Shown piece by piece: positions 1 through 64,000 of a DNA stretch of 64,000 nt (position 1 is the first letter of the stretch; every line of letters starts with the position of its first letter). The notes under the pieces are model-generated. The model searched no databases. It was not told the origin of the DNA and saw only the letters and a program-made list of their open reading frames with translations. The position numbers and the translations under genes were made by a program. Source of the stretch: Anaerolineaceae bacterium (GTDB lineage: Bacteria > Chloroflexota > Anaerolineae > Aggregatilineales > Phototrophicaceae); the NCBI GenBank assembly GCA_016124855.1, contig WGMX01000008.1:1-64000 (forward strand), in the 5' to 3' direction.

Positions 1-108
1 CATCGTTGGACACCCCGTTCCCCTGCTATGGTCGCTGGTTTGACCGGCCATCTCTGGTCTGTTTATGAACTCTTATCTCTCGTCCCTCTCTTTATCAACT
101 CTCCATAG
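1..108 (+). pseudogene. 3' end of a probable transposase ORF, truncated by the window edge
   Basis: Frame 1 reads HRWTPRSPAMVAGLTGHLWSVYELLSLVPLFINSP*. This resembles the 'RTPAMAAGLTDHxWSxxELL' tail of some DDE transposases. Confidence 0.45.
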
Positions 109-230
109 GGCCACCACCGAAAACTCGAACCAAACCGGCTTTACTTTTGTGAACGTGTGTTCTAAAATAAGGTGTAAAATACAGCATACAGTAGCCACCG
201 GATGAAGTTCTTACGCGAATCGCTATAAAC

Positions 231-267
231 TCACTTTGTGCTCTCTGTGTCTCCGCGGTTAAAAGGT
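231..267. repeat. Possible dispersed intergenic repeat (TCACTTTGTGCTCTCTGTGTCTCCGCGGTTAAAAGGT)
   Basis: Resembles the 'CTTTGTGxxCTxTGTGTCTCCGxGGTTAAA' motif common in intergenic DNA of many bacteria; only one copy seen here. Confidence 0.4.
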
Positions 268-360
268 ATTACTACCACACCAGCAGCGGACACAAATTGC
301 ACAGCGATGGATCGCTCGGCTAAATCTGCTGCAAAAGTGCTATTTCTGTGGCATTGAGCA

Positions 361-450
361 AGCTTCCCGCCGACACAAAATGTCGATTCAGCGGCATCAG
401 CCGAACAAACCACCAGTCATTTCAGCGGAATCTATGCGAAATATGCAGCA
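361..450. repeat. Dispersed imperfect repeat, copy A (partner at ~59130-59215)
   Basis: AAATGTCGATTCAGCGGCATCAGCCG (378-403) matches 24/26 with 59142-59167. Flanking similarity continues (CCCGCC..., CCAGxCAxTTCAGCGGxAA). Confidence 0.6.
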
Positions 451-484
451 GTTGCGAATCATCAGCATCAATTGTGATGTTGAA

Positions 485-1426
485 CTACCGCGCTCCAATA
501 CGATCCTTGTGCAAGCGATTTTCCAGATACACACTGGCAAAAGAGAGGACGATTGTCAAGTTCGCATAAAGGAATGCAAGCACTAGCAAGCCTTCCGGGT
601 AACGGAAGTTATTGCTTGAATACTGCCTCGTCAGATAGGAGATCTCAGGTACGGCGACCGCTGATGCAAGTGATGTATCTTTCAATAGAAAAACAAAATT
701 ATTGGCTAGAGCAGGAAGTACGTTGCGTACAGCTTGTGGCAGGATAATATAGTACATAACCTGAATATAGGTCATGCCCAACGATCTACCGGCCTCAATT
801 TGCCCGCGCCCAATACTTTCAATGCCTGCGCGGAACACTTCCGACATAAACGCACCGTAAGTAACAGCAAACGCCAGCATGATACGCAGTTCAGGATCAA
901 TATCACGGGTACGAAGCACGGTTGTTGATATTTGATCTTCTGGTATGCCTACCAAACGCTGGAGCAAATCATCAAGGAACGGAATATTAGCATTATTCCC
1001 GTTATCAGATTCACCTACCACAAAACTAACGAGAGCCGGCGTCAATACAAAATTGAAAATTAATATAATAACCAGTAGAGGTAAACCACGAAATAGTTCA
1101 ACATATAGTGTCGATAAATTGTAAATAATAATATTTTTTGAAATACGTCCGAAGGCCACAATCAATCCAATGACAACCGCAACCACAAAGGAAATGATTG
1201 TAATTCTAATAGTCGCCGCAAGACCCGGAAACACATAATCCCAAACCTTTGTAACTTCCGGTTGCGTAGCTATGCTGTAAACCACAAAGATGTCCAGTAA
1301 CACAAACAGAATTAGCCACGTTCTATTTTGTAACAGACGCTGCACAAATCCCCTCACATTAACAAGTTGAGGTGGTTGTATTGGGGGATTGGGTTGTGGT
1401 TCTGCAACTGATGCCGTTGAAGTCAT
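485..1426 (-). CDS. Polar amino acid ABC transporter permease (HisM/GlnP-like)
   Basis: 313 aa, multiple TM segments; EAA-like loop EAGRSLGMTYIQVMYYIILPQAVRNVLPAL. Confidence 0.9.
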   Translation of the reverse strand: MTSTASVAEPQPNPPIQPPQLVNVRGFVQRLLQNRTWLILFVLLDIFVVYSIATQPEVTKVWDYVFPGLAATIRITIISFVVAVVIGLIVAFGRISKNIIIYNLSTLYVELFRGLPLLVIILIFNFVLTPALVSFVVGESDNGNNANIPFLDDLLQRLVGIPEDQISTTVLRTRDIDPELRIMLAFAVTYGAFMSEVFRAGIESIGRGQIEAGRSLGMTYIQVMYYIILPQAVRNVLPALANNFVFLLKDTSLASAVAVPEISYLTRQYSSNNFRYPEGLLVLAFLYANLTIVLSFASVYLENRLHKDRIGAR

Positions 1427-1506
1427 TTGGGAATCCTTTGGTGATCTTAAAAAGAAGGGGTGAGCTTGCGCCCACCCCCGTCAAACAACTAATCTGGTAG
1501 AACGAA

Positions 1507-2304
1507 TTATTTCGCCGCGGGTTTAAACCACTTGGCGTAGATTTCGTCCCATGCACCACTGGCTTGCATTGCCGACATAGCTGCATTCACTGGATACACT
1601 AGTTTGCTGCCGGGTGGGAAAGCGAACGCCAAACCTTCGATTCCGGCGAGTGATTCTGGCAGCGTCTTGAGACCACCCTGCGCTTCGATATAACCCTCTG
1701 CGGCTGGACGATCTACGACCACTGCATCAACATCATCATTCTTCAGAGCTTGGATTGCCGCGCCGAAGGTATCGAAGCTTTTAACATTAGCTTCGCCGAA
1801 CAATGACTTTGCCGTGATTTCGTTGGTTGTACCAATTTGTGTGGCAACCAAGTAATTTGGAAGCTTCTTCAACTCTTCCGAAGTGGTGAATCGCGTGTCG
1901 TTGTCGCGGATAAGCAGGGTTTCATCATATGCCTGATACAGCTGCGAAAAATCGACTGTCTTGTCGCGTTCAGCCGTATAAGTGATACCATCAGCCGCCA
2001 CATCATAGCTTCCATTAGCAATGCCTAGTAACATGCCATCCCAAGCAACTTCTTCGAACTTGGGGACACAGTTAATCAGCTTGCAGATGGCGATGAAGGT
2101 ATCGTAATCCCAACCTTGCCCTTTGCCGTCAACAATGGCGTTATAAGGAGGATAGGCATTCTCAACGGCGATTGTAATTTCTTTGCCACCCAAATCAGGC
2201 CAAGCAACGTTAACTTCCGAATCTTGTGCGACAACACCCAGTACCGGGATCATGAGTGTTATCATCAACACCACAAATAACCATTTTCTTCGCTGTAAAC
2301 CCAT
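1507..2304 (-). CDS. Amino acid ABC transporter substrate-binding protein
   Basis: 265 aa, signal peptide, SBP_bac_3-like sequence (ITIAVENAYPPYNAI...GWDYDTFIAICK...YTAERDKTVDFSQLY). Confidence 0.9.
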   Translation of the reverse strand: MGLQRRKWLFVVLMITLMIPVLGVVAQDSEVNVAWPDLGGKEITIAVENAYPPYNAIVDGKGQGWDYDTFIAICKLINCVPKFEEVAWDGMLLGIANGSYDVAADGITYTAERDKTVDFSQLYQAYDETLLIRDNDTRFTTSEELKKLPNYLVATQIGTTNEITAKSLFGEANVKSFDTFGAAIQALKNDDVDAVVVDRPAAEGYIEAQGGLKTLPESLAGIEGLAFAFPPGSKLVYPVNAAMSAMQASGAWDEIYAKWFKPAAK

Positions 2305-2463
2305 TGTTGTTTTCCTCCATAAAAGTCATGACACAATACGCTTATTCCTTGCGGATCTACGTAGGCAAGATTTTACCACGCTAGACGATCATAGCAAGAA
2401 ATTCATCATGACATAGCCCTTCAAACGATATTAGAGCTTATTTGAACAACACTCTTGGCAAAT

Positions 2464-3558
2464 TCATACACCAATATCGACAAATGGCGCATTATTAAAA
2501 TTTTGTCGATTTTTGATGAAATTAAGTTTTTTGTCACGGTGCAAACGCTTAAATGCGATTTCAGCTTTCATAGCGGCTTGTCGGTCAGAGAACTGCCAAG
2601 CAGCAATTAATATAACCGGTCGACGCGTTTTGGTATAGGCAGCGCCATTTCCTTTGTTGTGCTTCATGACTCTCTGAGATAAATCAGGAGTGATTCCTGT
2701 ATACAGACTTTGGTCGCTGCACTCCAGTACATACATATACCATGCTTGTTTTGCAACCAGTACATAATAGTGGCGACTATTCAGCGTCACGAAATCCTGA
2801 GCCATGTAACCCGCTCGAAAAGCGTTCTGAAATGTGTTTCTTAGCGCAATTCGCCACGCGAGAGCGAGGTCTTTCGAAGTTTCCTTCAATGCGCTGATTT
2901 TAGACGGTATCTCCACAAGATAGAAACTTCGTTGAGTGGAAAATTCTAAAGTAACGGGTTGATTGTCAACGGAACGTAGCAAATAGATCTCGTCATCGAT
3001 GTGGTCTGGTACACGAAACAGGGAAGGGGATTGTTTGCGCTCGCCAAGTCGTTTTACACGCTGACTGTTCAATTTCCATAGAACCTCAACCCGATCTGAT
3101 GGTAAACCAGCGTTAATGCCATCGTTGAGTTCACCATAGAAATTTTCATGATAAATATTCGCACTACCACCCAGTACGTGGAGATTAAAGTTGGCATTTC
3201 CCCGCTGAAGAGGGTCGAATGTCCAACCAATCTCGAGGTATCCGTTCTCAAGTGCCCACTTTCGTTGAAACTGTTTTATGTCAAAGCCAATTCCACGACT
3301 TTGATAATCCGGATGAACGGCTGCCATATGTGACCACAGGAGTTTTTTATTACTACGAGCAGTTGGAAACATAAGGGCCATGCCGATCAGCTTGTCGCCA
3401 TCATAAGCACCGACAACCAAGCTGCCTGTATTGACCATAGCGTGAAGCAAGCCAGAGGGTGTTGCTTCACGCGCAGGCAATTCCCAAACCAGCATTTCAA
3501 GATCAACGACGTTTTCTAGGTCGTCGATGGTCTCAAGACTGCGATATTGAATGGTCAA
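2464..3558 (-). CDS. GNAT acetyltransferase (COG3375-like) fused to a C-terminal GIY-YIG endonuclease domain
   Basis: N-terminus has HMAAVHPDYQSRGIGFDIKQFQR...GWTFDPLQRGNANFNLHVLGG...NAGLPSDR. C-terminus has WYMYVLECSDQSLYTGITPDLSQRVMKHNKGNGAAYTKTRRPV, as in YhbQ-type GIY-YIG. Confidence 0.85.
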   Translation of the reverse strand: MTIQYRSLETIDDLENVVDLEMLVWELPAREATPSGLLHAMVNTGSLVVGAYDGDKLIGMALMFPTARSNKKLLWSHMAAVHPDYQSRGIGFDIKQFQRKWALENGYLEIGWTFDPLQRGNANFNLHVLGGSANIYHENFYGELNDGINAGLPSDRVEVLWKLNSQRVKRLGERKQSPSLFRVPDHIDDEIYLLRSVDNQPVTLEFSTQRSFYLVEIPSKISALKETSKDLALAWRIALRNTFQNAFRAGYMAQDFVTLNSRHYYVLVAKQAWYMYVLECSDQSLYTGITPDLSQRVMKHNKGNGAAYTKTRRPVILIAAWQFSDRQAAMKAEIAFKRLHRDKKLNFIKNRQNFNNAPFVDIGV

Positions 3559-3561
3559 GTT

Positions 3562-3810
3562 TTACTTTCCGAGAGGATCTGCCAACAGCAAGCCAATTAA
3601 AGCCATCAGTATACCCACATTAAGCGTTATGACACCAATGAGATGCAAGATTTGTGAGGTCGCATAAACATCAATAAGTTGTAGAACGAAACTAACAACT
3701 ACAAAAATAATTCCAATGACTACGGGTAGACCACGGCGCTTAGCCATGAACTCCGAGAAACTTGCAATGCGGTTCGCCAACCAGTTTGATTCGTCAATAC
3801 GCTTAAACAT
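3562..3810 (-). CDS. Small membrane protein of unknown function
   Basis: 82 aa, two hydrophobic segments, in line with neighbouring minus-strand genes. Confidence 0.6.
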   Translation of the reverse strand: MFKRIDESNWLANRIASFSEFMAKRRGLPVVIGIIFVVVSFVLQLIDVYATSQILHLIGVITLNVGILMALIGLLLADPLGK

Positions 3811-3821
3811 TTTGTATCCAA

Positions 3822-5135
3822 TCAGGTAATCTTGAATTGTTTGAACCGTTCCTGCAATGATGGAGGCAGTTGCACCGTAAGAATGACACCGTCTTCCGTA
3901 TGTTCTTGACCCTCGACAGTAGCTAATTCAAATAGCTGCGACACGAGATCACCCCGTTGATAGGGGATGCTGAGCTTCGTTTTCCGCAGATAAGAATTGA
4001 GCAAGTCCTCGATGCCAGCTAACAGGCCATCAATGCCAATATTGTTTTGAGCCGAAATCGGTAATTCTGCCACATAATGTTCTGCGCCAATCCGTTTCGG
4101 AAGTTCAGATTCGTTCACCTGATCAATCTTATTCCAGACAAGGATTCGAGGCACCGGAGGCATTTCGAGTTCGGCTAATGTATCTTCAACTGTTTCGATA
4201 TGCTGTAAAACATTGGGGTGCGACGCGTCAACTACATGTAGCAGCAAGTCAGCTTCGATGATTTCCTCAAGTGTGGCTCTAAAAGCGGCAATCAAATTGG
4301 TGGGCAATTTTTGAATAAAGCCCACTGTATCAGTCATTAAGACATTGCGCCCCGATGGCAGGTCAACTTTACGCGTTAAGGGGTCGAGTGTCGCAAATAA
4401 TTGGTTAGCAACATAAACTTCCGAGCCTGTAATCGTCCTAAGCAGCGTCGATTTACCAGCATTGGTGTAACCGACTAAAGCAATAACTGGAATACCTGCC
4501 CGGCTACGTTGCCGGCGATATTGGCTTCGGTGTTCACGGACATGTTCCAGTTCTTCTTTAAGCTTAGATATCTTTCTGCTGATTTCGCGTTTATCCACTT
4601 CAAGCTGTGTTTCACCGGGGCCGCGCAAGCCGACGCCGCCACTTCCACCTCGAACCGCGCCACCACCCGCTTGACGTGCTAAATGCGTCCACTGTCGTGT
4701 TAATCGAGGTAATCTGTATTCATATTGAGCAAGTTCGACCTGTAACGCGCCCTCTTTGGTTCGCGCATGTTGAGCGAATATATCCAGTATAAGCGCTGAA
4801 CGATCCAACACTTTGATACTTTCGCCAAATTCACGTTCAAGCTGTCGTTGATGCCGGGGTGAAAGTTCATCATCGAAAATGATAGATCGGGCATCAAGAT
4901 CGACTAGTTGATCCTTGATTTCGGCTACTTTGCCGGAACCAATATAAGTGTTTGGATCAATTTGCTGCATTCTCTGAACAGTTTGCCCGACCACGTCCAG
5001 TCCGGCTGTGTCAGCAAGCATAGTTAGTTCGAGAAGAGAATCTTCCAGATTAAGAAGTGGGCGTGTATTTTTGATCTGGGCACCGACTAATACTGTACGC
5101 TCTTTATCCGGGGTTCCGGGTATCATTTCATGCAT
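3822..5135 (-). CDS. hflX: GTPase HflX
   Basis: G1 GYTNAGKST, G3 DTVGF, NKID; HflX-specific GGSGGVGLRGPGETQLE. Confidence 0.95.
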   Translation of the reverse strand: MHEMIPGTPDKERTVLVGAQIKNTRPLLNLEDSLLELTMLADTAGLDVVGQTVQRMQQIDPNTYIGSGKVAEIKDQLVDLDARSIIFDDELSPRHQRQLEREFGESIKVLDRSALILDIFAQHARTKEGALQVELAQYEYRLPRLTRQWTHLARQAGGGAVRGGSGGVGLRGPGETQLEVDKREISRKISKLKEELEHVREHRSQYRRQRSRAGIPVIALVGYTNAGKSTLLRTITGSEVYVANQLFATLDPLTRKVDLPSGRNVLMTDTVGFIQKLPTNLIAAFRATLEEIIEADLLLHVVDASHPNVLQHIETVEDTLAELEMPPVPRILVWNKIDQVNESELPKRIGAEHYVAELPISAQNNIGIDGLLAGIEDLLNSYLRKTKLSIPYQRGDLVSQLFELATVEGQEHTEDGVILTVQLPPSLQERFKQFKIT

Positions 5136-5158
5136 ATAACTACGTCGCCATTCTGTCG

Positions 5159-6340
5159 TTAATTGATTTCTTTCCTGTTAGGATACCAATCTTTAAGTCT
5201 TCGAAGTGCTATTTCCAAGCGCTCATTAGATATACCAAGACTGATACGAATATATGGTTCACCGCCGGGGCCATAGGCGCTGCCGGGCGCAAAAGCCACA
5301 TGAGCCTGTTCTAGCGCTTGTTTTACATACTTGTCACCATTGCCATCTTCAACTCGTGCCCAAATATAGAGAGAACCTTTTGGTTTTTGTGCCTGCAGGC
5401 CGATTTTAGGCAGCGTCTCCAAAATCCTGTCGCGGCGATGTTGATAAATATCATTTCTATCATCAATCCAGCTCTGAGGGGTAGTCTCAATTGCCTCTAT
5501 ACCCGCATCGTAAATCGGGCGAAAGTGACCACTGTCAACATTACTCTTAACCTGTAAAAGCGTTTTGATAACATCAGCGTTACCAACAGCCGCGCCCAAT
5601 CTCCAGCCACCCATGTTAAAAGTCTTGGAAAACGACATGAATTCTATGGCGCACTTTTTGGCGTCTTTAATTTCAAGCACGCTTGTTGCTTTATAACCAT
5701 CGTAGGTGACATCAACATACGGATTGTCTGATGCCAAAAGAATGTCGTGTTTAATCGACCAATCAATAACTGTCTGATAAAAATCAGGTTCTGCTGTAGC
5801 GCCCGTTGGATTATTCGGATAATTGACCCACAACAGTTTGGCTTGATCTGCCACTGAATCCGGCACCGTCAGCACATCCGGCAAGAAATGCGTTTCCTGC
5901 GAAAGTGGTATCCAACACACATCGCCGCCGGCGAGTCGCGCGCCCATAGAATAGGAAGGATAACTTATATCCGGCACCAGAGCTAAATCTCCACGATCTA
6001 GGTAAGCCAAACTGAGATTAACAATGCCTTCTTTGCTTCCCAAAAGTGGTAACACTTCTTTCTCGGGATCTAGACTGACACCAAACCGCTTTTCATAATA
6101 ATGTGCGACTGCCCTGCGAAAAGCAGGAATGCCACGGTAGCCAGAATACCCATGCACATTAGCTTCATAAGCAGAATGAGATAGAGCATCAATTACGGCA
6201 CGTGGGGGTGGCAAATCGGGGCTGCCAATATCGAGGCTCACCACATCAATGCCTTGTACCTGTAATGCTTGGATTTTCTGGGCAATTACCGCAAAAAAAT
6301 ACACTGGAAGATTATTAAGACGTGCCGCACGCTCTGGCAT
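5159..6340 (-). CDS. Class I/II aminotransferase, LL-diaminopimelate aminotransferase-like
   Basis: NYPNNPTGA, SFSKTFNMGGWRLG PLP-lysine motif, GSKEGIVNL. Confidence 0.85.
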   Translation of the reverse strand: MPERAARLNNLPVYFFAVIAQKIQALQVQGIDVVSLDIGSPDLPPPRAVIDALSHSAYEANVHGYSGYRGIPAFRRAVAHYYEKRFGVSLDPEKEVLPLLGSKEGIVNLSLAYLDRGDLALVPDISYPSYSMGARLAGGDVCWIPLSQETHFLPDVLTVPDSVADQAKLLWVNYPNNPTGATAEPDFYQTVIDWSIKHDILLASDNPYVDVTYDGYKATSVLEIKDAKKCAIEFMSFSKTFNMGGWRLGAAVGNADVIKTLLQVKSNVDSGHFRPIYDAGIEAIETTPQSWIDDRNDIYQHRRDRILETLPKIGLQAQKPKGSLYIWARVEDGNGDKYVKQALEQAHVAFAPGSAYGPGGEPYIRISLGISNERLEIALRRLKDWYPNRKEIN

Positions 6341-6389
6341 GAATTACTCCATTAAAACGCCGCTTAACTACGCTTGAAATTTACATAAA

Positions 6390-7598
6390 TCAACTTTGAT
6401 TCTGGGTGCGCCATGCTGTTTCGTCTGGTACAGCATTACCCATTGGAACCATTATATGAAATATACTTCCCGGACACTTATTCTCATCGTATCCGTCGCT
6501 TTCTGCCCAAATGGTGCCGCCGTGTGCATCGATAATGCCTTTAGCGATAGGTAACCCTAAGCCGGGGCCGCCACCTTTAAATTTCGTTTTACCGCTTGAA
6601 TGGAGTGACGCATCACCAATCGCCGAAAAACTATCAAATATGTGGGGTAGGTTGTGTGGGTCAATGCCCACACCATCATCCCTTACCATAATGTCAGTAA
6701 ATCCCGGTAAAGAGCGTCCTTGAATTTGAATACTTCGCCCATCCGGAGTGTATTTTACGGCATTCATCATGACTTTTTGCAAAGCTTGTAACAACCGGTC
6801 TGGATCAGCATATGTAGGTTCATTTGGGATGCTGTCGCGGTCAATATTTATTTCGACTGAACGTGTTGCAAACTGTTTTCGAACATTTTTCTCAGCGGCA
6901 TTGATTAGTTGATTGAACCAAACCGGTTGAAAATGAAATTCCATAATTTTAAGATCGAGTAACGAGACATCAATAATGTCATTAATAATGTCTCGGAGTC
7001 GTTTCGTCCCACTCTTAATTCCATCAAACAACACTGAACTCTGAGGATCAATCGCAAATGCGGACAGCGTGCCAATCATGTCGACGTACCCTTCGACAAG
7101 TGTCAATGGAGTGCGCAATTCGTGAGCCGCAACGGCTATAAAATTCGACTTGCTCTTATCTAGATGTTTAATGCGAATTTGCGCTTTATGAAGTTGGTTA
7201 CGCATATTCTCTAAAAGCGCATCATTCTCAATACTTTCAAGACTGAGCATGGCTTCCATAAATATGACATCGCTATCGGTTAATATAGGGATAGCTTGTT
7301 CAGGCGCACACGTTTGCAGGACGTATGACCACATTACCTGCTTTAAGGTTACCAGTAATGGCAAGAAACTAGCAAATTCGCCATCCGTTGGAATACTGCG
7401 ACCTTTTACCCAGCTTACCAAAATTGTCGACAAAGGGTCGAGCGTATTGGTGTTTGCGGACTCAGCGAACGCTTCGAAAAAAAGCCGAACTGAGTCCGCT
7501 ACTTGTTGCTTTACAGATTCATCGTGCGACAGCCTCGCAACCGCACTCTCAATTACCGCGACAGAGTGTATTTGAAGCCAGTCTTGCAAACCACGCAT
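6390..7598 (-). CDS. Sensor histidine kinase
   Basis: HisKA FIAVAAHELRTPLTL; HATPase VRDDGVGI, GGGPGLGLPIAKGIIDAHGG. Confidence 0.9.
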   Translation of the reverse strand: MRGLQDWLQIHSVAVIESAVARLSHDESVKQQVADSVRLFFEAFAESANTNTLDPLSTILVSWVKGRSIPTDGEFASFLPLLVTLKQVMWSYVLQTCAPEQAIPILTDSDVIFMEAMLSLESIENDALLENMRNQLHKAQIRIKHLDKSKSNFIAVAAHELRTPLTLVEGYVDMIGTLSAFAIDPQSSVLFDGIKSGTKRLRDIINDIIDVSLLDLKIMEFHFQPVWFNQLINAAEKNVRKQFATRSVEINIDRDSIPNEPTYADPDRLLQALQKVMMNAVKYTPDGRSIQIQGRSLPGFTDIMVRDDGVGIDPHNLPHIFDSFSAIGDASLHSSGKTKFKGGGPGLGLPIAKGIIDAHGGTIWAESDGYDENKCPGSIFHIMVPMGNAVPDETAWRTQNQS

Positions 7599-7627
7599 GA
7601 TTTTTCCCAGTACCCAATGGTCTTAAT

Positions 7628-9034
7628 CTAGATAGGAACATTATAGGGTTGAGAGGCATTAGTTTGCAAATAGGAGTCATTTAGCGCCACGAGAGAATCT
7701 CGAATGGCAGTATTCGCTCTTTCCGCATATGCAACATATCGATCCCGCTTGTTTTTTATGGGATTATCGAGTTCTGGCATGATTCCAAAGTTTGCTTTCA
7801 TTGGCTGGAAGTGTTTTGGTTCGGCATGTGTAATGTAGTGACATAACGCACCAATCATCGTGGTGGGTGGCAAGATATATGCGGGCTTATTTTCAATTTG
7901 TCGTGCAAGATTGATTGCTGCGACTAAACCTGTAGCTACATTGCCTACATATCCCTCTACACCTGTGATTTGACCTCCAAAAAACAAGTCCGGACGCTTG
8001 CGCAATTGCATCGTTGGCTCAAGTAGGGTAGGGGAGTTAATAAAGGTATTGCGATGCATTTGTCCCATACGTTCAAACTCGGCCTGGGCAAGACCGGGAA
8101 TAAGCCGAAGAATTTGCTCCTGTTCTCCCCATTTGATATTGGTCTGAAAGCCAACGATGTTATATAAACTGCCAGCCAAGTTATCACGTCGAAGTTGTAC
8201 AACGGCGTGAGGACGTTTTCCGGTGCGCGGGTCTTTTAAGCCAACAGGGCGCATAGGTCCAAAAGCCAATGTGTCCTCCCCACGAGAAGCTAGCTGCTCG
8301 ATTGGCAAGCAACCTTCAAAGAAATGAGGATCATCCCGCTCAAAATCACGTAAATCAGCCGTTTGTGCCGCACGGATGGCATCTACAAAGGTATCGTATT
8401 CAACTTTGTTCATCGGACAGTTGATGTAATCACCTTCTTCCTCATCACCGCGTTCATAGCGACTTGCCCTGAAAGCGATGGTCATGTCAACACTTTCAGC
8501 GGTTACGATAGGGGCGATTGCATCATAGAAATATAAATATTCTTGTCCCGCAAGTTGCGCAATTGCCTTTGCAAGTGTTGGTGCAGTTAAAGGGCCTGTT
8601 GCAATAATTGAAGGTCCGTTAGGAATTTCAGTAATTTCTTGACGGATTACCTTGATTTTAGGGTGTGCTTCAATCTTTGAAGTAACCAAAGAAGCAAACG
8701 CATCACGGTCAACCGCTAATGCGCCACCCGCAGGAACAGCAGTTAGCTCAGCGACCTCGATGAGCAGTGATTTAAGCACTTTGAGCTCATTTTGCAGCAC
8801 GCCTGTTGCCCTATCGGCCAGTTTTGATCCCATAGAATTGCTGCAAACCAGTTCGGATAGTCGGTTTGAAACATGTGCGCCTGTTGATTTGTGAGGACGC
8901 ATTTCATACAACTCGACCAGAAATCCACGTTCTGCGAGCTGCCAAGCGGCCTCTGAGCCGGCTAAACCGCCGCCAATTATTTTGATAGCTGATGTCATCG
9001 TTAAAAAACCTTCATTTACTGAGAAGACGAGCAA
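7628..9034 (-). CDS. trmFO: Methylenetetrahydrofolate--tRNA-(uracil-5-)-methyltransferase TrmFO
   Basis: [59 protein letters not shown]. Start is probably the internal [10 protein letters not shown]. Confidence 0.95.
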
Positions 9035-9060
9035 AGGCTTAGTTTAAGGAAGTTGATTGC

Positions 9061-10302
9061 TTAAATCAATTCCTTTGCCAAATTATAATAAGAAAGTATT
9101 TGATGACTGTAATCTGTGTTCGGAGGGATGATTTTCAAAGCGGATTGATAAGCCTCAGTTGCCTCGTCGTATCGCTTAAGCGCGAACAACGCACCCCCAA
9201 GTAACTCGTAGACGCGGAAATCTTCAATGCTCATACCATCTTGCTCAGCTAGATTTAACAATCGACGGATGCTATCTATTGTTTCCGGAAAAGCATGTTT
9301 TTTGTAATGACACCGTGCAATTTGCTGGTACAACGACAGCTCCCATGGATGGTCAGGGTTGAATTGTAATGCTGTTACGTAGTCAGAGATTGCGTTATCA
9401 TACTGCCCCAAAGAAAAATGAGCATTTCCTCGCATTTCGTAAACGCGTGACCAAGTGACATCGGCTCCCGGGGGTCTTTTGGTTTGTTGTGTAAATTGCT
9501 CCAAATAGGCCAGGGTTTGCCGGTCGTGCCCCTGTAAACTGGATAGCAGCTCGGTTATATTAAGAATTGCTTCTGACATTGAGCCTTTTTCGGTATGAGA
9601 ACTTGAAGCAAGTTTGAGGGCTCGCTCAGCACTTTTGAGAGCCAAATCACTTTGACCTGCCGCATTGTAGACCCGGCTACGCAAAATATTAATCTGCACC
9701 AACCAGTAAACATCCTCGCCATGAGGATACGTATCGGTAGCACGGTCAAAAAAAGCGAGCGCGCGATTAATATCACGATATTCGTAAAATGCAATAAAGC
9801 CTAAGCGCTCATAACAATAAGCTGTTAAATACTTGACATGACTAGCACTAATGAGGGCTTGGTGAAAGCATTCCTCCGCACGCTGGGCATTATTTTGTGT
9901 CAGAAAAAGTCTGCCTTGTTGATAATGAATCCAACCGATATTCGAATAATTGGGGTTTCGGTGCAGTAATTGTTCATATGCAGCTTGGGCACGCGATGTA
10001 TCATTCCGATCAGCAAATCCTACGCTAGCGAGTTCAAATCGCGCAAAAAGAACATCCCCATACAACTCCAAAAATTGATCAGATTGGGTTTCTAAATTTG
10101 GCTGGAGTTTTTGGGCAGATGATAAATCGTCAATTGCATCATCCGGTCTACCTGATAACAAACGTGTGCGAGCACGAAACATAAATAACGCTGCCATATT
10201 GTCAGCAGACAGATTTGATCGCATAAGGCGTGCAATTAAAATATCGGCCTTCTTGACCTCACGCCCATAGATTAGAGTTTCAATTTGTTGAAATTCTTTC
10301 AT
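9061..10302 (-). CDS. Tetratricopeptide repeat protein
   Basis: Multiple TPR units, e.g. GNAHFSLGQYDNAISDYVTALQFNPDHPW and LGGALFALKRYDEATEAYQSALKI. Confidence 0.85.
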   Translation of the reverse strand: MKEFQQIETLIYGREVKKADILIARLMRSNLSADNMAALFMFRARTRLLSGRPDDAIDDLSSAQKLQPNLETQSDQFLELYGDVLFARFELASVGFADRNDTSRAQAAYEQLLHRNPNYSNIGWIHYQQGRLFLTQNNAQRAEECFHQALISASHVKYLTAYCYERLGFIAFYEYRDINRALAFFDRATDTYPHGEDVYWLVQINILRSRVYNAAGQSDLALKSAERALKLASSSHTEKGSMSEAILNITELLSSLQGHDRQTLAYLEQFTQQTKRPPGADVTWSRVYEMRGNAHFSLGQYDNAISDYVTALQFNPDHPWELSLYQQIARCHYKKHAFPETIDSIRRLLNLAEQDGMSIEDFRVYELLGGALFALKRYDEATEAYQSALKIIPPNTDYSHQILSYYNLAKELI

Positions 10303-10426
10303 AACACATCCATAAATCGCTATCTATGTGTTGGGTGTATTATACTGCATCTCTCGCCCGACAATGAAAAGCGCGATTGTAAGTCGCGCTAACATTTGAA
10401 TCACCATTTGGAGAGAAACAGGAGAA

Positions 10427-11713
10427 TTAAGGTCTAGCACCCAGGACAATCGTAGCGTTCTGACCACCGAGGCCGAAACTATTCGAGAGAACGTAGCGTA
10501 AGCCTTGGGCATCACGAGCCACGTTGGGAACATAATCCAGATCACATTCAGGATCCGGAGTTTCATAGTTTATGGTGGGATGGATGATTTGATCAAACAA
10601 AGTCATCGCACAGGCAATAATTTCAATTGCGCCTGAACCTGCCAGCGCATGTCCCATCATGCTCTTAGTCGAACTGATAGCGAGATTATAGGCCTGTTCC
10701 CCAAATACCTGCTTGATTGCCAATGTCTCCATCGCATCATTGGCCTTCGTCGATGTTCCATGAGCGTTTATATACTGTATATCTTCCGTATTTACGTGAG
10801 CATCATCTAGTGCCCATCGCATCGAGCGAATTGCGCCTCTCCCTTCCGGGTCTAAGGCAGCAATATGATACGCATCGGACGACGAGGCGTGACCAAGTAT
10901 TTCTGCGTAGATTCTAGCACCACGTTTGAGTGCATGGGCTAAACTTTCAATGATGACAATACCGCAGCCTTCACTAAACACAAAACCAGAACGATTTGCA
11001 TCAAAAGGACGACTCGCGGCCGATGGATTGTCATTGTACTCATTTGCAAGCGCCTGCATGGCATCAAAACCAGCGATAGCGTAGTCCTGCAAAACAGCTT
11101 CGACCCCCCCTGTAATGACCATGTCAGATCGCCCATTGCGGACGAGTTCAGATGCCTCGCCAACGGACTGTGTACCTGCTGCACAGGCTGTTGAGGGTGC
11201 ATTTAGGGGCCCTAATGCTCTAAAGAATTTGCTGACATAGTGTGCTGGCATGTTGGGCAAGGAGTTAATCAATGAAAGTGGATTCGGCTTTATGTAGCCC
11301 GAAGTCTTATACTTGTAGGTACTCTGTTCAGCCATTTCATGGGCGCCAAGCGAGGAACCAATTACAACACCGACCCGTTCGCCTTCAGCTTCAATCTTTT
11401 CAGAATTCAATCCCGCATCTTCAATCGCCATACTTGCCGCCGCAACTGCAAGATGAGAGGCACGTCCCATGCGACGTGCTTCCTTACGGTCAATGTAGTC
11501 AGTGGGATCAAAATCACGAACTTCCCCTCCGATTTGAACAGGCACATGATCGATTGGTATAGTTTCAATGCGACGTATACCCGATTTACCGGCTTTGAGA
11601 CCTTCCCATAAGCTCTTTGCAGACCCAAGAGCTGTCATCGCTCCAAGACCTGTTATCACCACACGCGGGCGACCGTTTCTTAGTAATTCCACCTTGCCAC
11701 TCCATTTTGTCAC
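10427..11713 (-). CDS. fabF: Beta-ketoacyl-ACP synthase II (FabF)
   Basis: STACAAGTQSVGEA, NAHGTSTKANDAMET, SMMGHALAGSGAIE, LSNSFGLGGQNA. Confidence 0.95.
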   Translation of the reverse strand: MTKWSGKVELLRNGRPRVVITGLGAMTALGSAKSLWEGLKAGKSGIRRIETIPIDHVPVQIGGEVRDFDPTDYIDRKEARRMGRASHLAVAAASMAIEDAGLNSEKIEAEGERVGVVIGSSLGAHEMAEQSTYKYKTSGYIKPNPLSLINSLPNMPAHYVSKFFRALGPLNAPSTACAAGTQSVGEASELVRNGRSDMVITGGVEAVLQDYAIAGFDAMQALANEYNDNPSAASRPFDANRSGFVFSEGCGIVIIESLAHALKRGARIYAEILGHASSSDAYHIAALDPEGRGAIRSMRWALDDAHVNTEDIQYINAHGTSTKANDAMETLAIKQVFGEQAYNLAISSTKSMMGHALAGSGAIEIIACAMTLFDQIIHPTINYETPDPECDLDYVPNVARDAQGLRYVLSNSFGLGGQNATIVLGARP

Positions 11714-12747
11714 TATTCAGGAAAGTCTTTAAGCCCTTTGCTTATCGACTGAATCACTTCTCCCTTTACCGCCATACGCGCTTGCCCTATAGCGTTTTTG
11801 ATGGCTTTCGCGTTTGAGCGTCCATGTCCAATAATTACAACACCGTCCACCCCCAAAAGAGGTGCGCCACCTATTTCAAATGGATCAACTTGCTTGTAAA
11901 CGCGCCTGAAAGCGCGTTGAGCTAGCAACCCTCCGACTGTCGCGATTGGGTCGCTCTTTATTTCAGACCTAATGAGTTTAAACAGCGTACTTCCCATTGC
12001 TTCGAGTGTCTTAATAGCGATATTTCCGACAAAACCATCGCTAACAATGACGTCGGCATTTCCTTCAAGCATATCGCGTGGTTCAATATTGCCGATAAAA
12101 TTCAGTTTTGAGGCTCTTATTATTTCGGTCGCATCGTGAATGAGTTGGCTTCCTTTGGTTTCTTCTTCACCATTTGATAGCAGCGCGACTTTGGGGTTTT
12201 GCAGTCCCAAAGCTTTTTGAGCATATATTTGTCCCATGAGTGCGAATTGCAGTAACCATTCCGGCTTTGAATCGGTATTCGCCCCTATATCCAACATAAT
12301 GATTGTGCGACCATTCATAACCCGGATGATCGAGCTTAGGGCAGGGCGTTTTACCTTTTCAATACGACGCAGCGTAAATAATGTAGCAATAGTCATGGCT
12401 GCACCCGTATTGCCCGCAGTAACAAACGCATCGGCATCTTTTGACTTAACGAGATTCATGCCCACATGCATAGATGAATTGGGCTTGCTTTTTCCAACCA
12501 CGCCGGGCTTATCATCCATCGAAATTGCTTCAGCAGCATGAACAATTTCTATTTTTAGACCTGTTGAATCATATTTTGCGATCTCAGGTTTAATAAGTTT
12601 TTCATCGCCTACTATTAAAATAGTTTCTCCGTATTCACGAGCAGCAAGAATTGCTCCTTCAACATCAGGCACTGGGCAAATATCACTACCCATCGCGTCT
12701 AGTGCAATTCTCATTGAGTATCTCTCATTCTTCATTATTACCAACAC
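11713..12747 (-). CDS. plsX: Phosphate acyltransferase PlsX
   Basis: MRIALDAMGSDICPVPDVEGA, VTAGNTGAAM, DGFVGNIAIKTLE; overlaps the fabF start. True start is probably MRIALDAMG. Confidence 0.95.
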   Translation of the reverse strand: MLVIMKNERYSMRIALDAMGSDICPVPDVEGAILAAREYGETILIVGDEKLIKPEIAKYDSTGLKIEIVHAAEAISMDDKPGVVGKSKPNSSMHVGMNLVKSKDADAFVTAGNTGAAMTIATLFTLRRIEKVKRPALSSIIRVMNGRTIIMLDIGANTDSKPEWLLQFALMGQIYAQKALGLQNPKVALLSNGEEETKGSQLIHDATEIIRASKLNFIGNIEPRDMLEGNADVIVSDGFVGNIAIKTLEAMGSTLFKLIRSEIKSDPIATVGGLLAQRAFRRVYKQVDPFEIGGAPLLGVDGVVIIGHGRSNAKAIKNAIGQARMAVKGEVIQSISKGLKDFPE

Positions 12748-12805
12748 AGGAGTTGAAGCATATCAGAAAACTAAACAGTCTTCCACATTAACTGTTTTTA
12801 GGGAA

Positions 12806-12833
12806 TTGACACGTTTCGGCTCATTAGTATAAT
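12806..12833 (+). promoter_or_regulatory. Sigma70-type promoter for tRNA-Leu
   Basis: TTGACA (12806-12811), 16-nt spacer, TATAAT (12828-12833), about 20 nt before the tRNA. Confidence 0.8.
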
Positions 12834-12853
12834 GAGGGGGTTGTTTGAAATTT

Positions 12854-12935
12854 GCCCCGGTGGCGGAACTGGCATACGCGCACGCTTGAGGTGTGTGTCC
12901 CTCACGGGTCGGAGGTTCGAATCCTCTCCGGGGCA
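12854..12935 (+). tRNA. tRNA-Leu (anticodon GAG)
   Basis: Acceptor GCCCCGG/CCGGGGC-A; anticodon arm CACGC-TTGAGGT-GTGTG; long variable arm; T-arm GGAGGTTCGAATCCTCT. Confidence 0.93.
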
Positions 12936-12938
12936 CTA

Positions 12939-12966
12939 AAAAATCCACTAGATGTAGTGGATTTTT
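12939..12966 (+). terminator. Rho-independent terminator after tRNA-Leu
   Basis: AAAAATCCACTA-GATG-TAGTGGATTTTT, perfect 12-bp stem ending in T-run. Confidence 0.85.
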
Positions 12967-13091
12967 GTTTTAAGTTTGTTGCACTCTTAATTATTCAAGT
13001 CAAAGTGTTTGCGCCTTGTTGAAGTTGAGTGTAAACTGCCTATGATCGCAGTGTTCGCCTATTCTTCATCTCCCAACAGGAGAATAAATCA

Positions 13092-14171
13092 ATGAGCCAG
13101 AATATCGAAATTGCCTTAAAGCAAGCCTTTAGTTTAATCGAGGCAGGAGATTTAGAAGACGCAAAGGCAATTTTGCGACCTATGATTGAATCAGATAGGG
13201 ATAATGCCGACGTTTGGTGGTTATATTCTCATGCAGTAACTGATCCTGAAACCGCTAGGTTAGCACTTAACAACGTTCTTCGGATAGAACCGGAATATCC
13301 AGATGCCCGAGAACTACTGTCTCAACTCGAGACACAGCAGCAAGGCGATCAGTTTGACGATTTTCCTGATGCGGACAAAGAACCGGTATTTATCCCACCT
13401 ATGCCGACAAGCATTCCGGGTATTAAGCCATTAACACCACGCGGTAATTCGCCAGAATCCGATTTTTCAAGTACTGATGATTTGCCAGATGATATTTTAG
13501 GAGACGATGGTGAGGAGGCTTTTTATCGCAGACCCGTGTTTTACATTCCTGTACTTACAATCTTGCTGCTAGTTGCTTTAGCCATTGTTATTATTAAACC
13601 ATTTGCAGTGAATTCACCTTCGTCTCAAGCAACAGAAATAGCTACTCAAATCCCTGCCGAAACTATTCAATCGAGTGCTCTGGATATTACGCCCACATCT
13701 GGTGAGATTAGCACCGGAATATCAACTGCAACTCCAGAGGAAGTAATTAGTGGAGCTGCCACAGCTACCTTTGAGGAAGTGAGTACAGAAATCGCAACGT
13801 TACCCTCAACTGTGGGAATAAATACCGACTTTGCAGCGATAGCAACCGCTTTTAGTGAATTTAGTCTTTCACCTGACAATCCTATCGCAATCAGCAATAC
13901 CAATTTAGGAGCAACACTCAACGTGAGTGTATGTACAGCAGCAGGTAAAGAGATGCGTGAGTTGCTTCCTAAAGCGATGGAAACACTTGCAAAAGCAAGC
14001 TCAAATTACGGAAATCAAGCGCAGTCAATATCCGTAAAAATGATTGACTGCACTTCAAACTCAACTTTATTATGGATTGGTTCGAGTATTGATGATGCCG
14101 TTGCTTTTGCCAATGCAACGATTAGCGACAAAGATTATCAGGCTAAATGGAGACCTGTGACCGGCAGTTAA
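13092..14171 (+). CDS. TPR-like, single-TM hypothetical protein
   Basis: N-terminal TPR-like segment (ALKQAFSLIEAGDLEDAKAILRPMIESDRDNADVWWLYSHA); central TM; Thr/Ala-rich linker. Confidence 0.75.
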   Translation: MSQNIEIALKQAFSLIEAGDLEDAKAILRPMIESDRDNADVWWLYSHAVTDPETARLALNNVLRIEPEYPDARELLSQLETQQQGDQFDDFPDADKEPVFIPPMPTSIPGIKPLTPRGNSPESDFSSTDDLPDDILGDDGEEAFYRRPVFYIPVLTILLLVALAIVIIKPFAVNSPSSQATEIATQIPAETIQSSALDITPTSGEISTGISTATPEEVISGAATATFEEVSTEIATLPSTVGINTDFAAIATAFSEFSLSPDNPIAISNTNLGATLNVSVCTAAGKEMRELLPKAMETLAKASSNYGNQAQSISVKMIDCTSNSTLLWIGSSIDDAVAFANATISDKDYQAKWRPVTGS

Positions 14172-14208
14172 CAATTCTGTCGAATTATCTCTTGCAAGGT
14201 CTGCTAAC

Positions 14209-15852
14209 TTATTGCGGTGCAGGTTGATCGGATGGAAGTCGAATAGTAAAAATAGTTCCTTGGTTGACTTTACTATCGACTTCTATCGTTCCATTGTGAT
14301 TCTGAATAATGCCATAACTCACAAAAAGACCTAATCCTGTTCCGTTTACTTTGGTGGAAAAAAATGGGTCGAACACTTTATTAATTTGCTCTGGCGGGAT
14401 GCCACATCCAGTATCGGCAAATTGCGTGATAATGTCGTTTTGATTAATCCATCCTTTAACTTCTAAGACACCGCCTCGTTCCATAGCTGCCTGTGCATTT
14501 AGTACCAGATTCATAAAGACTTGTTCTAGTTGATCTTTATTTCCATACATTCGTAATTCTGTAGGAATATCTAGCCGAATTTGCATATCTTCTTTTTCAA
14601 AGAATTTGCGATTTAAACTGACTACTGTTTCGATAATTTTACCAATGTCCAAGAGCTCCATTTCGGCTGTACTGTTACTACGCTTACCTGCAAAGTCAAG
14701 TAGTTGGTTCACTATGCGACGGATTCGTTCGACGCTTTCCTGTGTAATTTGAATAGCGCGCACATCTATCGGAATGTTGTTCTGAATATCTTCTAGCATG
14801 TCGCCAAGGTTAATGCGGATGGGTTGTAGCGGGTTATTAATTTCATGTGCAATACTAGCAGCAAGCTCACCAATCGAGGCAAGTTTCTCAGAGCGTATGA
14901 GCATCTCTTGTGCCGACTTCAACTCTTCTGTTTTGGCTTCGACCATTACTTCTAACTGTGATGCATACTTTATCTGAATTTCGTGGAGTTCAGCGTTGCG
15001 CAGCGCAAGGGCAGCTTGGCGTCCAATCCCTTCAAATAGACGCAAATGGTTTTCATCATATGTAAAGTTGATATTGTTGGACGCCAGCAAAAGCATCCCA
15101 AGTAATTTCCCGCCATGTTGGAGAGGAACCGCTATGCCGCTTGTGAATTTATTGATAAGACCTGCTTCTGCCCGATTCCAGTAGACTGAATTGCCGCCAG
15201 CAAGAAACCTTTCAACCAATTCCTTATGTTCAACTTCTGACAAAGTTGTCGGTGGAATTCCTTTTGTCTCCACTCTGAATTGCAGGTCATTAACCCCGTC
15301 GTTAAATCTGTAAATAGTTGAAATTGACCCGGGGATTAAATCTAGCACCAAGTATGGAACAAGATTAAGCAATTCATTGACATTTACATGTTGATTGAGA
15401 GCCTCACCAACTCGCAGCAATATTTCTAGTTCTTGACTACGCCTTTGCAGGGCTTCTTCTAATTTATGCGCCCGAATCTTGCTACTTGCTCGCGCCAACA
15501 GTTCACGTGGATCAAACGGTTTTTGGACGAAATCATCTGCACCTAAGTTCAGACCATAGGCAATATCGCTGGGCTGTCGGGCTTTTGCCGTAACAATAAT
15601 CGTAGGAATATTTGTGGTAACAGGGTTCTCTCTTAATGCCTGTAATGTTTCGAAACCATTCATTTTGGGCATTTGAACATCTAATAGGATTAGATCAGGC
15701 AGCAGCGTAATTGCAGCCTCGTAGGCCGACTCGCCATCATATGTACTATGAACCCTATAACCTTCGCGTTCAAAGATGCGAGTCAACATAATTGTTGTCT
15801 GTACTTCATCATCAGCGACTAATACAAGTGATGCAGATTGGGAGTCATTCAT
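14209..15852 (-). CDS. Hybrid response regulator / GAF / histidine kinase
   Basis: REC VLVADDEVQ...LILLDVQMPKMNG; GAF region; HisKA ASIAHEINNPLQPI; HATPase NLVLNAQAAM...VNGTGLGLFVSYGII. Confidence 0.9.
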   Translation of the reverse strand: MNDSQSASLVLVADDEVQTTIMLTRIFEREGYRVHSTYDGESAYEAAITLLPDLILLDVQMPKMNGFETLQALRENPVTTNIPTIIVTAKARQPSDIAYGLNLGADDFVQKPFDPRELLARASSKIRAHKLEEALQRRSQELEILLRVGEALNQHVNVNELLNLVPYLVLDLIPGSISTIYRFNDGVNDLQFRVETKGIPPTTLSEVEHKELVERFLAGGNSVYWNRAEAGLINKFTSGIAVPLQHGGKLLGMLLLASNNINFTYDENHLRLFEGIGRQAALALRNAELHEIQIKYASQLEVMVEAKTEELKSAQEMLIRSEKLASIGELAASIAHEINNPLQPIRINLGDMLEDIQNNIPIDVRAIQITQESVERIRRIVNQLLDFAGKRSNSTAEMELLDIGKIIETVVSLNRKFFEKEDMQIRLDIPTELRMYGNKDQLEQVFMNLVLNAQAAMERGGVLEVKGWINQNDIITQFADTGCGIPPEQINKVFDPFFSTKVNGTGLGLFVSYGIIQNHNGTIEVDSKVNQGTIFTIRLPSDQPAPQ

Positions 15853-15976
15853 TATTGTTTCCTAGCTTGGCTTTGCATTTTTATGTTCACACTTGAGATA
15901 TTTCCCGCACTTTCAGGTTATCTGCACGAGTGATACAATTTGCCTAATAAATAGTAAAGCATACAAGCTTCTCCAA

Positions 15977-17182
15977 ATGCAAAAACGTTCGAATAACCTA
16001 CACAATTATAAACAATCTCTCCTCTATGGTGCATTAGTTGGAGTGAGCATCGGCATAGCATTTGCCTTGGGTTTTATCGTCCGTGGAGTTATAGCGCCAG
16101 CAACAGCCCAAGCAGCGGAAAATCAATACCCCTTACTCGGCGAAGTGCAAACGCTGATAAACGATCATTATTTACGTGACCAACCTGACATCAAACAACG
16201 TGAATATGGAGCTATCCGCGGTATGATTGCAACCCTTAACGACAAATACACTTTCTTCGTTGATCCTCCTGTTGCAGCCAGTGAATCAGATGTATTGGCC
16301 GGAACTTACGGAGGGGTTGGGTTGCAGCTTGAAAGATCTGAAGCCGGAAAATTAGTGGTATACCCTTATAAGGATAGTCCGGCATTACAAAAAGGAATTG
16401 AGGATGGTGATGAGCTTATCGCTGTCAACGACACACCTGTTGACTTAACCTTTCAACCAGATGTTTTGGATCAGATGCTTCGCGGTGAAGTCAAAGATAA
16501 TAATGGGGTCAAACTGTCCGTTATCAAACCAGACGGCAAAAAACTAACCGTTTTTATTCCATTTGCGGTAATAAATGTTCCATCAGTTAACTGGCGGGTA
16601 TTAGTGGATGCGCCCCAAATTGGTTATGTTCAAATAACCCTTTTTACAAGCCGCACGCCACAAGAATTGAAAGATGCTTTAACTGATTTGCTGGCTCATG
16701 ACGTTAAAGCCCTCATACTCGATTTGAGAAACAACAGTGGCGGCCTATTAAAAGAATCTGTCGATGTGGCGAGTCAATTCTTGGATGGTGGGATTATCGT
16801 CTATGAAAAAACAAATAACGTTGAAAGTGAGCTAAATGCTGTGAGTGGTGGCTTGGCAACTCAAATTCCGCTAGTCGTGTTGGTTAATCATGGAACGGCC
16901 AGCGCAGCAGAATTGGTATCGGGCGCAATTCGTGATCGAGGACGTGGAATCTTGATCGGACAAGTTACATACGGTAAAGGCACCGTACAGCAAATATTTA
17001 GGCTCTCAGATAATTCTTCGCTTCATATTACTGCGGCAGAATGGCTAACTCCAAAGCAGCAACATCTTGACGGGCAGGGTTTAGATCCAGATATTTCTAT
17101 GATTCCCGATGTGAATGGTCGCGATGTTGAACTTGGTGAGGCAGTGCGCCAACTAGATGTAATACTATCAAAGCCGAAATAG
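15977..17182 (+). CDS. S41 family C-terminal processing peptidase
   Basis: PDZ GVGLQLER...DGDELIAVNDTPVD; S41 core LRNNSGGLLKESVDVA...NHGTASAAELVSGAIRDRGRGILIG...YGKGTVQ. ORF opens at 15893; MQKRSNN at 15977 is the likelier start. Confidence 0.9.
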   Translation: MQKRSNNLHNYKQSLLYGALVGVSIGIAFALGFIVRGVIAPATAQAAENQYPLLGEVQTLINDHYLRDQPDIKQREYGAIRGMIATLNDKYTFFVDPPVAASESDVLAGTYGGVGLQLERSEAGKLVVYPYKDSPALQKGIEDGDELIAVNDTPVDLTFQPDVLDQMLRGEVKDNNGVKLSVIKPDGKKLTVFIPFAVINVPSVNWRVLVDAPQIGYVQITLFTSRTPQELKDALTDLLAHDVKALILDLRNNSGGLLKESVDVASQFLDGGIIVYEKTNNVESELNAVSGGLATQIPLVVLVNHGTASAAELVSGAIRDRGRGILIGQVTYGKGTVQQIFRLSDNSSLHITAAEWLTPKQQHLDGQGLDPDISMIPDVNGRDVELGEAVRQLDVILSKPK

Positions 17183-17191
17183 TAGGTATTT

Positions 17192-17653
17192 ATGGCAGAC
17201 ATTAAAATCGTTGCCCGCAATCGTAAGGCACATCATGATTATCATCTTGAGCGTACTTTTAATGCTGGTATGGTTCTTCAAGGATCTGAAATCAAATCAA
17301 TCCGATCAAATAACATCAACTTGCGCGACGGATTCGTTCAGGAAAGGGATGGGGAACTTTGGTTGATCGGTGTCCACATATCCCCCTATGAGCAAGGCAT
17401 AATGTTTGGGCATACGGACCCCATGCGACCTCGCAAGCTTTTGTTGCATAAAAAGGAAATTGCTCAAATCATCTCGAAGAGTAATGAACGAGGGTATACT
17501 GTTGTTCCAACAATGGTCTATCTTGAGAGAGGGCGTGCAAAAATTGAGATTGCATTAGCCAAAGGTAAGAAAGAATACGACAAACGAGATGCGATCTCAA
17601 AACGAGATTCTGACCGTGAAATTCGCCGGGCAATGAAAGAAAATTATCGATAG
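17192..17653 (+). CDS. smpB: SsrA-binding protein SmpB
   Basis: VARNRKAHHDYHLERTFNAGMVLQGSEIKSIR...KGKKEYDKRDAISKRDSDREIRRAM. Confidence 0.96.
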   Translation: MADIKIVARNRKAHHDYHLERTFNAGMVLQGSEIKSIRSNNINLRDGFVQERDGELWLIGVHISPYEQGIMFGHTDPMRPRKLLLHKKEIAQIISKSNERGYTVVPTMVYLERGRAKIEIALAKGKKEYDKRDAISKRDSDREIRRAMKENYR

Positions 17654-17655
17654 CA

Positions 17656-18444
17656 ATGAAGTTACCTCACTTAATCCGTGAAATTAACGCCCTTTCTGAG
17701 AGGGAAAAGCATTCCATCTATAAAATGCTTATACCTGATTGGATATATGACACATTCAATATTGATTCGAACCTGCTTACTGTTGATGATATGCCTGTGG
17801 TAAAGTTCCGGTGTCCCACCGGCAGCCGGGCGGTAGAAATTACCATAAAGCGAAAGTTTAACGATGTAGATCCGGTTCTTTATCTGAATATGGCTGATAC
17901 TTTTAACAACCAGTTACTCGTTCTATTGTTGGTTGTAAATGATCTAGATTCTCCACGATTTGACATTGATATTGATGACCAAGGCAACCAAACGCAATTA
18001 GGCACCACCAGCAGAAATTTACTCGCCGAAGAGCAAGCTATGAATGCTGGTTTAGCGCCCGGTCAGATACGAAAAGGACTTCGTTCCTTTAACCAATCAG
18101 TACCCCTTTTTGAAAAATTCGTCGGTAATATGGGCCATGATTTGTTCCTAATTGAACCTTTGGCATATCACAATGCTTGGGTGTTTGAACGCTATGGCTT
18201 TAACTATATTCATGGTTATAAAGAAATGACTCGAATTAACGTCGAGTTTAACCCCGGTGGTGAACTGCACTCTAGGTTGTCGGATAAGTCTGTATTCAGA
18301 AACGAGGAGTCTTGGAAGAGTGTTCGCGGGCGTTCGTGGGCGATACATGACGGGATTTTAGGGCATTCATTTTCGGGGTTTCAAATGTATAAACGCTTAG
18401 GTTTACATGCAGGTATTTGCACTTTCCCCGATGCGATGTGGTAA
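17656..18444 (+). CDS. Conserved hypothetical protein immediately downstream of smpB
   Basis: 262 aa, starts 2 nt after the smpB stop and overlaps the next ORF; no family recognised. Confidence 0.75.
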   Translation: MKLPHLIREINALSEREKHSIYKMLIPDWIYDTFNIDSNLLTVDDMPVVKFRCPTGSRAVEITIKRKFNDVDPVLYLNMADTFNNQLLVLLLVVNDLDSPRFDIDIDDQGNQTQLGTTSRNLLAEEQAMNAGLAPGQIRKGLRSFNQSVPLFEKFVGNMGHDLFLIEPLAYHNAWVFERYGFNYIHGYKEMTRINVEFNPGGELHSRLSDKSVFRNEESWKSVRGRSWAIHDGILGHSFSGFQMYKRLGLHAGICTFPDAMW

Positions 18445-20825
18445 ATCCTGAAGCTTTTCTCATTACCAACGAATATGTTCGCCAAGCTCTAGATAAGCTT
18501 ATTCAAGTAACATCCGATCGGGACATAAATCCACTACAATATCTACAACTTGTCGAAGGTCGATTGTTGAGTGCAGATCACACATTTTTCTCTCAGCCAC
18601 GACAATTTGCACTCTCGGATCTTCTTATTTCAGTTATTCAAGAGCGTTATAATTATCATCGTCAGTTACACGGGCTAGCCATAATTCTTCCCGGAGCAAA
18701 TACAACTTTGGCAGCTAATACCGTGAAGGCTGATTCGAGAACGGCAAATCCAACGTTAATAGGGTGGTCTTGGCTTTATTTTCATTACGTTGAATCGGCG
18801 CTGCATATATCCCAGCAATATTTTTGTGAACTGGTCAATTTAGATGAACGCACAATACGCCGATATCAGAAAGTCGCAATTGATCAATTAACCAAAAATC
18901 TTATTCGAATGGAGCAAGATGCGCGTACTGCGAGCCATAAGCAGAAGCTGTTTTTGCAGCTACCACATCAAGGTAACATCTCAAACTTATTGGAGCGTGA
19001 GCAACAACTTGAAGAGTTGCACAGCAGTAAATCTAAGCACATTCACGTCATAGGTGCATTAGGTATCGGTAAGACTGTGTTTACAGAGTTTTTCATTCAA
19101 GAATTGATCGCAAATGATCAGTTGGATCATATCGTGTGGGTTCAGTCTCCTGAAACTATCGAGAACCTGAAATCACATATAAATGAAAGACTATTGATTG
19201 AAAACAACCGCATCACGCTAGCAGACTTCCTCTCAATCAAAAAAGTTGCCATTGTAATTGATGACGCTGAACATTTGCTTTCAGATTTGCCTACCCTTGA
19301 TAGTTTGTTGTGTGAATTTAGTAATGGTTATGTTCTTTTGACAAGCCATATTTTCTTTTCGCTGCCTGATTGTTACCAACTTACTTTACGTGAACTTTCA
19401 TCGTCATCTGCAAAAGTTCTCTTAGCTACTTCAAACACAAACCACATAGAAAGCCTTCAACAGGTAGACTTTAATCGGATGATCTGGCAATCTATTGGAG
19501 GAAATCCACTCGCACTTAAGTTGCTGGCGCAAAATTGGTCCATCTTTGATATTGAAGTCGCCACGAAGGTGACTCTAGAACAAGTATATTTGATTATTTA
19601 TGACTCTCTCAAAACATCGGAGCGTTTAGCATGGTTGATACTAGCACTTTTGAATACCCATACCATCACATTAAATGACTTATCGCATATTGGCTCGTTC
19701 TACGTAAGCACTGATGATTTTGTTACTTTAATCCGTTTATACGTTGTAACAACGATATGGCCCAATGATAAGCCTAGCCTCTGTTTGACACTCTCTTCAA
19801 ACTTTTATATTCGCCAACAATATAGCTCAGACTTCGATTTACAGAATGCCTTTTTTTCTTTTGTCTATGATACCCGCTGGATTGAAAACGTTTCAACAAA
19901 CGTACACTTACCATTAATAGAGTCCATTCTGTCAACTAACTGGATTCAAATTCGTGATGATTATCTTGTGGATATAACTCAGCAGTTGTGGCGTGAAGGA
20001 ATATTAAGAGGGCATTACACAAAATGGTATGAGATTTTGAGCAAATATAACAGCGAAATTACTCTTGAGAATATGGAACTTGGTCTTGGTCTTGGAATAT
20101 GTTTGCGTTATTTGGGTCAATGGACCAAAGCCAATTCAATATTTGTCCAATTGATTCAGTACACAGGACATCAAGGGTATTTTTTAGTTCAAGCCGAGGC
20201 ACTCCTAGAATTTGCTATATTATCGCGCTATCGAGGAGATTATCACGGTGTAATCGAAGCTCTCAATCATATCGAGGTTTTAGATATTTCTAGAACAAAC
20301 ACTACTATTCGAAATCGATTGTTGGCCGAACGGATTGAATTTGCACTAGAAAATAATAACCTTTCCGAGGTTAGAAATTTGTTGGATGACTTTCCAGACG
20401 GCGAGCCTAGGAAAAATATCTTTCAAATTGAGTTATACACCAAACTGATAATTTCGTCTGCTGAAATCGATTTGATGGAATCTTCTGTAGAGCGATTGCT
20501 TTTTCAATTTAGTTACAGTCGATCTATTATTGCAAGGATTCATATTTTGCTAGGCCGTATTCGGGAAAAAATACTAGATTTCACCGCTTCTGCAAAACAC
20601 TTATCAATTGCTCTATCTCTACTCACAGAAGAAGATAATGACCCTTATGCGCTGGCACGTGCTCAATCTAATTTGGCAAGTGTCCTAATTAATCAAGATC
20701 AATTAACGGCAGCCCGAGAACTGCTTAACTCCGCAAAGTATATACAGAATCAAATTGGGGATCGTGTAGGTCTAGCGGTGACTATGCACAACTCACATGT
20801 TATTGATCGAAAGATTGTCAAGTGA
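18417..20825 (+). CDS. STAND-type P-loop ATPase with C-terminal TPR-like region
   Basis: Walker A GALGIGKTVF; Walker B KVAIVIDDAEHLL; QSIGGNPLALKLLAQNW; C-terminal helical repeats. TTG start at 18417; GTG at 18438 is an alternative. Confidence 0.8.
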   Translation: MHFPRCDVVNPEAFLITNEYVRQALDKLIQVTSDRDINPLQYLQLVEGRLLSADHTFFSQPRQFALSDLLISVIQERYNYHRQLHGLAIILPGANTTLAANTVKADSRTANPTLIGWSWLYFHYVESALHISQQYFCELVNLDERTIRRYQKVAIDQLTKNLIRMEQDARTASHKQKLFLQLPHQGNISNLLEREQQLEELHSSKSKHIHVIGALGIGKTVFTEFFIQELIANDQLDHIVWVQSPETIENLKSHINERLLIENNRITLADFLSIKKVAIVIDDAEHLLSDLPTLDSLLCEFSNGYVLLTSHIFFSLPDCYQLTLRELSSSSAKVLLATSNTNHIESLQQVDFNRMIWQSIGGNPLALKLLAQNWSIFDIEVATKVTLEQVYLIIYDSLKTSERLAWLILALLNTHTITLNDLSHIGSFYVSTDDFVTLIRLYVVTTIWPNDKPSLCLTLSSNFYIRQQYSSDFDLQNAFFSFVYDTRWIENVSTNVHLPLIESILSTNWIQIRDDYLVDITQQLWREGILRGHYTKWYEILSKYNSEITLENMELGLGLGICLRYLGQWTKANSIFVQLIQYTGHQGYFLVQAEALLEFAILSRYRGDYHGVIEALNHIEVLDISRTNTTIRNRLLAERIEFALENNNLSEVRNLLDDFPDGEPRKNIFQIELYTKLIISSAEIDLMESSVERLLFQFSYSRSIIARIHILLGRIREKILDFTASAKHLSIALSLLTEEDNDPYALARAQSNLASVLINQDQLTAARELLNSAKYIQNQIGDRVGLAVTMHNSHVIDRKIVK

Positions 20826-20843
20826 ACTACGTTGAGTTAAAAT
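20815..20843 (+). promoter_or_regulatory. Sigma70-like promoter for tRNA-Arg
   Basis: TTGTCA (20815-20820), 17-nt spacer, TAAAAT (20838-20843). Confidence 0.65.
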
Positions 20844-20855
20844 ATACTCCATTGA

Positions 20856-20928
20856 GCGCCCATAGCTCAGCGGATAGAGCATCGGTCTTCGGAACCGGTG
20901 GCCGGGGGTTCGAATCCCTCTGGGCGCA
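20856..20928 (+). tRNA. tRNA-Arg (anticodon TCG)
   Basis: GCGCCCATAGCTCAGCGGATAGAGCATCGGTCTTCGGAACCGGTGGCCGGGGGTTCGAATCCCTCTGGGCGCA; full cloverleaf. Confidence 0.95.
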
Positions 20929-20936
20929 TCTAGGAG

Positions 20937-20964
20937 CTGGCATCACTTTTTGGATGCCAGTTTT
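20937..20964 (+). terminator. Rho-independent terminator after tRNA-Arg
   Basis: CTGGCATC-ACTTTTTG-GATGCCAG-TTTT, 8-bp perfect stem. Confidence 0.75.
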
Positions 20965-20993
20965 GTTGTATTCACAATGAAGGTAATATCTTT

Positions 20994-22016
20994 ATGACTG
21001 AAAATTCCAAAAAGCGTGTGTTGTCTGGTATTCAACCTTCCGGGAACCTGACAATTGGGAATTATTTAGGGGCATTAAAGCAGTGGGTAGCTGAACAAGA
21101 AACATATGAATGTTATTTTTGTGTCGTTGATTTACATGCTATTACTGTTCCCCAAGATCCGGTGAAATTGCGCGCTAAAACACGAGAAGTTGCGGCACTT
21201 TATATTGCTGCTGGTTTAGACCCTGACAAAGTAACTATTTTTGTTCAATCCCATGTATCTGCTCACGCGGAACTCGCATGGATATTGACCTGTTTAGCGC
21301 CAATGGGCTGGCTTAATCGAATGACCCAGTTCAAGGATAAGGCGGCCAAACAACAACAAGATACCATATCCTCTGGTTTGCTCAATTATCCCACTTTAAT
21401 GGCGGCTGATATTTTACTTTATCAAGCCCATGCTGTTCCAGTAGGTGATGATCAACGTCAGCATCTTGAATACACCCGAGATTTAGCCCAAAGGTTTAAT
21501 CACATGTATGGTGATACTTTCATTTTGCCTGAAGTTATGATCCCGAAAGCTGGAGCAAGAATAATGGGATTGGATAATCCATTAAGCAAAATGAGTAAGA
21601 GTGAGGCAACAGATAGTCATGCGATTTACTTGCTTGACACTCCAAGTAAAGTCAAGAAAGTGGTGATGCGAGCTGTCACCGATTCCTTGGGGCAGATAAG
21701 TTTTAGTGACATTCCAGACAGAGCAGGGATCAACAATCTTCTGACAATTTATCAAAGCCTTACTCAGCTTTCACAGGAACAGACAGAAGCTCGTTTTGCC
21801 GGTAAAGGATACGGGGACTTGAAAAAGTCTGTGGTCGAGGTTGTAAACGCAACATTAGAACCGTTGCAGAGGCGATACTCCGAAATTATAGATGAGGAAA
21901 AATACCTTGACGGAATATTGGCTCGAGGTGCAGACAAAGCACAACAAATGGCTAATCGCACACTTCGTGAAGTGAAAGAAAAAATCGGGCTTTTGCCGAC
22001 TGGATTGTCTTCGTAG
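20994..22016 (+). CDS. trpS: Tryptophanyl-tRNA synthetase
   Basis: SGIQPSGNLTIGNYLGALKQW (HIGH-like), NPLSKMSKSE (KMSKS). Confidence 0.97.
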   Translation: MTENSKKRVLSGIQPSGNLTIGNYLGALKQWVAEQETYECYFCVVDLHAITVPQDPVKLRAKTREVAALYIAAGLDPDKVTIFVQSHVSAHAELAWILTCLAPMGWLNRMTQFKDKAAKQQQDTISSGLLNYPTLMAADILLYQAHAVPVGDDQRQHLEYTRDLAQRFNHMYGDTFILPEVMIPKAGARIMGLDNPLSKMSKSEATDSHAIYLLDTPSKVKKVVMRAVTDSLGQISFSDIPDRAGINNLLTIYQSLTQLSQEQTEARFAGKGYGDLKKSVVEVVNATLEPLQRRYSEIIDEEKYLDGILARGADKAQQMANRTLREVKEKIGLLPTGLSS

Positions 22017-22022
22017 TTCAGC

Positions 22023-22051
22023 TTGACCCTGCATACTTGAACTGCTAGAAT
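22023..22051 (+). promoter_or_regulatory. Sigma70-like promoter for tRNA-Glu
   Basis: TTGACC (22023-22028), 17-nt spacer, TAGAAT (22046-22051). Confidence 0.65.
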
Positions 22052-22065
22052 TAAATAATCCTCTA

Positions 22066-22138
22066 GCTCCATTCGTCTAGAGGCCTAGGACGTAGCCCTC
22101 TCAAGGCTAAAACAGGGGTTCGAATCCCCTATGGAGCA
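22066..22138 (+). tRNA. tRNA-Glu (anticodon CTC)
   Basis: GCTCCATTCGTCTAGAGGCCTAGGACGTAGCCCTCTCAAGGCTAAAACAGGGGTTCGAATCCCCTATGGAGCA; anticodon loop CTCTCAA. Confidence 0.95.
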
Positions 22139-22183
22139 AAAACGGTGCTATCCTTGAAACTCGCACATTTTTGAGACGTGGCA

Positions 22184-22204
22184 CCCCCTTATGGAACAAA
22201 AACG
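22184..22204. repeat. Imperfect duplication of the tRNA-Glu 3' end and flank
   Basis: CCCCTTATGGAACAAAAACG versus TCCCCTATGGAGCAAAAACG at ~22125-22144; 17/20 match. Confidence 0.6.
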
Positions 22205-22392
22205 TATCCCGTACCTCAATGCAAAGCTTAATAGGGTTTCCCATGTGGTTATCTTTGCCGTAGTCTGCGCTGTGTACATTTGCGGTCGACATTAGGAAAT
22301 CCATATTACTCAAGCAGCACTCCACACAACTTGTCCAAGGGAACGTAGAGAGCAGTACAATAGCATACTTCAACAGTTAAAGCTTAACTACA

Positions 22393-22427
22393 CTGAACTA
22401 TGCACCTCATCAAGTCACATAGTTCAG
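22393..22427 (-). terminator. Inverted repeat downstream of mrpG, candidate terminator of the mrp operon
   Basis: CTGAACTATG...CATAGTTCAG, perfect 10-bp arms with 15-nt loop; no strong T-tract. Confidence 0.4.
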
Positions 22428-22490
22428 CATATATTCATCGACATTTTTCTTCCGGATGGAACAATCGACATATTACAAAAGGTCTTTAAC

Positions 22491-22835
22491 TTAATCACCA
22501 GCCGGTGAAGGCTGAGGTTTTGCTACAGACCTTTCAGCCATATCATCACGGTTGAGTAAAGCTGTGTAGCTGCCATGTCGGTAAGCTGCTGCTGCAATGG
22601 CATGAGTACAAACAGGCAGCGTCAGAACAGCGAAGACGGTAAGGGCGATTAGTTTTAACGCAGATGTCGGCATAATGAACGCAGCACCCAGTAAAATGCC
22701 CGCAAGACCAACTGTTGATACTTTGCCACTGGCATGTAAGCGACAATACAGATCCGGCATCCGAACAAGTCCAACGACACCGACTAGCGAAAAGAAAACG
22801 CCACCCCAAAGGATTACTAAGCCAATGATTTCCAT
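22491..22835 (-). CDS. mrpG: Mrp-type monovalent cation/H+ antiporter subunit G
   Basis: GGVFFSLVGVVGLVRMPDLYCRLHASGKVSTVGLAGILLG; operon position. Confidence 0.92.
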   Translation of the reverse strand: MEIIGLVILWGGVFFSLVGVVGLVRMPDLYCRLHASGKVSTVGLAGILLGAAFIMPTSALKLIALTVFAVLTLPVCTHAIAAAAYRHGSYTALLNRDDMAERSVAKPQPSPAGD

Positions 22836-22836
22836 T

Positions 22837-23112
22837 TTAGAATGCCCTTCCTTCCGAGATATATCGAGCTAACGCGACTGTGCCGATGAATGCAAAAGCT
22901 GCTAAGGCAATAGCAACATCAATAAACATGGCTGTACTTCGCAGTAGAGCCAACACAATAATGATCCCAATCAGCAAGGTAGTAATCGAGTCGATTGCCT
23001 GCAAACGATCTGGTGCAGTTGGGCCAACCCATGCCCGGTAAGCACATGGGATAATCAAGATGACCAAAACCAGCAATGCAGCTTGCGTACCGAGTAAAAC
23101 TATTCCCGTCAT
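22837..23112 (-). CDS. mrpF: Mrp antiporter subunit F
   Basis: AYRAWVGPTAPDRLQAIDSITTLLIGIIIVLAL. Confidence 0.92.
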   Translation of the reverse strand: MTGIVLLGTQAALLVLVILIIPCAYRAWVGPTAPDRLQAIDSITTLLIGIIIVLALLRSTAMFIDVAIALAAFAFIGTVALARYISEGRAF

Positions 23113-23115
23113 TAT

Positions 23116-23610
23116 TCAGTCCCTCCCAATAATTCGCCGGAGTAACTTAAGCCGTTTAAGTTGTGCCGCATCCGCATTTTGCGAGGATGCTTCAACATCT
23201 AAACAATGGACGTACATGGTATGGCTGCCATCAAAATCAACGACCAGCTCTCCGGGAGTGATTGTGATTCCATGCGCACTAAAAGCGGCCGTGAAATCGC
23301 TCTCGTCCGGGTCTTGTGTCCGCACAGCGATAATGCCGGGGTTCAAGGGCATGCTTGGGTTAAGAACACGCTTCGCAACATCGACACTGCAGTTCCAGAT
23401 GTCTCGAGCAAGTGTCACGGTATAGACAATGAGTGCCAACATTTGATTGGGCAATCGGCGAGCATTGATCTTGATATTTTCGAGTTTAAGACTGTAGAGA
23501 ATTGCAAAGCCAATAACAAATCCAACCACAAAACCGCCGATTGAAGGATTCTCCGTCAACATCATCCAAATGATGGAAAACGGGATAGCCAATAATGAAG
23601 TTGCAACCAT
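23116..23610 (-). CDS. mrpE: Mrp antiporter subunit E
   Basis: VVGFVIGFAILYSL...HGITITPGELVVDFDGSHTMYVHCLD. Confidence 0.9.
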   Translation of the reverse strand: MVATSLLAIPFSIIWMMLTENPSIGGFVVGFVIGFAILYSLKLENIKINARRLPNQMLALIVYTVTLARDIWNCSVDVAKRVLNPSMPLNPGIIAVRTQDPDESDFTAAFSAHGITITPGELVVDFDGSHTMYVHCLDVEASSQNADAAQLKRLKLLRRIIGRD

Positions 23611-23613
23611 AAT

Positions 23614-25101
23614 CTAACCTCCTAACACACCGCGTATGTATATATTGGGATCACCTAGCCGAGTTACAGCCAGTGTTGCTGCTTCGATGAGCGGAACAGC
23701 GTACAGACCAAGTAGGACACACAAACCAATGAGGAGTGCTGGAGCAACAACACTGTCACCCACAGGTTTTAGATGAAGCGTTTCATCAGGCGATCTCTGG
23801 AAAATATGCTGCCATGTACGGGTCATGTAGAGTAATGTGATAAGACCAGCGCCAATGGACAGCCCTAATACCACCCAGCTTTGGGCCTGAACCCCCCCCT
23901 GTACTATGGTCAATTTGCTGATGAAACCGTTGAGTGGGGGAATGCCGGTCAATGCCAATCCACCGACTAAGTAAAGCACACTGATGAGACCTAAGTTCTT
24001 CCCCGCGCCTCCAATATCAGCAAGTTTCGCACTTTTGTTGGGCATCCGGCTGGCAATTGCGCCAGTGATCATCAGCAGAGATGATTTAATAAACGAATGG
24101 TTAAACGCGTACACAATTGCACCAACTAGCGCGAGCGGTGTTCCCCAACCAATCCCCACGAGGATGAAACCGATCTGCCCAAATGTTGAATAGGCTAACA
24201 TGCGTTTCGCATCATATGTGCGGAGTGCTGCCAATCCGCCGAAGAAGATTCCAATGACACCCAGTACCAACAATAAATTGCGAACCAGTGGAGCCTCATT
24301 GATAAAAAGGAGCATAGTTAACCGTATCAGACCATACACGCCAACCTTGACCACGACTGACGACAAAACGGCATGAACCGGCGTTGGGGCCGCAGTGTGG
24401 AAGTCAGGCTGCCAGAAATGGAAAGGAAAAACGGCACTTTTTAGAAGGAAAGCGCACATGAGCACAACGGCAGCGGCTTGTGCTAATAGCGGGCGCTGAC
24501 CACCTTCTAACAATCGCGCAATATCCGCTAATGTTAATGTCCCAAATGTTGCGTAGATGGCTCCAATCCCCAATAGCAGAAATAGTGAACCCATAGCGCT
24601 GATTAGCAGATATTTGATTGCTGCTTCCACTCCAAGACGATTATCAGAAATCGCGACCAGAACAACCGATGACATAATCATCAGTTCTTGAAATACGAAA
24701 AGAGTGAATATATCACCGGTATAAAAAGCGCCATTTAGTCCCGCTGACATGCAAAGAAATATCGGCATAAAAGCTGGATAGGAAATGCATTTGTCTCGAC
24801 AGCCAAGAATATATAAGGTGCCACACGCAACTACTGTGGTGGCCATTACTTCGAACAGTGCCGAAAGCATGTCAGGTGCAAGCACTATGCCATAGGGTGG
24901 CGCATATCCACCGATGCGATAGACCTGCAATCCATCACTCCAGTTGAGGACAAGAATGGCCAGGCTAGCCAACCATGCGACTGTACTGGCAGTCATACCG
25001 ATGATATGTTGTACCCGTAAATAGTGCGCTGTTAACACACATAAAGCTGCTGCACTTAGTGGGATAAAGATTGGTACGAGAACAAGTGGATTATTAGGCA
25101 T
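23614..25101 (-). CDS. mrpD: Mrp antiporter subunit D
   Basis: NuoN/MrpD-like: GDIFTLFVFQELMIMSS, KSAVFPFHFWQPDFHTAAPTPVHAVLSSVVVKVGVYGL. Confidence 0.92.
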   Translation of the reverse strand: MPNNPLVLVPIFIPLSAAALCVLTAHYLRVQHIIGMTASTVAWLASLAILVLNWSDGLQVYRIGGYAPPYGIVLAPDMLSALFEVMATTVVACGTLYILGCRDKCISYPAFMPIFLCMSAGLNGAFYTGDIFTLFVFQELMIMSSVVLVAISDNRLGVEAAIKYLLISAMGSLFLLLGIGAIYATFGTLTLADIARLLEGGQRPLLAQAAAVVLMCAFLLKSAVFPFHFWQPDFHTAAPTPVHAVLSSVVVKVGVYGLIRLTMLLFINEAPLVRNLLLVLGVIGIFFGGLAALRTYDAKRMLAYSTFGQIGFILVGIGWGTPLALVGAIVYAFNHSFIKSSLLMITGAIASRMPNKSAKLADIGGAGKNLGLISVLYLVGGLALTGIPPLNGFISKLTIVQGGVQAQSWVVLGLSIGAGLITLLYMTRTWQHIFQRSPDETLHLKPVGDSVVAPALLIGLCVLLGLYAVPLIEAATLAVTRLGDPNIYIRGVLGG

Positions 25102-25104
25102 TCG

Positions 25105-25443
25105 TTAACCTTGTAGTTGATCCAAATTGTCGAGATCAGCCGTTTTGTAGCGTCGAGTTGAGGCTGAAATCAGACCCAGTAATATTGCATATGTGCCAAA
25201 ACTGATGACGATGGCGGTTAATATAAGTGCCTGTACCAATGGATCACTCGTAGTTACTTTGTCCACATTTTGGGCATAGGCGGGTGCTTGACCATTAAAA
25301 GCGCCGACCGCGAAAAAAAACAAGTTGATAGCGGTGAATAGGATATAGAAGCCCATCGCAGACTTAACCATATCACTTCGGAGCAGTTGAAATGTTCCAA
25401 ATGCAAACATGACGCCAGTCGCAATGGCAAATAGAATATTCAT
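25105..25443 (-). CDS. mrpC: Mrp antiporter subunit C
   Basis: NuoK-like 112 aa: DPLVQALILTAIVISFGTYAILLGL. Confidence 0.92.
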   Translation of the reverse strand: MNILFAIATGVMFAFGTFQLLRSDMVKSAMGFYILFTAINLFFFAVGAFNGQAPAYAQNVDKVTTSDPLVQALILTAIVISFGTYAILLGLISASTRRYKTADLDNLDQLQG

Positions 25444-28319
25444 AGGGGTTCAACCTCTTTAGGATAGGCAATGGCTTCCATCACAGTGGTGATGCTTCCT
25501 AAAACAGTTAGAAAGATGCCTGTTTCATAAAAAAACGTAGATGAAATGTGAATGTTCGCAGGCAGCGGGATATTTATGTTGTTATGCGCAAGAAAAGGTT
25601 GGCCCATTAACAGCGGGAATGCCGCATTTACAATTACGAGCGCCAATCCAAGTCCAATAAGTCGGCGCGCCCCCAAGCGTGTAAACTGCTTATGTGCTTC
25701 GTGATAGCCGAATACGATATACCATAGGGCAACCCCCAATCCGCTTACTACACCCGCCGTAAATCCATCACCGGGGCCTTCACCTCCATAGATGAGATGA
25801 GCCAATGCGACAAGAAAGGCCAGTGGCAATATGATTCGCGCAATTACACGCGTTAACGGAGTAGAAAAACTCGTTAGGAAAAAATCTTCGCCTTGTGCAT
25901 CATGATCATCGATATAAGGTGCAGGAATAACATGTTCAACATCATGCACAGGCTTACGGATAGTTTGTTGAATACTAGTGATCACTTTGACCATACTTAC
26001 GGGCCAGCGTGGACCGCTGGTTGGTTTCGCAAGAATGGTCAACACCCCCAACGCAGCTACGCTAAACACACTAATCTCAATGATGGTGTCCATGCCACGA
26101 AAGTCAGTGACAATTGCACCGACGACATCCGGAAAGCCGACTAATTCCTCGGTATGTTCTAGGTGCCAAGTTGCGATACTTTTCGGTTGGGGGCGGTTGG
26201 TTAGTGCTGCGAGAACAAATAGTCCTGCGCCAACCCCAATGCCAGTCGAAATGAGAATGTCACGAATACGTCCTGCTTTTGACTGCACCCATAGCGAGTC
26301 AATTGCCTTTTGTCGCTCATCTTTACGGATACGTGCCAGCATAACAATCAGCAGTACTGTACCAATGGTTTCAACCATAAATTGAACCAGTGCCACGTCC
26401 GGTGCAGGTTCAATTAAGAAAATGCCGCCCACACTGTATCCAGCTACGCCAAGTGATAGAGCTGCCAGCAAATGACTCTTAAATAGAATGCTTGCAAGTA
26501 CCATGCCCAAGCATAAAATGAGCAGGATGCTGCGCAGGATATCGATACTCGGATGAAACTCGAAAGTCAACGCATAGCCTGTAAGATGCGCCAAACCTGC
26601 AGTTGCTTGGAGGATAATTACGCTGGCTAGAATGACAGCGAGATAGTAGCGCAATTTACCGCCTTGCGTTCGCAGCAATAAATCACCAATCTTTTCAATT
26701 CCGGCAACAGCTCCCTGATATAGTTGGGCTCCTCTTGGCAGTTTAGGAAACGTCCAGCCACGCCAGATAGAACGGGTCGCAAACACAATCAAGCCACTTC
26801 CAACTGCCGTTAGGCTAAGAAGGAACGTTAAATTAAAGCCGGAAAACAAAACAAGGTGAACTTCGTGTCCGGCAATTGTCTCAATAAGAGGGACGACCAA
26901 TAACGGCAGACCAACGCCCGCTAACAGAGATAGCACGGCCAACGCAGCTGGCCCAATTAAAAGTCCCTTAGGGGTAGCATGAAAATAGGTATTTTCCGGT
27001 TTATTCCCTCCAAATACATCCCAAACCAGAATAACTGCTAGGGCAACGGTCAGTACAGCACTAATCACTGTTATAGCTAAGGCAAGTGGTGAACTCAACA
27101 AAGCCTCGAGTAAACTTTCTTTCGCGACAAAACCCAAAAGCGGCGGAATCCCTGCCATCGACAGGCCCGCGAGTCCTGCGACAAATGTCCAACCGGGCAT
27201 CTGCCGCCATAAACCACCTAGATATCTTAAATCGCGAGTTGCGGTAGCATGATCAACTGCGCCAGCCGTCAAAAACAAAGTCGCTTTATATAAACCGTGC
27301 GCGAGTATGCCGACGGCTGCGGCTTTCACCCCTTCGCCATGTGGCAGACTAATCAAAACTACAAATGCACCAAGCTGGCTAATTGTTGCGTAAGCCAACG
27401 CGCCTTTAAGATCGTGCTGCCGTAAGGCAAATAAGGCACCCAACAGCACCGTCATCAGCCCGATTCCAAGTAGTGTGTTTTGCCACAATGGGGTATCTCC
27501 CAAAACAGGTGACAACCGCAGCAGGAGATAAACGCCTGCTTTTACCATCGTTGCGGAATGCAAATATGCACTGGCCGGGGTTGGCGCGGTCATCGCACCG
27601 GGCAACCAGAAGTGAAACGGAAATTGAGCACTTTTAGTGAAACAGCCGATGATGATCAACACCGTAAAAGCAGTGTACCAAGGATGATCATGCAAGCTGG
27701 TATTGGCGATAATCTGACTGAGTTCCATTGAACCCGAAGCGGTACCGAGCAAAACGAGGCCAACCATTAAAGCCAAGCCGCCGCCGCCGGTTATGATAAG
27801 TGCTTGCAGAGCACCTTTACGTGCTGCCTCATTCTCATGATTAAAGCTGACTAGGAGGAAGGATATAACACTGGTAAGTTCCCATCCGATAAATAGAGTT
27901 AATACGTTACCGGCAAGCACAACCACAAGCATGGCGCTCATAAACGGCAACAACAAAGTGTAAAACCGATCTAGTGACTTAGTATCTTCAAAATAATAAA
28001 TGCTATAGACGATGATCATCGCACCAATGCCGAGGATCATTAGGCTAAACAGAAGTGATAATCCATCTAAATAGATTGAGAATGTCAGGCCTAATTGAGG
28101 AACCCAAGCGACACTTAGGGCCACATGACCAACATCATAAATAGAAGGTATAAAGGTCATTAACCAAACAAATAGAATGCCTACAAGTGATGCCAACAAC
28201 CATCCATATATCTCCTTAGAGATATATTTTCTCACCGCTGGACGTAGTAGAGCAGTAATTGCGGGAGCTAAACTTATAATACCAATTCCAAACAACCGAA
28301 CCTCCCAGAAACAAATCAA
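25440..28319 (-). CDS. mrpA: Fused Mrp antiporter subunits A and B
   Basis: 959 aa. NuoL-like core (GWELTSVISFLLVSF...SAQFPFHFWLPGAMTAPTPASAYLHSATMVKAGVYLLLR), then C-terminal MnhB-like GGEGPGDGFTAGVVSGLGVALWYIVFG. Confidence 0.92.
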   Translation of the reverse strand: MICFWEVRLFGIGIISLAPAITALLRPAVRKYISKEIYGWLLASLVGILFVWLMTFIPSIYDVGHVALSVAWVPQLGLTFSIYLDGLSLLFSLMILGIGAMIIVYSIYYFEDTKSLDRFYTLLLPFMSAMLVVVLAGNVLTLFIGWELTSVISFLLVSFNHENEAARKGALQALIITGGGGLALMVGLVLLGTASGSMELSQIIANTSLHDHPWYTAFTVLIIIGCFTKSAQFPFHFWLPGAMTAPTPASAYLHSATMVKAGVYLLLRLSPVLGDTPLWQNTLLGIGLMTVLLGALFALRQHDLKGALAYATISQLGAFVVLISLPHGEGVKAAAVGILAHGLYKATLFLTAGAVDHATATRDLRYLGGLWRQMPGWTFVAGLAGLSMAGIPPLLGFVAKESLLEALLSSPLALAITVISAVLTVALAVILVWDVFGGNKPENTYFHATPKGLLIGPAALAVLSLLAGVGLPLLVVPLIETIAGHEVHLVLFSGFNLTFLLSLTAVGSGLIVFATRSIWRGWTFPKLPRGAQLYQGAVAGIEKIGDLLLRTQGGKLRYYLAVILASVIILQATAGLAHLTGYALTFEFHPSIDILRSILLILCLGMVLASILFKSHLLAALSLGVAGYSVGGIFLIEPAPDVALVQFMVETIGTVLLIVMLARIRKDERQKAIDSLWVQSKAGRIRDILISTGIGVGAGLFVLAALTNRPQPKSIATWHLEHTEELVGFPDVVGAIVTDFRGMDTIIEISVFSVAALGVLTILAKPTSGPRWPVSMVKVITSIQQTIRKPVHDVEHVIPAPYIDDHDAQGEDFFLTSFSTPLTRVIARIILPLAFLVALAHLIYGGEGPGDGFTAGVVSGLGVALWYIVFGYHEAHKQFTRLGARRLIGLGLALVIVNAAFPLLMGQPFLAHNNINIPLPANIHISSTFFYETGIFLTVLGSITTVMEAIAYPKEVEPL

Positions 28320-28345
28320 ATGGGGAAAATGCTTTCCCCATTTTT
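28318..28345. terminator. Stem-loop between amt and mrpA
   Basis: AAATGGGGAAA-ATGC-TTTCCCCATTT, T-run on + strand; overlaps the called mrpA start, so the true start may be further in. Confidence 0.6.
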
Positions 28346-28373
28346 GTGTTGTTTTAATGTGGGTTACCGATGA

Positions 28374-29831
28374 TTAGTCACCTATTGCTGGTGCTTTGAC
28401 CGAGACTGCTGATCCATCTAGACTTGCTGGAGGACGTATGTCGGGTGTAATGGCCTGTGCATGTTCATAGTCATCAATGAAGATTGTTATGTCGTCAACT
28501 TTCTTGCTGACGTGGAGTAGACCGACGGCCTTAAGCGCACCAAACATGACAAAGGCGAACACGGCAGTGAAGATGATGGTTGCAGCTGAACCGAGAATTT
28601 GAACTCCAAGCAGTCCGAAACCGCCACCCAGCAGTAAACCTGTCCGAGTTGCAACATCCACACCTGCCGGGGCAAACGTGAGGCCCGGTTGACCGAACAG
28701 GCCAATTGCAACGGTTCCCCAGATACCACAAGCTGCATGAACCGCAAAAGCACCTACAGGATCATCAATGTGGAAGCGCTCGACTGTATCTGCTGCAATA
28801 ATGACCACTACACCAGCAACCAGTCCGATCACCAGTGCTGCCCAAGGTGCCACAAATGCGCATCCAGCCGTGATGGCAACCAAACCTGCCAATGAACCGT
28901 TCAACGTATAGATCAGATCCCATTTCTTAGAACGACCATATTGGTAGAACATGCAGGAGAGCATTGCTGCACCTGCGCCAAGTGTCGTATTGAGAACCAC
29001 GAGACCAATAAGACCGGTATTGCCTGTACCAAGTGTTGAACCGGGATTGAAGCCGTACCAACCGAACCACAGAATCATGGTTCCGATAGTCGCTAGTCCC
29101 AAGTTATGTGCGGGAGGAAGCGGCAGCCATTTTTTATCTTTGCTCCAGCGAATTGCACGAGGGCCAAGCATAATTGCACCCACTAACGCCGTTACACCAC
29201 CCACGGTATGGACAACGGTACTGCCAGCAAAGTCATGGAAACCCTGTTGGGCTAACCAACCACCGCCCCATACCCAGTGAACAATGATTGGATAACTAAC
29301 CGCGCCCATAATGACACTGTAAATTAAGTCACCAATGAAGTCAGTGCGTTCGGCCATCGCACCGGTTGTAATGGTGCTTGCAGTCGCGGCAAAAGCAAAT
29401 TGGAAGAAGAAGAATGTAAGCGTGTCAATCGTTCCAGTTTGTGCATAGATGACATTGCCACCCGTAAACTGAACAGCATCACTCAGAAAAAAGTTTGAAG
29501 TACCGATCAATCCACCGGCACTTGTGCCGAATGCGATACCGAAACCGACTGCCCAGAAAGCAATTGCGGTGAGGCCAGCATCAACAAAGTTTTCCAGTAA
29601 AGCGTTCACAGCACTGGTCTGACGAATTAGACCGGTTTCGAGCATCGCAAATCCGCACTGCATAAAAAAGACTAAGAAGCCAGTTACGAGCACCCACGTC
29701 GTGTCAACTGCGGTTTGTGTTGCCATTGGCGCTGTATCTTGAGCATGGGCTGTTCCCCCGAAAGCAGCCAATACTAAAGAAGCAATCCCAATTGCAAGGA
29801 GACGACGCAAATGACGATTGCGCTTGTTCAT
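28374..29831 (-). CDS. amt: Ammonium transporter (Amt family)
   Basis: TAVDTTWVLVTGFLVFFMQCGFAMLETG, DFAGSTVVHTVGG, WFGWYGFNPGS, HAACGIWGTVA. ATG at 29831 follows GGAGG; the ORF-track start at 29846 is a TTG. Confidence 0.95.
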   Translation of the reverse strand: MNKRNRHLRRLLAIGIASLVLAAFGGTAHAQDTAPMATQTAVDTTWVLVTGFLVFFMQCGFAMLETGLIRQTSAVNALLENFVDAGLTAIAFWAVGFGIAFGTSAGGLIGTSNFFLSDAVQFTGGNVIYAQTGTIDTLTFFFFQFAFAATASTITTGAMAERTDFIGDLIYSVIMGAVSYPIIVHWVWGGGWLAQQGFHDFAGSTVVHTVGGVTALVGAIMLGPRAIRWSKDKKWLPLPPAHNLGLATIGTMILWFGWYGFNPGSTLGTGNTGLIGLVVLNTTLGAGAAMLSCMFYQYGRSKKWDLIYTLNGSLAGLVAITAGCAFVAPWAALVIGLVAGVVVIIAADTVERFHIDDPVGAFAVHAACGIWGTVAIGLFGQPGLTFAPAGVDVATRTGLLLGGGFGLLGVQILGSAATIIFTAVFAFVMFGALKAVGLLHVSKKVDDITIFIDDYEHAQAITPDIRPPASLDGSAVSVKAPAIGD

Positions 29832-30163
29832 TCCATTTTCCTCCAAAGCAAAGAGTAGTTACGATTGGAGGCAGTTTACTGGATTTGTTAAGGCATCCCT
29901 ACGATTTTGCTGCCAAAGTTTGAGAAAACTTCTTAGTTTTTCTCAACAAATGTTGGAGGAAAACAATTCTTGCGGGGTTAAGTTAGGCACAATATATATA
30001 TAACAGTGGTATTTACGAGACGAATTATACGATACCCTTACCTTTCAATTGCAAAGACCTGCATCAACCATGTAGCGCAAGACCCGTCTGTTGGTAGCTG
30101 TGAGTCAAGATTTAGTAAAAAGTCACAATAAGGCACTGGAGGCAGATATAATTGGATTGAAAA

Positions 30164-31741
30164 CTATTTTTGAACATTCTTTTGGACAATTCGAAATCCA
30201 ATCGTCGCGTGATAGCAAAGCGGATCGAGATAATAATGGAAAGAGATTTGAGATCGCTGATACGCACTCACAAATGATCCTCCAAAAACTGCACGCTCGC
30301 CAACTAATGTAATATCGATTAATTCCTCGTTGGTGTCAGAATATTCACTTTGATCAGGCTTAGGCTTACTGTTTATGCACCATTCCCATACATTTCCAGC
30401 CATGTCATAAACATTGAAGGGGCTAATTCCATTACTATAACGCATGACAAGTGAGGTCATCTTTATTTCGCTCTCGCGAGTATTACAACGCGTCTTATCA
30501 AATGTATTTCCCCACGGGTATATTCGGTTATCATCACCACGTGCGGCTCGCTGCCACTCAAGTGCGGAGGGTAAGACAGCGGTGATATTCAGTTTTGAAC
30601 TTAACCATCTACAAAATGCAAGGGCATCAAACCAATTTACCATCTCGCGTGGACGTTCATCGCCTTTGAATCGTCCCGGTTTCGATTCCGGATTATTTAC
30701 GCGCCAGTTATACGCCTCGGGAGAATATTCCCACCACTGAGTATTCTTATATCCGTCTGCATCGTCGCAAAAAATCTGATATTGACTGTGGGTAACTGGA
30801 TACTTACTGATCTTGAATCCATCGACCCTGACTTTTCTTTGTTGTGCTTTTTGACTTTTATCAATTTCATCGACAAGAACGTAGCCGGCAGGTATATCAC
30901 ACCATTCTAATAGAGGCAAAAGAAAAGGGGGTCTATTATCCTGTTTGCGATCTACTACCTGAATTACGGATTGCTTTGATTCATCAGGTTTAGAGATTAA
31001 CTGGGCTAGCTCGTCGGGATCGTAGTCAGGGAAATCGCGTCTAAAGGCTTCAAATGCTTCTAGCCCCAACTTACGTGTGCGCGAAAGCCTTACAAGCTCT
31101 GCAATTTGCTTATATTCACGTTCCGCCTCACGCAGATAGGACAAACGCTCTAGCGCAGTTTCAGCCTCCTGTAGTAAAGCATCTAAATTGATGAAACGCG
31201 ATGTGAATCCGCTCTCTTTTGCCTGTTTGAGCAAGAAAACCGCTTGATCGAATTGACCATTTTCCATGGCTGCAGCAGCAACACTTATAACATTCGCAGG
31301 ATTAGTTGTCGGGGGTGCTACACGTTCGGACGCAATTGCAGACACTGGTAGGGCAGGGTGTTTGCGACGCTCAGCAATATATATTGAGTTTAGAAGGACT
31401 TTGACAGCTTCAATGGTTATTCCATTTGTTAAATCAACATATTGAGTATCTTTTAGGTTATCAGGCAAATTTACTTCGTCACGAATTAACACTGGCACAA
31501 TGTGCTTACCCAGACTTTGTGCCAATTCGAATTCCTTGCGACAATATTCTGAAGCAATGGAGTCAGGTGAGAGCAGGTAGACAAAGCTCTCACACCAGTC
31601 CAGCCTTCTTAATATTTCTTTCCACCAATTTTGCCCTGCATACAAACGTTGGTCGTACCAAGTTTCGTGTACGTCAAGTGTATCCACAATTTGGATACAA
31701 AATGGTTTATCAACGCGTGCATAACTTACGAAAATACGCAT
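30164..31741 (-). CDS. TIR domain protein with C-terminal FGE/sulfatase-modifying-factor domain
   Basis: TIR: RIFVSYARVDKPFC...FVYLLSPDSIASEYCRKEFELAQSLGKHIVPVLI. FGE-like: KISKYPVTHSQYQIFCDD...RPREMVNWFDALAFCRWLSSKL...LPSALEWQRAARG...YPWGNTFDKTRCNT...DMAGNVWEWCI...FGGSF...IGFRIV. Confidence 0.88.
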   Translation of the reverse strand: MRIFVSYARVDKPFCIQIVDTLDVHETWYDQRLYAGQNWWKEILRRLDWCESFVYLLSPDSIASEYCRKEFELAQSLGKHIVPVLIRDEVNLPDNLKDTQYVDLTNGITIEAVKVLLNSIYIAERRKHPALPVSAIASERVAPPTTNPANVISVAAAAMENGQFDQAVFLLKQAKESGFTSRFINLDALLQEAETALERLSYLREAEREYKQIAELVRLSRTRKLGLEAFEAFRRDFPDYDPDELAQLISKPDESKQSVIQVVDRKQDNRPPFLLPLLEWCDIPAGYVLVDEIDKSQKAQQRKVRVDGFKISKYPVTHSQYQIFCDDADGYKNTQWWEYSPEAYNWRVNNPESKPGRFKGDERPREMVNWFDALAFCRWLSSKLNITAVLPSALEWQRAARGDDNRIYPWGNTFDKTRCNTRESEIKMTSLVMRYSNGISPFNVYDMAGNVWEWCINSKPKPDQSEYSDTNEELIDITLVGERAVFGGSFVSAYQRSQISFHYYLDPLCYHATIGFRIVQKNVQK

Positions 31742-31782
31742 AAGAGTTTCTCGTTGGTGTTACAGAAAAAGGGTAAATGATG

Positions 31783-34700
31783 CTAATCGTGACTCGCTTG
31801 CCATTGCTCAACTGCAAGTTTGGCTTCGTCATTGTTAATCTGCTTAAGTATATCAACAATTACGTCACAAATCCTCTTTTGTTCCCAGTATGGTCCCGCA
31901 GAATCGGATAAGCTTGGAATTAGCGCAGATACCAATGTCGGATCTGGGTTCCGGCTTAGTCCATTTGCTGCCGCCCATCGAACATGTTCACTCGAGTCTT
32001 TGAGAGCGGTTAGCAGGTAGCGAGTAGCGATATCCATGTTTATTTTGCCTAGACTTTGAACAGCCGCTAACCTTACAAATTCTTCTGTGTCTGCGGCTGC
32101 TGCTTCCAGAGCAGATATAACTTGTGCTCCATCCAAATATCCAAGTGCTTCTGCTGCGGCTTCTCGCACTAAGGAATTAGCATCAGAAACAAGTTTAGCT
32201 ATGGCAATTGCTGCATTGTTGTCCTTGATTTCAACCAACGCTCGAATTGCGGCAATTCGAACCTTCCAATTTGAGTCAGCTAAGCGTTGAATCAAGTGTG
32301 GCACAACATGGACATTTCCAACCCATCCTAACGTTTCCACACCTGTCCACCGTATGACCCAATCGTTATCATTAAGTGTTTCAAGAATTTGGTTGATAAC
32401 TTTTAGGCTGGTATTACCACGAAGTCCCTTGACATAATCACGGAGCGTCTTGGCGGCGTTGCTGCTCGTATCCCACTTGCGACCCCGCAATTGAGCCAAT
32501 ATGCCAGCAACGTAAATGTCCTCTGAAGATCGCGTTGAATCTGCTCCTAAGGGAAACTGTTCCAGTTTATTTTCTGAGTCGCCATTGTGACCATTTGTCT
32601 GTGTCGTCAATCGCTGCTCTTTCGCGTTAATTAAGCGTGCCTTCACGATTTGTGACGAAGTAGTACTTCGCTCTTCGTATCCCGGCATATTCGATAACAA
32701 CTTAGTAACAATTTCATTCACGCTGGATTTACTTAATCTTGATTTAGACATATCGGCTAAACCTTCCTCTAAACGCGAAACTGCATCAGGGTTTGAATAT
32801 TTGGCAAGCCCTTCTAGGGCCTCAATTTTAACATCGACATCGTCTTCGTACGAGAAACTCAATAACAGATCGAACACATCTTCGGTTTGAAACTTTGATA
32901 ACGCCTCAATCACTAACCGGCGGGACAAAGGAGCTAATTGCTTCACAATTTGACTAAAGGATCCGGGTTCTTTAGATTGGATTTTCAGGAGGGCGTTAGT
33001 GGCAGCTTTGCGAACTCCTACATGTCGATGCTTTAGGCACTCGACGAGATATGGAGTAGCACAGACATCATTTAGCGTTGCTAGTGCAGCTGCCGCCTGT
33101 ATCACGACCGATGTGTTGCTGTCCTGAAGTACTTGAACTAAAGCAGGAACGCTAGCAGTATCGTTTAATTCTTTTATCGCCCAAATTGCATTTAGCCTAG
33201 TTTTAACTGCATCGGAATTCAGCATCTTAAATAAAGTAGCGAGGGAGTTTGAGCCGATTCGTTTTACGGCGTGTGATATTTTAGTTCGAGTATTTTCGTT
33301 GATTTCGGACAAAGACTCTGCTAGACCAGTCATTATCGAATGACCTAACTCTAGAAAAGTTGAATATGCATAAAGGCGAATGGGCCATTGGGCATTTCTC
33401 AAGACCTCAACAAAAATTGCATTGGCGGCGTTTGGGTCTAGCCCATAGAGTAATTTTGCAAAGCAGGTTCGAAAGTCTCCAATCTCGGCAAGGGCATCCA
33501 TATTCTTGTTGATTACATATGAATACGTGGAGCTGTCACTCAAACGAACGCCACTTGCGAAGCACTGCATTGCTAGTAATGGGTCTACATCGGCAATAGT
33601 TCTTAAGTGCTCTGCTGGCCTCTTCGTTAGATGCACCAAGGTAATAATCGACGTATCCCATCTTTGTGGAACACGACTAGAGTCTTTGGTCAGCATCAAA
33701 TGGGGTAAATTTGAAGGAATTCCATATTGGTCCAGTGCAATTGCAGCGAAATAATCTCGGAACACTTTTGTTGAGAAACGAACATTTTTTTCGCTAAGGA
33801 GCAGTAATCCACTTTCAATACACTCGGTAAGATGGGCTTCAGATTGTATATACTCTAACGTTTTTATGTAACTAATCTGTGATTTCTGTCGCTCTGTAAC
33901 AATAGCGGCAATTTTCGATAACGCGGTGTCAAAAGATAAGTTAGTGTTACTGTGATAATTTCCAAGCCTCCACAAATTGCCGATTAGATAACTATAGTAA
34001 TTTGCTATGCTTAGGCTTGAAAAATCAACATCAAGGGGATAGCTTACTGATGTTAAACTCATTGCAAATATCGGATTTTGCAAAAGGTATTTTAGCTGCG
34101 GATACGTATCGCATTTTTCGCAATTTAGCACATATTGAACAAAAGGGCGGTTCGAATATTTCGATAAAATGACCATGAACTGAGCCCAGTTAAACTCAGC
34201 GGCTTTAATCGCTAGTTCAACGTCATATAAGTTTTTGCGGGGCAACTCAGCGGTGGGATCAACCATAATCAATGGTGGGGCAGGGGAATTACTTTTCCAC
34301 CATGCCTTAAACTTATTCGCAAACGTCTTAGCCGTCATTTCTGCGTATTCGAAACCATATACATATATTGTCAAACTTATAGTTGTTTCTGTGTCGATCT
34401 GATATTCTTTATCGCCTAACTGAGCCACCAGCCATTCATCCCAAGGAATTTCCTCGTTCCACGTTTCTACGTCGAGCATGACGGGTAGGGCAGGTTTGTT
34501 ATCTGACGATATGTATAATTTGCGGGCTTTATCCGCCATAAAACTTGCCACTAATTGCCCATCTGAATAAGCGCAAATTACAATAGTAGATTGATTTCGT
34601 TGAACTATCTGCTCAAGATTATAGGTATTTGCTAGGTCAGACGCATCCAAGTGCAGACCCTTATCAAGATCAGAAATAGCGGAAAATTTCATTTCAGATA

Positions 34701-35220
34701 GCAGTGTTTGTATTGGGTTGCTGTAACTACTTGCACATCCGTAGTTCGTTATTTCGAGCAAATCCCACGCGAACTGTACCCGCTGCAGCTTTGCCTCTAG
34801 CCAATTGGTGTACTGTTCCAAATGTGTTTTGTTTGTTGCTTTAGGCACTTCTATCTGGGAAAGAATGCTTATTAGCTTTTGTATCCCTAAGGCGAACTGC
34901 GCTTTGTTGTCAGTTGTGAACTCTACTACCGTGTTAATCATCGCGTTTTCTGCCCAATCCGTAATAGATATGGGGCTAGAGAGCAGGGGAATTACCCGCG
35001 AGGTCGTGAATTGCTCAGCGAGATGTACATAGGCAGGGGCTTTAACAAATTCAGGCCTTAAAACCGCGATTATAGTGTCGCTTTTTGTCAGGCTCATGGT
35101 ATCAATAGCGTTGCACTGCAAGGCATATGATGTTAATTCAAAACCCGCATTTCGGAGTTGTGCAGCTAGATCTGCTGCGAAGAGCTTATCAATTGGATGA
35201 TAGCAGATATAAATAGGCAT
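31783..35220 (-). CDS. NLR-like protein: N-terminal TIR-like, degenerate NACHT-like core, C-terminal HEAT repeats
   Basis: 1145 aa. Residues 1-80 TIR-like; ~195-500 NACHT-like architecture (LKYLLQNPIFAMSL and FSTKVFRDYFAA) without a Walker A GxxxxGK[ST]; ~600 onward HEAT/PBS-lyase repeats. Confidence 0.7.
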   Translation of the reverse strand: MPIYICYHPIDKLFAADLAAQLRNAGFELTSYALQCNAIDTMSLTKSDTIIAVLRPEFVKAPAYVHLAEQFTTSRVIPLLSSPISITDWAENAMINTVVEFTTDNKAQFALGIQKLISILSQIEVPKATNKTHLEQYTNWLEAKLQRVQFAWDLLEITNYGCASSYSNPIQTLLSEMKFSAISDLDKGLHLDASDLANTYNLEQIVQRNQSTIVICAYSDGQLVASFMADKARKLYISSDNKPALPVMLDVETWNEEIPWDEWLVAQLGDKEYQIDTETTISLTIYVYGFEYAEMTAKTFANKFKAWWKSNSPAPPLIMVDPTAELPRKNLYDVELAIKAAEFNWAQFMVILSKYSNRPFVQYVLNCEKCDTYPQLKYLLQNPIFAMSLTSVSYPLDVDFSSLSIANYYSYLIGNLWRLGNYHSNTNLSFDTALSKIAAIVTERQKSQISYIKTLEYIQSEAHLTECIESGLLLLSEKNVRFSTKVFRDYFAAIALDQYGIPSNLPHLMLTKDSSRVPQRWDTSIITLVHLTKRPAEHLRTIADVDPLLAMQCFASGVRLSDSSTYSYVINKNMDALAEIGDFRTCFAKLLYGLDPNAANAIFVEVLRNAQWPIRLYAYSTFLELGHSIMTGLAESLSEINENTRTKISHAVKRIGSNSLATLFKMLNSDAVKTRLNAIWAIKELNDTASVPALVQVLQDSNTSVVIQAAAALATLNDVCATPYLVECLKHRHVGVRKAATNALLKIQSKEPGSFSQIVKQLAPLSRRLVIEALSKFQTEDVFDLLLSFSYEDDVDVKIEALEGLAKYSNPDAVSRLEEGLADMSKSRLSKSSVNEIVTKLLSNMPGYEERSTTSSQIVKARLINAKEQRLTTQTNGHNGDSENKLEQFPLGADSTRSSEDIYVAGILAQLRGRKWDTSSNAAKTLRDYVKGLRGNTSLKVINQILETLNDNDWVIRWTGVETLGWVGNVHVVPHLIQRLADSNWKVRIAAIRALVEIKDNNAAIAIAKLVSDANSLVREAAAEALGYLDGAQVISALEAAAADTEEFVRLAAVQSLGKINMDIATRYLLTALKDSSEHVRWAAANGLSRNPDPTLVSALIPSLSDSAGPYWEQKRICDVIVDILKQINNDEAKLAVEQWQASHD

Positions 35221-35358
35221 AGGTTTAGAATATCATATCTGTATTGCGAACGATAATAATGGAGTGAGATTTACTATCTAAGTATAGCCTCTATCCTCAA
35301 TGGACAACTTGAATGTTACATAATTGTAATGAGAGTCAAAGCCTTGATATTTTACTCA

Positions 35359-35376
35359 TGATAATGTGCATTATCA
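35359..35376. promoter_or_regulatory. Candidate operator palindrome in a divergent intergenic region
   Basis: TGATAATG-TG-CATTATCA, perfect 8-bp arms, 2-bp spacer. Confidence 0.45.
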
Positions 35377-35466
35377 CAAAGTAATGTTAGACGTTTAGGT
35401 TTTCCCTTGCGTTACTCACTTTCTTGAGTGATGATTACTCAGAACTATTTAACAGAGGGTCTTTTC

Positions 35467-36618
35467 ATGAATAATCAGCGTGGCAGAACGCAATCAATGG
35501 AATTTAGACAACAAGAAGTTGGCTATGTAATGGAGCGATGGCGGGCGGGAGAATCTTGTTCGTTGGTTGGTGTTGGCAGTGTCGGCAAATCCAATCTGCT
35601 GCAACATCTATCAAATGAAACAGTTCAGTCCTTTTACATGAAGGATGTGGCCGGCGGCAAACCATTTAAAGCAATCATTATTGATCCAAGTATGTTAGGC
35701 CCTCTGTCAGACACTTCATCAGCAGATAACATCGCATTGCGATGCTGGTCTGGCTATGAGTTAATGATGCACAGACTATTCCTTGCATTCTATCCTTTTA
35801 GTAACCTTACAGCTGAAGACGCACGTATATTCTACGACACCTATCAAGCACTTCAGGACGGCACAAATCCACTATATGCCTATATGGGGCTGCGTTACTT
35901 TGAACTCGGCTTAGAAATATTTATGAAGCAAGGTGCTCATATCGTATTTATGTTTGACGAGTTCGAAGAAATGTTACGGCAGCTACCAGTAAAATTTTTC
36001 CTAACATTGCGCGGACTGCGGGATGCAAATAAAAGAGGGATTTCATATCTCACATTTACGCGATCCCCCTTACCTCAACTAATTAACGAACTAAATATAG
36101 AACCTTTGGCAATAGAGCCATTTGCTGAGTTATTTAACGACAACATTATCTACGTAGGACCGTACAATGAGGTCGACGCCAGAAACATGGTCTTAGATCT
36201 CATTAAGAGGAATAATCGAAAATACGAAACCTATGCCATAGATTTCTTGTTATGGGCAACGGGCCGGTACGCTGGAATAATGAGAGCGAGTTTTAGAGCG
36301 CTGGACACACTAAGTGCACTTGATGCAAACTCTGTGATGACTCGTAGTGAGCAGCTCGTTTACGAATTAGTAGCAAAACGTGCGGTGCGTGTCGAATGTG
36401 AGACGATCTGGAAAAGCCTAAGTGACGAAGAAAGAGCTATGTTGGTTGAATTTACGGGTAGTCATCCTAAAATCGATCCGAACCGCTATGAAGTACAACA
36501 AATCTTTGCTTCACTTCAGCAAAAGCAACTTCTAAAAGTTCAAGGGAATCGGGTACTTGTTGATCCACCTGTGTTTCAGGCATATATACGAAGTCTCCAA
36601 ACCGCAGAAAACAGGTAA
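35467..36618 (+). CDS. AAA+/STAND-like P-loop ATPase
   Basis: Walker A GVGSVGKSNLL; Walker B HIVFMFDEFEEM; C-terminal winged-helix-like segment. ORF opens at 35428; MNNQRG at 35467 is the likelier start. Confidence 0.8.
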   Translation: MNNQRGRTQSMEFRQQEVGYVMERWRAGESCSLVGVGSVGKSNLLQHLSNETVQSFYMKDVAGGKPFKAIIIDPSMLGPLSDTSSADNIALRCWSGYELMMHRLFLAFYPFSNLTAEDARIFYDTYQALQDGTNPLYAYMGLRYFELGLEIFMKQGAHIVFMFDEFEEMLRQLPVKFFLTLRGLRDANKRGISYLTFTRSPLPQLINELNIEPLAIEPFAELFNDNIIYVGPYNEVDARNMVLDLIKRNNRKYETYAIDFLLWATGRYAGIMRASFRALDTLSALDANSVMTRSEQLVYELVAKRAVRVECETIWKSLSDEERAMLVEFTGSHPKIDPNRYEVQQIFASLQQKQLLKVQGNRVLVDPPVFQAYIRSLQTAENR

Positions 36619-36691
36619 CTGGAAAATAGGAATACCTACAACTCACTGACCCTGAAAATCTGAATTAAGTCCTTGGTAGAAATCTGATCCT

Positions 36692-38734
36692 CTAATTTTT
36701 ACGGTTCCCAATTAGCGTGTTCGCAACGTACAAACGCGCTGATACCAATTCAGAATTAGATGGGTCAATTTGTTCAGCGCGAAGCAAGTACTCTTTTGCT
36801 TCCTCGTCCTGCCCTTCATCGAAGAGAAAGCGGCCAAATAAGGCAAGTAAGGTGGCATTTTGACTGTCATGTTCAAGCCCCTTCTCTATATTTGTAAATG
36901 CTAAATCAAATTCGTCCTCATCCCAGAATACCCTTGCAAGTGAGGCTATTAGATCCGCGTCAAACGGCGCCTTGTTTTGTCCGTCTAACAACACTTCAAC
37001 CGCATCTTGGCGCTCGTCCCAACTGAGATAAGCGTGTGCAAGTAGTCTATACCCTTCCGCAAATGATGGCGTGTGTTCAATGACGTTCTCGAGGAACTCT
37101 AAATCCGCGGCGGAAACTTTGCCTTTAGCCTGTAAAATATCGTTGATTTCTCCAAGTCTATTGTCAAAATCGGGAATATCCACCATTAGCTGCAATCGGC
37201 TGATGGTGGATTGCAGCGGTGTTGGAACCAATTGTTCGGTAATGGTCAAAAGCTCACTTCTCGCCTTGGCAGTCTCGTCCACCGCGAGATATGCGCGAAC
37301 AAGATTGATCCGTACGAAGATTTGACTTGGAGAACCAACAAGCCATTGGTTAAAAATTTCAATAACCTTATATAAATCTTTGTCTTGAAGTTGGTCGATT
37401 ATTGATGCCGTTACACTGCCGTCATTGTCTTGCTCAACCAGTATCAGGAAATACTTCCAAGCATCGTCCTCTTGTAATGTAATCAAGCAATTGACCAATT
37501 GCGTCAATATATCGAGGTTTTTGCTGTCCAGTTCAAATGCGCGTCGATAGGCGATCACTGCTTCACGTAGACAAGTCCATTGTTCATCTGTCTCATTGAA
37601 TACATAACGATCAACAAATGGTCTACCTGCAGGTGAGACATGTCTGCCTTCTGAATTAAGTTCAAGTTGTCTCTCGCTCAATAACATCATTGCATTCGCA
37701 TAGCCGAGATAAGTATTTGAGGTCGCAGCTTCAGCTTCAATTGCCCGTTGATAAACATCAACCGCGGCAAAATCTTCACGAGATTCTGAATAAAAGGCTG
37801 CTAGGGTATTCCAGAGTACAGCATTCTTTGAGTGATGCGCTAACGCCATTTCCAAGAGATCGAATGCTTCCAAGCTTAGCTTCAAACGATACAGCGTAGT
37901 ACTTAGCACACGTGGGACTACTGGAAATGCGACTAATGCCTCTGTTGTTTTTTTAACGCGTTCTCCAAGAAGCGAACTCCACCTATTTTCGTCGAACATG
38001 ATTAGACGTGACATACAATATGAAAGGATCCATGCACCAAAGTCAGACTCCATATCTTGAGCTAAGCCTTCCAATTCGTCAAAGTCAGACAAGATACTTC
38101 TTTGGTCAGCCGGTTGTCCCCACAACTCGAGAAAGTAGTCAAGTTCCCAATAGAACAAGCATCTTAATAATTCATGAGCTGAATCGTTATCCTTGTCAGT
38201 AACTAATTTATAGCGACTATCTATCGAAGACCCTGATAACGCAAGCCACTTAACAATTTCCATAGATACGGCTGGCAGCAGGTCAAGTAGTTCTGTTAAA
38301 TGTATATTATCCCGATTAATTTTAAGGGTAACGTCATCATCGCGGGCGTCATTCTCGACTTCGACCGAAAAGGTGATCCTTCCATCATGGCTTTCGAAAG
38401 AACCCCAAATTGCAACATTTTCATCAAGCCCTTCTACCTCCCAATCGTCCACGCCGAATTGAGAGTTTTCAAGCGACCATTCATAAGTATCGACTTCTGC
38501 TTCAACTCGAGCCAAGATTCGGTAAACACTTACCGACGGATGCAGCTCTAAAAGTGTCCCCAATACCAGCCCTACCCCCAAAGCGATTTCAGGCTCAGTT
38601 TCGCTAATAATCGGCCACATTCCAACACGATACGGTGATTTCTGTAAACGCGCTCGTTGTCCTACAACATTGGTGTGACGTTCAAGCTGCCATTTTTGCG
38701 CAGCTATCATCAAATTTTGAGCTAAATCAAACAT
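36692..38734 (-). CDS. Large tetratricopeptide repeat protein
   Basis: 680 aa with TPR units, e.g. LFGRFLFDEGQDEEAKEYLLRAEQIDPSNSE. Confidence 0.75.
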   Translation of the reverse strand: MFDLAQNLMIAAQKWQLERHTNVVGQRARLQKSPYRVGMWPIISETEPEIALGVGLVLGTLLELHPSVSVYRILARVEAEVDTYEWSLENSQFGVDDWEVEGLDENVAIWGSFESHDGRITFSVEVENDARDDDVTLKINRDNIHLTELLDLLPAVSMEIVKWLALSGSSIDSRYKLVTDKDNDSAHELLRCLFYWELDYFLELWGQPADQRSILSDFDELEGLAQDMESDFGAWILSYCMSRLIMFDENRWSSLLGERVKKTTEALVAFPVVPRVLSTTLYRLKLSLEAFDLLEMALAHHSKNAVLWNTLAAFYSESREDFAAVDVYQRAIEAEAATSNTYLGYANAMMLLSERQLELNSEGRHVSPAGRPFVDRYVFNETDEQWTCLREAVIAYRRAFELDSKNLDILTQLVNCLITLQEDDAWKYFLILVEQDNDGSVTASIIDQLQDKDLYKVIEIFNQWLVGSPSQIFVRINLVRAYLAVDETAKARSELLTITEQLVPTPLQSTISRLQLMVDIPDFDNRLGEINDILQAKGKVSAADLEFLENVIEHTPSFAEGYRLLAHAYLSWDERQDAVEVLLDGQNKAPFDADLIASLARVFWDEDEFDLAFTNIEKGLEHDSQNATLLALFGRFLFDEGQDEEAKEYLLRAEQIDPSNSELVSARLYVANTLIGNRKN

Positions 38735-38773
38735 AAGATATTAATCCATAACAAGAAACATAAGCAGAAAATA

Positions 38774-39130
38774 TTACAAACGGTAGCGGTCAATTGTAGC
38801 GAGGAATGTCTCTATGGATATAGGTTTGCGAATGTATTCATCACAGCCGGCTTCAAGATAATGATCTCTGAAAATATGGTCATATGATGTTATAGCCACA
38901 ATAGGGGCTGTGACACCATTGTCTCGCAAGGCTCTAGAAAGTTGGAGTCCATCCGTATTGCTAGCGCCCAAATGGAGGTCAATGATAATCAGGTCTGATG
39001 TACCCACGCCAATTTCAGCTAAAGCAGTTTCGGCATCTAGAAATGTGACTAAATCATCTTTACCCATCTGGCAGATACGTTCAAGAAGAGCAATATTTGC
39101 GACGTTGTCTTCGACATATGTAATCCGCAT
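38774..39130 (-). CDS. Single-domain (CheY-like) response regulator
   Basis: MRITYVEDNVANIALLERI...DLIIIDLHLGASNTDGLQLSRALR...PIVAITSYD...CDEYIRKPIS. Start moved from 39199 to the internal ATG. Confidence 0.88.
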   Translation of the reverse strand: MRITYVEDNVANIALLERICQMGKDDLVTFLDAETALAEIGVGTSDLIIIDLHLGASNTDGLQLSRALRDNGVTAPIVAITSYDHIFRDHYLEAGCDEYIRKPISIETFLATIDRYRL

Positions 39131-39213
39131 TTTGATGATTCCAACAACTAATCTCAACAGTAAACGAAGTAGATATTCTTCTACTTCGTTTACTATCATA
39201 ATGCTAATGTCGC

Positions 39214-40482
39214 TTAGCCAGAAGTGTTAATTATCGGAACACTCTTGATGCTTCCGCGGAAAACCGTAAATTCGCTGTTTACCCAACCTTGACCAAATGT
39301 TCCTTCAACTAAGTACCAGACGCCATCTTTGGCAATGCCAATCACCGGAAGTTCGCTGCCACCGGGATAAGTCGCCAAAATTCCAAACTGCGATCCGGGA
39401 CCGCTGCGGACGTTCAAGAAACCTGTATTGATCACAATGTGCGGAACAGCCAATCCAAAAGAAACCGGCGCACCCCCGCCCCCGCCTTGGCCCAAATCAG
39501 ATGGAGAGGGAACGTTCTGCAATGAAGTTAAATCGATTTCATCAGTAGGAGTACCTGTGCGTCCGACCACTGCAGCAAACGGAACCCACCCCACCGTACC
39601 ATCACCCAGTTCGATTTTAACGAACTGACTATCTTTGCTAATATCTCTTAAAAATCCCTCACGACCCTCATTCAATACCGGCAGTTGTGCGCTGCCACCA
39701 CCGGGAAGATCACGCATAGCAATCGCATTTCCCCGGATTGAAACAACCTGTCCTGAAACACGGGATAGACGGATGAATAACTTCGGACCTTCAACCCAGC
39801 CGATACCAATATCGGGAATATCAAGCGCTACCCAGTTAACACCGTTTTTATCGTTAGAACTGCCCACAATGGTGTAATCAAAAGTGTCATCACGGAAAAG
39901 TGTTGTAATTGCCGGTGCACCGTCCATAGGTTGTGTGCGTGCATTAACAGCTTCCACGTTGACCATTCCACGGTAACGTTCACCGGGGCTAACACTGGCA
40001 ACGCGACCGCTCGGAAGCGTGAATCGCATTGGTGAACCCACAACTGGCGTATCCGAAGTTGTAGGTGCTCCCCCTCCACCACCTTGCCCAAGATCAGCCA
40101 ATCCCAAGGTGGTTGGCGTGGATTGTGCTGCTGCCGCAATAACTTGCTCCAGCGTCACCACAGGTACATTGGTAAAACTGCCACGCGGAGCTGTAAATTG
40201 GATATTAACCCAACCAACTCCAATCACCGTTGAAACTTGGAACCAAACATTGTCTTTTGCGCGCCCAATAACAGGTAGCTCTGTGCCGCCGACAACGGTG
40301 AGGAGGACAGAATACTGCACGCCCGGCCCGGTTCTTACGTTTAAAAAGCTGGTATTAACAATCAAGCTTGGCGAAACAAATTGAGCTTGTTGGTGTGGCG
40401 AGTCAGCTACCGCAACTGACATCGTGCCAAAGAAAATGGCTAGCAGTAATATGATAAAAGGCATTTTGGATCGAATTTTCAT
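39214..40482 (-). CDS. Secreted multi-SH3 (bacterial SH3) protein
   Basis: Signal peptide; SH3 units SFLNVRTGPGVQYSVL... and GFLNVRSGPGSQFGIL...; two DLGQGGGGGAP linkers. Confidence 0.85.
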   Translation of the reverse strand: MKIRSKMPFIILLLAIFFGTMSVAVADSPHQQAQFVSPSLIVNTSFLNVRTGPGVQYSVLLTVVGGTELPVIGRAKDNVWFQVSTVIGVGWVNIQFTAPRGSFTNVPVVTLEQVIAAAAQSTPTTLGLADLGQGGGGGAPTTSDTPVVGSPMRFTLPSGRVASVSPGERYRGMVNVEAVNARTQPMDGAPAITTLFRDDTFDYTIVGSSNDKNGVNWVALDIPDIGIGWVEGPKLFIRLSRVSGQVVSIRGNAIAMRDLPGGGSAQLPVLNEGREGFLRDISKDSQFVKIELGDGTVGWVPFAAVVGRTGTPTDEIDLTSLQNVPSPSDLGQGGGGGAPVSFGLAVPHIVINTGFLNVRSGPGSQFGILATYPGGSELPVIGIAKDGVWYLVEGTFGQGWVNSEFTVFRGSIKSVPIINTSG

Positions 40483-40690
40483 TCTTCATCTCCTGTTGCC
40501 AGTTTCTCTGGCTTGTGTGGGCAAAACCACTTGTATGTAGATACAGTACACGAATTCCATAAGTATAAATTAAAATACAAAATCGCGCTTGTACAATTTA
40601 CATTTTAATTGTTATCCATATTGAACCTATATTTCAACTAAAACGGTTTTGAGGATTGATTACATCTTTTCGACAACCGCAAAGCAAGTT

Positions 40691-42118
40691 ATGATGATGG
40701 TCTCACTTAGTTTTAAGCAAAAACATAAAGCAAGGTACATAGTGCTACCACACTTGGCTCGTCGCTCCCACAGTGAATTAAAGGGTCGACAAATAACTCA
40801 CATACTAAATACGCTCAATCAACACATGCAGCTTTACGGCTACAACCTGATTGAACTCCCGATAATAGATTCTGCGGATATTTTTCTGGTAAAAGCTGGC
40901 GACGAAATAATAAACAACCTATTTACGTTTGATCGGCGCGGAAAGCAATTTGCACTTCGCCCCGAATTTACCGCATCAGCCGCTGATTACTTTGCGCATT
41001 CTGAAGGCGATGCTGTGGCGCGATGGCAATTTTCCGGATCAATTTTTGAAGACAAATCCCACGAGTCTAATCCCGGCTATGAGCAATTAGGTATAGGAGC
41101 CGAGCTAATTGGATTAAGTGGAAGTTTGGCCGACGCAGAAATCATCGCGATGTCCGCAACAGGATTGCGCAAACTCGGTATTGTAGATGCGGCTATTACC
41201 ATCGGTCATGTTGGATTACTTCGCGAGTCAATTAGCCAATTTAACTTGGATGCGCGTACCCAGCGCTTTTTGCTCCATCATATTCCTGCTTTGAGCGATC
41301 CCAAAAAAGGTAAAAAATGGATTTTTGACCAATTTATTGCTCAGTTATCGTCTGTCAAAACAATCATTTCGTCCACAATTGACACCAACGTCGGTGAGCC
41401 CAACTCTAGTGCATCGTTGACGATGGGCGGCAGGACACAAGAAGATATTATGCGACGATTGGTCTTAAAACGGCAGCGTCTTGATGAGCGCGATAATGTT
41501 TATGCCGCTCTCAATTCCTTAGACGATTGGTGTCAGATTAGCGACACGCCACAGAAAACGTTCACTTATTTGTCGGCTTTGGTATCAGAAGACTCGGACG
41601 CTGCACGGTTATTAAAGGAGTGGCGCGAGACAATCGTGCTACTCGAAACCCATGAAATTCCCATACCGCAAATTACTATAAAGCCAAATCTTGCGCGCAG
41701 TTGGGACTATTATACCGGCATTGTATTTGAGCTGCACAGTAATGGAACACATCTAGGCGGTGGTGGTCGCTATGATGATCTAGCACAATTAATCGGCTCA
41801 CAAACAGGTACACCTGCGGTCGGGTACACATATTATGGTGACCGGCTTGTTAATGCGTTGGCACACACATCTTTGCCTTTTACCCCCCCAATTAGCATCA
41901 TCGCAAGACATGATGATATGCAAAGTGCCGCAAAATGGGCAACCCAAATCAGAAGTCTTGGGCTATCAGTTCAAATCTTACCGCAGTCAATGCAAAGTTC
42001 TACAAATCCACATCAGGTTTATTTAGAAAACGCATCAACTGCAAGTTTTCAGACGACCAAATATAATTTTCAGCAAATTGACCGCCTTATCAGCGACCTA
42101 AAGCAAATTGAACAATGA
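40691..42118 (+). CDS. hisZ: ATP phosphoribosyltransferase regulatory subunit (HisZ)/HisRS-like
   Basis: FALRPEFTASAADYFA, WDYYTGIVFELHSNGTHLGGGGRYDDL; ATGA overlap with hisG. ORF-track start at 40649 is a TTG. Confidence 0.85.
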   Translation: MMMVSLSFKQKHKARYIVLPHLARRSHSELKGRQITHILNTLNQHMQLYGYNLIELPIIDSADIFLVKAGDEIINNLFTFDRRGKQFALRPEFTASAADYFAHSEGDAVARWQFSGSIFEDKSHESNPGYEQLGIGAELIGLSGSLADAEIIAMSATGLRKLGIVDAAITIGHVGLLRESISQFNLDARTQRFLLHHIPALSDPKKGKKWIFDQFIAQLSSVKTIISSTIDTNVGEPNSSASLTMGGRTQEDIMRRLVLKRQRLDERDNVYAALNSLDDWCQISDTPQKTFTYLSALVSEDSDAARLLKEWRETIVLLETHEIPIPQITIKPNLARSWDYYTGIVFELHSNGTHLGGGGRYDDLAQLIGSQTGTPAVGYTYYGDRLVNALAHTSLPFTPPISIIARHDDMQSAAKWATQIRSLGLSVQILPQSMQSSTNPHQVYLENASTASFQTTKYNFQQIDRLISDLKQIEQ

Positions 42119-43125
42119 CTAAATCCCTTACATTGGCATTACCGAGCAAAGGCGCAATCGCCGAACCCACCATCAATTTCTTGCGAGACTGCGGATTGCG
42201 TGTTGAAAAGCCCAATCAACGCCAATACACAGGACTCATTCCCGCCATTCCTTCGCTAAGCGTTTTGTTCCAAAGAGTAACCGATGTTCTGTATAAAGTT
42301 GCGGATGGAACAGCTCAAATTGGAATTACAGGGCTTGATGTTGTAAAAGAAAATGCAGACACCAATGTGGTGGTCGTACACGACATGTTAGGCTTTGGGC
42401 ATTGCAGTTTAGTGGTGGCAGTTCCTGAAATGTGGGTTGATGTTGAGCATATGCCGGACTTGCTCGATGTCGCACTTGACTTTAGAGAGCTAAAACAACG
42501 AAACATCAGAATTGCCACTAAATACCCTGTTCTGGCACGTCAATTTCTGCACGAGCATGGAATTCATCATTTTACGCTTGTCAAAGCTGAAGGGGCAATT
42601 GAGGCCGCGCCAACATTAGGTTATGCCGACTTAATTATTGATTTGACACAAACTGGAACAACCTTGCGGGAAAATCACCTCAAAATACTGCCCGATGGAA
42701 TTATTATCGATTCGCAAGCCTGTTTAATTGCAAATCGGCAGGCACTTCAGCAAAATCCAGAATACCTCCACACACTGCGCATTCTCATCGAATATATTGA
42801 TGCTACTCAACATGGGCGCGGATACTTTCAACTTGTTGCGAACGTTAAAGGCAAATCAGCGGAAGACGTCGCCGAAAAAGTTGGAGCGAATCCCATAACC
42901 CGGGGTTTACAAGGCCCTACAATTTCACAGATATATCCAATAAGTAATCAACTTGGAGGTAACGAACACTGGTTTACAGTAACTATTATTGTTGCTAATG
43001 CTCATTTACTGCCTGCAATGGAACATATACGATCCATTGGTGGTTCCGAGACAATCGTAAGTCCCGTACGTTACATATTCTTGGAGCAGTCCCCAATTTT
43101 TCAACAACTTCTAAAACGCCTATAG
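42115..43125 (+). CDS. hisG: ATP phosphoribosyltransferase HisG, long form
   Basis: LTLALPSKGAIAEPTINFL, IGITGLDVV, ADLIIDLTQTGTTLRENHL. C-terminal HisG_C-like LVANVKGKSAEDVAEKV...GLQGPTISQIYP...LLPAMEHIRSIGGSETIV. Confidence 0.92.
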   Translation: MTKSLTLALPSKGAIAEPTINFLRDCGLRVEKPNQRQYTGLIPAIPSLSVLFQRVTDVLYKVADGTAQIGITGLDVVKENADTNVVVVHDMLGFGHCSLVVAVPEMWVDVEHMPDLLDVALDFRELKQRNIRIATKYPVLARQFLHEHGIHHFTLVKAEGAIEAAPTLGYADLIIDLTQTGTTLRENHLKILPDGIIIDSQACLIANRQALQQNPEYLHTLRILIEYIDATQHGRGYFQLVANVKGKSAEDVAEKVGANPITRGLQGPTISQIYPISNQLGGNEHWFTVTIIVANAHLLPAMEHIRSIGGSETIVSPVRYIFLEQSPIFQQLLKRL

Positions 43126-43139
43126 AGCACTGATCGATC

Positions 43140-44381
43140 TTAGATGGTATCCAGTATTTGATCAATCTTGCTGCGCTTATTGATACTTTCAGAACCCATC
43201 TCAACAGCCATAGCTAACCCTAATAGCGAGATTTCAGGTGGGAACTTTTGCGAATCGGTCAGATTCATGGTTAGGAATGGGCAGCAGAACAATGCTGTCT
43301 TGAGATATTCACGCCAATTATCCGGAAGCAAAGACTCTTCTCGTAACTTTCTAAATAAAGGCGTAACAACATGATTCAATTTGCTCTCTAGAAACATTTC
43401 GCGAACGGGATTGAGACTATAATCATGCCGAACCACAATAGATTGACCGCGTCTTTCCATCTGTATGTGCAGTGAATCTAGCTTGATTTTTGGGAAATAC
43501 ATCCACATCGCAAAAACGTTATGAAACAATGGCTTCGTCAAATCCAGTAACGGTGAATGTCGTCCAGCAAACGCTGGATCAAAATAAAGTAATGTAGGAG
43601 GAGTTGTATCCTGCTGAAAAAACACGTTGCCGTTATGGGCGTCACCATGTCCAATTACGGAAATACCCCCCACATTTGGGTTTAGAAGTTTGACAGCCCG
43701 ATGAATGATTTGCTCAATTGTATCCTCGTAAACCTGATCATTCACTACCCAATGGGTGTTCCGAATTTCTTCCATCGAGTATGTACCCATCGGCAGTTTA
43801 ATCTGTGGATAATCCCCGGTTTCAGGTTGGCCATAGAAACGGGTCAATCGTCCACCTGTCAGCCGATGATAAAACAATTGATGGATAGGCGATTTATTTG
43901 CTTCGTTCGACGTTTGAGAAGAGAAACTGCGCCTATAAAGATCAAACAACTGCCTATCTGACTGTTGTTGTGCCGCAGATAAATCCGGAAAAAATGATTT
44001 GTCCCCACGCTCAATCATCCACGCAGCATCAAATACAGAAATACTATTAATGACTTCATAAATGAGAAGCTGCTTCCCAACATCGGTCGAACTAAATATT
44101 GGTCGAATTATTGGGTAACCGGCTTCAGCTAATCGACCTGCATTATAGTACTCACTAATTACCGTATCTGGTTCTGTGTGGGTTTTAAAAAATAATCGCT
44201 TACCACCTGACAAAGTAATATATCCATTGAAGGAATTGAGTGACACAGCTAATGGGCGTAACTCCACTTTTTCTACATCTGTTGAATAAATCTCATGTAA
44301 AAAAGACTTGAGAAGAGTCTCGGCCTCATTTTTGTTTTTAAATTGTAATGTCTGGATGCGTTGGAGCAAATCACCGCTCAT
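43140..44381 (-). CDS. Aminoglycoside phosphotransferase/choline kinase-like protein
   Basis: Kinase-like motifs VIGHGDAHNGNVFF and LYFDPAFAGRHSPLLDLTK. Confidence 0.75.
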   Translation of the reverse strand: MSGDLLQRIQTLQFKNKNEAETLLKSFLHEIYSTDVEKVELRPLAVSLNSFNGYITLSGGKRLFFKTHTEPDTVISEYYNAGRLAEAGYPIIRPIFSSTDVGKQLLIYEVINSISVFDAAWMIERGDKSFFPDLSAAQQQSDRQLFDLYRRSFSSQTSNEANKSPIHQLFYHRLTGGRLTRFYGQPETGDYPQIKLPMGTYSMEEIRNTHWVVNDQVYEDTIEQIIHRAVKLLNPNVGGISVIGHGDAHNGNVFFQQDTTPPTLLYFDPAFAGRHSPLLDLTKPLFHNVFAMWMYFPKIKLDSLHIQMERRGQSIVVRHDYSLNPVREMFLESKLNHVVTPLFRKLREESLLPDNWREYLKTALFCCPFLTMNLTDSQKFPPEISLLGLAMAVEMGSESINKRSKIDQILDTI

Positions 44382-44587
44382 AAGACCATATTCTCATTGC
44401 TTTTCCGGATAGCCATTGCAAATGAAGTAAAACCTTCAGAATCTACGCATACAATTGTAATTCATCGCTGTTTTGTATTGCCTTGTCTCTAAATGTACCT
44501 CACCCTAGTCCTGCATAAGCAGCTTAAGAAACTCATAAACGCTAACCGAAGAACACATGTCGATAAATCGAATGTATGGTAAAGAAA

Positions 44588-45790
44588 TTATGCGTGTGTC
44601 AAGTTCTCATAAATAGGTTCTGAGCGTCGGTGGTTTCCATCCCAGCGGATGTCGGGGATAAGGATATGTTGCTTCGCTAAGATTCGATCACGATAATGCA
44701 ATAAATCGGTCAGCATAAGCCTTATTTCGCCATGTATATTTCCGGATGGTTTGTAACCCAGTTGAACAAGCTTTTGCCGATCAGGGTTGTAGTAATGTTT
44801 GTCAGCTTCGGTGCGCGGGTTATCGAAGTGCTTTATATCGACATGAATCCCCATATCGTTTGCAACCGATTGAACAATAGTTGCTAATGATTCAATACTA
44901 TAAGTTTCGTCAAATTGATTGAAAACCCTATATTCACCCATTTGAGGCGGGTTTTCGATACTCAAGGTGATGCATTGTATCGAATCGCGCAAGGGTAAAA
45001 AGCCTCGCGTTTGTGAGCCCCCACCAAACAACGTCAGCGGATGTTCAATAACAGCCTGACAGCAGAAACGGTTGATGGCCGTGCCAAAACACTGGTCGAA
45101 ATCTAATCTACTATGAAGGCGCGGATCATCTCCCATTTCATCAATTTGAGTACCGAACACGACCCCTTGCATGATATCGGTCGCGCGCAGACCCCAAACT
45201 CGACACGCAAACATCGTATTATGAGAATCATGAACCTTACTCAAATGATAAAAACTATTGGCCTGACGGGGAAACGGTAAAGTATCTCTACGGCCTCGAT
45301 ACTCGACCTCAAAAAAACCTTCAGGTATATCGATATTGGGCGTACCGTATTCACCCATTGTCCCTAACTTGATGAGATGGGCGTTTGGACAGACTTCCTT
45401 AATTGCCCAAAGTAAATTGAGACTGCCGACAACGTTATTCTGTTGAGTAAAAACCGAATGAGACTGATCCATCATCGAGTATGGCGCAGAAGGCATCTCA
45501 CCGAGGTGTACGATTGCTTCCGGCTGAAATTCGGCTAGAAACGATCTCAAAAAACCATAATCTCGCAGATCACCCTTTTGAAATTGAAGGGAAACGCCGT
45601 ATTTCTCGCGTAAAGCCTGTAGGCGCTCGTCAATTGAAGCAATTGGCATGGCGCTGTGACTGCCAATTTCCTCAACCCACTGCCGGCGCAAAAACATATC
45701 TGCACCGGCAATAACATGATGACGAGCAGCAAGATATTGAGCTAATGACCAACCTAAGTAGCCATCGATACCTGCGATAAATACCCTCAT
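44588..45790 (-). CDS. sqdB: UDP-sulfoquinovose synthase-like NAD-dependent epimerase (SqdB)
   Basis: GIDGYLGWSLAQYLAARHHV, VHLGEMPSAPYSM, LGTMGEYGTPNIDIPEG, SFYHLSKVHDS (YxxxK), GVVFGTQIDE...LDFDQCFGTAINRFCCQAVIEHPLTLFGGGSQTRGFL. Confidence 0.82.
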   Translation of the reverse strand: MRVFIAGIDGYLGWSLAQYLAARHHVIAGADMFLRRQWVEEIGSHSAMPIASIDERLQALREKYGVSLQFQKGDLRDYGFLRSFLAEFQPEAIVHLGEMPSAPYSMMDQSHSVFTQQNNVVGSLNLLWAIKEVCPNAHLIKLGTMGEYGTPNIDIPEGFFEVEYRGRRDTLPFPRQANSFYHLSKVHDSHNTMFACRVWGLRATDIMQGVVFGTQIDEMGDDPRLHSRLDFDQCFGTAINRFCCQAVIEHPLTLFGGGSQTRGFLPLRDSIQCITLSIENPPQMGEYRVFNQFDETYSIESLATIVQSVANDMGIHVDIKHFDNPRTEADKHYYNPDRQKLVQLGYKPSGNIHGEIRLMLTDLLHYRDRILAKQHILIPDIRWDGNHRRSEPIYENLTHA

Positions 45791-45859
45791 GATGGCTCCC
45801 TAAAGCAAATAAGGTGATGTTGCGCATTGTCATCAAATAAGTATGTCTAATGCATCGGA

Positions 45860-46942
45860 CTAAACTGACGACATACCAACTTCCGGCTGAAACGCCTCCA
45901 AATACCCTTTTACGGCAAGTAGCTCCGCATTTAATATGCTGCATCCTGCGGCACCACGAATAGTATTATGAGACAGCGCAACAAACTTGTAACCCAGAAT
46001 CGGACATTCACGTAGACGACCTATCGACGTTGACATACCATTTCCCGCGTTTCGATCCCGACGTGTTTGTGGACGGTCAACCTGTGGTAGGTAGTATAAA
46101 GGATGCTCAGGGGCGCTTGGCAAATTCGCGACCACGTCAGGTGCAACAAAGTTCTTCCATGTATCGATAATTTCATCTAGACCCGGTTTGGCCGCTAATT
46201 CAATTGATACATTGACGAGATGACCATCTACGACAGGCACTCGGTTGCAAGAGGCGCTCACGGTGGATTTCAGCCAGTTTACACGTGCATCTGCATAATC
46301 GCCCAACATCCGTAGAGTTTCTGTTTCAAGTTTCTGTTCATCGCCGCTTACATAGGGAATCATATTATCAAGTATGTCGAGCGATGCCACACCCGGATAC
46401 CCGGCTCCACTGATTGCTTGAGCGCTTACAATCAACATTTTGTTGATGCCAAATTTGCGTAATGGCGCGAGAGCCATCACTACCGGCATAGCAGTACAGT
46501 TCGAATTCGCAACAACAGCGCCCGTTTTCCATCCGCGATTTTCGCGCTGAATGTCAATAAGCTGGATATGGTCGGCGTTTGCTTCTGGCAAGAGCAATGG
46601 TACATCTTCAACCATACGATTACTGGCTGCATTAGTACAGACCACATGCCCCTTGTCCGCGAGTTCAACCTCGCGAGTTTCGGCTGCTTCTTTAGGCAAA
46701 GCCGAAAACAACAGCTGCGATTCAAATTCCCCATCAAGGGGTTTGACAGTCAAGTTTGCAACACTGTCTGGCACGCTGCCGTCGAGCACCCAGTTGGTGA
46801 TTTCACCATATGGCTGTCCAGCGCTGCGACTTGAACCAATGACCTCTGCTACGTAAAACCAAGGATGATTATCTAAAAGCTGGATAAAACGTTGTCCTAC
46901 AGCGCCTGTTGCACCAAGAACTGCTACACCGAGTTTCTCCAT
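45860..46942 (-). CDS. asd: Aspartate-semialdehyde dehydrogenase, archaeal/fungal-type
   Basis: VAVLGATGAVGQRFIQLLDNHPWF, ANSNCTAMP, SGAGYPGV, SASCNRVPVVDGH, DRNAGNGMSTSIGRLRECP, HNTIRGAAGCSILNAEL. Confidence 0.93.
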   Translation of the reverse strand: MEKLGVAVLGATGAVGQRFIQLLDNHPWFYVAEVIGSSRSAGQPYGEITNWVLDGSVPDSVANLTVKPLDGEFESQLLFSALPKEAAETREVELADKGHVVCTNAASNRMVEDVPLLLPEANADHIQLIDIQRENRGWKTGAVVANSNCTAMPVVMALAPLRKFGINKMLIVSAQAISGAGYPGVASLDILDNMIPYVSGDEQKLETETLRMLGDYADARVNWLKSTVSASCNRVPVVDGHLVNVSIELAAKPGLDEIIDTWKNFVAPDVVANLPSAPEHPLYYLPQVDRPQTRRDRNAGNGMSTSIGRLRECPILGYKFVALSHNTIRGAAGCSILNAELLAVKGYLEAFQPEVGMSSV

Positions 46943-46961
46943 ATATTCCTCTTATCTAAGA

Positions 46962-47804
46962 TTAAATACCGACAGTTTCGCTGCCGGTCTTGACGGCTGG
47001 ATACGAACCAAGCATTTTCACAAAGGATGCGCGTTGTAGAAGCCTTGCCAACGCTTCTTGGCATACTGGGTCTTGCCAATGTCCCTCAAAATCCAGATAA
47101 AAAACAGGCTCCCACGGTCGGTTGCGACGTGGACGCGATTCAATCTTGGTTAGGTTAAGTCCTCTGGTTGCAAATTCGCCGATACAGTCATACAAAGCTG
47201 CGGGACGATGTCTTGTCGCAAAAATGAGAGAGGTTTTATTATACTCACCTCTAGGCGGGTCATCATGCCCCAATACCAGAAAACGGGTGAAATTAAAGGA
47301 GACATCCTCAATCTGCGTTGCCAGAATGTCGAGCTTATAGAGTTCACCGGCCAATTCACTAGCAATCGCTCCAACGCCCGGAACAGGGTTGTTGGCAATG
47401 TCTTGAGCCGAACCAGCAGTGTCATACCACGGCATCGGTTTCAAATTATTCCGCCGTAAAAACTGATCACACTGCGCTAAAGCCTGAGGATGTGATCGCA
47501 CGGTATGTAAATCTTCAATCTTTTGACCGTTTGTCGTTAGTAGGGCGTGATGCACATGAAAATATACTTCCGCCTGTATTAGAAGATCATAATCCATCAA
47601 TAATTCATAAGCCTGACTGACTGCCCCTGCTAATGCGTTCTCAATAGGCATAACCGCATATTTAACTTGCTTCGATTGAATTACAGCGAATAGATCCTGA
47701 AGGGTCTCGCATGGCTTAACTTCAACCCCATCACCAAAAAATTGTCGAAGAGCTTGTTCAGAATAAGCACCATGTATTCCCTGAAATGCAACAATGTCTA
47801 CCAC
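46962..47804 (-). CDS. pheA: Prephenate dehydratase
   Basis: FQGIHGAYSEQALRQFFG, MPIENALAGAV, SHPQALAQC, ACT ESRPRRNRPWEPVFYLDFEGH. Confidence 0.94.
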   Translation of the reverse strand: MVDIVAFQGIHGAYSEQALRQFFGDGVEVKPCETLQDLFAVIQSKQVKYAVMPIENALAGAVSQAYELLMDYDLLIQAEVYFHVHHALLTTNGQKIEDLHTVRSHPQALAQCDQFLRRNNLKPMPWYDTAGSAQDIANNPVPGVGAIASELAGELYKLDILATQIEDVSFNFTRFLVLGHDDPPRGEYNKTSLIFATRHRPAALYDCIGEFATRGLNLTKIESRPRRNRPWEPVFYLDFEGHWQDPVCQEALARLLQRASFVKMLGSYPAVKTGSETVGI

Positions 47805-47988
47805 TTACTTTGACTCTCAATCTGTGAAACGTGAATTTATGGATTATTTTAGTTGTTGACGTTGTTCGAGATGGTAGCATATGAGCATATACCCGTCAAT
47901 TACAGTCTATACAGCCATTTGACAACCCCATTCAGCCAATGATAGAATTTTTATGATTTGTGTAATAGAAATTACGGTGGATTGAATC

Positions 47989-48633
47989 ATGCAGGAAACT
48001 CGCCAATATATCCTCGACATCCTTAGGGAAAAAGGTCAGGCGACAGTTGATGAGATGGTCGGCGATTTGCAAAAGCGACGAGGCAGTGCCATTACCGCAG
48101 TAACAGTTCGGCACCATTTAAATGAACTGCTTAAAGAAGAATTAATCACCACTACGGATCTCAAACATCGCGACACGCCCGGTCGGCCGCAACATGTATA
48201 TATATTAACTACAGCCGCCATTTCACATTTTCCGAATAATTATCAGCCCCTAGTTAACCATTTACTTGAACAGCTTTCAAATTCCTTTCCGGGTAATGAA
48301 ATCAATGTTGTGTTCGAAGGCATTGCAGATAGTATGGCAGCAAACGCCGCTATTCCGGCACTATCGGTTTCTGAGCGGCTAAATTATGTAGTACAGTATC
48401 TGAATGATCATGGCTACAATGCCCATTGGGAAAATAACGGTCATGGTTTCACGCTGCACACAACAAATTGCCCGTATCATCAAGTTGCGAAAGACAATAG
48501 AATCCTGTGCGAAATGGATATGCGATTGGTATCATCCCTTTTAGGTGTTGTACCCCGTTTGATATCGCGCATTTCAGATGGAGATGCCTCTTGTTCGTAT
48601 TTCATCCCTGATAACAGCAGTGCTAGAACCTAG
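47989..48633 (+). CDS. SufR-like winged-helix regulator with Fe-S-type cysteines
   Basis: HTH AVTVRHHLNELLKEELI; C-terminal C-x12-C (CPYHQVAKDNRILC) plus a later Cys. Confidence 0.8.
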   Translation: MQETRQYILDILREKGQATVDEMVGDLQKRRGSAITAVTVRHHLNELLKEELITTTDLKHRDTPGRPQHVYILTTAAISHFPNNYQPLVNHLLEQLSNSFPGNEINVVFEGIADSMAANAAIPALSVSERLNYVVQYLNDHGYNAHWENNGHGFTLHTTNCPYHQVAKDNRILCEMDMRLVSSLLGVVPRLISRISDGDASCSYFIPDNSSART

Positions 48634-48657
48634 TTTTTATGATTGCGGTCTTTTTAA

Positions 48658-48686
48658 TTGACCTTTCTCCAACGTCATGTTATAGT
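48658..48686 (+). promoter_or_regulatory. Sigma70-like promoter of the A-type Fe-S carrier gene
   Basis: TTGACC (48658-48663), 17-nt spacer, TATAGT (48681-48686). Confidence 0.7.
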
Positions 48687-48722
48687 ATTTTGAAAAGTTG
48701 ATCACATTCAGGAGTAAATCTC

Positions 48723-49145
48723 ATGGCAGTTATCGAGCAGGAAGTCATGCCAACCACAATCGACATTACGCCGATTTTGTCTGTTACCCCTGCGGCTGTT
48801 GAAGTTATTCGCAATCTTCTCCAACAACGCAACATCCCGAACCATTCACTACGTGTATTTGTTTCGGGCGGAGGTTGCTCTGGAATGCAATATGGCATGG
48901 CGTTTGAAGAGTCCCCAAAGGAATTTGACAAAGTTGTAGCCATGGACGGTGTTTCACTCATTGTTGACTCGACCAGCCTAATGTATCTGCAAGGCGCAAC
49001 GATTGATTATGTTGATAGTCTCATGGGCGGCGGATTCCGTATTGAGAATCCTAACGCGGTTTCAAGCTGCGGTTGCGGTAGTTCATTCCGCACAAGCAGC
49101 AGCGGCGGTGAAAGCTCAGGTGGTTGCGGTAGTTGCAGTCACTAA
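48723..49145 (+). CDS. A-type iron-sulfur carrier (IscA/ErpA/HesB) with Cys-containing C-terminal extension
   Basis: LRVFVSGGGCSGMQYGMAFEE...SCGCGSSF, then RTSSSGGESSGGCGSCSH. Confidence 0.93.
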   Translation: MAVIEQEVMPTTIDITPILSVTPAAVEVIRNLLQQRNIPNHSLRVFVSGGGCSGMQYGMAFEESPKEFDKVVAMDGVSLIVDSTSLMYLQGATIDYVDSLMGGGFRIENPNAVSSCGCGSSFRTSSSGGESSGGCGSCSH

Positions 49146-49161
49146 GGCAGGTTTAATAGCT

Positions 49162-49195
49162 AAAAAGGAGCCGATCTTAGGATCGGCTCCTTTTT
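49162..49195 (+). terminator. Strong rho-independent terminator
   Basis: AAAAAGGAGCCGATC-TTAG-GATCGGCTCCTTTTT. Confidence 0.92.
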
Positions 49196-50033
49196 ATTTG
49201 CGCATCGCACTGATTATCAAACCAAGTATCCCTGCCCCACCCAACACCAATATAGGGAGTATTGGTGGAATGCGCGAAGGTATAACGAAATCCGCCGATG
49301 GATTGACACTGACAGTAGCATTCTCGAATGGTGTACCACTGCTAGTCGTAGGTGGAGGGTTTACTGCCCCTAAATTGGGGGGAATGGTGAAGGTTGGAAG
49401 TGGTGTCTGGCTGCCAACAGCCAATATATTAGGACTTGTACCACCTGTACTGTTTCCATTATTCGCGGATGATTCTATAGGCAGAGGTAAAGCACCTACA
49501 CCCGCCGTGGCTGTCAAAACGCCTCCCGGTGTTTGCGTCAACACAACTAAGGTGGAGTTTACTTGCTGTGCGCTGATGTCAGGTGTTGGTGTTCCCAATG
49601 TTAAATCAGGAATGCGATCAACATTGCCCTTAATAGTGACGAGTTCGTCAAAAACCCAGCCCGTCCCACTGGGCGACTGACTATATTGAAACTGATACCA
49701 CCGATAATATCGACCAATAACGGTATAGCTATCACCAGCTCGAATAGTTCCCAACCGATCTGATTCGGGGTCAGGCTGCGAACGAACATTAGCCTCAGTA
49801 ATGGCTTCAAGTAATGCTGAACCCTCTGGGGTTGGGGTTCTTGTGACGGGAATATTAGTTGTACCGAGTTCATTTGCAGGCACAAGCGGCAACGGGGTTG
49901 GTAGACTAGCTTGAACAGGCGTCGCGGTTGGCCCATCTTGCTCCGCAGGTTCTGCTCTAACTCGACCGTGAAAAAATATAAATCCCGCGATAATAAAAAG
50001 TGATATCCATACGTTTCGTTTCATTTTGATCAA
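49194..50033 (-). CDS. SH3-domain protein with C-terminal TM anchor
   Basis: Signal-like N-terminus; SH3-like EANVRSQPDPESDRLGTIRAGDSYTVIGR; C-terminal hydrophobic helix. Confidence 0.75.
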   Translation of the reverse strand: MIKMKRNVWISLFIIAGFIFFHGRVRAEPAEQDGPTATPVQASLPTPLPLVPANELGTTNIPVTRTPTPEGSALLEAITEANVRSQPDPESDRLGTIRAGDSYTVIGRYYRWYQFQYSQSPSGTGWVFDELVTIKGNVDRIPDLTLGTPTPDISAQQVNSTLVVLTQTPGGVLTATAGVGALPLPIESSANNGNSTGGTSPNILAVGSQTPLPTFTIPPNLGAVNPPPTTSSGTPFENATVSVNPSADFVIPSRIPPILPILVLGGAGILGLIISAMRK

Positions 50034-50037
50034 TTAC

Positions 50038-51687
50038 TCACCACGAAATACGATTAACCGGCGTAAGTCGACCTTGTTCAGCATCCCTCCGCTCGCTACC
50101 GTTTACCAAATAGCCTTGATACTCTTGGTTAGCAAATCCCACGGCTGTCCATCCGCTTAATACAAAAGGTGGAGGCTGTATTTTCCCGTCCTTACACACA
50201 TCACAACTCACTGGTATCCATTCGCCATTATATCGGCGTGCTATGTGCATGTGAGTGCCGTTAGAAAAGCCGCCCTCACAAGAAGGTCTGCCGACTTGGT
50301 CACCGAGATTAACATGTGTCCCGACTGGAACTCTACCCTCACTCGCCAAATGCAAATAGAGAATCGTCCAACCCGTCGTTTCATCACCGTCTCCATCGAG
50401 GTCAAGTATGACTACTCCATTATCGCTGCGGGCGATAAGACCAGCGGCTACCGCGGTTCCCCAAAACTCGGAGATATAACACGGGGAACTACCATCAGGA
50501 CGATCATCCGGTGGAGCGAAATCGATTGCGGACCATGCGCTGCCACTCCCCCAGCCACCGTGCGGACCGCCTGTGAAAAACCACGTCTGTCCTGCAGCGA
50601 AAGGAAAAGCCAAGTCAGGCTGCTGCAATCCTTGTGGAATCTCAGTATCCGTAATCCCGACAAGAGAATGTCCGAAAAGTGCGGTATAGGTTTTGAATAA
50701 CCCATCGCTGCTAACGTCGTTTTCCCATACCAAATAGTCGTTTTGCAAACTCAAAAAATATTGGACACCAACAGTTCCAGCATTAAGGTCGCTTGCAAAG
50801 CTTAAACGGGTTCCATCGTCAAACTCGAGCGTATCTTTGCCTCTATATTTCCAGCCATAGTATCCGGCATTTAACTGATTGGCAGCCCAACTTAATTGTT
50901 TATATAACCCGCTTCGATCAAAACCGTCGGGAGATGGCTTTCCTTGAATTGGGAACTGTTTTATATTGTCGTCAAGTTGTATTTGAGTCAACCATTGCGA
51001 CCGGTATTGAAGAACAGCTAACAGAAGGCGTACATCGACACTGTATTCAAGTGATACACGTTGTATTACCGCTGCGGCAGACAAAACTAAATCATCGACT
51101 TTGTCACTTGCCGTCCGAATATAGCCTTGCTGCTGCTCGACAAACCCATCTACATCAAAACCACGACTACTTGGGCCACGTACAAAAAGGCTGTCAGAAA
51201 TGATCTTAAATGATGGTGAATTCGTTGTTGGCTCGCCCGGTATCAAAATAACTTGTCCAACCTCTAAAATATTAGGGTCTTCAATTGCATTTATTCTTAA
51301 GATCGTTTCGAGACGCACACCGAACTGCGCGGCAATGCCGGAAAGGGTATCGCCAGACTGAACTATATAAGTTTTACTTACTGAAGTGGCAATAGCATCT
51401 TGGTTAGGTGTTGAGATTACCGTGGGTGTTGTCGCCAGTTGAACTGGGGGTAAAGCCGTTGGAGTTGCTTCTAACGGCGTTACAAGAGACCTTCCGCTGG
51501 TAGCTGTTGCTGTAATCACAATAACGACCGGCTCTAGTTTGGTACATCCAGTTATCATAGATAGAATACTGATTAGGCCAGTTCCTAGCAGGAGCAAACA
51601 CCGAGTGCGAGTTGTTCTCGCCTCGGTTAACGAACTGGTGACGTCTTTCATTTGAGCGTTTCTCATACCGTAGTGTATACTAGCCAA
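50038..51687 (-). CDS. LysM-domain M23-like peptidase/lipoprotein
   Basis: LysM TYIVQSGDTLSGIAAQFGVRLETILRINAI; M23-like GPHGGWGSGSAWSAIDFAPP...NGTHMHIARR. Confidence 0.82.
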   Translation of the reverse strand: MASIHYGMRNAQMKDVTSSLTEARTTRTRCLLLLGTGLISILSMITGCTKLEPVVIVITATATSGRSLVTPLEATPTALPPVQLATTPTVISTPNQDAIATSVSKTYIVQSGDTLSGIAAQFGVRLETILRINAIEDPNILEVGQVILIPGEPTTNSPSFKIISDSLFVRGPSSRGFDVDGFVEQQQGYIRTASDKVDDLVLSAAAVIQRVSLEYSVDVRLLLAVLQYRSQWLTQIQLDDNIKQFPIQGKPSPDGFDRSGLYKQLSWAANQLNAGYYGWKYRGKDTLEFDDGTRLSFASDLNAGTVGVQYFLSLQNDYLVWENDVSSDGLFKTYTALFGHSLVGITDTEIPQGLQQPDLAFPFAAGQTWFFTGGPHGGWGSGSAWSAIDFAPPDDRPDGSSPCYISEFWGTAVAAGLIARSDNGVVILDLDGDGDETTGWTILYLHLASEGRVPVGTHVNLGDQVGRPSCEGGFSNGTHMHIARRYNGEWIPVSCDVCKDGKIQPPPFVLSGWTAVGFANQEYQGYLVNGSERRDAEQGRLTPVNRISW

Positions 51688-51752
51688 TCATGATGATAAG
51701 ATGAAGTGTCGTCTAGACAAATTTAAATGAAATCCACAGGAGTAATGATTAA

Positions 51753-52085
51753 ATGGCTAGCCAAGCAGAAATTGCGGAAATTTTCCCTATTATGGCTTCT
51801 CGATTTATACCTTCTAAGGCTGAAGGTGTCAATGCGACTATTCAATTTAACCTCAGCGGAGATAACGGCGGACTTTTTTGGCTGACAATCGCCGATGGAA
51901 CATGTGTAGCAGGTGAAGGGCAAGCTGAGAATCCTAAGATGACTCTTAAGGCCAGTGCTGATGATTGGCACGCCGTATCGACCGGAAAAATGGGCGCGAT
52001 GCAAGCATTTATGAGTGGGAAAATTAAGATCGAGGGAGATATGGGTATGGCAATGAAACTACAAACGATGTTCGCCACCTCTTAA
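51753..52085 (+). CDS. SCP2 sterol-binding domain protein
   Basis: 110 aa; VNATIQFNLSGDNGGLFWLTIADGTC...MTLKASADDWHAVSTGKMGAMQAFMSGKIKIEGDMGMAMKL. Confidence 0.9.
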   Translation: MASQAEIAEIFPIMASRFIPSKAEGVNATIQFNLSGDNGGLFWLTIADGTCVAGEGQAENPKMTLKASADDWHAVSTGKMGAMQAFMSGKIKIEGDMGMAMKLQTMFATS

Positions 52086-52101
52086 TTGCGATGACAAGCG
52101 T

Positions 52102-52131
52102 ATACCGCCCGATATGTGTTTCGGGCGGTAT
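52102..52131. terminator. Inverted repeat between convergent genes (candidate bidirectional terminator)
   Basis: ATACCGCCCGA-TATGTGTT-TCGGGCGGTAT, perfect 11-bp stem. Confidence 0.7.
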
Positions 52132-52144
52132 GTCACACTTGCGC

Positions 52145-53173
52145 TTAGTTCCAATTACTACTGTCGAAGTCCAAGTCAAGATCGGATCCTACCATACTGG
52201 CATATCCAATCGCGTCCTCAACCGCTTCCTTCAAATCCTCATCTTCCGCTTCCTCAGCGTCTTCTGCCAGTGCCGTTAATAACCGCATTGCCTGTGAGCC
52301 GCCAATTTCGCCCAGTGACCAAATCGCTACTTGTTTAATTTCACGTTCATCGGCAACTGCGATTTTACCAAGTAACGTGACTGCTTCTTCGATTTCCAAT
52401 TCTCCGGCTGCACGAGTAGCCTCATAGCGTATCTCAGAATCGTCATTGCGCATCTCTCGAATAATGGTTTCGTTCCAACGCGGATCGTAAGAACGTCCCA
52501 TTGCATACACCGCGCTCACTCGCATAAGATGTTCATCACTCTCATAGGCTTCTTGAATGGCCTCCGCCACGAACTCAAGGCTGCTGTTGGAAATAGCCTC
52601 TAAAGCACGGCGGCGTACCTGAATATCCTCGACTTCATCGTTCAAGAGATTGATTACTGCATCCTGTGCGCGAGTGGCCTCAGCTTCTGGAATTTCCTCA
52701 TATTCACCAAGTAATATAAAGCGCCCAAGTTCGCTGGCTGCTCTCGCTCGTACCACCGAGCTTTCATCATTTTCGACCAGATCAATCAATCGCGACATCA
52801 AACCTATTGACTCATCGATCCATAACAGATCAATCGCCGCACTTCTGACAATTCCATCGGCGTCGTCAAGAGCGAGATATCCGAGCGCTTCATAGTTAAA
52901 ATCGAAATTGAGTTCACTGGCCTCTGCCAGTTCGACAATGATCTTGCGTTTAAATTCGGAGGAAAGGGTGTTCCAAACCGGCTCCAAAATCTGCAACGAT
53001 GTATTATCCAGATCGGAAAGTCCATAATACACTGCTGTCGAGACGTGTTGACCTTCGTCATTTGCTTGTTGTAAAGCTGTTACCACCTCATCAATGGAAG
53101 GCTTATTTACCGGACTGACATCCAGTTCATCGTTTTCCTCATAATCGTTATACTCATTATCCGCCATCTTCAA
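52145..53173 (-). CDS. HEAT-repeat protein, acidic
   Basis: Repeats such as SAVYAMGRSYDPRWNETIIREMRNDDSEIRYEATRAAGELE. Confidence 0.85.
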   Translation of the reverse strand: MKMADNEYNDYEENDELDVSPVNKPSIDEVVTALQQANDEGQHVSTAVYYGLSDLDNTSLQILEPVWNTLSSEFKRKIIVELAEASELNFDFNYEALGYLALDDADGIVRSAAIDLLWIDESIGLMSRLIDLVENDESSVVRARAASELGRFILLGEYEEIPEAEATRAQDAVINLLNDEVEDIQVRRRALEAISNSSLEFVAEAIQEAYESDEHLMRVSAVYAMGRSYDPRWNETIIREMRNDDSEIRYEATRAAGELEIEEAVTLLGKIAVADEREIKQVAIWSLGEIGGSQAMRLLTALAEDAEEAEDEDLKEAVEDAIGYASMVGSDLDLDFDSSNWN

Positions 53174-53180
53174 CTCTTTC

Positions 53181-54635
53181 TTATCGCAACACGTTTGTTA
53201 CAGGGTTTATCACATCATTAAGCAATACTAAAACCGAAAGTGAAAGCAGCAGCGCAAGACCAATAAGATGTACAAGCCCTTCTCGTTCCGGCGCAATTGG
53301 TTTACCACGAATAATTTCGATGACCACAAATAGAATGCGTCCCCCGTCCAAAGCAGGAATCGGTAGAAGATTGAAAAAGCCAAGTCCTACACTAATCGTT
53401 GCGATAAAGAGCAATATAGGGGTAATGCGCTTTTGTGCAATGCTTTGTTCGATGAATACTGCCCCAATTTGACTAATTCCCAATACACTTACTGGACGAG
53501 CTTCCTGCGGCGTTATGGCACCACTCATTAATCTGGATGGTAGTTCGACAACCGATGAAATAACATCTACAACGCTGTCATACCCGTACTTAATGGAATT
53601 ACCCAATGACTGCGGCACATAGTCAATTTGTGGCAGTCCGACGAAAGTAATACCTAAGGTCGCATCTTTCTGAACACCTGCAATGACCACGCCCAACGCC
53701 CCTTGACCCTGCGGCGGATTTGCACGAGGAGTAAGTGTAACGTCAATCGTCTGACCATCTCGGTCAATGGTTAACACGACCGTCTTTCCTAAATTCGCTT
53801 GAATTTTTGCACGGAAATCATCAATACTTGAGATCGTCTCCCCATTAAATGCCACAACAAGATCATTAGGGCGTAAATCGGCACGCTCGGCTGGTGAATC
53901 TTTACTGACATCACGAATCTGGGTAAAGGTCTGCGCTGCACTAGGAGCTAGGTTCGTTGAATTTGCCACTGTAAGGGTGACCTGCTCATTATTGGCTCCC
54001 CGTAGCACATTCAAATGAATAGGTTGTTCTGTGGCTGAATAATACGTGCTGAGGAATTCACCCGTATTCTGAAACTTATTTCCGTTAATGTCCGTGATAA
54101 TGTCATCCTGCCGCAATCCGGATTGCGCCAACACGGATGAACTGTCAAGGTTAACCACTTGGACACTTGCGCCGACAATCTGTTGAATGCCCAGAAGCGC
54201 TACAAACGCGAAAAGGATAAATGCCAGAATAAAATTAGCCGCAGCCCCGGCTGCCATGAAGATAATCCGCGCAATGGGGCTTGCTTCATTAACGGATTTT
54301 GGCTTAGCTATTTGATGATTCGCATCCGCTTCTATCTGCTGGCGCCGAATAAACTCTTGACGGTCTTCTTCCACTGATTCGTCGTCGAGCGGGCGAATAA
54401 CATCTTCCCCCAACGGGCGAACAAACCCCCCTAATGGAATCCAATTCAAGGTGAACTCGGTTTCACGCCATGTAAACAGTTTCCGAACCTTAGGCGGGAA
54501 GCCGAGACCAAACTCAAGGATGGTAATCCCAACGGATTTTGCTGCAAAAAAATGTCCCAACTCATGAATGAGAATCAGTGGAGTCAGAACAATAACAAAA
54601 GCTAAAATAACCACAATTGGATTGTTTTCAAGCAT
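53181..54635 (-). CDS. rseP: Site-2 protease, RseP/M50 family
   Basis: LILIHELGHFFAAKSVGI (HExxH), PDZ segments, NLLPIPALDGGRILF. Confidence 0.93.
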   Translation of the reverse strand: MLENNPIVVILAFVIVLTPLILIHELGHFFAAKSVGITILEFGLGFPPKVRKLFTWRETEFTLNWIPLGGFVRPLGEDVIRPLDDESVEEDRQEFIRRQQIEADANHQIAKPKSVNEASPIARIIFMAAGAAANFILAFILFAFVALLGIQQIVGASVQVVNLDSSSVLAQSGLRQDDIITDINGNKFQNTGEFLSTYYSATEQPIHLNVLRGANNEQVTLTVANSTNLAPSAAQTFTQIRDVSKDSPAERADLRPNDLVVAFNGETISSIDDFRAKIQANLGKTVVLTIDRDGQTIDVTLTPRANPPQGQGALGVVIAGVQKDATLGITFVGLPQIDYVPQSLGNSIKYGYDSVVDVISSVVELPSRLMSGAITPQEARPVSVLGISQIGAVFIEQSIAQKRITPILLFIATISVGLGFFNLLPIPALDGGRILFVVIEIIRGKPIAPEREGLVHLIGLALLLSLSVLVLLNDVINPVTNVLR

Positions 54636-54735
54636 TGGGGATTGTCCTCAATTGATACAGAAGTCTCTCACCGCCTTGGTTGGCGCATCGACAATTGCAT
54701 TATAAAGTGAATGAACAACTTAAATCAATTGACCT

Positions 54736-55734
54736 TCATTGACTATTAACTTCGTCACTTTGTACGATATAGGCGCCACTTCCCGCGCTTGCCACCCGAA
54801 TATCCAATATAGCAGACAGTGTTTTTAGTTGTTTAATTACTTCAGGTACGTCTTTTCTAACACAAATACAATGTACATTTGGGCCAGCATCTAGGGTATA
54901 GCAAACTCGCAGTCCATCTTGGCGCCACTGTTTTACTTGCTGCATGATCGCAACGCTGGCAGGCTGCCAATAAAACAGCGGTGGACGGCTGGTCATCATC
55001 ACCGAATGCATCAGATTACTATCTTCTTCAATAACCTCGGAAAACGATTCGAAGTCACGGTTCAAAAGTGCTTCTTTGCATATCTTGAGCCTGTTGTCGA
55101 CGTGTTTCAAGCGTCCCTCTTGTAAGTCGCTGGTACGGGCCGACTGATGCCCTTCTGTAGAACCAACTTTTTTATGAGAATCACTTACCACCACAATAAT
55201 GTCGACCAAATCCCAATAGTCAGGAGACGCAATAGTCTCCGCATATGAACTCTCGTGATCGTCTCCCCTGTGCCATTCAACGAAACCTGTGGGGATTGAT
55301 CGTGATGCCGACCCAGACCCTAAACGTGCCAGCGTAGAAAGTGTCCTTTCGGATAACGTGATATTCGCTGCGCTTATTGACGCCAATGTGAGTGCCGCAA
55401 ACGAAGAGGCTGAAGAGGCAATTCCTGCCCCCATCGGAAAGTTGTTTGTCGAGATGACATTGGCATAATTGGGCAAACTCGGAACATATTTACGCAGATT
55501 GTCTAAATGCTTTACAACACGCTCAAGGGCTTGCCCCAATTGTGGCTGATTATTAAGTACAAGACTATTTTCTTTTTGGGCATCATTCCATATGACAGTT
55601 GTCTCTGTGTACAGACCGTCAAGGTTCATACTCAAGGATGAATTCTCAGGTAACCGCAGCTCTTCATCGCGGTTGCCCCAATATTTGATAAAAGCGATGT
55701 TTGCATGCGCTCGCGCGGTAGCCGTATGTATCAT
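54736..55734 (-). CDS. Diphosphomevalonate (or phosphomevalonate) decarboxylase
   Basis: ANIAFIKYWGNRDEELRLPENSSLSM, GAGIASSASSFAALT, GSGSASRSIPTGFVEW, YTLDAGPNVHCI. Confidence 0.9.
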   Translation of the reverse strand: MIHTATARAHANIAFIKYWGNRDEELRLPENSSLSMNLDGLYTETTVIWNDAQKENSLVLNNQPQLGQALERVVKHLDNLRKYVPSLPNYANVISTNNFPMGAGIASSASSFAALTLASISAANITLSERTLSTLARLGSGSASRSIPTGFVEWHRGDDHESSYAETIASPDYWDLVDIIVVVSDSHKKVGSTEGHQSARTSDLQEGRLKHVDNRLKICKEALLNRDFESFSEVIEEDSNLMHSVMMTSRPPLFYWQPASVAIMQQVKQWRQDGLRVCYTLDAGPNVHCICVRKDVPEVIKQLKTLSAILDIRVASAGSGAYIVQSDEVNSQ

Positions 55735-55895
55735 AGTGATTTGCTGCTTTTCCAGATTGTGTTTAAAGGCTTATATTGCCATTTTTTTATTTATATGCGC
55801 AGGGTGAACTTCCAGTATTGGTATACGACATAAATGGTTATCAGATTACGCTATGCTATAATCATTGAATTAAGTGAGTTTTCCCTCAAATACAC

Positions 55896-56804
55896 TTGGA
55901 GAATCAATTGCGCTCTTTGATGGGACTTTTTCGCACCATGCGACCAAAGCAGTGGACGAAAAATGTAATTATCTATGCTGGCTTAGTATTTGATGGTCAG
56001 CTTTTTATTCCAAATGCGTTTTTGCGTGTTACTCTCAGTTTTGTGTTGTTGTGCCTTGCAGCAAGTACCGTCTATATTATCAACGACTTGGTCGATATCG
56101 AGCGTGACAAGCTTCACCCCAAGAAAAAATATCGTCCGCTTCCATCAGGTCAGCTTCCAATTCCACTGGCTATCTTTGCCGCAGTTTTGTTACCACTGGT
56201 TGCCATTATTGTGTCGGCGCTCTACAGCCCTATCTTTTCGGCCATTCTAGTTTTGTATATCATCATAAATGTTCTTTATGCATTCCGGCTAAAACATATT
56301 GTCTTGGTCGATGTTTTGACGGTTACGGCAGGCTATGTTCTGCGGGTAGCCGGAGGAGCACTTGTAATTACTGTGGTCAAGTTTTCGCCTTGGCTTTATG
56401 CAGTAATTGCCTTATTAGCTCTCTTTTTGGCGATAACCAAACGTCGGCAAGAACTATTGGCTTTAGGGCCAACCGCCGAAACAGTACGACCAATTTTTAA
56501 GGACTACAATCTCGCGCTTCTTGATGAAATGTTGCGTACAGTAAGCACAAGTACTCTAGTGGCCTATATCCTCTACACAATCGAATCTCCTTCTATTTTG
56601 CTGGCAAATACCAAAATTGCATTGGTGACTGTACCGTTTGTGTTATACGGGTTATTTCGCTATATGTACTTAATCTATGTAAAAGGTGAAGGAAGCGCAC
56701 CCGATGAAGTACTCCTAACAGATCATCCCCTTCAGCTGGCAATCTTTTTATGGGGGGTCTCATTTATTTTAGTGCTGTACGTTGCGCCGACGCTCATCAA
56801 ATAA
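55896..56804 (+). CDS. UbiA-family prenyltransferase, decaprenyl-phosphate phosphoribosyltransferase-like
   Basis: MRPKQWTKNVIIYAGLVFDGQL, NDLVDIERDKLHPKKKYRPLPSG, FLAITKRRQEL. Confidence 0.85.
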   Translation: MENQLRSLMGLFRTMRPKQWTKNVIIYAGLVFDGQLFIPNAFLRVTLSFVLLCLAASTVYIINDLVDIERDKLHPKKKYRPLPSGQLPIPLAIFAAVLLPLVAIIVSALYSPIFSAILVLYIIINVLYAFRLKHIVLVDVLTVTAGYVLRVAGGALVITVVKFSPWLYAVIALLALFLAITKRRQELLALGPTAETVRPIFKDYNLALLDEMLRTVSTSTLVAYILYTIESPSILLANTKIALVTVPFVLYGLFRYMYLIYVKGEGSAPDEVLLTDHPLQLAIFLWGVSFILVLYVAPTLIK

Positions 56805-56809
56805 ATTAT

Positions 56810-57748
56810 ATGGAAACCGTTTCAGCCCCTGCCAAAATTATCCTGCTTGGTGAACATGCCGTTGTCTATGGACAACCTTCATTAGCCGTCCCCTTATCAT
56901 CTCTCCGTACTTATGCAGAAATAGTCAATTTGCCAAAAGGCTCAGGGCTAAAAGTTGTCGCTGCCGATTTAAACAATCAGGAATTTTATGTTAATTCAGC
57001 TTCTCAAGAGATCGATAGCCCCCTATTTACAGCGGCGTGGCTGCTGCTTAACCATTTAGATTGCCCTCCCCCCGATGCGACTATTACGCTGCATTCAGAT
57101 ATTCCAATTGCCAGTGGAATGGGCAGTGGTGCTGCTATAACGACCGCTCTCTTCCGGGCTTTGCTCTTAGCGCTAAACCAATCACTTTCGTCCGAGAAAC
57201 TAAATGCATTAGCTTATGAGGTTGAGAAAATTCATCATGGAACGCCTAGCGGTATTGATAACACGGTAATCGTGTTTGAGCAGCCAATCTATTTTGTGCG
57301 GGGGCAACCCATAGAACGACTTACCATTGGCAAACCATTTGTTCTGTTAGTTGGTAACACAGGTATAGGTTCGTCTACAAAAAGTGTTGTGAGTGATGTT
57401 AGGACACTCTACGAAGCCAACGTCGAATTCATCACAGAGAAATTTAACTCAATTGGTGAACTTGTGCGTTCAGGCCGGAAAGCGATAGAGTTAGGTGATC
57501 ATCTCAATTTGGGGAAAATAATGTATGACAACCATCAGTTTTTGCAAGAGATCAGCGTATCTTCCCCCTCTTTAGATATGCTGGTAGATGCTGCACGAAC
57601 TTCCGGCGCGCTGGGAGCCAAACTTTCTGGAGCTGGACGCGGAGGCAATATGATTGCGTTAGTTTCTCCAGATAAAGCGCCTACTATTAAAAATGCACTT
57701 CTCGAAGCGGGCGCAGTTCAAGTTTATCAAACCATAGTTGGCAAATAA
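56810..57748 (+). CDS. Mevalonate kinase (GHMP family)
   Basis: APAKIILLGEHAVVYGQPSLAVPL, IASGMGSGAAITTALFRALL, HGTPSGIDNTV, AKLSGAGRGGNMIAL. ORF opens at 56750; METVSAPAK at 56810 is the likelier start. Confidence 0.93.
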   Translation: METVSAPAKIILLGEHAVVYGQPSLAVPLSSLRTYAEIVNLPKGSGLKVVAADLNNQEFYVNSASQEIDSPLFTAAWLLLNHLDCPPPDATITLHSDIPIASGMGSGAAITTALFRALLLALNQSLSSEKLNALAYEVEKIHHGTPSGIDNTVIVFEQPIYFVRGQPIERLTIGKPFVLLVGNTGIGSSTKSVVSDVRTLYEANVEFITEKFNSIGELVRSGRKAIELGDHLNLGKIMYDNHQFLQEISVSSPSLDMLVDAARTSGALGAKLSGAGRGGNMIALVSPDKAPTIKNALLEAGAVQVYQTIVGK

Positions 57749-57759
57749 GGTGTCTTGAA

Positions 57760-58545
57760 ATGTTGACGCTCGTGAAATTAGGTGGATCGCTAATTACAGA
57801 TAAGCGTGTTGAGAAGAGTTTCCGGCGCGATGTTGTGAAGCGGCTTGCTGATGACTTTATGGTTGCTTATATACAAGATCCGTCTTTAGAACTAATTATT
57901 GGTCATGGCAGTGGATCATTTGGTCATTTTGCAGCTAGTCGTGCCAATACGATTAATGGTGTGAAGACATCTGATGAATGGAAGGCTTTCGCACAAGTTA
58001 GTAATGTCGCTGCGGAGCTGAATGGTCTTGTGATTGAAGTTCTTCAGTCAGCCGGGCTTCCTGTTTGGGGGGTTCAGCCTTCGGCTACCCTTTTAGCTTC
58101 TGATGGGGTTGTCACATCAATGTCTATAGATTCTTTATTGAGGTCTTTAAGCTGTGGACTTATTCCTGTAATTTATGGTGATACTTCGTTTGACTTGGTT
58201 AGAGGTGGAACAATAATCTCGACTGAAAAGCTGTTCTTTTACCTCTGTTCGGTATTATCAGTTCATCGGATTTTCTTGTTAGGCGAAGTATCTGGTGTTT
58301 ACGATGGATCTGGTTCAGTTATAGAGTCCATTACTCAAACAAATTATCCCTCTTTGATCTCGTCTTTTGGAGGTTCTGCCGGTGTTGATGTGACTGGTGG
58401 GATGGAGACTAAGGTTGAGGATATGTTGAGTGTGGTGAATCAATTCTCGGATATGACTATACGAATTTTTGGTGGTTTAGAAGAAAATCTGCTCAGTAGG
58501 GCATTACTAGGCACAGCACTTCCGGGTACACTCATTTCGAAATGA
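57760..58545 (+). CDS. Isopentenyl phosphate kinase
   Basis: LVKLGGSLITDK, IIGHGSGSFGHFAA, PVIYGDTSFDLVRGGTIISTEKL, DVTGGMETKVEDML. Confidence 0.9.
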   Translation: MLTLVKLGGSLITDKRVEKSFRRDVVKRLADDFMVAYIQDPSLELIIGHGSGSFGHFAASRANTINGVKTSDEWKAFAQVSNVAAELNGLVIEVLQSAGLPVWGVQPSATLLASDGVVTSMSIDSLLRSLSCGLIPVIYGDTSFDLVRGGTIISTEKLFFYLCSVLSVHRIFLLGEVSGVYDGSGSVIESITQTNYPSLISSFGGSAGVDVTGGMETKVEDMLSVVNQFSDMTIRIFGGLEENLLSRALLGTALPGTLISK

Positions 58546-58710
58546 CTTTTTAACTCCTCTTTGTTCGGATTCGCCGAATTAGACTTTACACTTTAGAACT
58601 CAAAAGTTGGAAAATTCGAACGGATTCACGTAGACACAGTAGCACTATTGTTCTATGATTAAACTACTATAATTACGTGGTAGCACCATGTTCCTTAATC
58701 ACATGCTTTC

Positions 58711-58735
58711 GTAGGGACAAGTATGTGACCTGTCC
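58711..58735. repeat. Degenerate palindromic intergenic repeat
   Basis: GTAGGGACAAGTATGTGACCTGTCC, imperfect inverted arms GGACAaGTa/GACCTGTCC. Confidence 0.35.
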
Positions 58736-59129
58736 GGCATGGATGTCCCCTCGCCGGGCAGCGGCTATCAGCAGCGTGATAACGGACGATCTGAACTTGT
58801 ACTATGATCATCCGTATGCGAACGATGCTGATGTGGGATTTCAGAAGAGGAATATGAAAACTCTACACTCCACCACCTATTTTAGTCCTACCGTTACCTA
58901 GCAGAATTTCCGGAAACGATGAAAACTTTCAACTCCTTCCTACGCCTACTTTGGTTAAAAAACCTGTATTTCAGATGCCTAACCGTTGAATCATTGTGGT
59001 TAGTCAAATTTGCAATTTCAGCGGATATCTCCCTCATGGCCGCTGCGACAGTAGCAACAATTGCAACGCGGCGGAAATACGCGAGCCAGTCGCTGCAATC
59101 ACGCCATTTCAGCGGCATTCAGGGAGCTG

Positions 59130-59215
59130 CTCGCCCGCCAGAAATGTCGATTCTGCGGCTTCAGCCGTGTTTGCCGCCAGGCAATTCAGCGGTAATATTG
59201 CAATTTGTGCAATAA
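59130..59215. repeat. Dispersed imperfect repeat, copy B
   Basis: AAATGTCGATTCTGCGGCTTCAGCCG (59142-59167), 24/26 to 378-403, with flanking similarity. Confidence 0.6.
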
Positions 59216-59268
59216 TAAGTGCAGGAATCGTAAACTTTGGTCAAAATCCCTTTTAGCCATCGAGCTAT

Positions 59269-60873
59269 TTAACGCATGATCGTAACGTTATTCAACAGTG
59301 GTACGCCAATTGAATCAAATACAAGTTGCTGTACAGCACTATTTGCTGCGTTGAGTTTGATCGGTTCGCCAATGGGTAGAATAAGCCCCTGATCCATGAT
59401 TTGCTGTTGAATCTGTGCATACAAACTCCCTCTCGCTTCTGTATCAACTTGGGCGATGCCCTGCCCCAGCAAGGTTGCCAATTGGGCATCCGCAATTTTC
59501 GACCAGTTATATTGAGCTGAAGGAGCGAAAAAATCATTGAGTAAAGCAGGATCAGTTCCCACTGTCGAAAACGCGATCAAATTATATTCATTCGTAGCAA
59601 CTCGTGCCTTTAACGCCGTTAGCGTCGGAACCGCGATGACATTAGCCTTTATCCCGATTAGTCCCCACTGTTCCGCTAAATCACGTGCAATTTCAGGGTA
59701 CAAATCACCCGACTGTATTATTACTGAAATGTCGGCCTCAACACCATTGAGATCAAGATACCTATTTTTATCGCTATCTAGATAACCTATAGAAGCCAAC
59801 AAGGATTGTGCTTTTCCAGTATCAGATGCGTAAGCACCTTCCAGTTGCCCATTGTAAAAAGGCATATTTGATGTAAGTGGAGACCAACCGATTGATGAAA
59901 AGCGCTGGAAAACCGTGTCCAATATGAAATTGCGATTTGCACTGTAGAGCAGCGCTTGACGAAACGCCAGATTATCTGTTGGAAACCGTGTGGTATTCAT
60001 TTGGAACTGAAGCGGTTGTCCGGCGATCTTGATCGGAAAAATCTGAATATTTGGATTAATGGCGAGACTGCGCGCGTCAGCAGGTAGTAAACCTGATACA
60101 ACATCAACTTTCATCTCATTAATAGCGTTTAACCGCTGCTGTGCGTTTGGTATAAATGAAAAATCTATTTCGCTCACGGAACGGTTGTCAGGAAGAAGAT
60201 ACGAGGTCGGACCCCAATGATAATTAAGATTACGAGCTAAAATGATGTTTTTTCCCGGTACATAATCCATTAAGATGAATGGACCGGTACCAACTTGGTG
60301 AAATTGGTATCGCTCAGGGGAATACTGTTTAAACGCACTTGGGCTAGCAATACCTAAATATGGTTGAGTGAGTGCATCTAAGAATGGTGCATATGGCTGT
60401 GACACCCTAAATCGAATGGTATGTTCGTCAACAATTTCATATCCGCTATAATACGGGGAAAGGAGTAATTTTGCCTTGGCCGCTGTTTCATTCAGGCTTT
60501 CTATGCGGTCAAAATTATCTGCCACAGCCTGTGCGTTAAATAGTGTTCCATCATGAAATCTTACATCTTTCCGCAACGAGAAGGTATAGACTAGATTATC
60601 GGGAGATACAGTCCACTCAGTTGCTAGGCCGGGAATGATAGATTGCTGGCGTGGATCACGATAAACTAAGGTATCATAAATTTGGCGAAAGATAATTGCA
60701 GTCTCGTCTTCGCTAGAAATATGCGGATCAATATTTCCCGGTTCAGTGTCCAAGGCATAAGTAATTCTTGCCGTCGAATTTGAACCAATTGTCTCAGAAT
60801 TCGATGAACATCCAGTTCCCGTGTAAAACAAAATCAGCACTACAGGTATAAGAAAAACAGTCTTACGAGACAT
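59269..60873 (-). CDS. ABC transporter substrate-binding protein, family 5 (oligopeptide-type) lipoprotein
   Basis: Lipobox-like YTGTGCSS; YALDTEPGNIDPHISSEDETA...TYFSLRKDVRFHDGTLFNAQAVADNFDR-type region; KQYSPERYQFHQVGTGPFILMDY. Confidence 0.92.
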   Translation of the reverse strand: MSRKTVFLIPVVLILFYTGTGCSSNSETIGSNSTARITYALDTEPGNIDPHISSEDETAIIFRQIYDTLVYRDPRQQSIIPGLATEWTVSPDNLVYTFSLRKDVRFHDGTLFNAQAVADNFDRIESLNETAAKAKLLLSPYYSGYEIVDEHTIRFRVSQPYAPFLDALTQPYLGIASPSAFKQYSPERYQFHQVGTGPFILMDYVPGKNIILARNLNYHWGPTSYLLPDNRSVSEIDFSFIPNAQQRLNAINEMKVDVVSGLLPADARSLAINPNIQIFPIKIAGQPLQFQMNTTRFPTDNLAFRQALLYSANRNFILDTVFQRFSSIGWSPLTSNMPFYNGQLEGAYASDTGKAQSLLASIGYLDSDKNRYLDLNGVEADISVIIQSGDLYPEIARDLAEQWGLIGIKANVIAVPTLTALKARVATNEYNLIAFSTVGTDPALLNDFFAPSAQYNWSKIADAQLATLLGQGIAQVDTEARGSLYAQIQQQIMDQGLILPIGEPIKLNAANSAVQQLVFDSIGVPLLNNVTIMR

Positions 60874-60951
60874 GTTCAGCCTTTTAACATTAGCCTCTAT
60901 CTATTAGCATTTGGCTGATGGTTAAGCTCAAAGGTAAATAACAAGTCAAGA

Positions 60952-61866
60952 ATGACAACGTACGGACCTCGTTTTATCACGCCTCCATCAGACGAACAAG
61001 AACTATACCCTTATCGTCCGGTATGGCGCAGTCTCATAATAGAAACAGCCATCTCGCTAAGTCTCGTGGTGATATTTTATACCCTGATCGACTTCTTACA
61101 CATTTCATTGCCGACACAACTACAGTCATATCTTGCAGTTGGACTAACCTTTTCCTCTATCCTATTCTGGTTTGTGTTTTCGTGGTGGTTAGAACGCCGG
61201 ACGGCACAGCCTCGCCAAAATATGATTACAGTGATCATTCTAACCATGTTAGTGGCAAATTCAATAGGAGTGCCGCTCGTTAACCAGTTCTTTCAGGTCG
61301 ATAACTGGCTCCCTCTAGCACCGGCGGTCAATAGAATTCTTGGCTACACGCTCACAACTGGCATTACTCAGGGAATCATCAAATACTTAGTACTGCGCTA
61401 CACAATCTGGCCCCAAAATTTACGTGTTCGCTTAGATGGAGTGGCCTATGGTATAGCAAGTGGAATAGGATATGCGACCATCCTAAATATACAGTTCATA
61501 ACCTTCAATTCCTCAACACCTGCAGATACCCTATCATTTCAAATCTTCGCAAACTACGCTCTCCATGTGTCCACAGGAATCGTGATCGGTTACGGTGTGT
61601 CAGAAGCGTTTTTTAGTAACCCCACCCCCATATTTCTCACAATTGTCCTACTCGTAGGTGCTGTAGTGACAGGAATTACAATTCCCATCCATGCTGGTCT
61701 TGTAAACTCTACCTTGAGTATCACATCTCTTGTGAGTGCTCCTAAGCCGCTATTGGGGCTAGGCTTTTCGGCTTCTCTCTTAATTGGGATCAGTATTATC
61801 ATAGCAGGTCTAATAAGAAACGCAGATCGACTTGAACGCGAATCAAGAGCGGACAGTGAGGACTAA
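60952..61866 (+). CDS. Multi-TM protein resembling PrsW-type (CPBP-like) membrane proteases
   Basis: LDGVAYGIASGIGYATILNIQF and HVSTGIVIGYG...IPIHAGLVNS resemble PrsW motifs; the expected Glu pair region reads ITQGIIKYLVLR. Confidence 0.55.
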   Translation: MTTYGPRFITPPSDEQELYPYRPVWRSLIIETAISLSLVVIFYTLIDFLHISLPTQLQSYLAVGLTFSSILFWFVFSWWLERRTAQPRQNMITVIILTMLVANSIGVPLVNQFFQVDNWLPLAPAVNRILGYTLTTGITQGIIKYLVLRYTIWPQNLRVRLDGVAYGIASGIGYATILNIQFITFNSSTPADTLSFQIFANYALHVSTGIVIGYGVSEAFFSNPTPIFLTIVLLVGAVVTGITIPIHAGLVNSTLSITSLVSAPKPLLGLGFSASLLIGISIIIAGLIRNADRLERESRADSED

Positions 61867-61875
61867 AACGAGCAT

Positions 61876-62478
61876 ATGGGCGTCGCCATTTTTGAGTCAA
61901 ATTCTCCGCAATTTACTTTCCGGCAGCGATGGAACCATTATTTGGTATTATTCACAAGTGTCATGTGCTTTTTTATCGCGGCTTATCTGCGTGACAACTC
62001 ACTTTATGCGGTTACACCTTATGTGAATACCACTGCCGGTATTAGCGCGTTTTATCCTCTAAACTGGCTCATTGATACGAATGGAGATTACATCTTTCGT
62101 GTACAGAATGCTTCTCGTGTTGGTTTCAAGACAACAATTCAAGTCGCTGTACAAGCTGTAAGCAGCGACACGTCAACGCGCAATCTTGTGGATGCGCTTA
62201 CCCTAAATAGATCCCAACTCCTAGCGGGATATCACGCCCTTTCGGCAAATGATGCATACAGATTACCAGATGGATCACAAGCAACATCCGTAAACTATCA
62301 TTATGCAGCCGTTAGTACTGATCCATTTCTTGATACAACCCCTGTTGTGGTACGCGGCATCGATATTATTAGTATCAAACGTGGTCAAGCGGTAATCATA
62401 ACATTTCTAGCCGATTCAAATACCTACGAAGACGATTACAAGATATTTCAACGCTTCCTGAATTCCCTCGAGTTCTAA
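61876..62478 (+). CDS. Membrane-anchored hypothetical protein
   Basis: N-terminal TM, extracytoplasmic C-terminal domain; 9 nt from the upstream gene and 2 nt from the downstream gene. Confidence 0.7.
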   Translation: MGVAIFESNSPQFTFRQRWNHYLVLFTSVMCFFIAAYLRDNSLYAVTPYVNTTAGISAFYPLNWLIDTNGDYIFRVQNASRVGFKTTIQVAVQAVSSDTSTRNLVDALTLNRSQLLAGYHALSANDAYRLPDGSQATSVNYHYAAVSTDPFLDTTPVVVRGIDIISIKRGQAVIITFLADSNTYEDDYKIFQRFLNSLEF

Positions 62479-62480
62479 TC

Positions 62481-64000
62481 ATGAAACTGCAAATACGATA
62501 CCTAATTTTATACACGGTGCTCCTACTAGCCGTCGTCCTCCCCCGAAATCCCGTAGTTGCCCAAGCAACGTTTCTTGACTTAGACCGGCTTGAGCGTGCA
62601 ACAGTCTACATTATGCAAACTGATAATGTTGGAACAGATTTACTGGTAACCTGTGTGAGCTCCGGGACAATTGTCAGCCGGGACGGCTTAATTTTAACAA
62701 ATGCGCACAGCATCGTTTCCAGTAACTCCTGCAAAGGGCAAACGCTTATTATTTCGATGACGTCAAAAATCGGGGAGCCTCCTGTTCCGCAATATCGTGC
62801 TGAAATCGCTCAAGCGGATGTCGGTATTGATCTTGCGCTGCTTCGCATCACACGTGAACTTGATGGTCGACTTATTGATTCAAGCTCGCTGCGCCTTCCA
62901 TTTGTCGAGTTAGCAGATTCATCGGCTGTAAAACTTGATGAAACGATTACGGTCATCGGCTATCCCGGAATCGGAAATGACCCTGTGACATCTGTACGAG
63001 GAACAATTACTGGATTCGTGTTTGAGCCCAGCGCACTTGGATCAGGTTCCGCATGGCTCAAAAGCAGCGCAATAATTCCCGGAACGATGTCTGGTGGAGG
63101 TGTGTATAATCAGCAAAGTCAATTGATCGCTATTCCTACGACTGCCCCGGTGACTTCTAACAGTGGCGTTTCAACTAACTGCGTAACCATTCAAGACACT
63201 AACCATGACAAGGTAGTAAATGAAAATGACAATTGTGTGCCAACAGGTGTGTTGATTAACGCCATGCGTCCATCAAACTTTGCCCGACCATTATTGCGTG
63301 GCGCGTCGCTTGGTCTTTCGCTCGAAACCTTATCAAAACCAGTCATACAAACGGAAACGTCGGGCACTCCAACATTTAAGCGATTATTTTTTGCCGCGTC
63401 CGTAAATCCTGCGGGAATGCCATCATCCGTGATTCGCAGTTTGCCTGCTGGAAGCAATAACCTTTACTTATTTTTTGACTACGAAAACATGACCCCCGAA
63501 ACCGTATACGAGTTGCGCGTTACAACTGACAATGTCCCCAATTCGACATTTAGCTTATCGCCAGTTAGATGGAGTGGCGGCACAAATGGTATGTGGTATA
63601 TCGGCAGCGGTGGACAGCCGTGGCCGAACGGAGTTTACGAATTCACCCTGTTTGCCAATGGTGTCGCTGCCCCATCCCAAAAACTGACTATAGGGGCAGC
63701 GCCAAATTCCGATCCAGTCTTCAGCGATATTACATTTGGCCTATTGGATACAAGAGGACAACCACAAGGAAACGGATTTGTTCTGCCGGCTGGCAACATT
63801 GCGACGGCTCGATTTATCTATAGAAATTTAGAAGATGGCCTAAATTGGATAGCAATATGGTATCTGAACGGCAAAGAATTTAAACGTGTCGAAAATACGT
63901 GGAACGCGGGTCCAAGTGGAGCCTCTGTAAATACTAGTATAGAAGTAGCTGAAGGTCTACTTCCCGGCAGTTATCGTTTAGAACTCTACATCAGAGATCG
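62481..64000 (+). CDS. Secreted trypsin-like serine protease, truncated by window end
   Basis: MKLQIRYLILYTVLLLAVVLPRNPVVAQ signal; SSGTIVSRDGLILTNAHSIV (His), ADVGIDLALLRI (Asp), IIPGTMSGGGVYN (Ser). Absent from the ORF track because it has no stop in the window. Confidence 0.85.
   Translation, partial: MKLQIRYLILYTVLLLAVVLPRNPVVAQATFLDLDRLERATVYIMQTDNVGTDLLVTCVSSGTIVSRDGLILTNAHSIVSSNSCKGQTLIISMTSKIGEPPVPQYRAEIAQADVGIDLALLRITRELDGRLIDSSSLRLPFVELADSSAVKLDETITVIGYPGIGNDPVTSVRGTITGFVFEPSALGSGSAWLKSSAIIPGTMSGGGVYNQQSQLIAIPTTAPVTSNSGVSTNCVTIQDTNHDKVVNENDNCVPTGVLINAMRPSNFARPLLRGASLGLSLETLSKPVIQTETSGTPTFKRLFFAASVNPAGMPSSVIRSLPAGSNNLYLFFDYENMTPETVYELRVTTDNVPNSTFSLSPVRWSGGTNGMWYIGSGGQPWPNGVYEFTLFANGVAAPSQKLTIGAAPNSDPVFSDITFGLLDTRGQPQGNGFVLPAGNIATARFIYRNLEDGLNWIAIWYLNGKEFKRVENTWNAGPSGASVNTSIEVAEGLLPGSYRLELYIRD

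Follow-up and report, generated by a model that had tools for sequence, protein, structure and literature searches.

Layout of the locus

The window analysed here is a 64,000-nucleotide stretch (positions 1 to 64,000 of contig WGMX01000008.1, from an Anaerolineaceae bacterium). On its reverse strand lies a two-gene operon, of which the first gene encodes a pseudo-NLR with TIR-like, NACHT-like and HEAT-repeat regions (hereafter the window protein) and the second a TIR-FGE protein (Table 1). A preliminary description had given the first gene as a 1145-residue reading frame with extensive HEAT repeats, and our re-examination, including a Pfam search, bears out its coordinates, its length and its repeats. 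The hallmarks of the distal NACHT region were also said to be kept, and we found both of them in place: LKYLLQNPIF at residues 376-385 and, aligned across homologues, FSTKVFRDYFAA.

Table 1. Features of the operon and contigs of the two closest orthologues. Residue numbers refer to the encoded protein.
Feature	Position	Strand	Remarks
TIR-like/NACHT-like/HEAT protein (pseudo-NLR), 1145 aa	31783..35220	-	uninterrupted ORF
TIR-like domain, residues 1-125, catalytic Glu lost	34846..35220	-	TIR_2 20.9 bits, below cut-off; aligned with the intact TIRs of homologues
Former TIR catalytic motif APAYVHLAEQF, residues 61-71	35008..35040	-	Leu67 in the Glu column of relatives
NACHT-like module, residues 201-505	33706..34620	-	AF2 model of residues 1-560; Foldseek NOD2/NLRC4/NLRP3
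Former P-loop CAYSDGQ, residues 216-222	34555..34575	-	GK[ST] here in 33/37 homologues
Former Walker B IYVYGFEYA, residues 285-293	34342..34368	-	Tyr instead of acidic residue; D/E in 34/37
Retained NACHT-distal motif, residues 482-493	33742..33777	-	FSTKVFRDYFAA; aligned across homologues
HEAT-repeat region, residues 506-1145	31786..33705	-	HEAT_2 E=4e-52
Terminal HEAT block, residues 901-1140	31801..32520	-	includes GPYWEQKRICD; best-conserved part among the triple-loss orthologues
Intergenic gap of the operon, 41 bp	31742..31782	.	gaps -3 to 372 bp in homologous operons
TIR-FGE partner, 525 aa	30164..31741	-	TIR_2 77.0 bits, FGE-sulfatase 135.9 bits
Expected catalytic Glu70 of TIR-FGE (SEYCRKEF)	31532..31534	-	Glu in 38/38 TIR-FGE proteins
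FGE-like domain of TIR-FGE (C-type lectin fold family)	30182..30931	-	Pfam FGE-sulfatase 281-519; PDB relatives
Orthologue L039 (genome G003)	contig of L127, JACDGI010000052.1
Orthologue L040 (genome G015)	contig of L129, JAIUNI010000001.1

The N-terminal half of the window protein is poorly recognized by sequence profiles. TIR_2 gave a weak, sub-threshold match (the Pfam cut-off is 28 bits), and Pfam NACHT (PF05729) gave none at E<=1. Residues 1-125 align with intact TIRs, and the model's succession of strands and helices is compatible with a TIR; NACHT proteins dominated the Foldseek list. An AlphaFold2 model of residues 1-560 (mean pLDDT 83.3, pTM 0.88) had NOD2 (E=5e-9), NLRC4 and NLRP3 as its best solved matches. 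These matches point to a NACHT fold at residues 190-520, where the preliminary description had placed one, and support a confident prediction that this fold is kept despite the loss of the nucleotide motifs described below. The bacterial protein thus resembles NLR immune receptors of animals and plants. The alignment behind this model includes intact homologues that may pull it toward their fold; a second model, built from an alignment of the five divergent members only, scored lower (mean pLDDT 72.5, pTM 0.49) and has a NACHT core with the same strand and helix order as the first. A Foldseek search with the full-length model was uninformative on the TIR and NACHT regions because HEAT proteins swamped the list.

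A link between the window protein and the neighboring TIR-FGE gene had also been suggested, and it is supported by conservation of the operon: a TIR-FGE gene lies directly downstream on the same strand, at gaps in the range given in Table 1, in 36 relatives, all from one Anaerolineae order (Chloroflexota). The reverse is not always true, since several TIR-FGE genes are solitary or sit at contig ends. Of 98 genomes in the family, 84 have a TIR-FGE homologue. In a class-wide sample of 298 genomes it was found in at least 11, every one of them in the window's order; the class-wide figure is a lower bound, as no more than a few candidates were scored in each genome. The window's own genome (G000) carries a second, solitary TIR-FGE gene (G000:C75:53724-55202; L100:3722-5212) that adjoins ParA-like and glycosyltransferase genes; G010 (L098) shows this context too, as does G013 (L099), where TIR-FGE is present in two tandem copies.

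Catalytic formylglycine-generating enzymes have a cysteine at the position after GGSxx. In TIR-FGE proteins the corresponding residue of the FGE-like domain motif GGSFVSAYQRSQ (30164-31741) is Ser, Gly or similar rather than Cys, which suggests that this domain may be a binding domain only. FGE-type lectin-fold domains have been proposed as sensors in related systems (PMC10907252).

Loss of three catalytic motifs

Motifs were counted in 37 homologues with a complete N-terminus, the window protein included; one of them, L051, lies at a contig end, its downstream gene beyond the sequence. According to the preliminary description, the window protein lacks the TIR catalytic glutamate, a GxxxxGK[ST] P-loop and the Walker B acidic residue, and alignment upheld all three absences. 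The glutamate, replaced by Leu67 in APAYVHLAEQF, is present in 31 of the 37 and missing in the window protein, L039, L040, L044, L053 and L185. GK[ST] is found in 33 and missing in the window protein, where CAYSDGQ stands at the P-loop position, and in L039, L040 and L041. The Walker B acid, present in 34, is missing only in the window protein, L039 and L040 (Tyr, Tyr and His, respectively). Conservation of the P-loop loss in orthologues had been named as a check, and the two closest, L039 and L040, likewise have no P-loop; among the 37, only these two and the window protein have lost all three motifs. They also have in common an Asp near the old GK position. Sensor-1 Arg was dropped as an additional lost motif, since several homologues with an intact P-loop do not have it either.

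In more distant relatives, mostly about 1250-1450 aa, the SxYCxxE TIR motif is clear, and so is a P-loop at the corresponding site. The intact TIR-NACHT-HEAT partners of the same order, represented by L134 (the same locus as L042, JACRPS010000011.1), share with the window protein its architecture, its operon partner and homology that runs end to end; in the pairwise alignment with L134, residues 3-558 are covered (E=5e-22). Unlike the window protein, they have all three motifs, and most of them are longer. Because the absent motifs line up with intact ones in relatives and the homology is end to end, the losses are real rather than the product of a misplaced alignment.

Two half-way forms belong to the same clade as the triple-loss orthologues: L041 has an intact TIR and a lost P-loop, and L044 has Gln for the TIR glutamate and keeps GKS. 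Ultrafast bootstrap support reached 100 both for the divergent clade of five members and for the three-member clade, and L041 grouped with L044 at 78; the count of independent losses hinges on this last, weakly supported grouping. Two further TIR-FGE partners, L053:7018-10404 and L185:4854-8408, are without the TIR glutamate and keep the P-loop, which suggests that TIR loss occurred several times.

The window protein might still be active through non-canonical residues, such as TIR Glu69, or through nucleotide binding without a P-loop. The window protein and L040 do have a glutamate two residues past the lost one, but L039 has Gly there, and none of the three orthologues has either the P-loop Lys or the Walker B acid; we consider such activity very improbable. 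Cover by an intact paralogue was rejected as well, since a search of three genomes (G000, G003 and G015) found no intact full-length copy elsewhere in them. A search of the whole G000 genome with the TIR-NACHT part of an intact homologue gave thirty-five matching stretches, and many of these are TIR domains of other proteins in this TIR-rich genome.

Inheritance and rates of change

The named relatives are metagenome-assembled genomes of Anaerolineae (Chloroflexota). All genomes are at draft stage, and contamination of the window's own is estimated at 9%. Whole-genome searches identified the two close full-length orthologues, which are 43% (L039) and 35% (L040) identical to the window protein (alignment A2). 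Both genomes have flanking genes in common with the window, and the TIR-FGE tree and the partner tree both group the three operons, indicating that these were vertically inherited. Spread this wide in the family, with synteny in two relatives, would be uncommon for a mobile defense locus. Among the neighbors is a gene for a divergent AAA-type ATPase (35428-36618, plus strand) with a P-loop-like GVGSVGKS and no Pfam match over the cut-off. Its product is 82% and 75% identical to its G003 and G015 counterparts, which serves as a background rate. We rejected it as a dedicated partner supplying the missing ATPase because relatives carry it as a widespread core gene, mostly away from the operon.

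The two genes of the operon have diverged at very different rates. Between the window and L039, identity is 98% in the TIR of TIR-FGE, 30% in the TIR-like domain, 30% in the NACHT-like module and 52% in the HEAT region, compared with 80%, 73%, 65% and 69% for the same four parts in an intact control pair (L042-L043). The corresponding dN values are 0.020, 0.76, 0.74 and 0.44 for the window and L039, and 0.134, 0.156, 0.27 and 0.23 for the control pair. Branch lengths summed on the fixed TIR-FGE tree follow suit, at 0.10, 3.76, 3.69 and 1.99 in the three-member clade and 0.37, 0.33, 0.53 and 0.45 in the control pair. In 60-residue blocks, three-way identity among the triple-loss orthologues is a near-random 4-7% at residues 181-300, around the old nucleotide site, and 47-57% at residues 901-1140.

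These rates would be expected if the N-terminal half were unneeded and eroding, with only the HEAT half at work, or if the whole gene were becoming a pseudogene: the TIR and NACHT regions have changed fastest, and the orthologues' identity near the old P-loop is about random. However, the frames are open in three species (1145, 1172 and 1145 codons) at saturated synonymous distance, and pN remains below pS in the TIR and NACHT regions of the window protein and L039 (0.47-0.48 versus 0.77-0.82), which argues for residual constraint. Furthermore, in the models the NACHT core still has its order of strands and helices, and the terminal HEAT block is strongly conserved. Decay is therefore an unlikely explanation, though one to be taken seriously.

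Alternatively, diversifying selection could be acting on the TIR and NACHT surfaces, driven for instance by phage inhibitors, and the protein could have sacrificed its activity as it turned into a decoy. The very high dN is confined to one gene of the operon, and inactive enzyme domains have been proposed as decoys in related conflict systems (PMC7159879). Family-wide presence and flanking genes shared with two relatives are, by contrast, unlike mobile defense loci. With pS saturated, no dN/dS can be given, so a direct test is prevented and relaxed constraint and diversifying selection are inseparable. We regard an arms race of this kind as distinctly unlikely.

A candidate platform for a separate TIR executor

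The operon resembles several known systems in part. Inactive STANDs are already known in bacteria, from conflict systems in which they have MoxR-vWA partners (PMC7159879, PMC8195603), and the window protein is akin to them: like iSTAND and iSTAND2 of the MoxR-vWA ternary systems, it has a STAND ATPase module with eroded nucleotide motifs, for which sensing has been proposed. It differs in having TIR and HEAT regions and in that the loss is confined to one clade with intact relatives. No MoxR or vWA gene was found among the neighbors at the locus, which were searched with Pfam or read, and membership in a MoxR-vWA ternary system was ruled out on these grounds. The NLR-related bNACHT proteins (bNACHT25; PMC12169576) share the predicted NACHT-fold core, but the window protein is without nucleotide motifs and is inherited as an operon with TIR-FGE, and its defense role is putative. 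Named PADLOC systems gave matches at the level of HEAT and TIR, none of them specific. We found no description of a TIR-NACHT-HEAT and TIR-FGE operon in the literature searched, which was limited to papers outside subscription.

We consider it probable that the window protein is a pseudo-enzymatic NLR, derived from an active TIR-NACHT-HEAT ancestor, that acts as a nucleotide-independent platform for the TIR-FGE executor. The argument for such a scaffold is that three orthologues share losses exceptional among 37 homologues while the TIR-FGE glutamate is invariant, that the operon is conserved, that dN is lopsided between its genes, and that the terminal HEAT block remains highly similar. It is weakened by the near-random identity at residues 181-300, which could also mean decay of an unneeded half. 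On the scaffold model, the residues needed to cleave NAD and to run the nucleotide switch would have been lost from the ancestor, while its fold, its HEAT platform and its operon with TIR-FGE were retained. The terminal HEAT block would then hold or position TIR-FGE, possibly with the help of heterotypic TIR-TIR contacts; a sensed signal would lead to release or assembly of TIR-FGE, whose intact TIR would carry out the NAD+ chemistry, perhaps in defense or cell death.

Plant RRS1/RPS4, a sensor and executor that associate as a pair (PMC8813719), offers an analogy for how such a division of labor might work rather than a class to which the operon belongs. Here the partner is a TIR-FGE protein without an NLR module, and the pairing is a putative one, suggested by operon conservation. 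More tentatively, the operon could represent a bacterial parallel to such plant pairs, born of the loss of both active sites, in which a nucleotide-independent pseudo-NLR uses its HEAT platform to steer TIR-FGE as a separate executor and is inherited vertically in one Chloroflexota lineage rather than serving as mobile phage defense.

Versions of one NLR-like protein that are intact, half-dead or fully dead all occur beside the same TIR partner, itself intact. This natural before-and-after series opens a standing question to direct test, namely what an NLR can still add when it has neither its ATP switch nor an effector of its own. If the scaffold model is correct, the catalytic sites of an NLR would be dispensable when the executor comes in trans.
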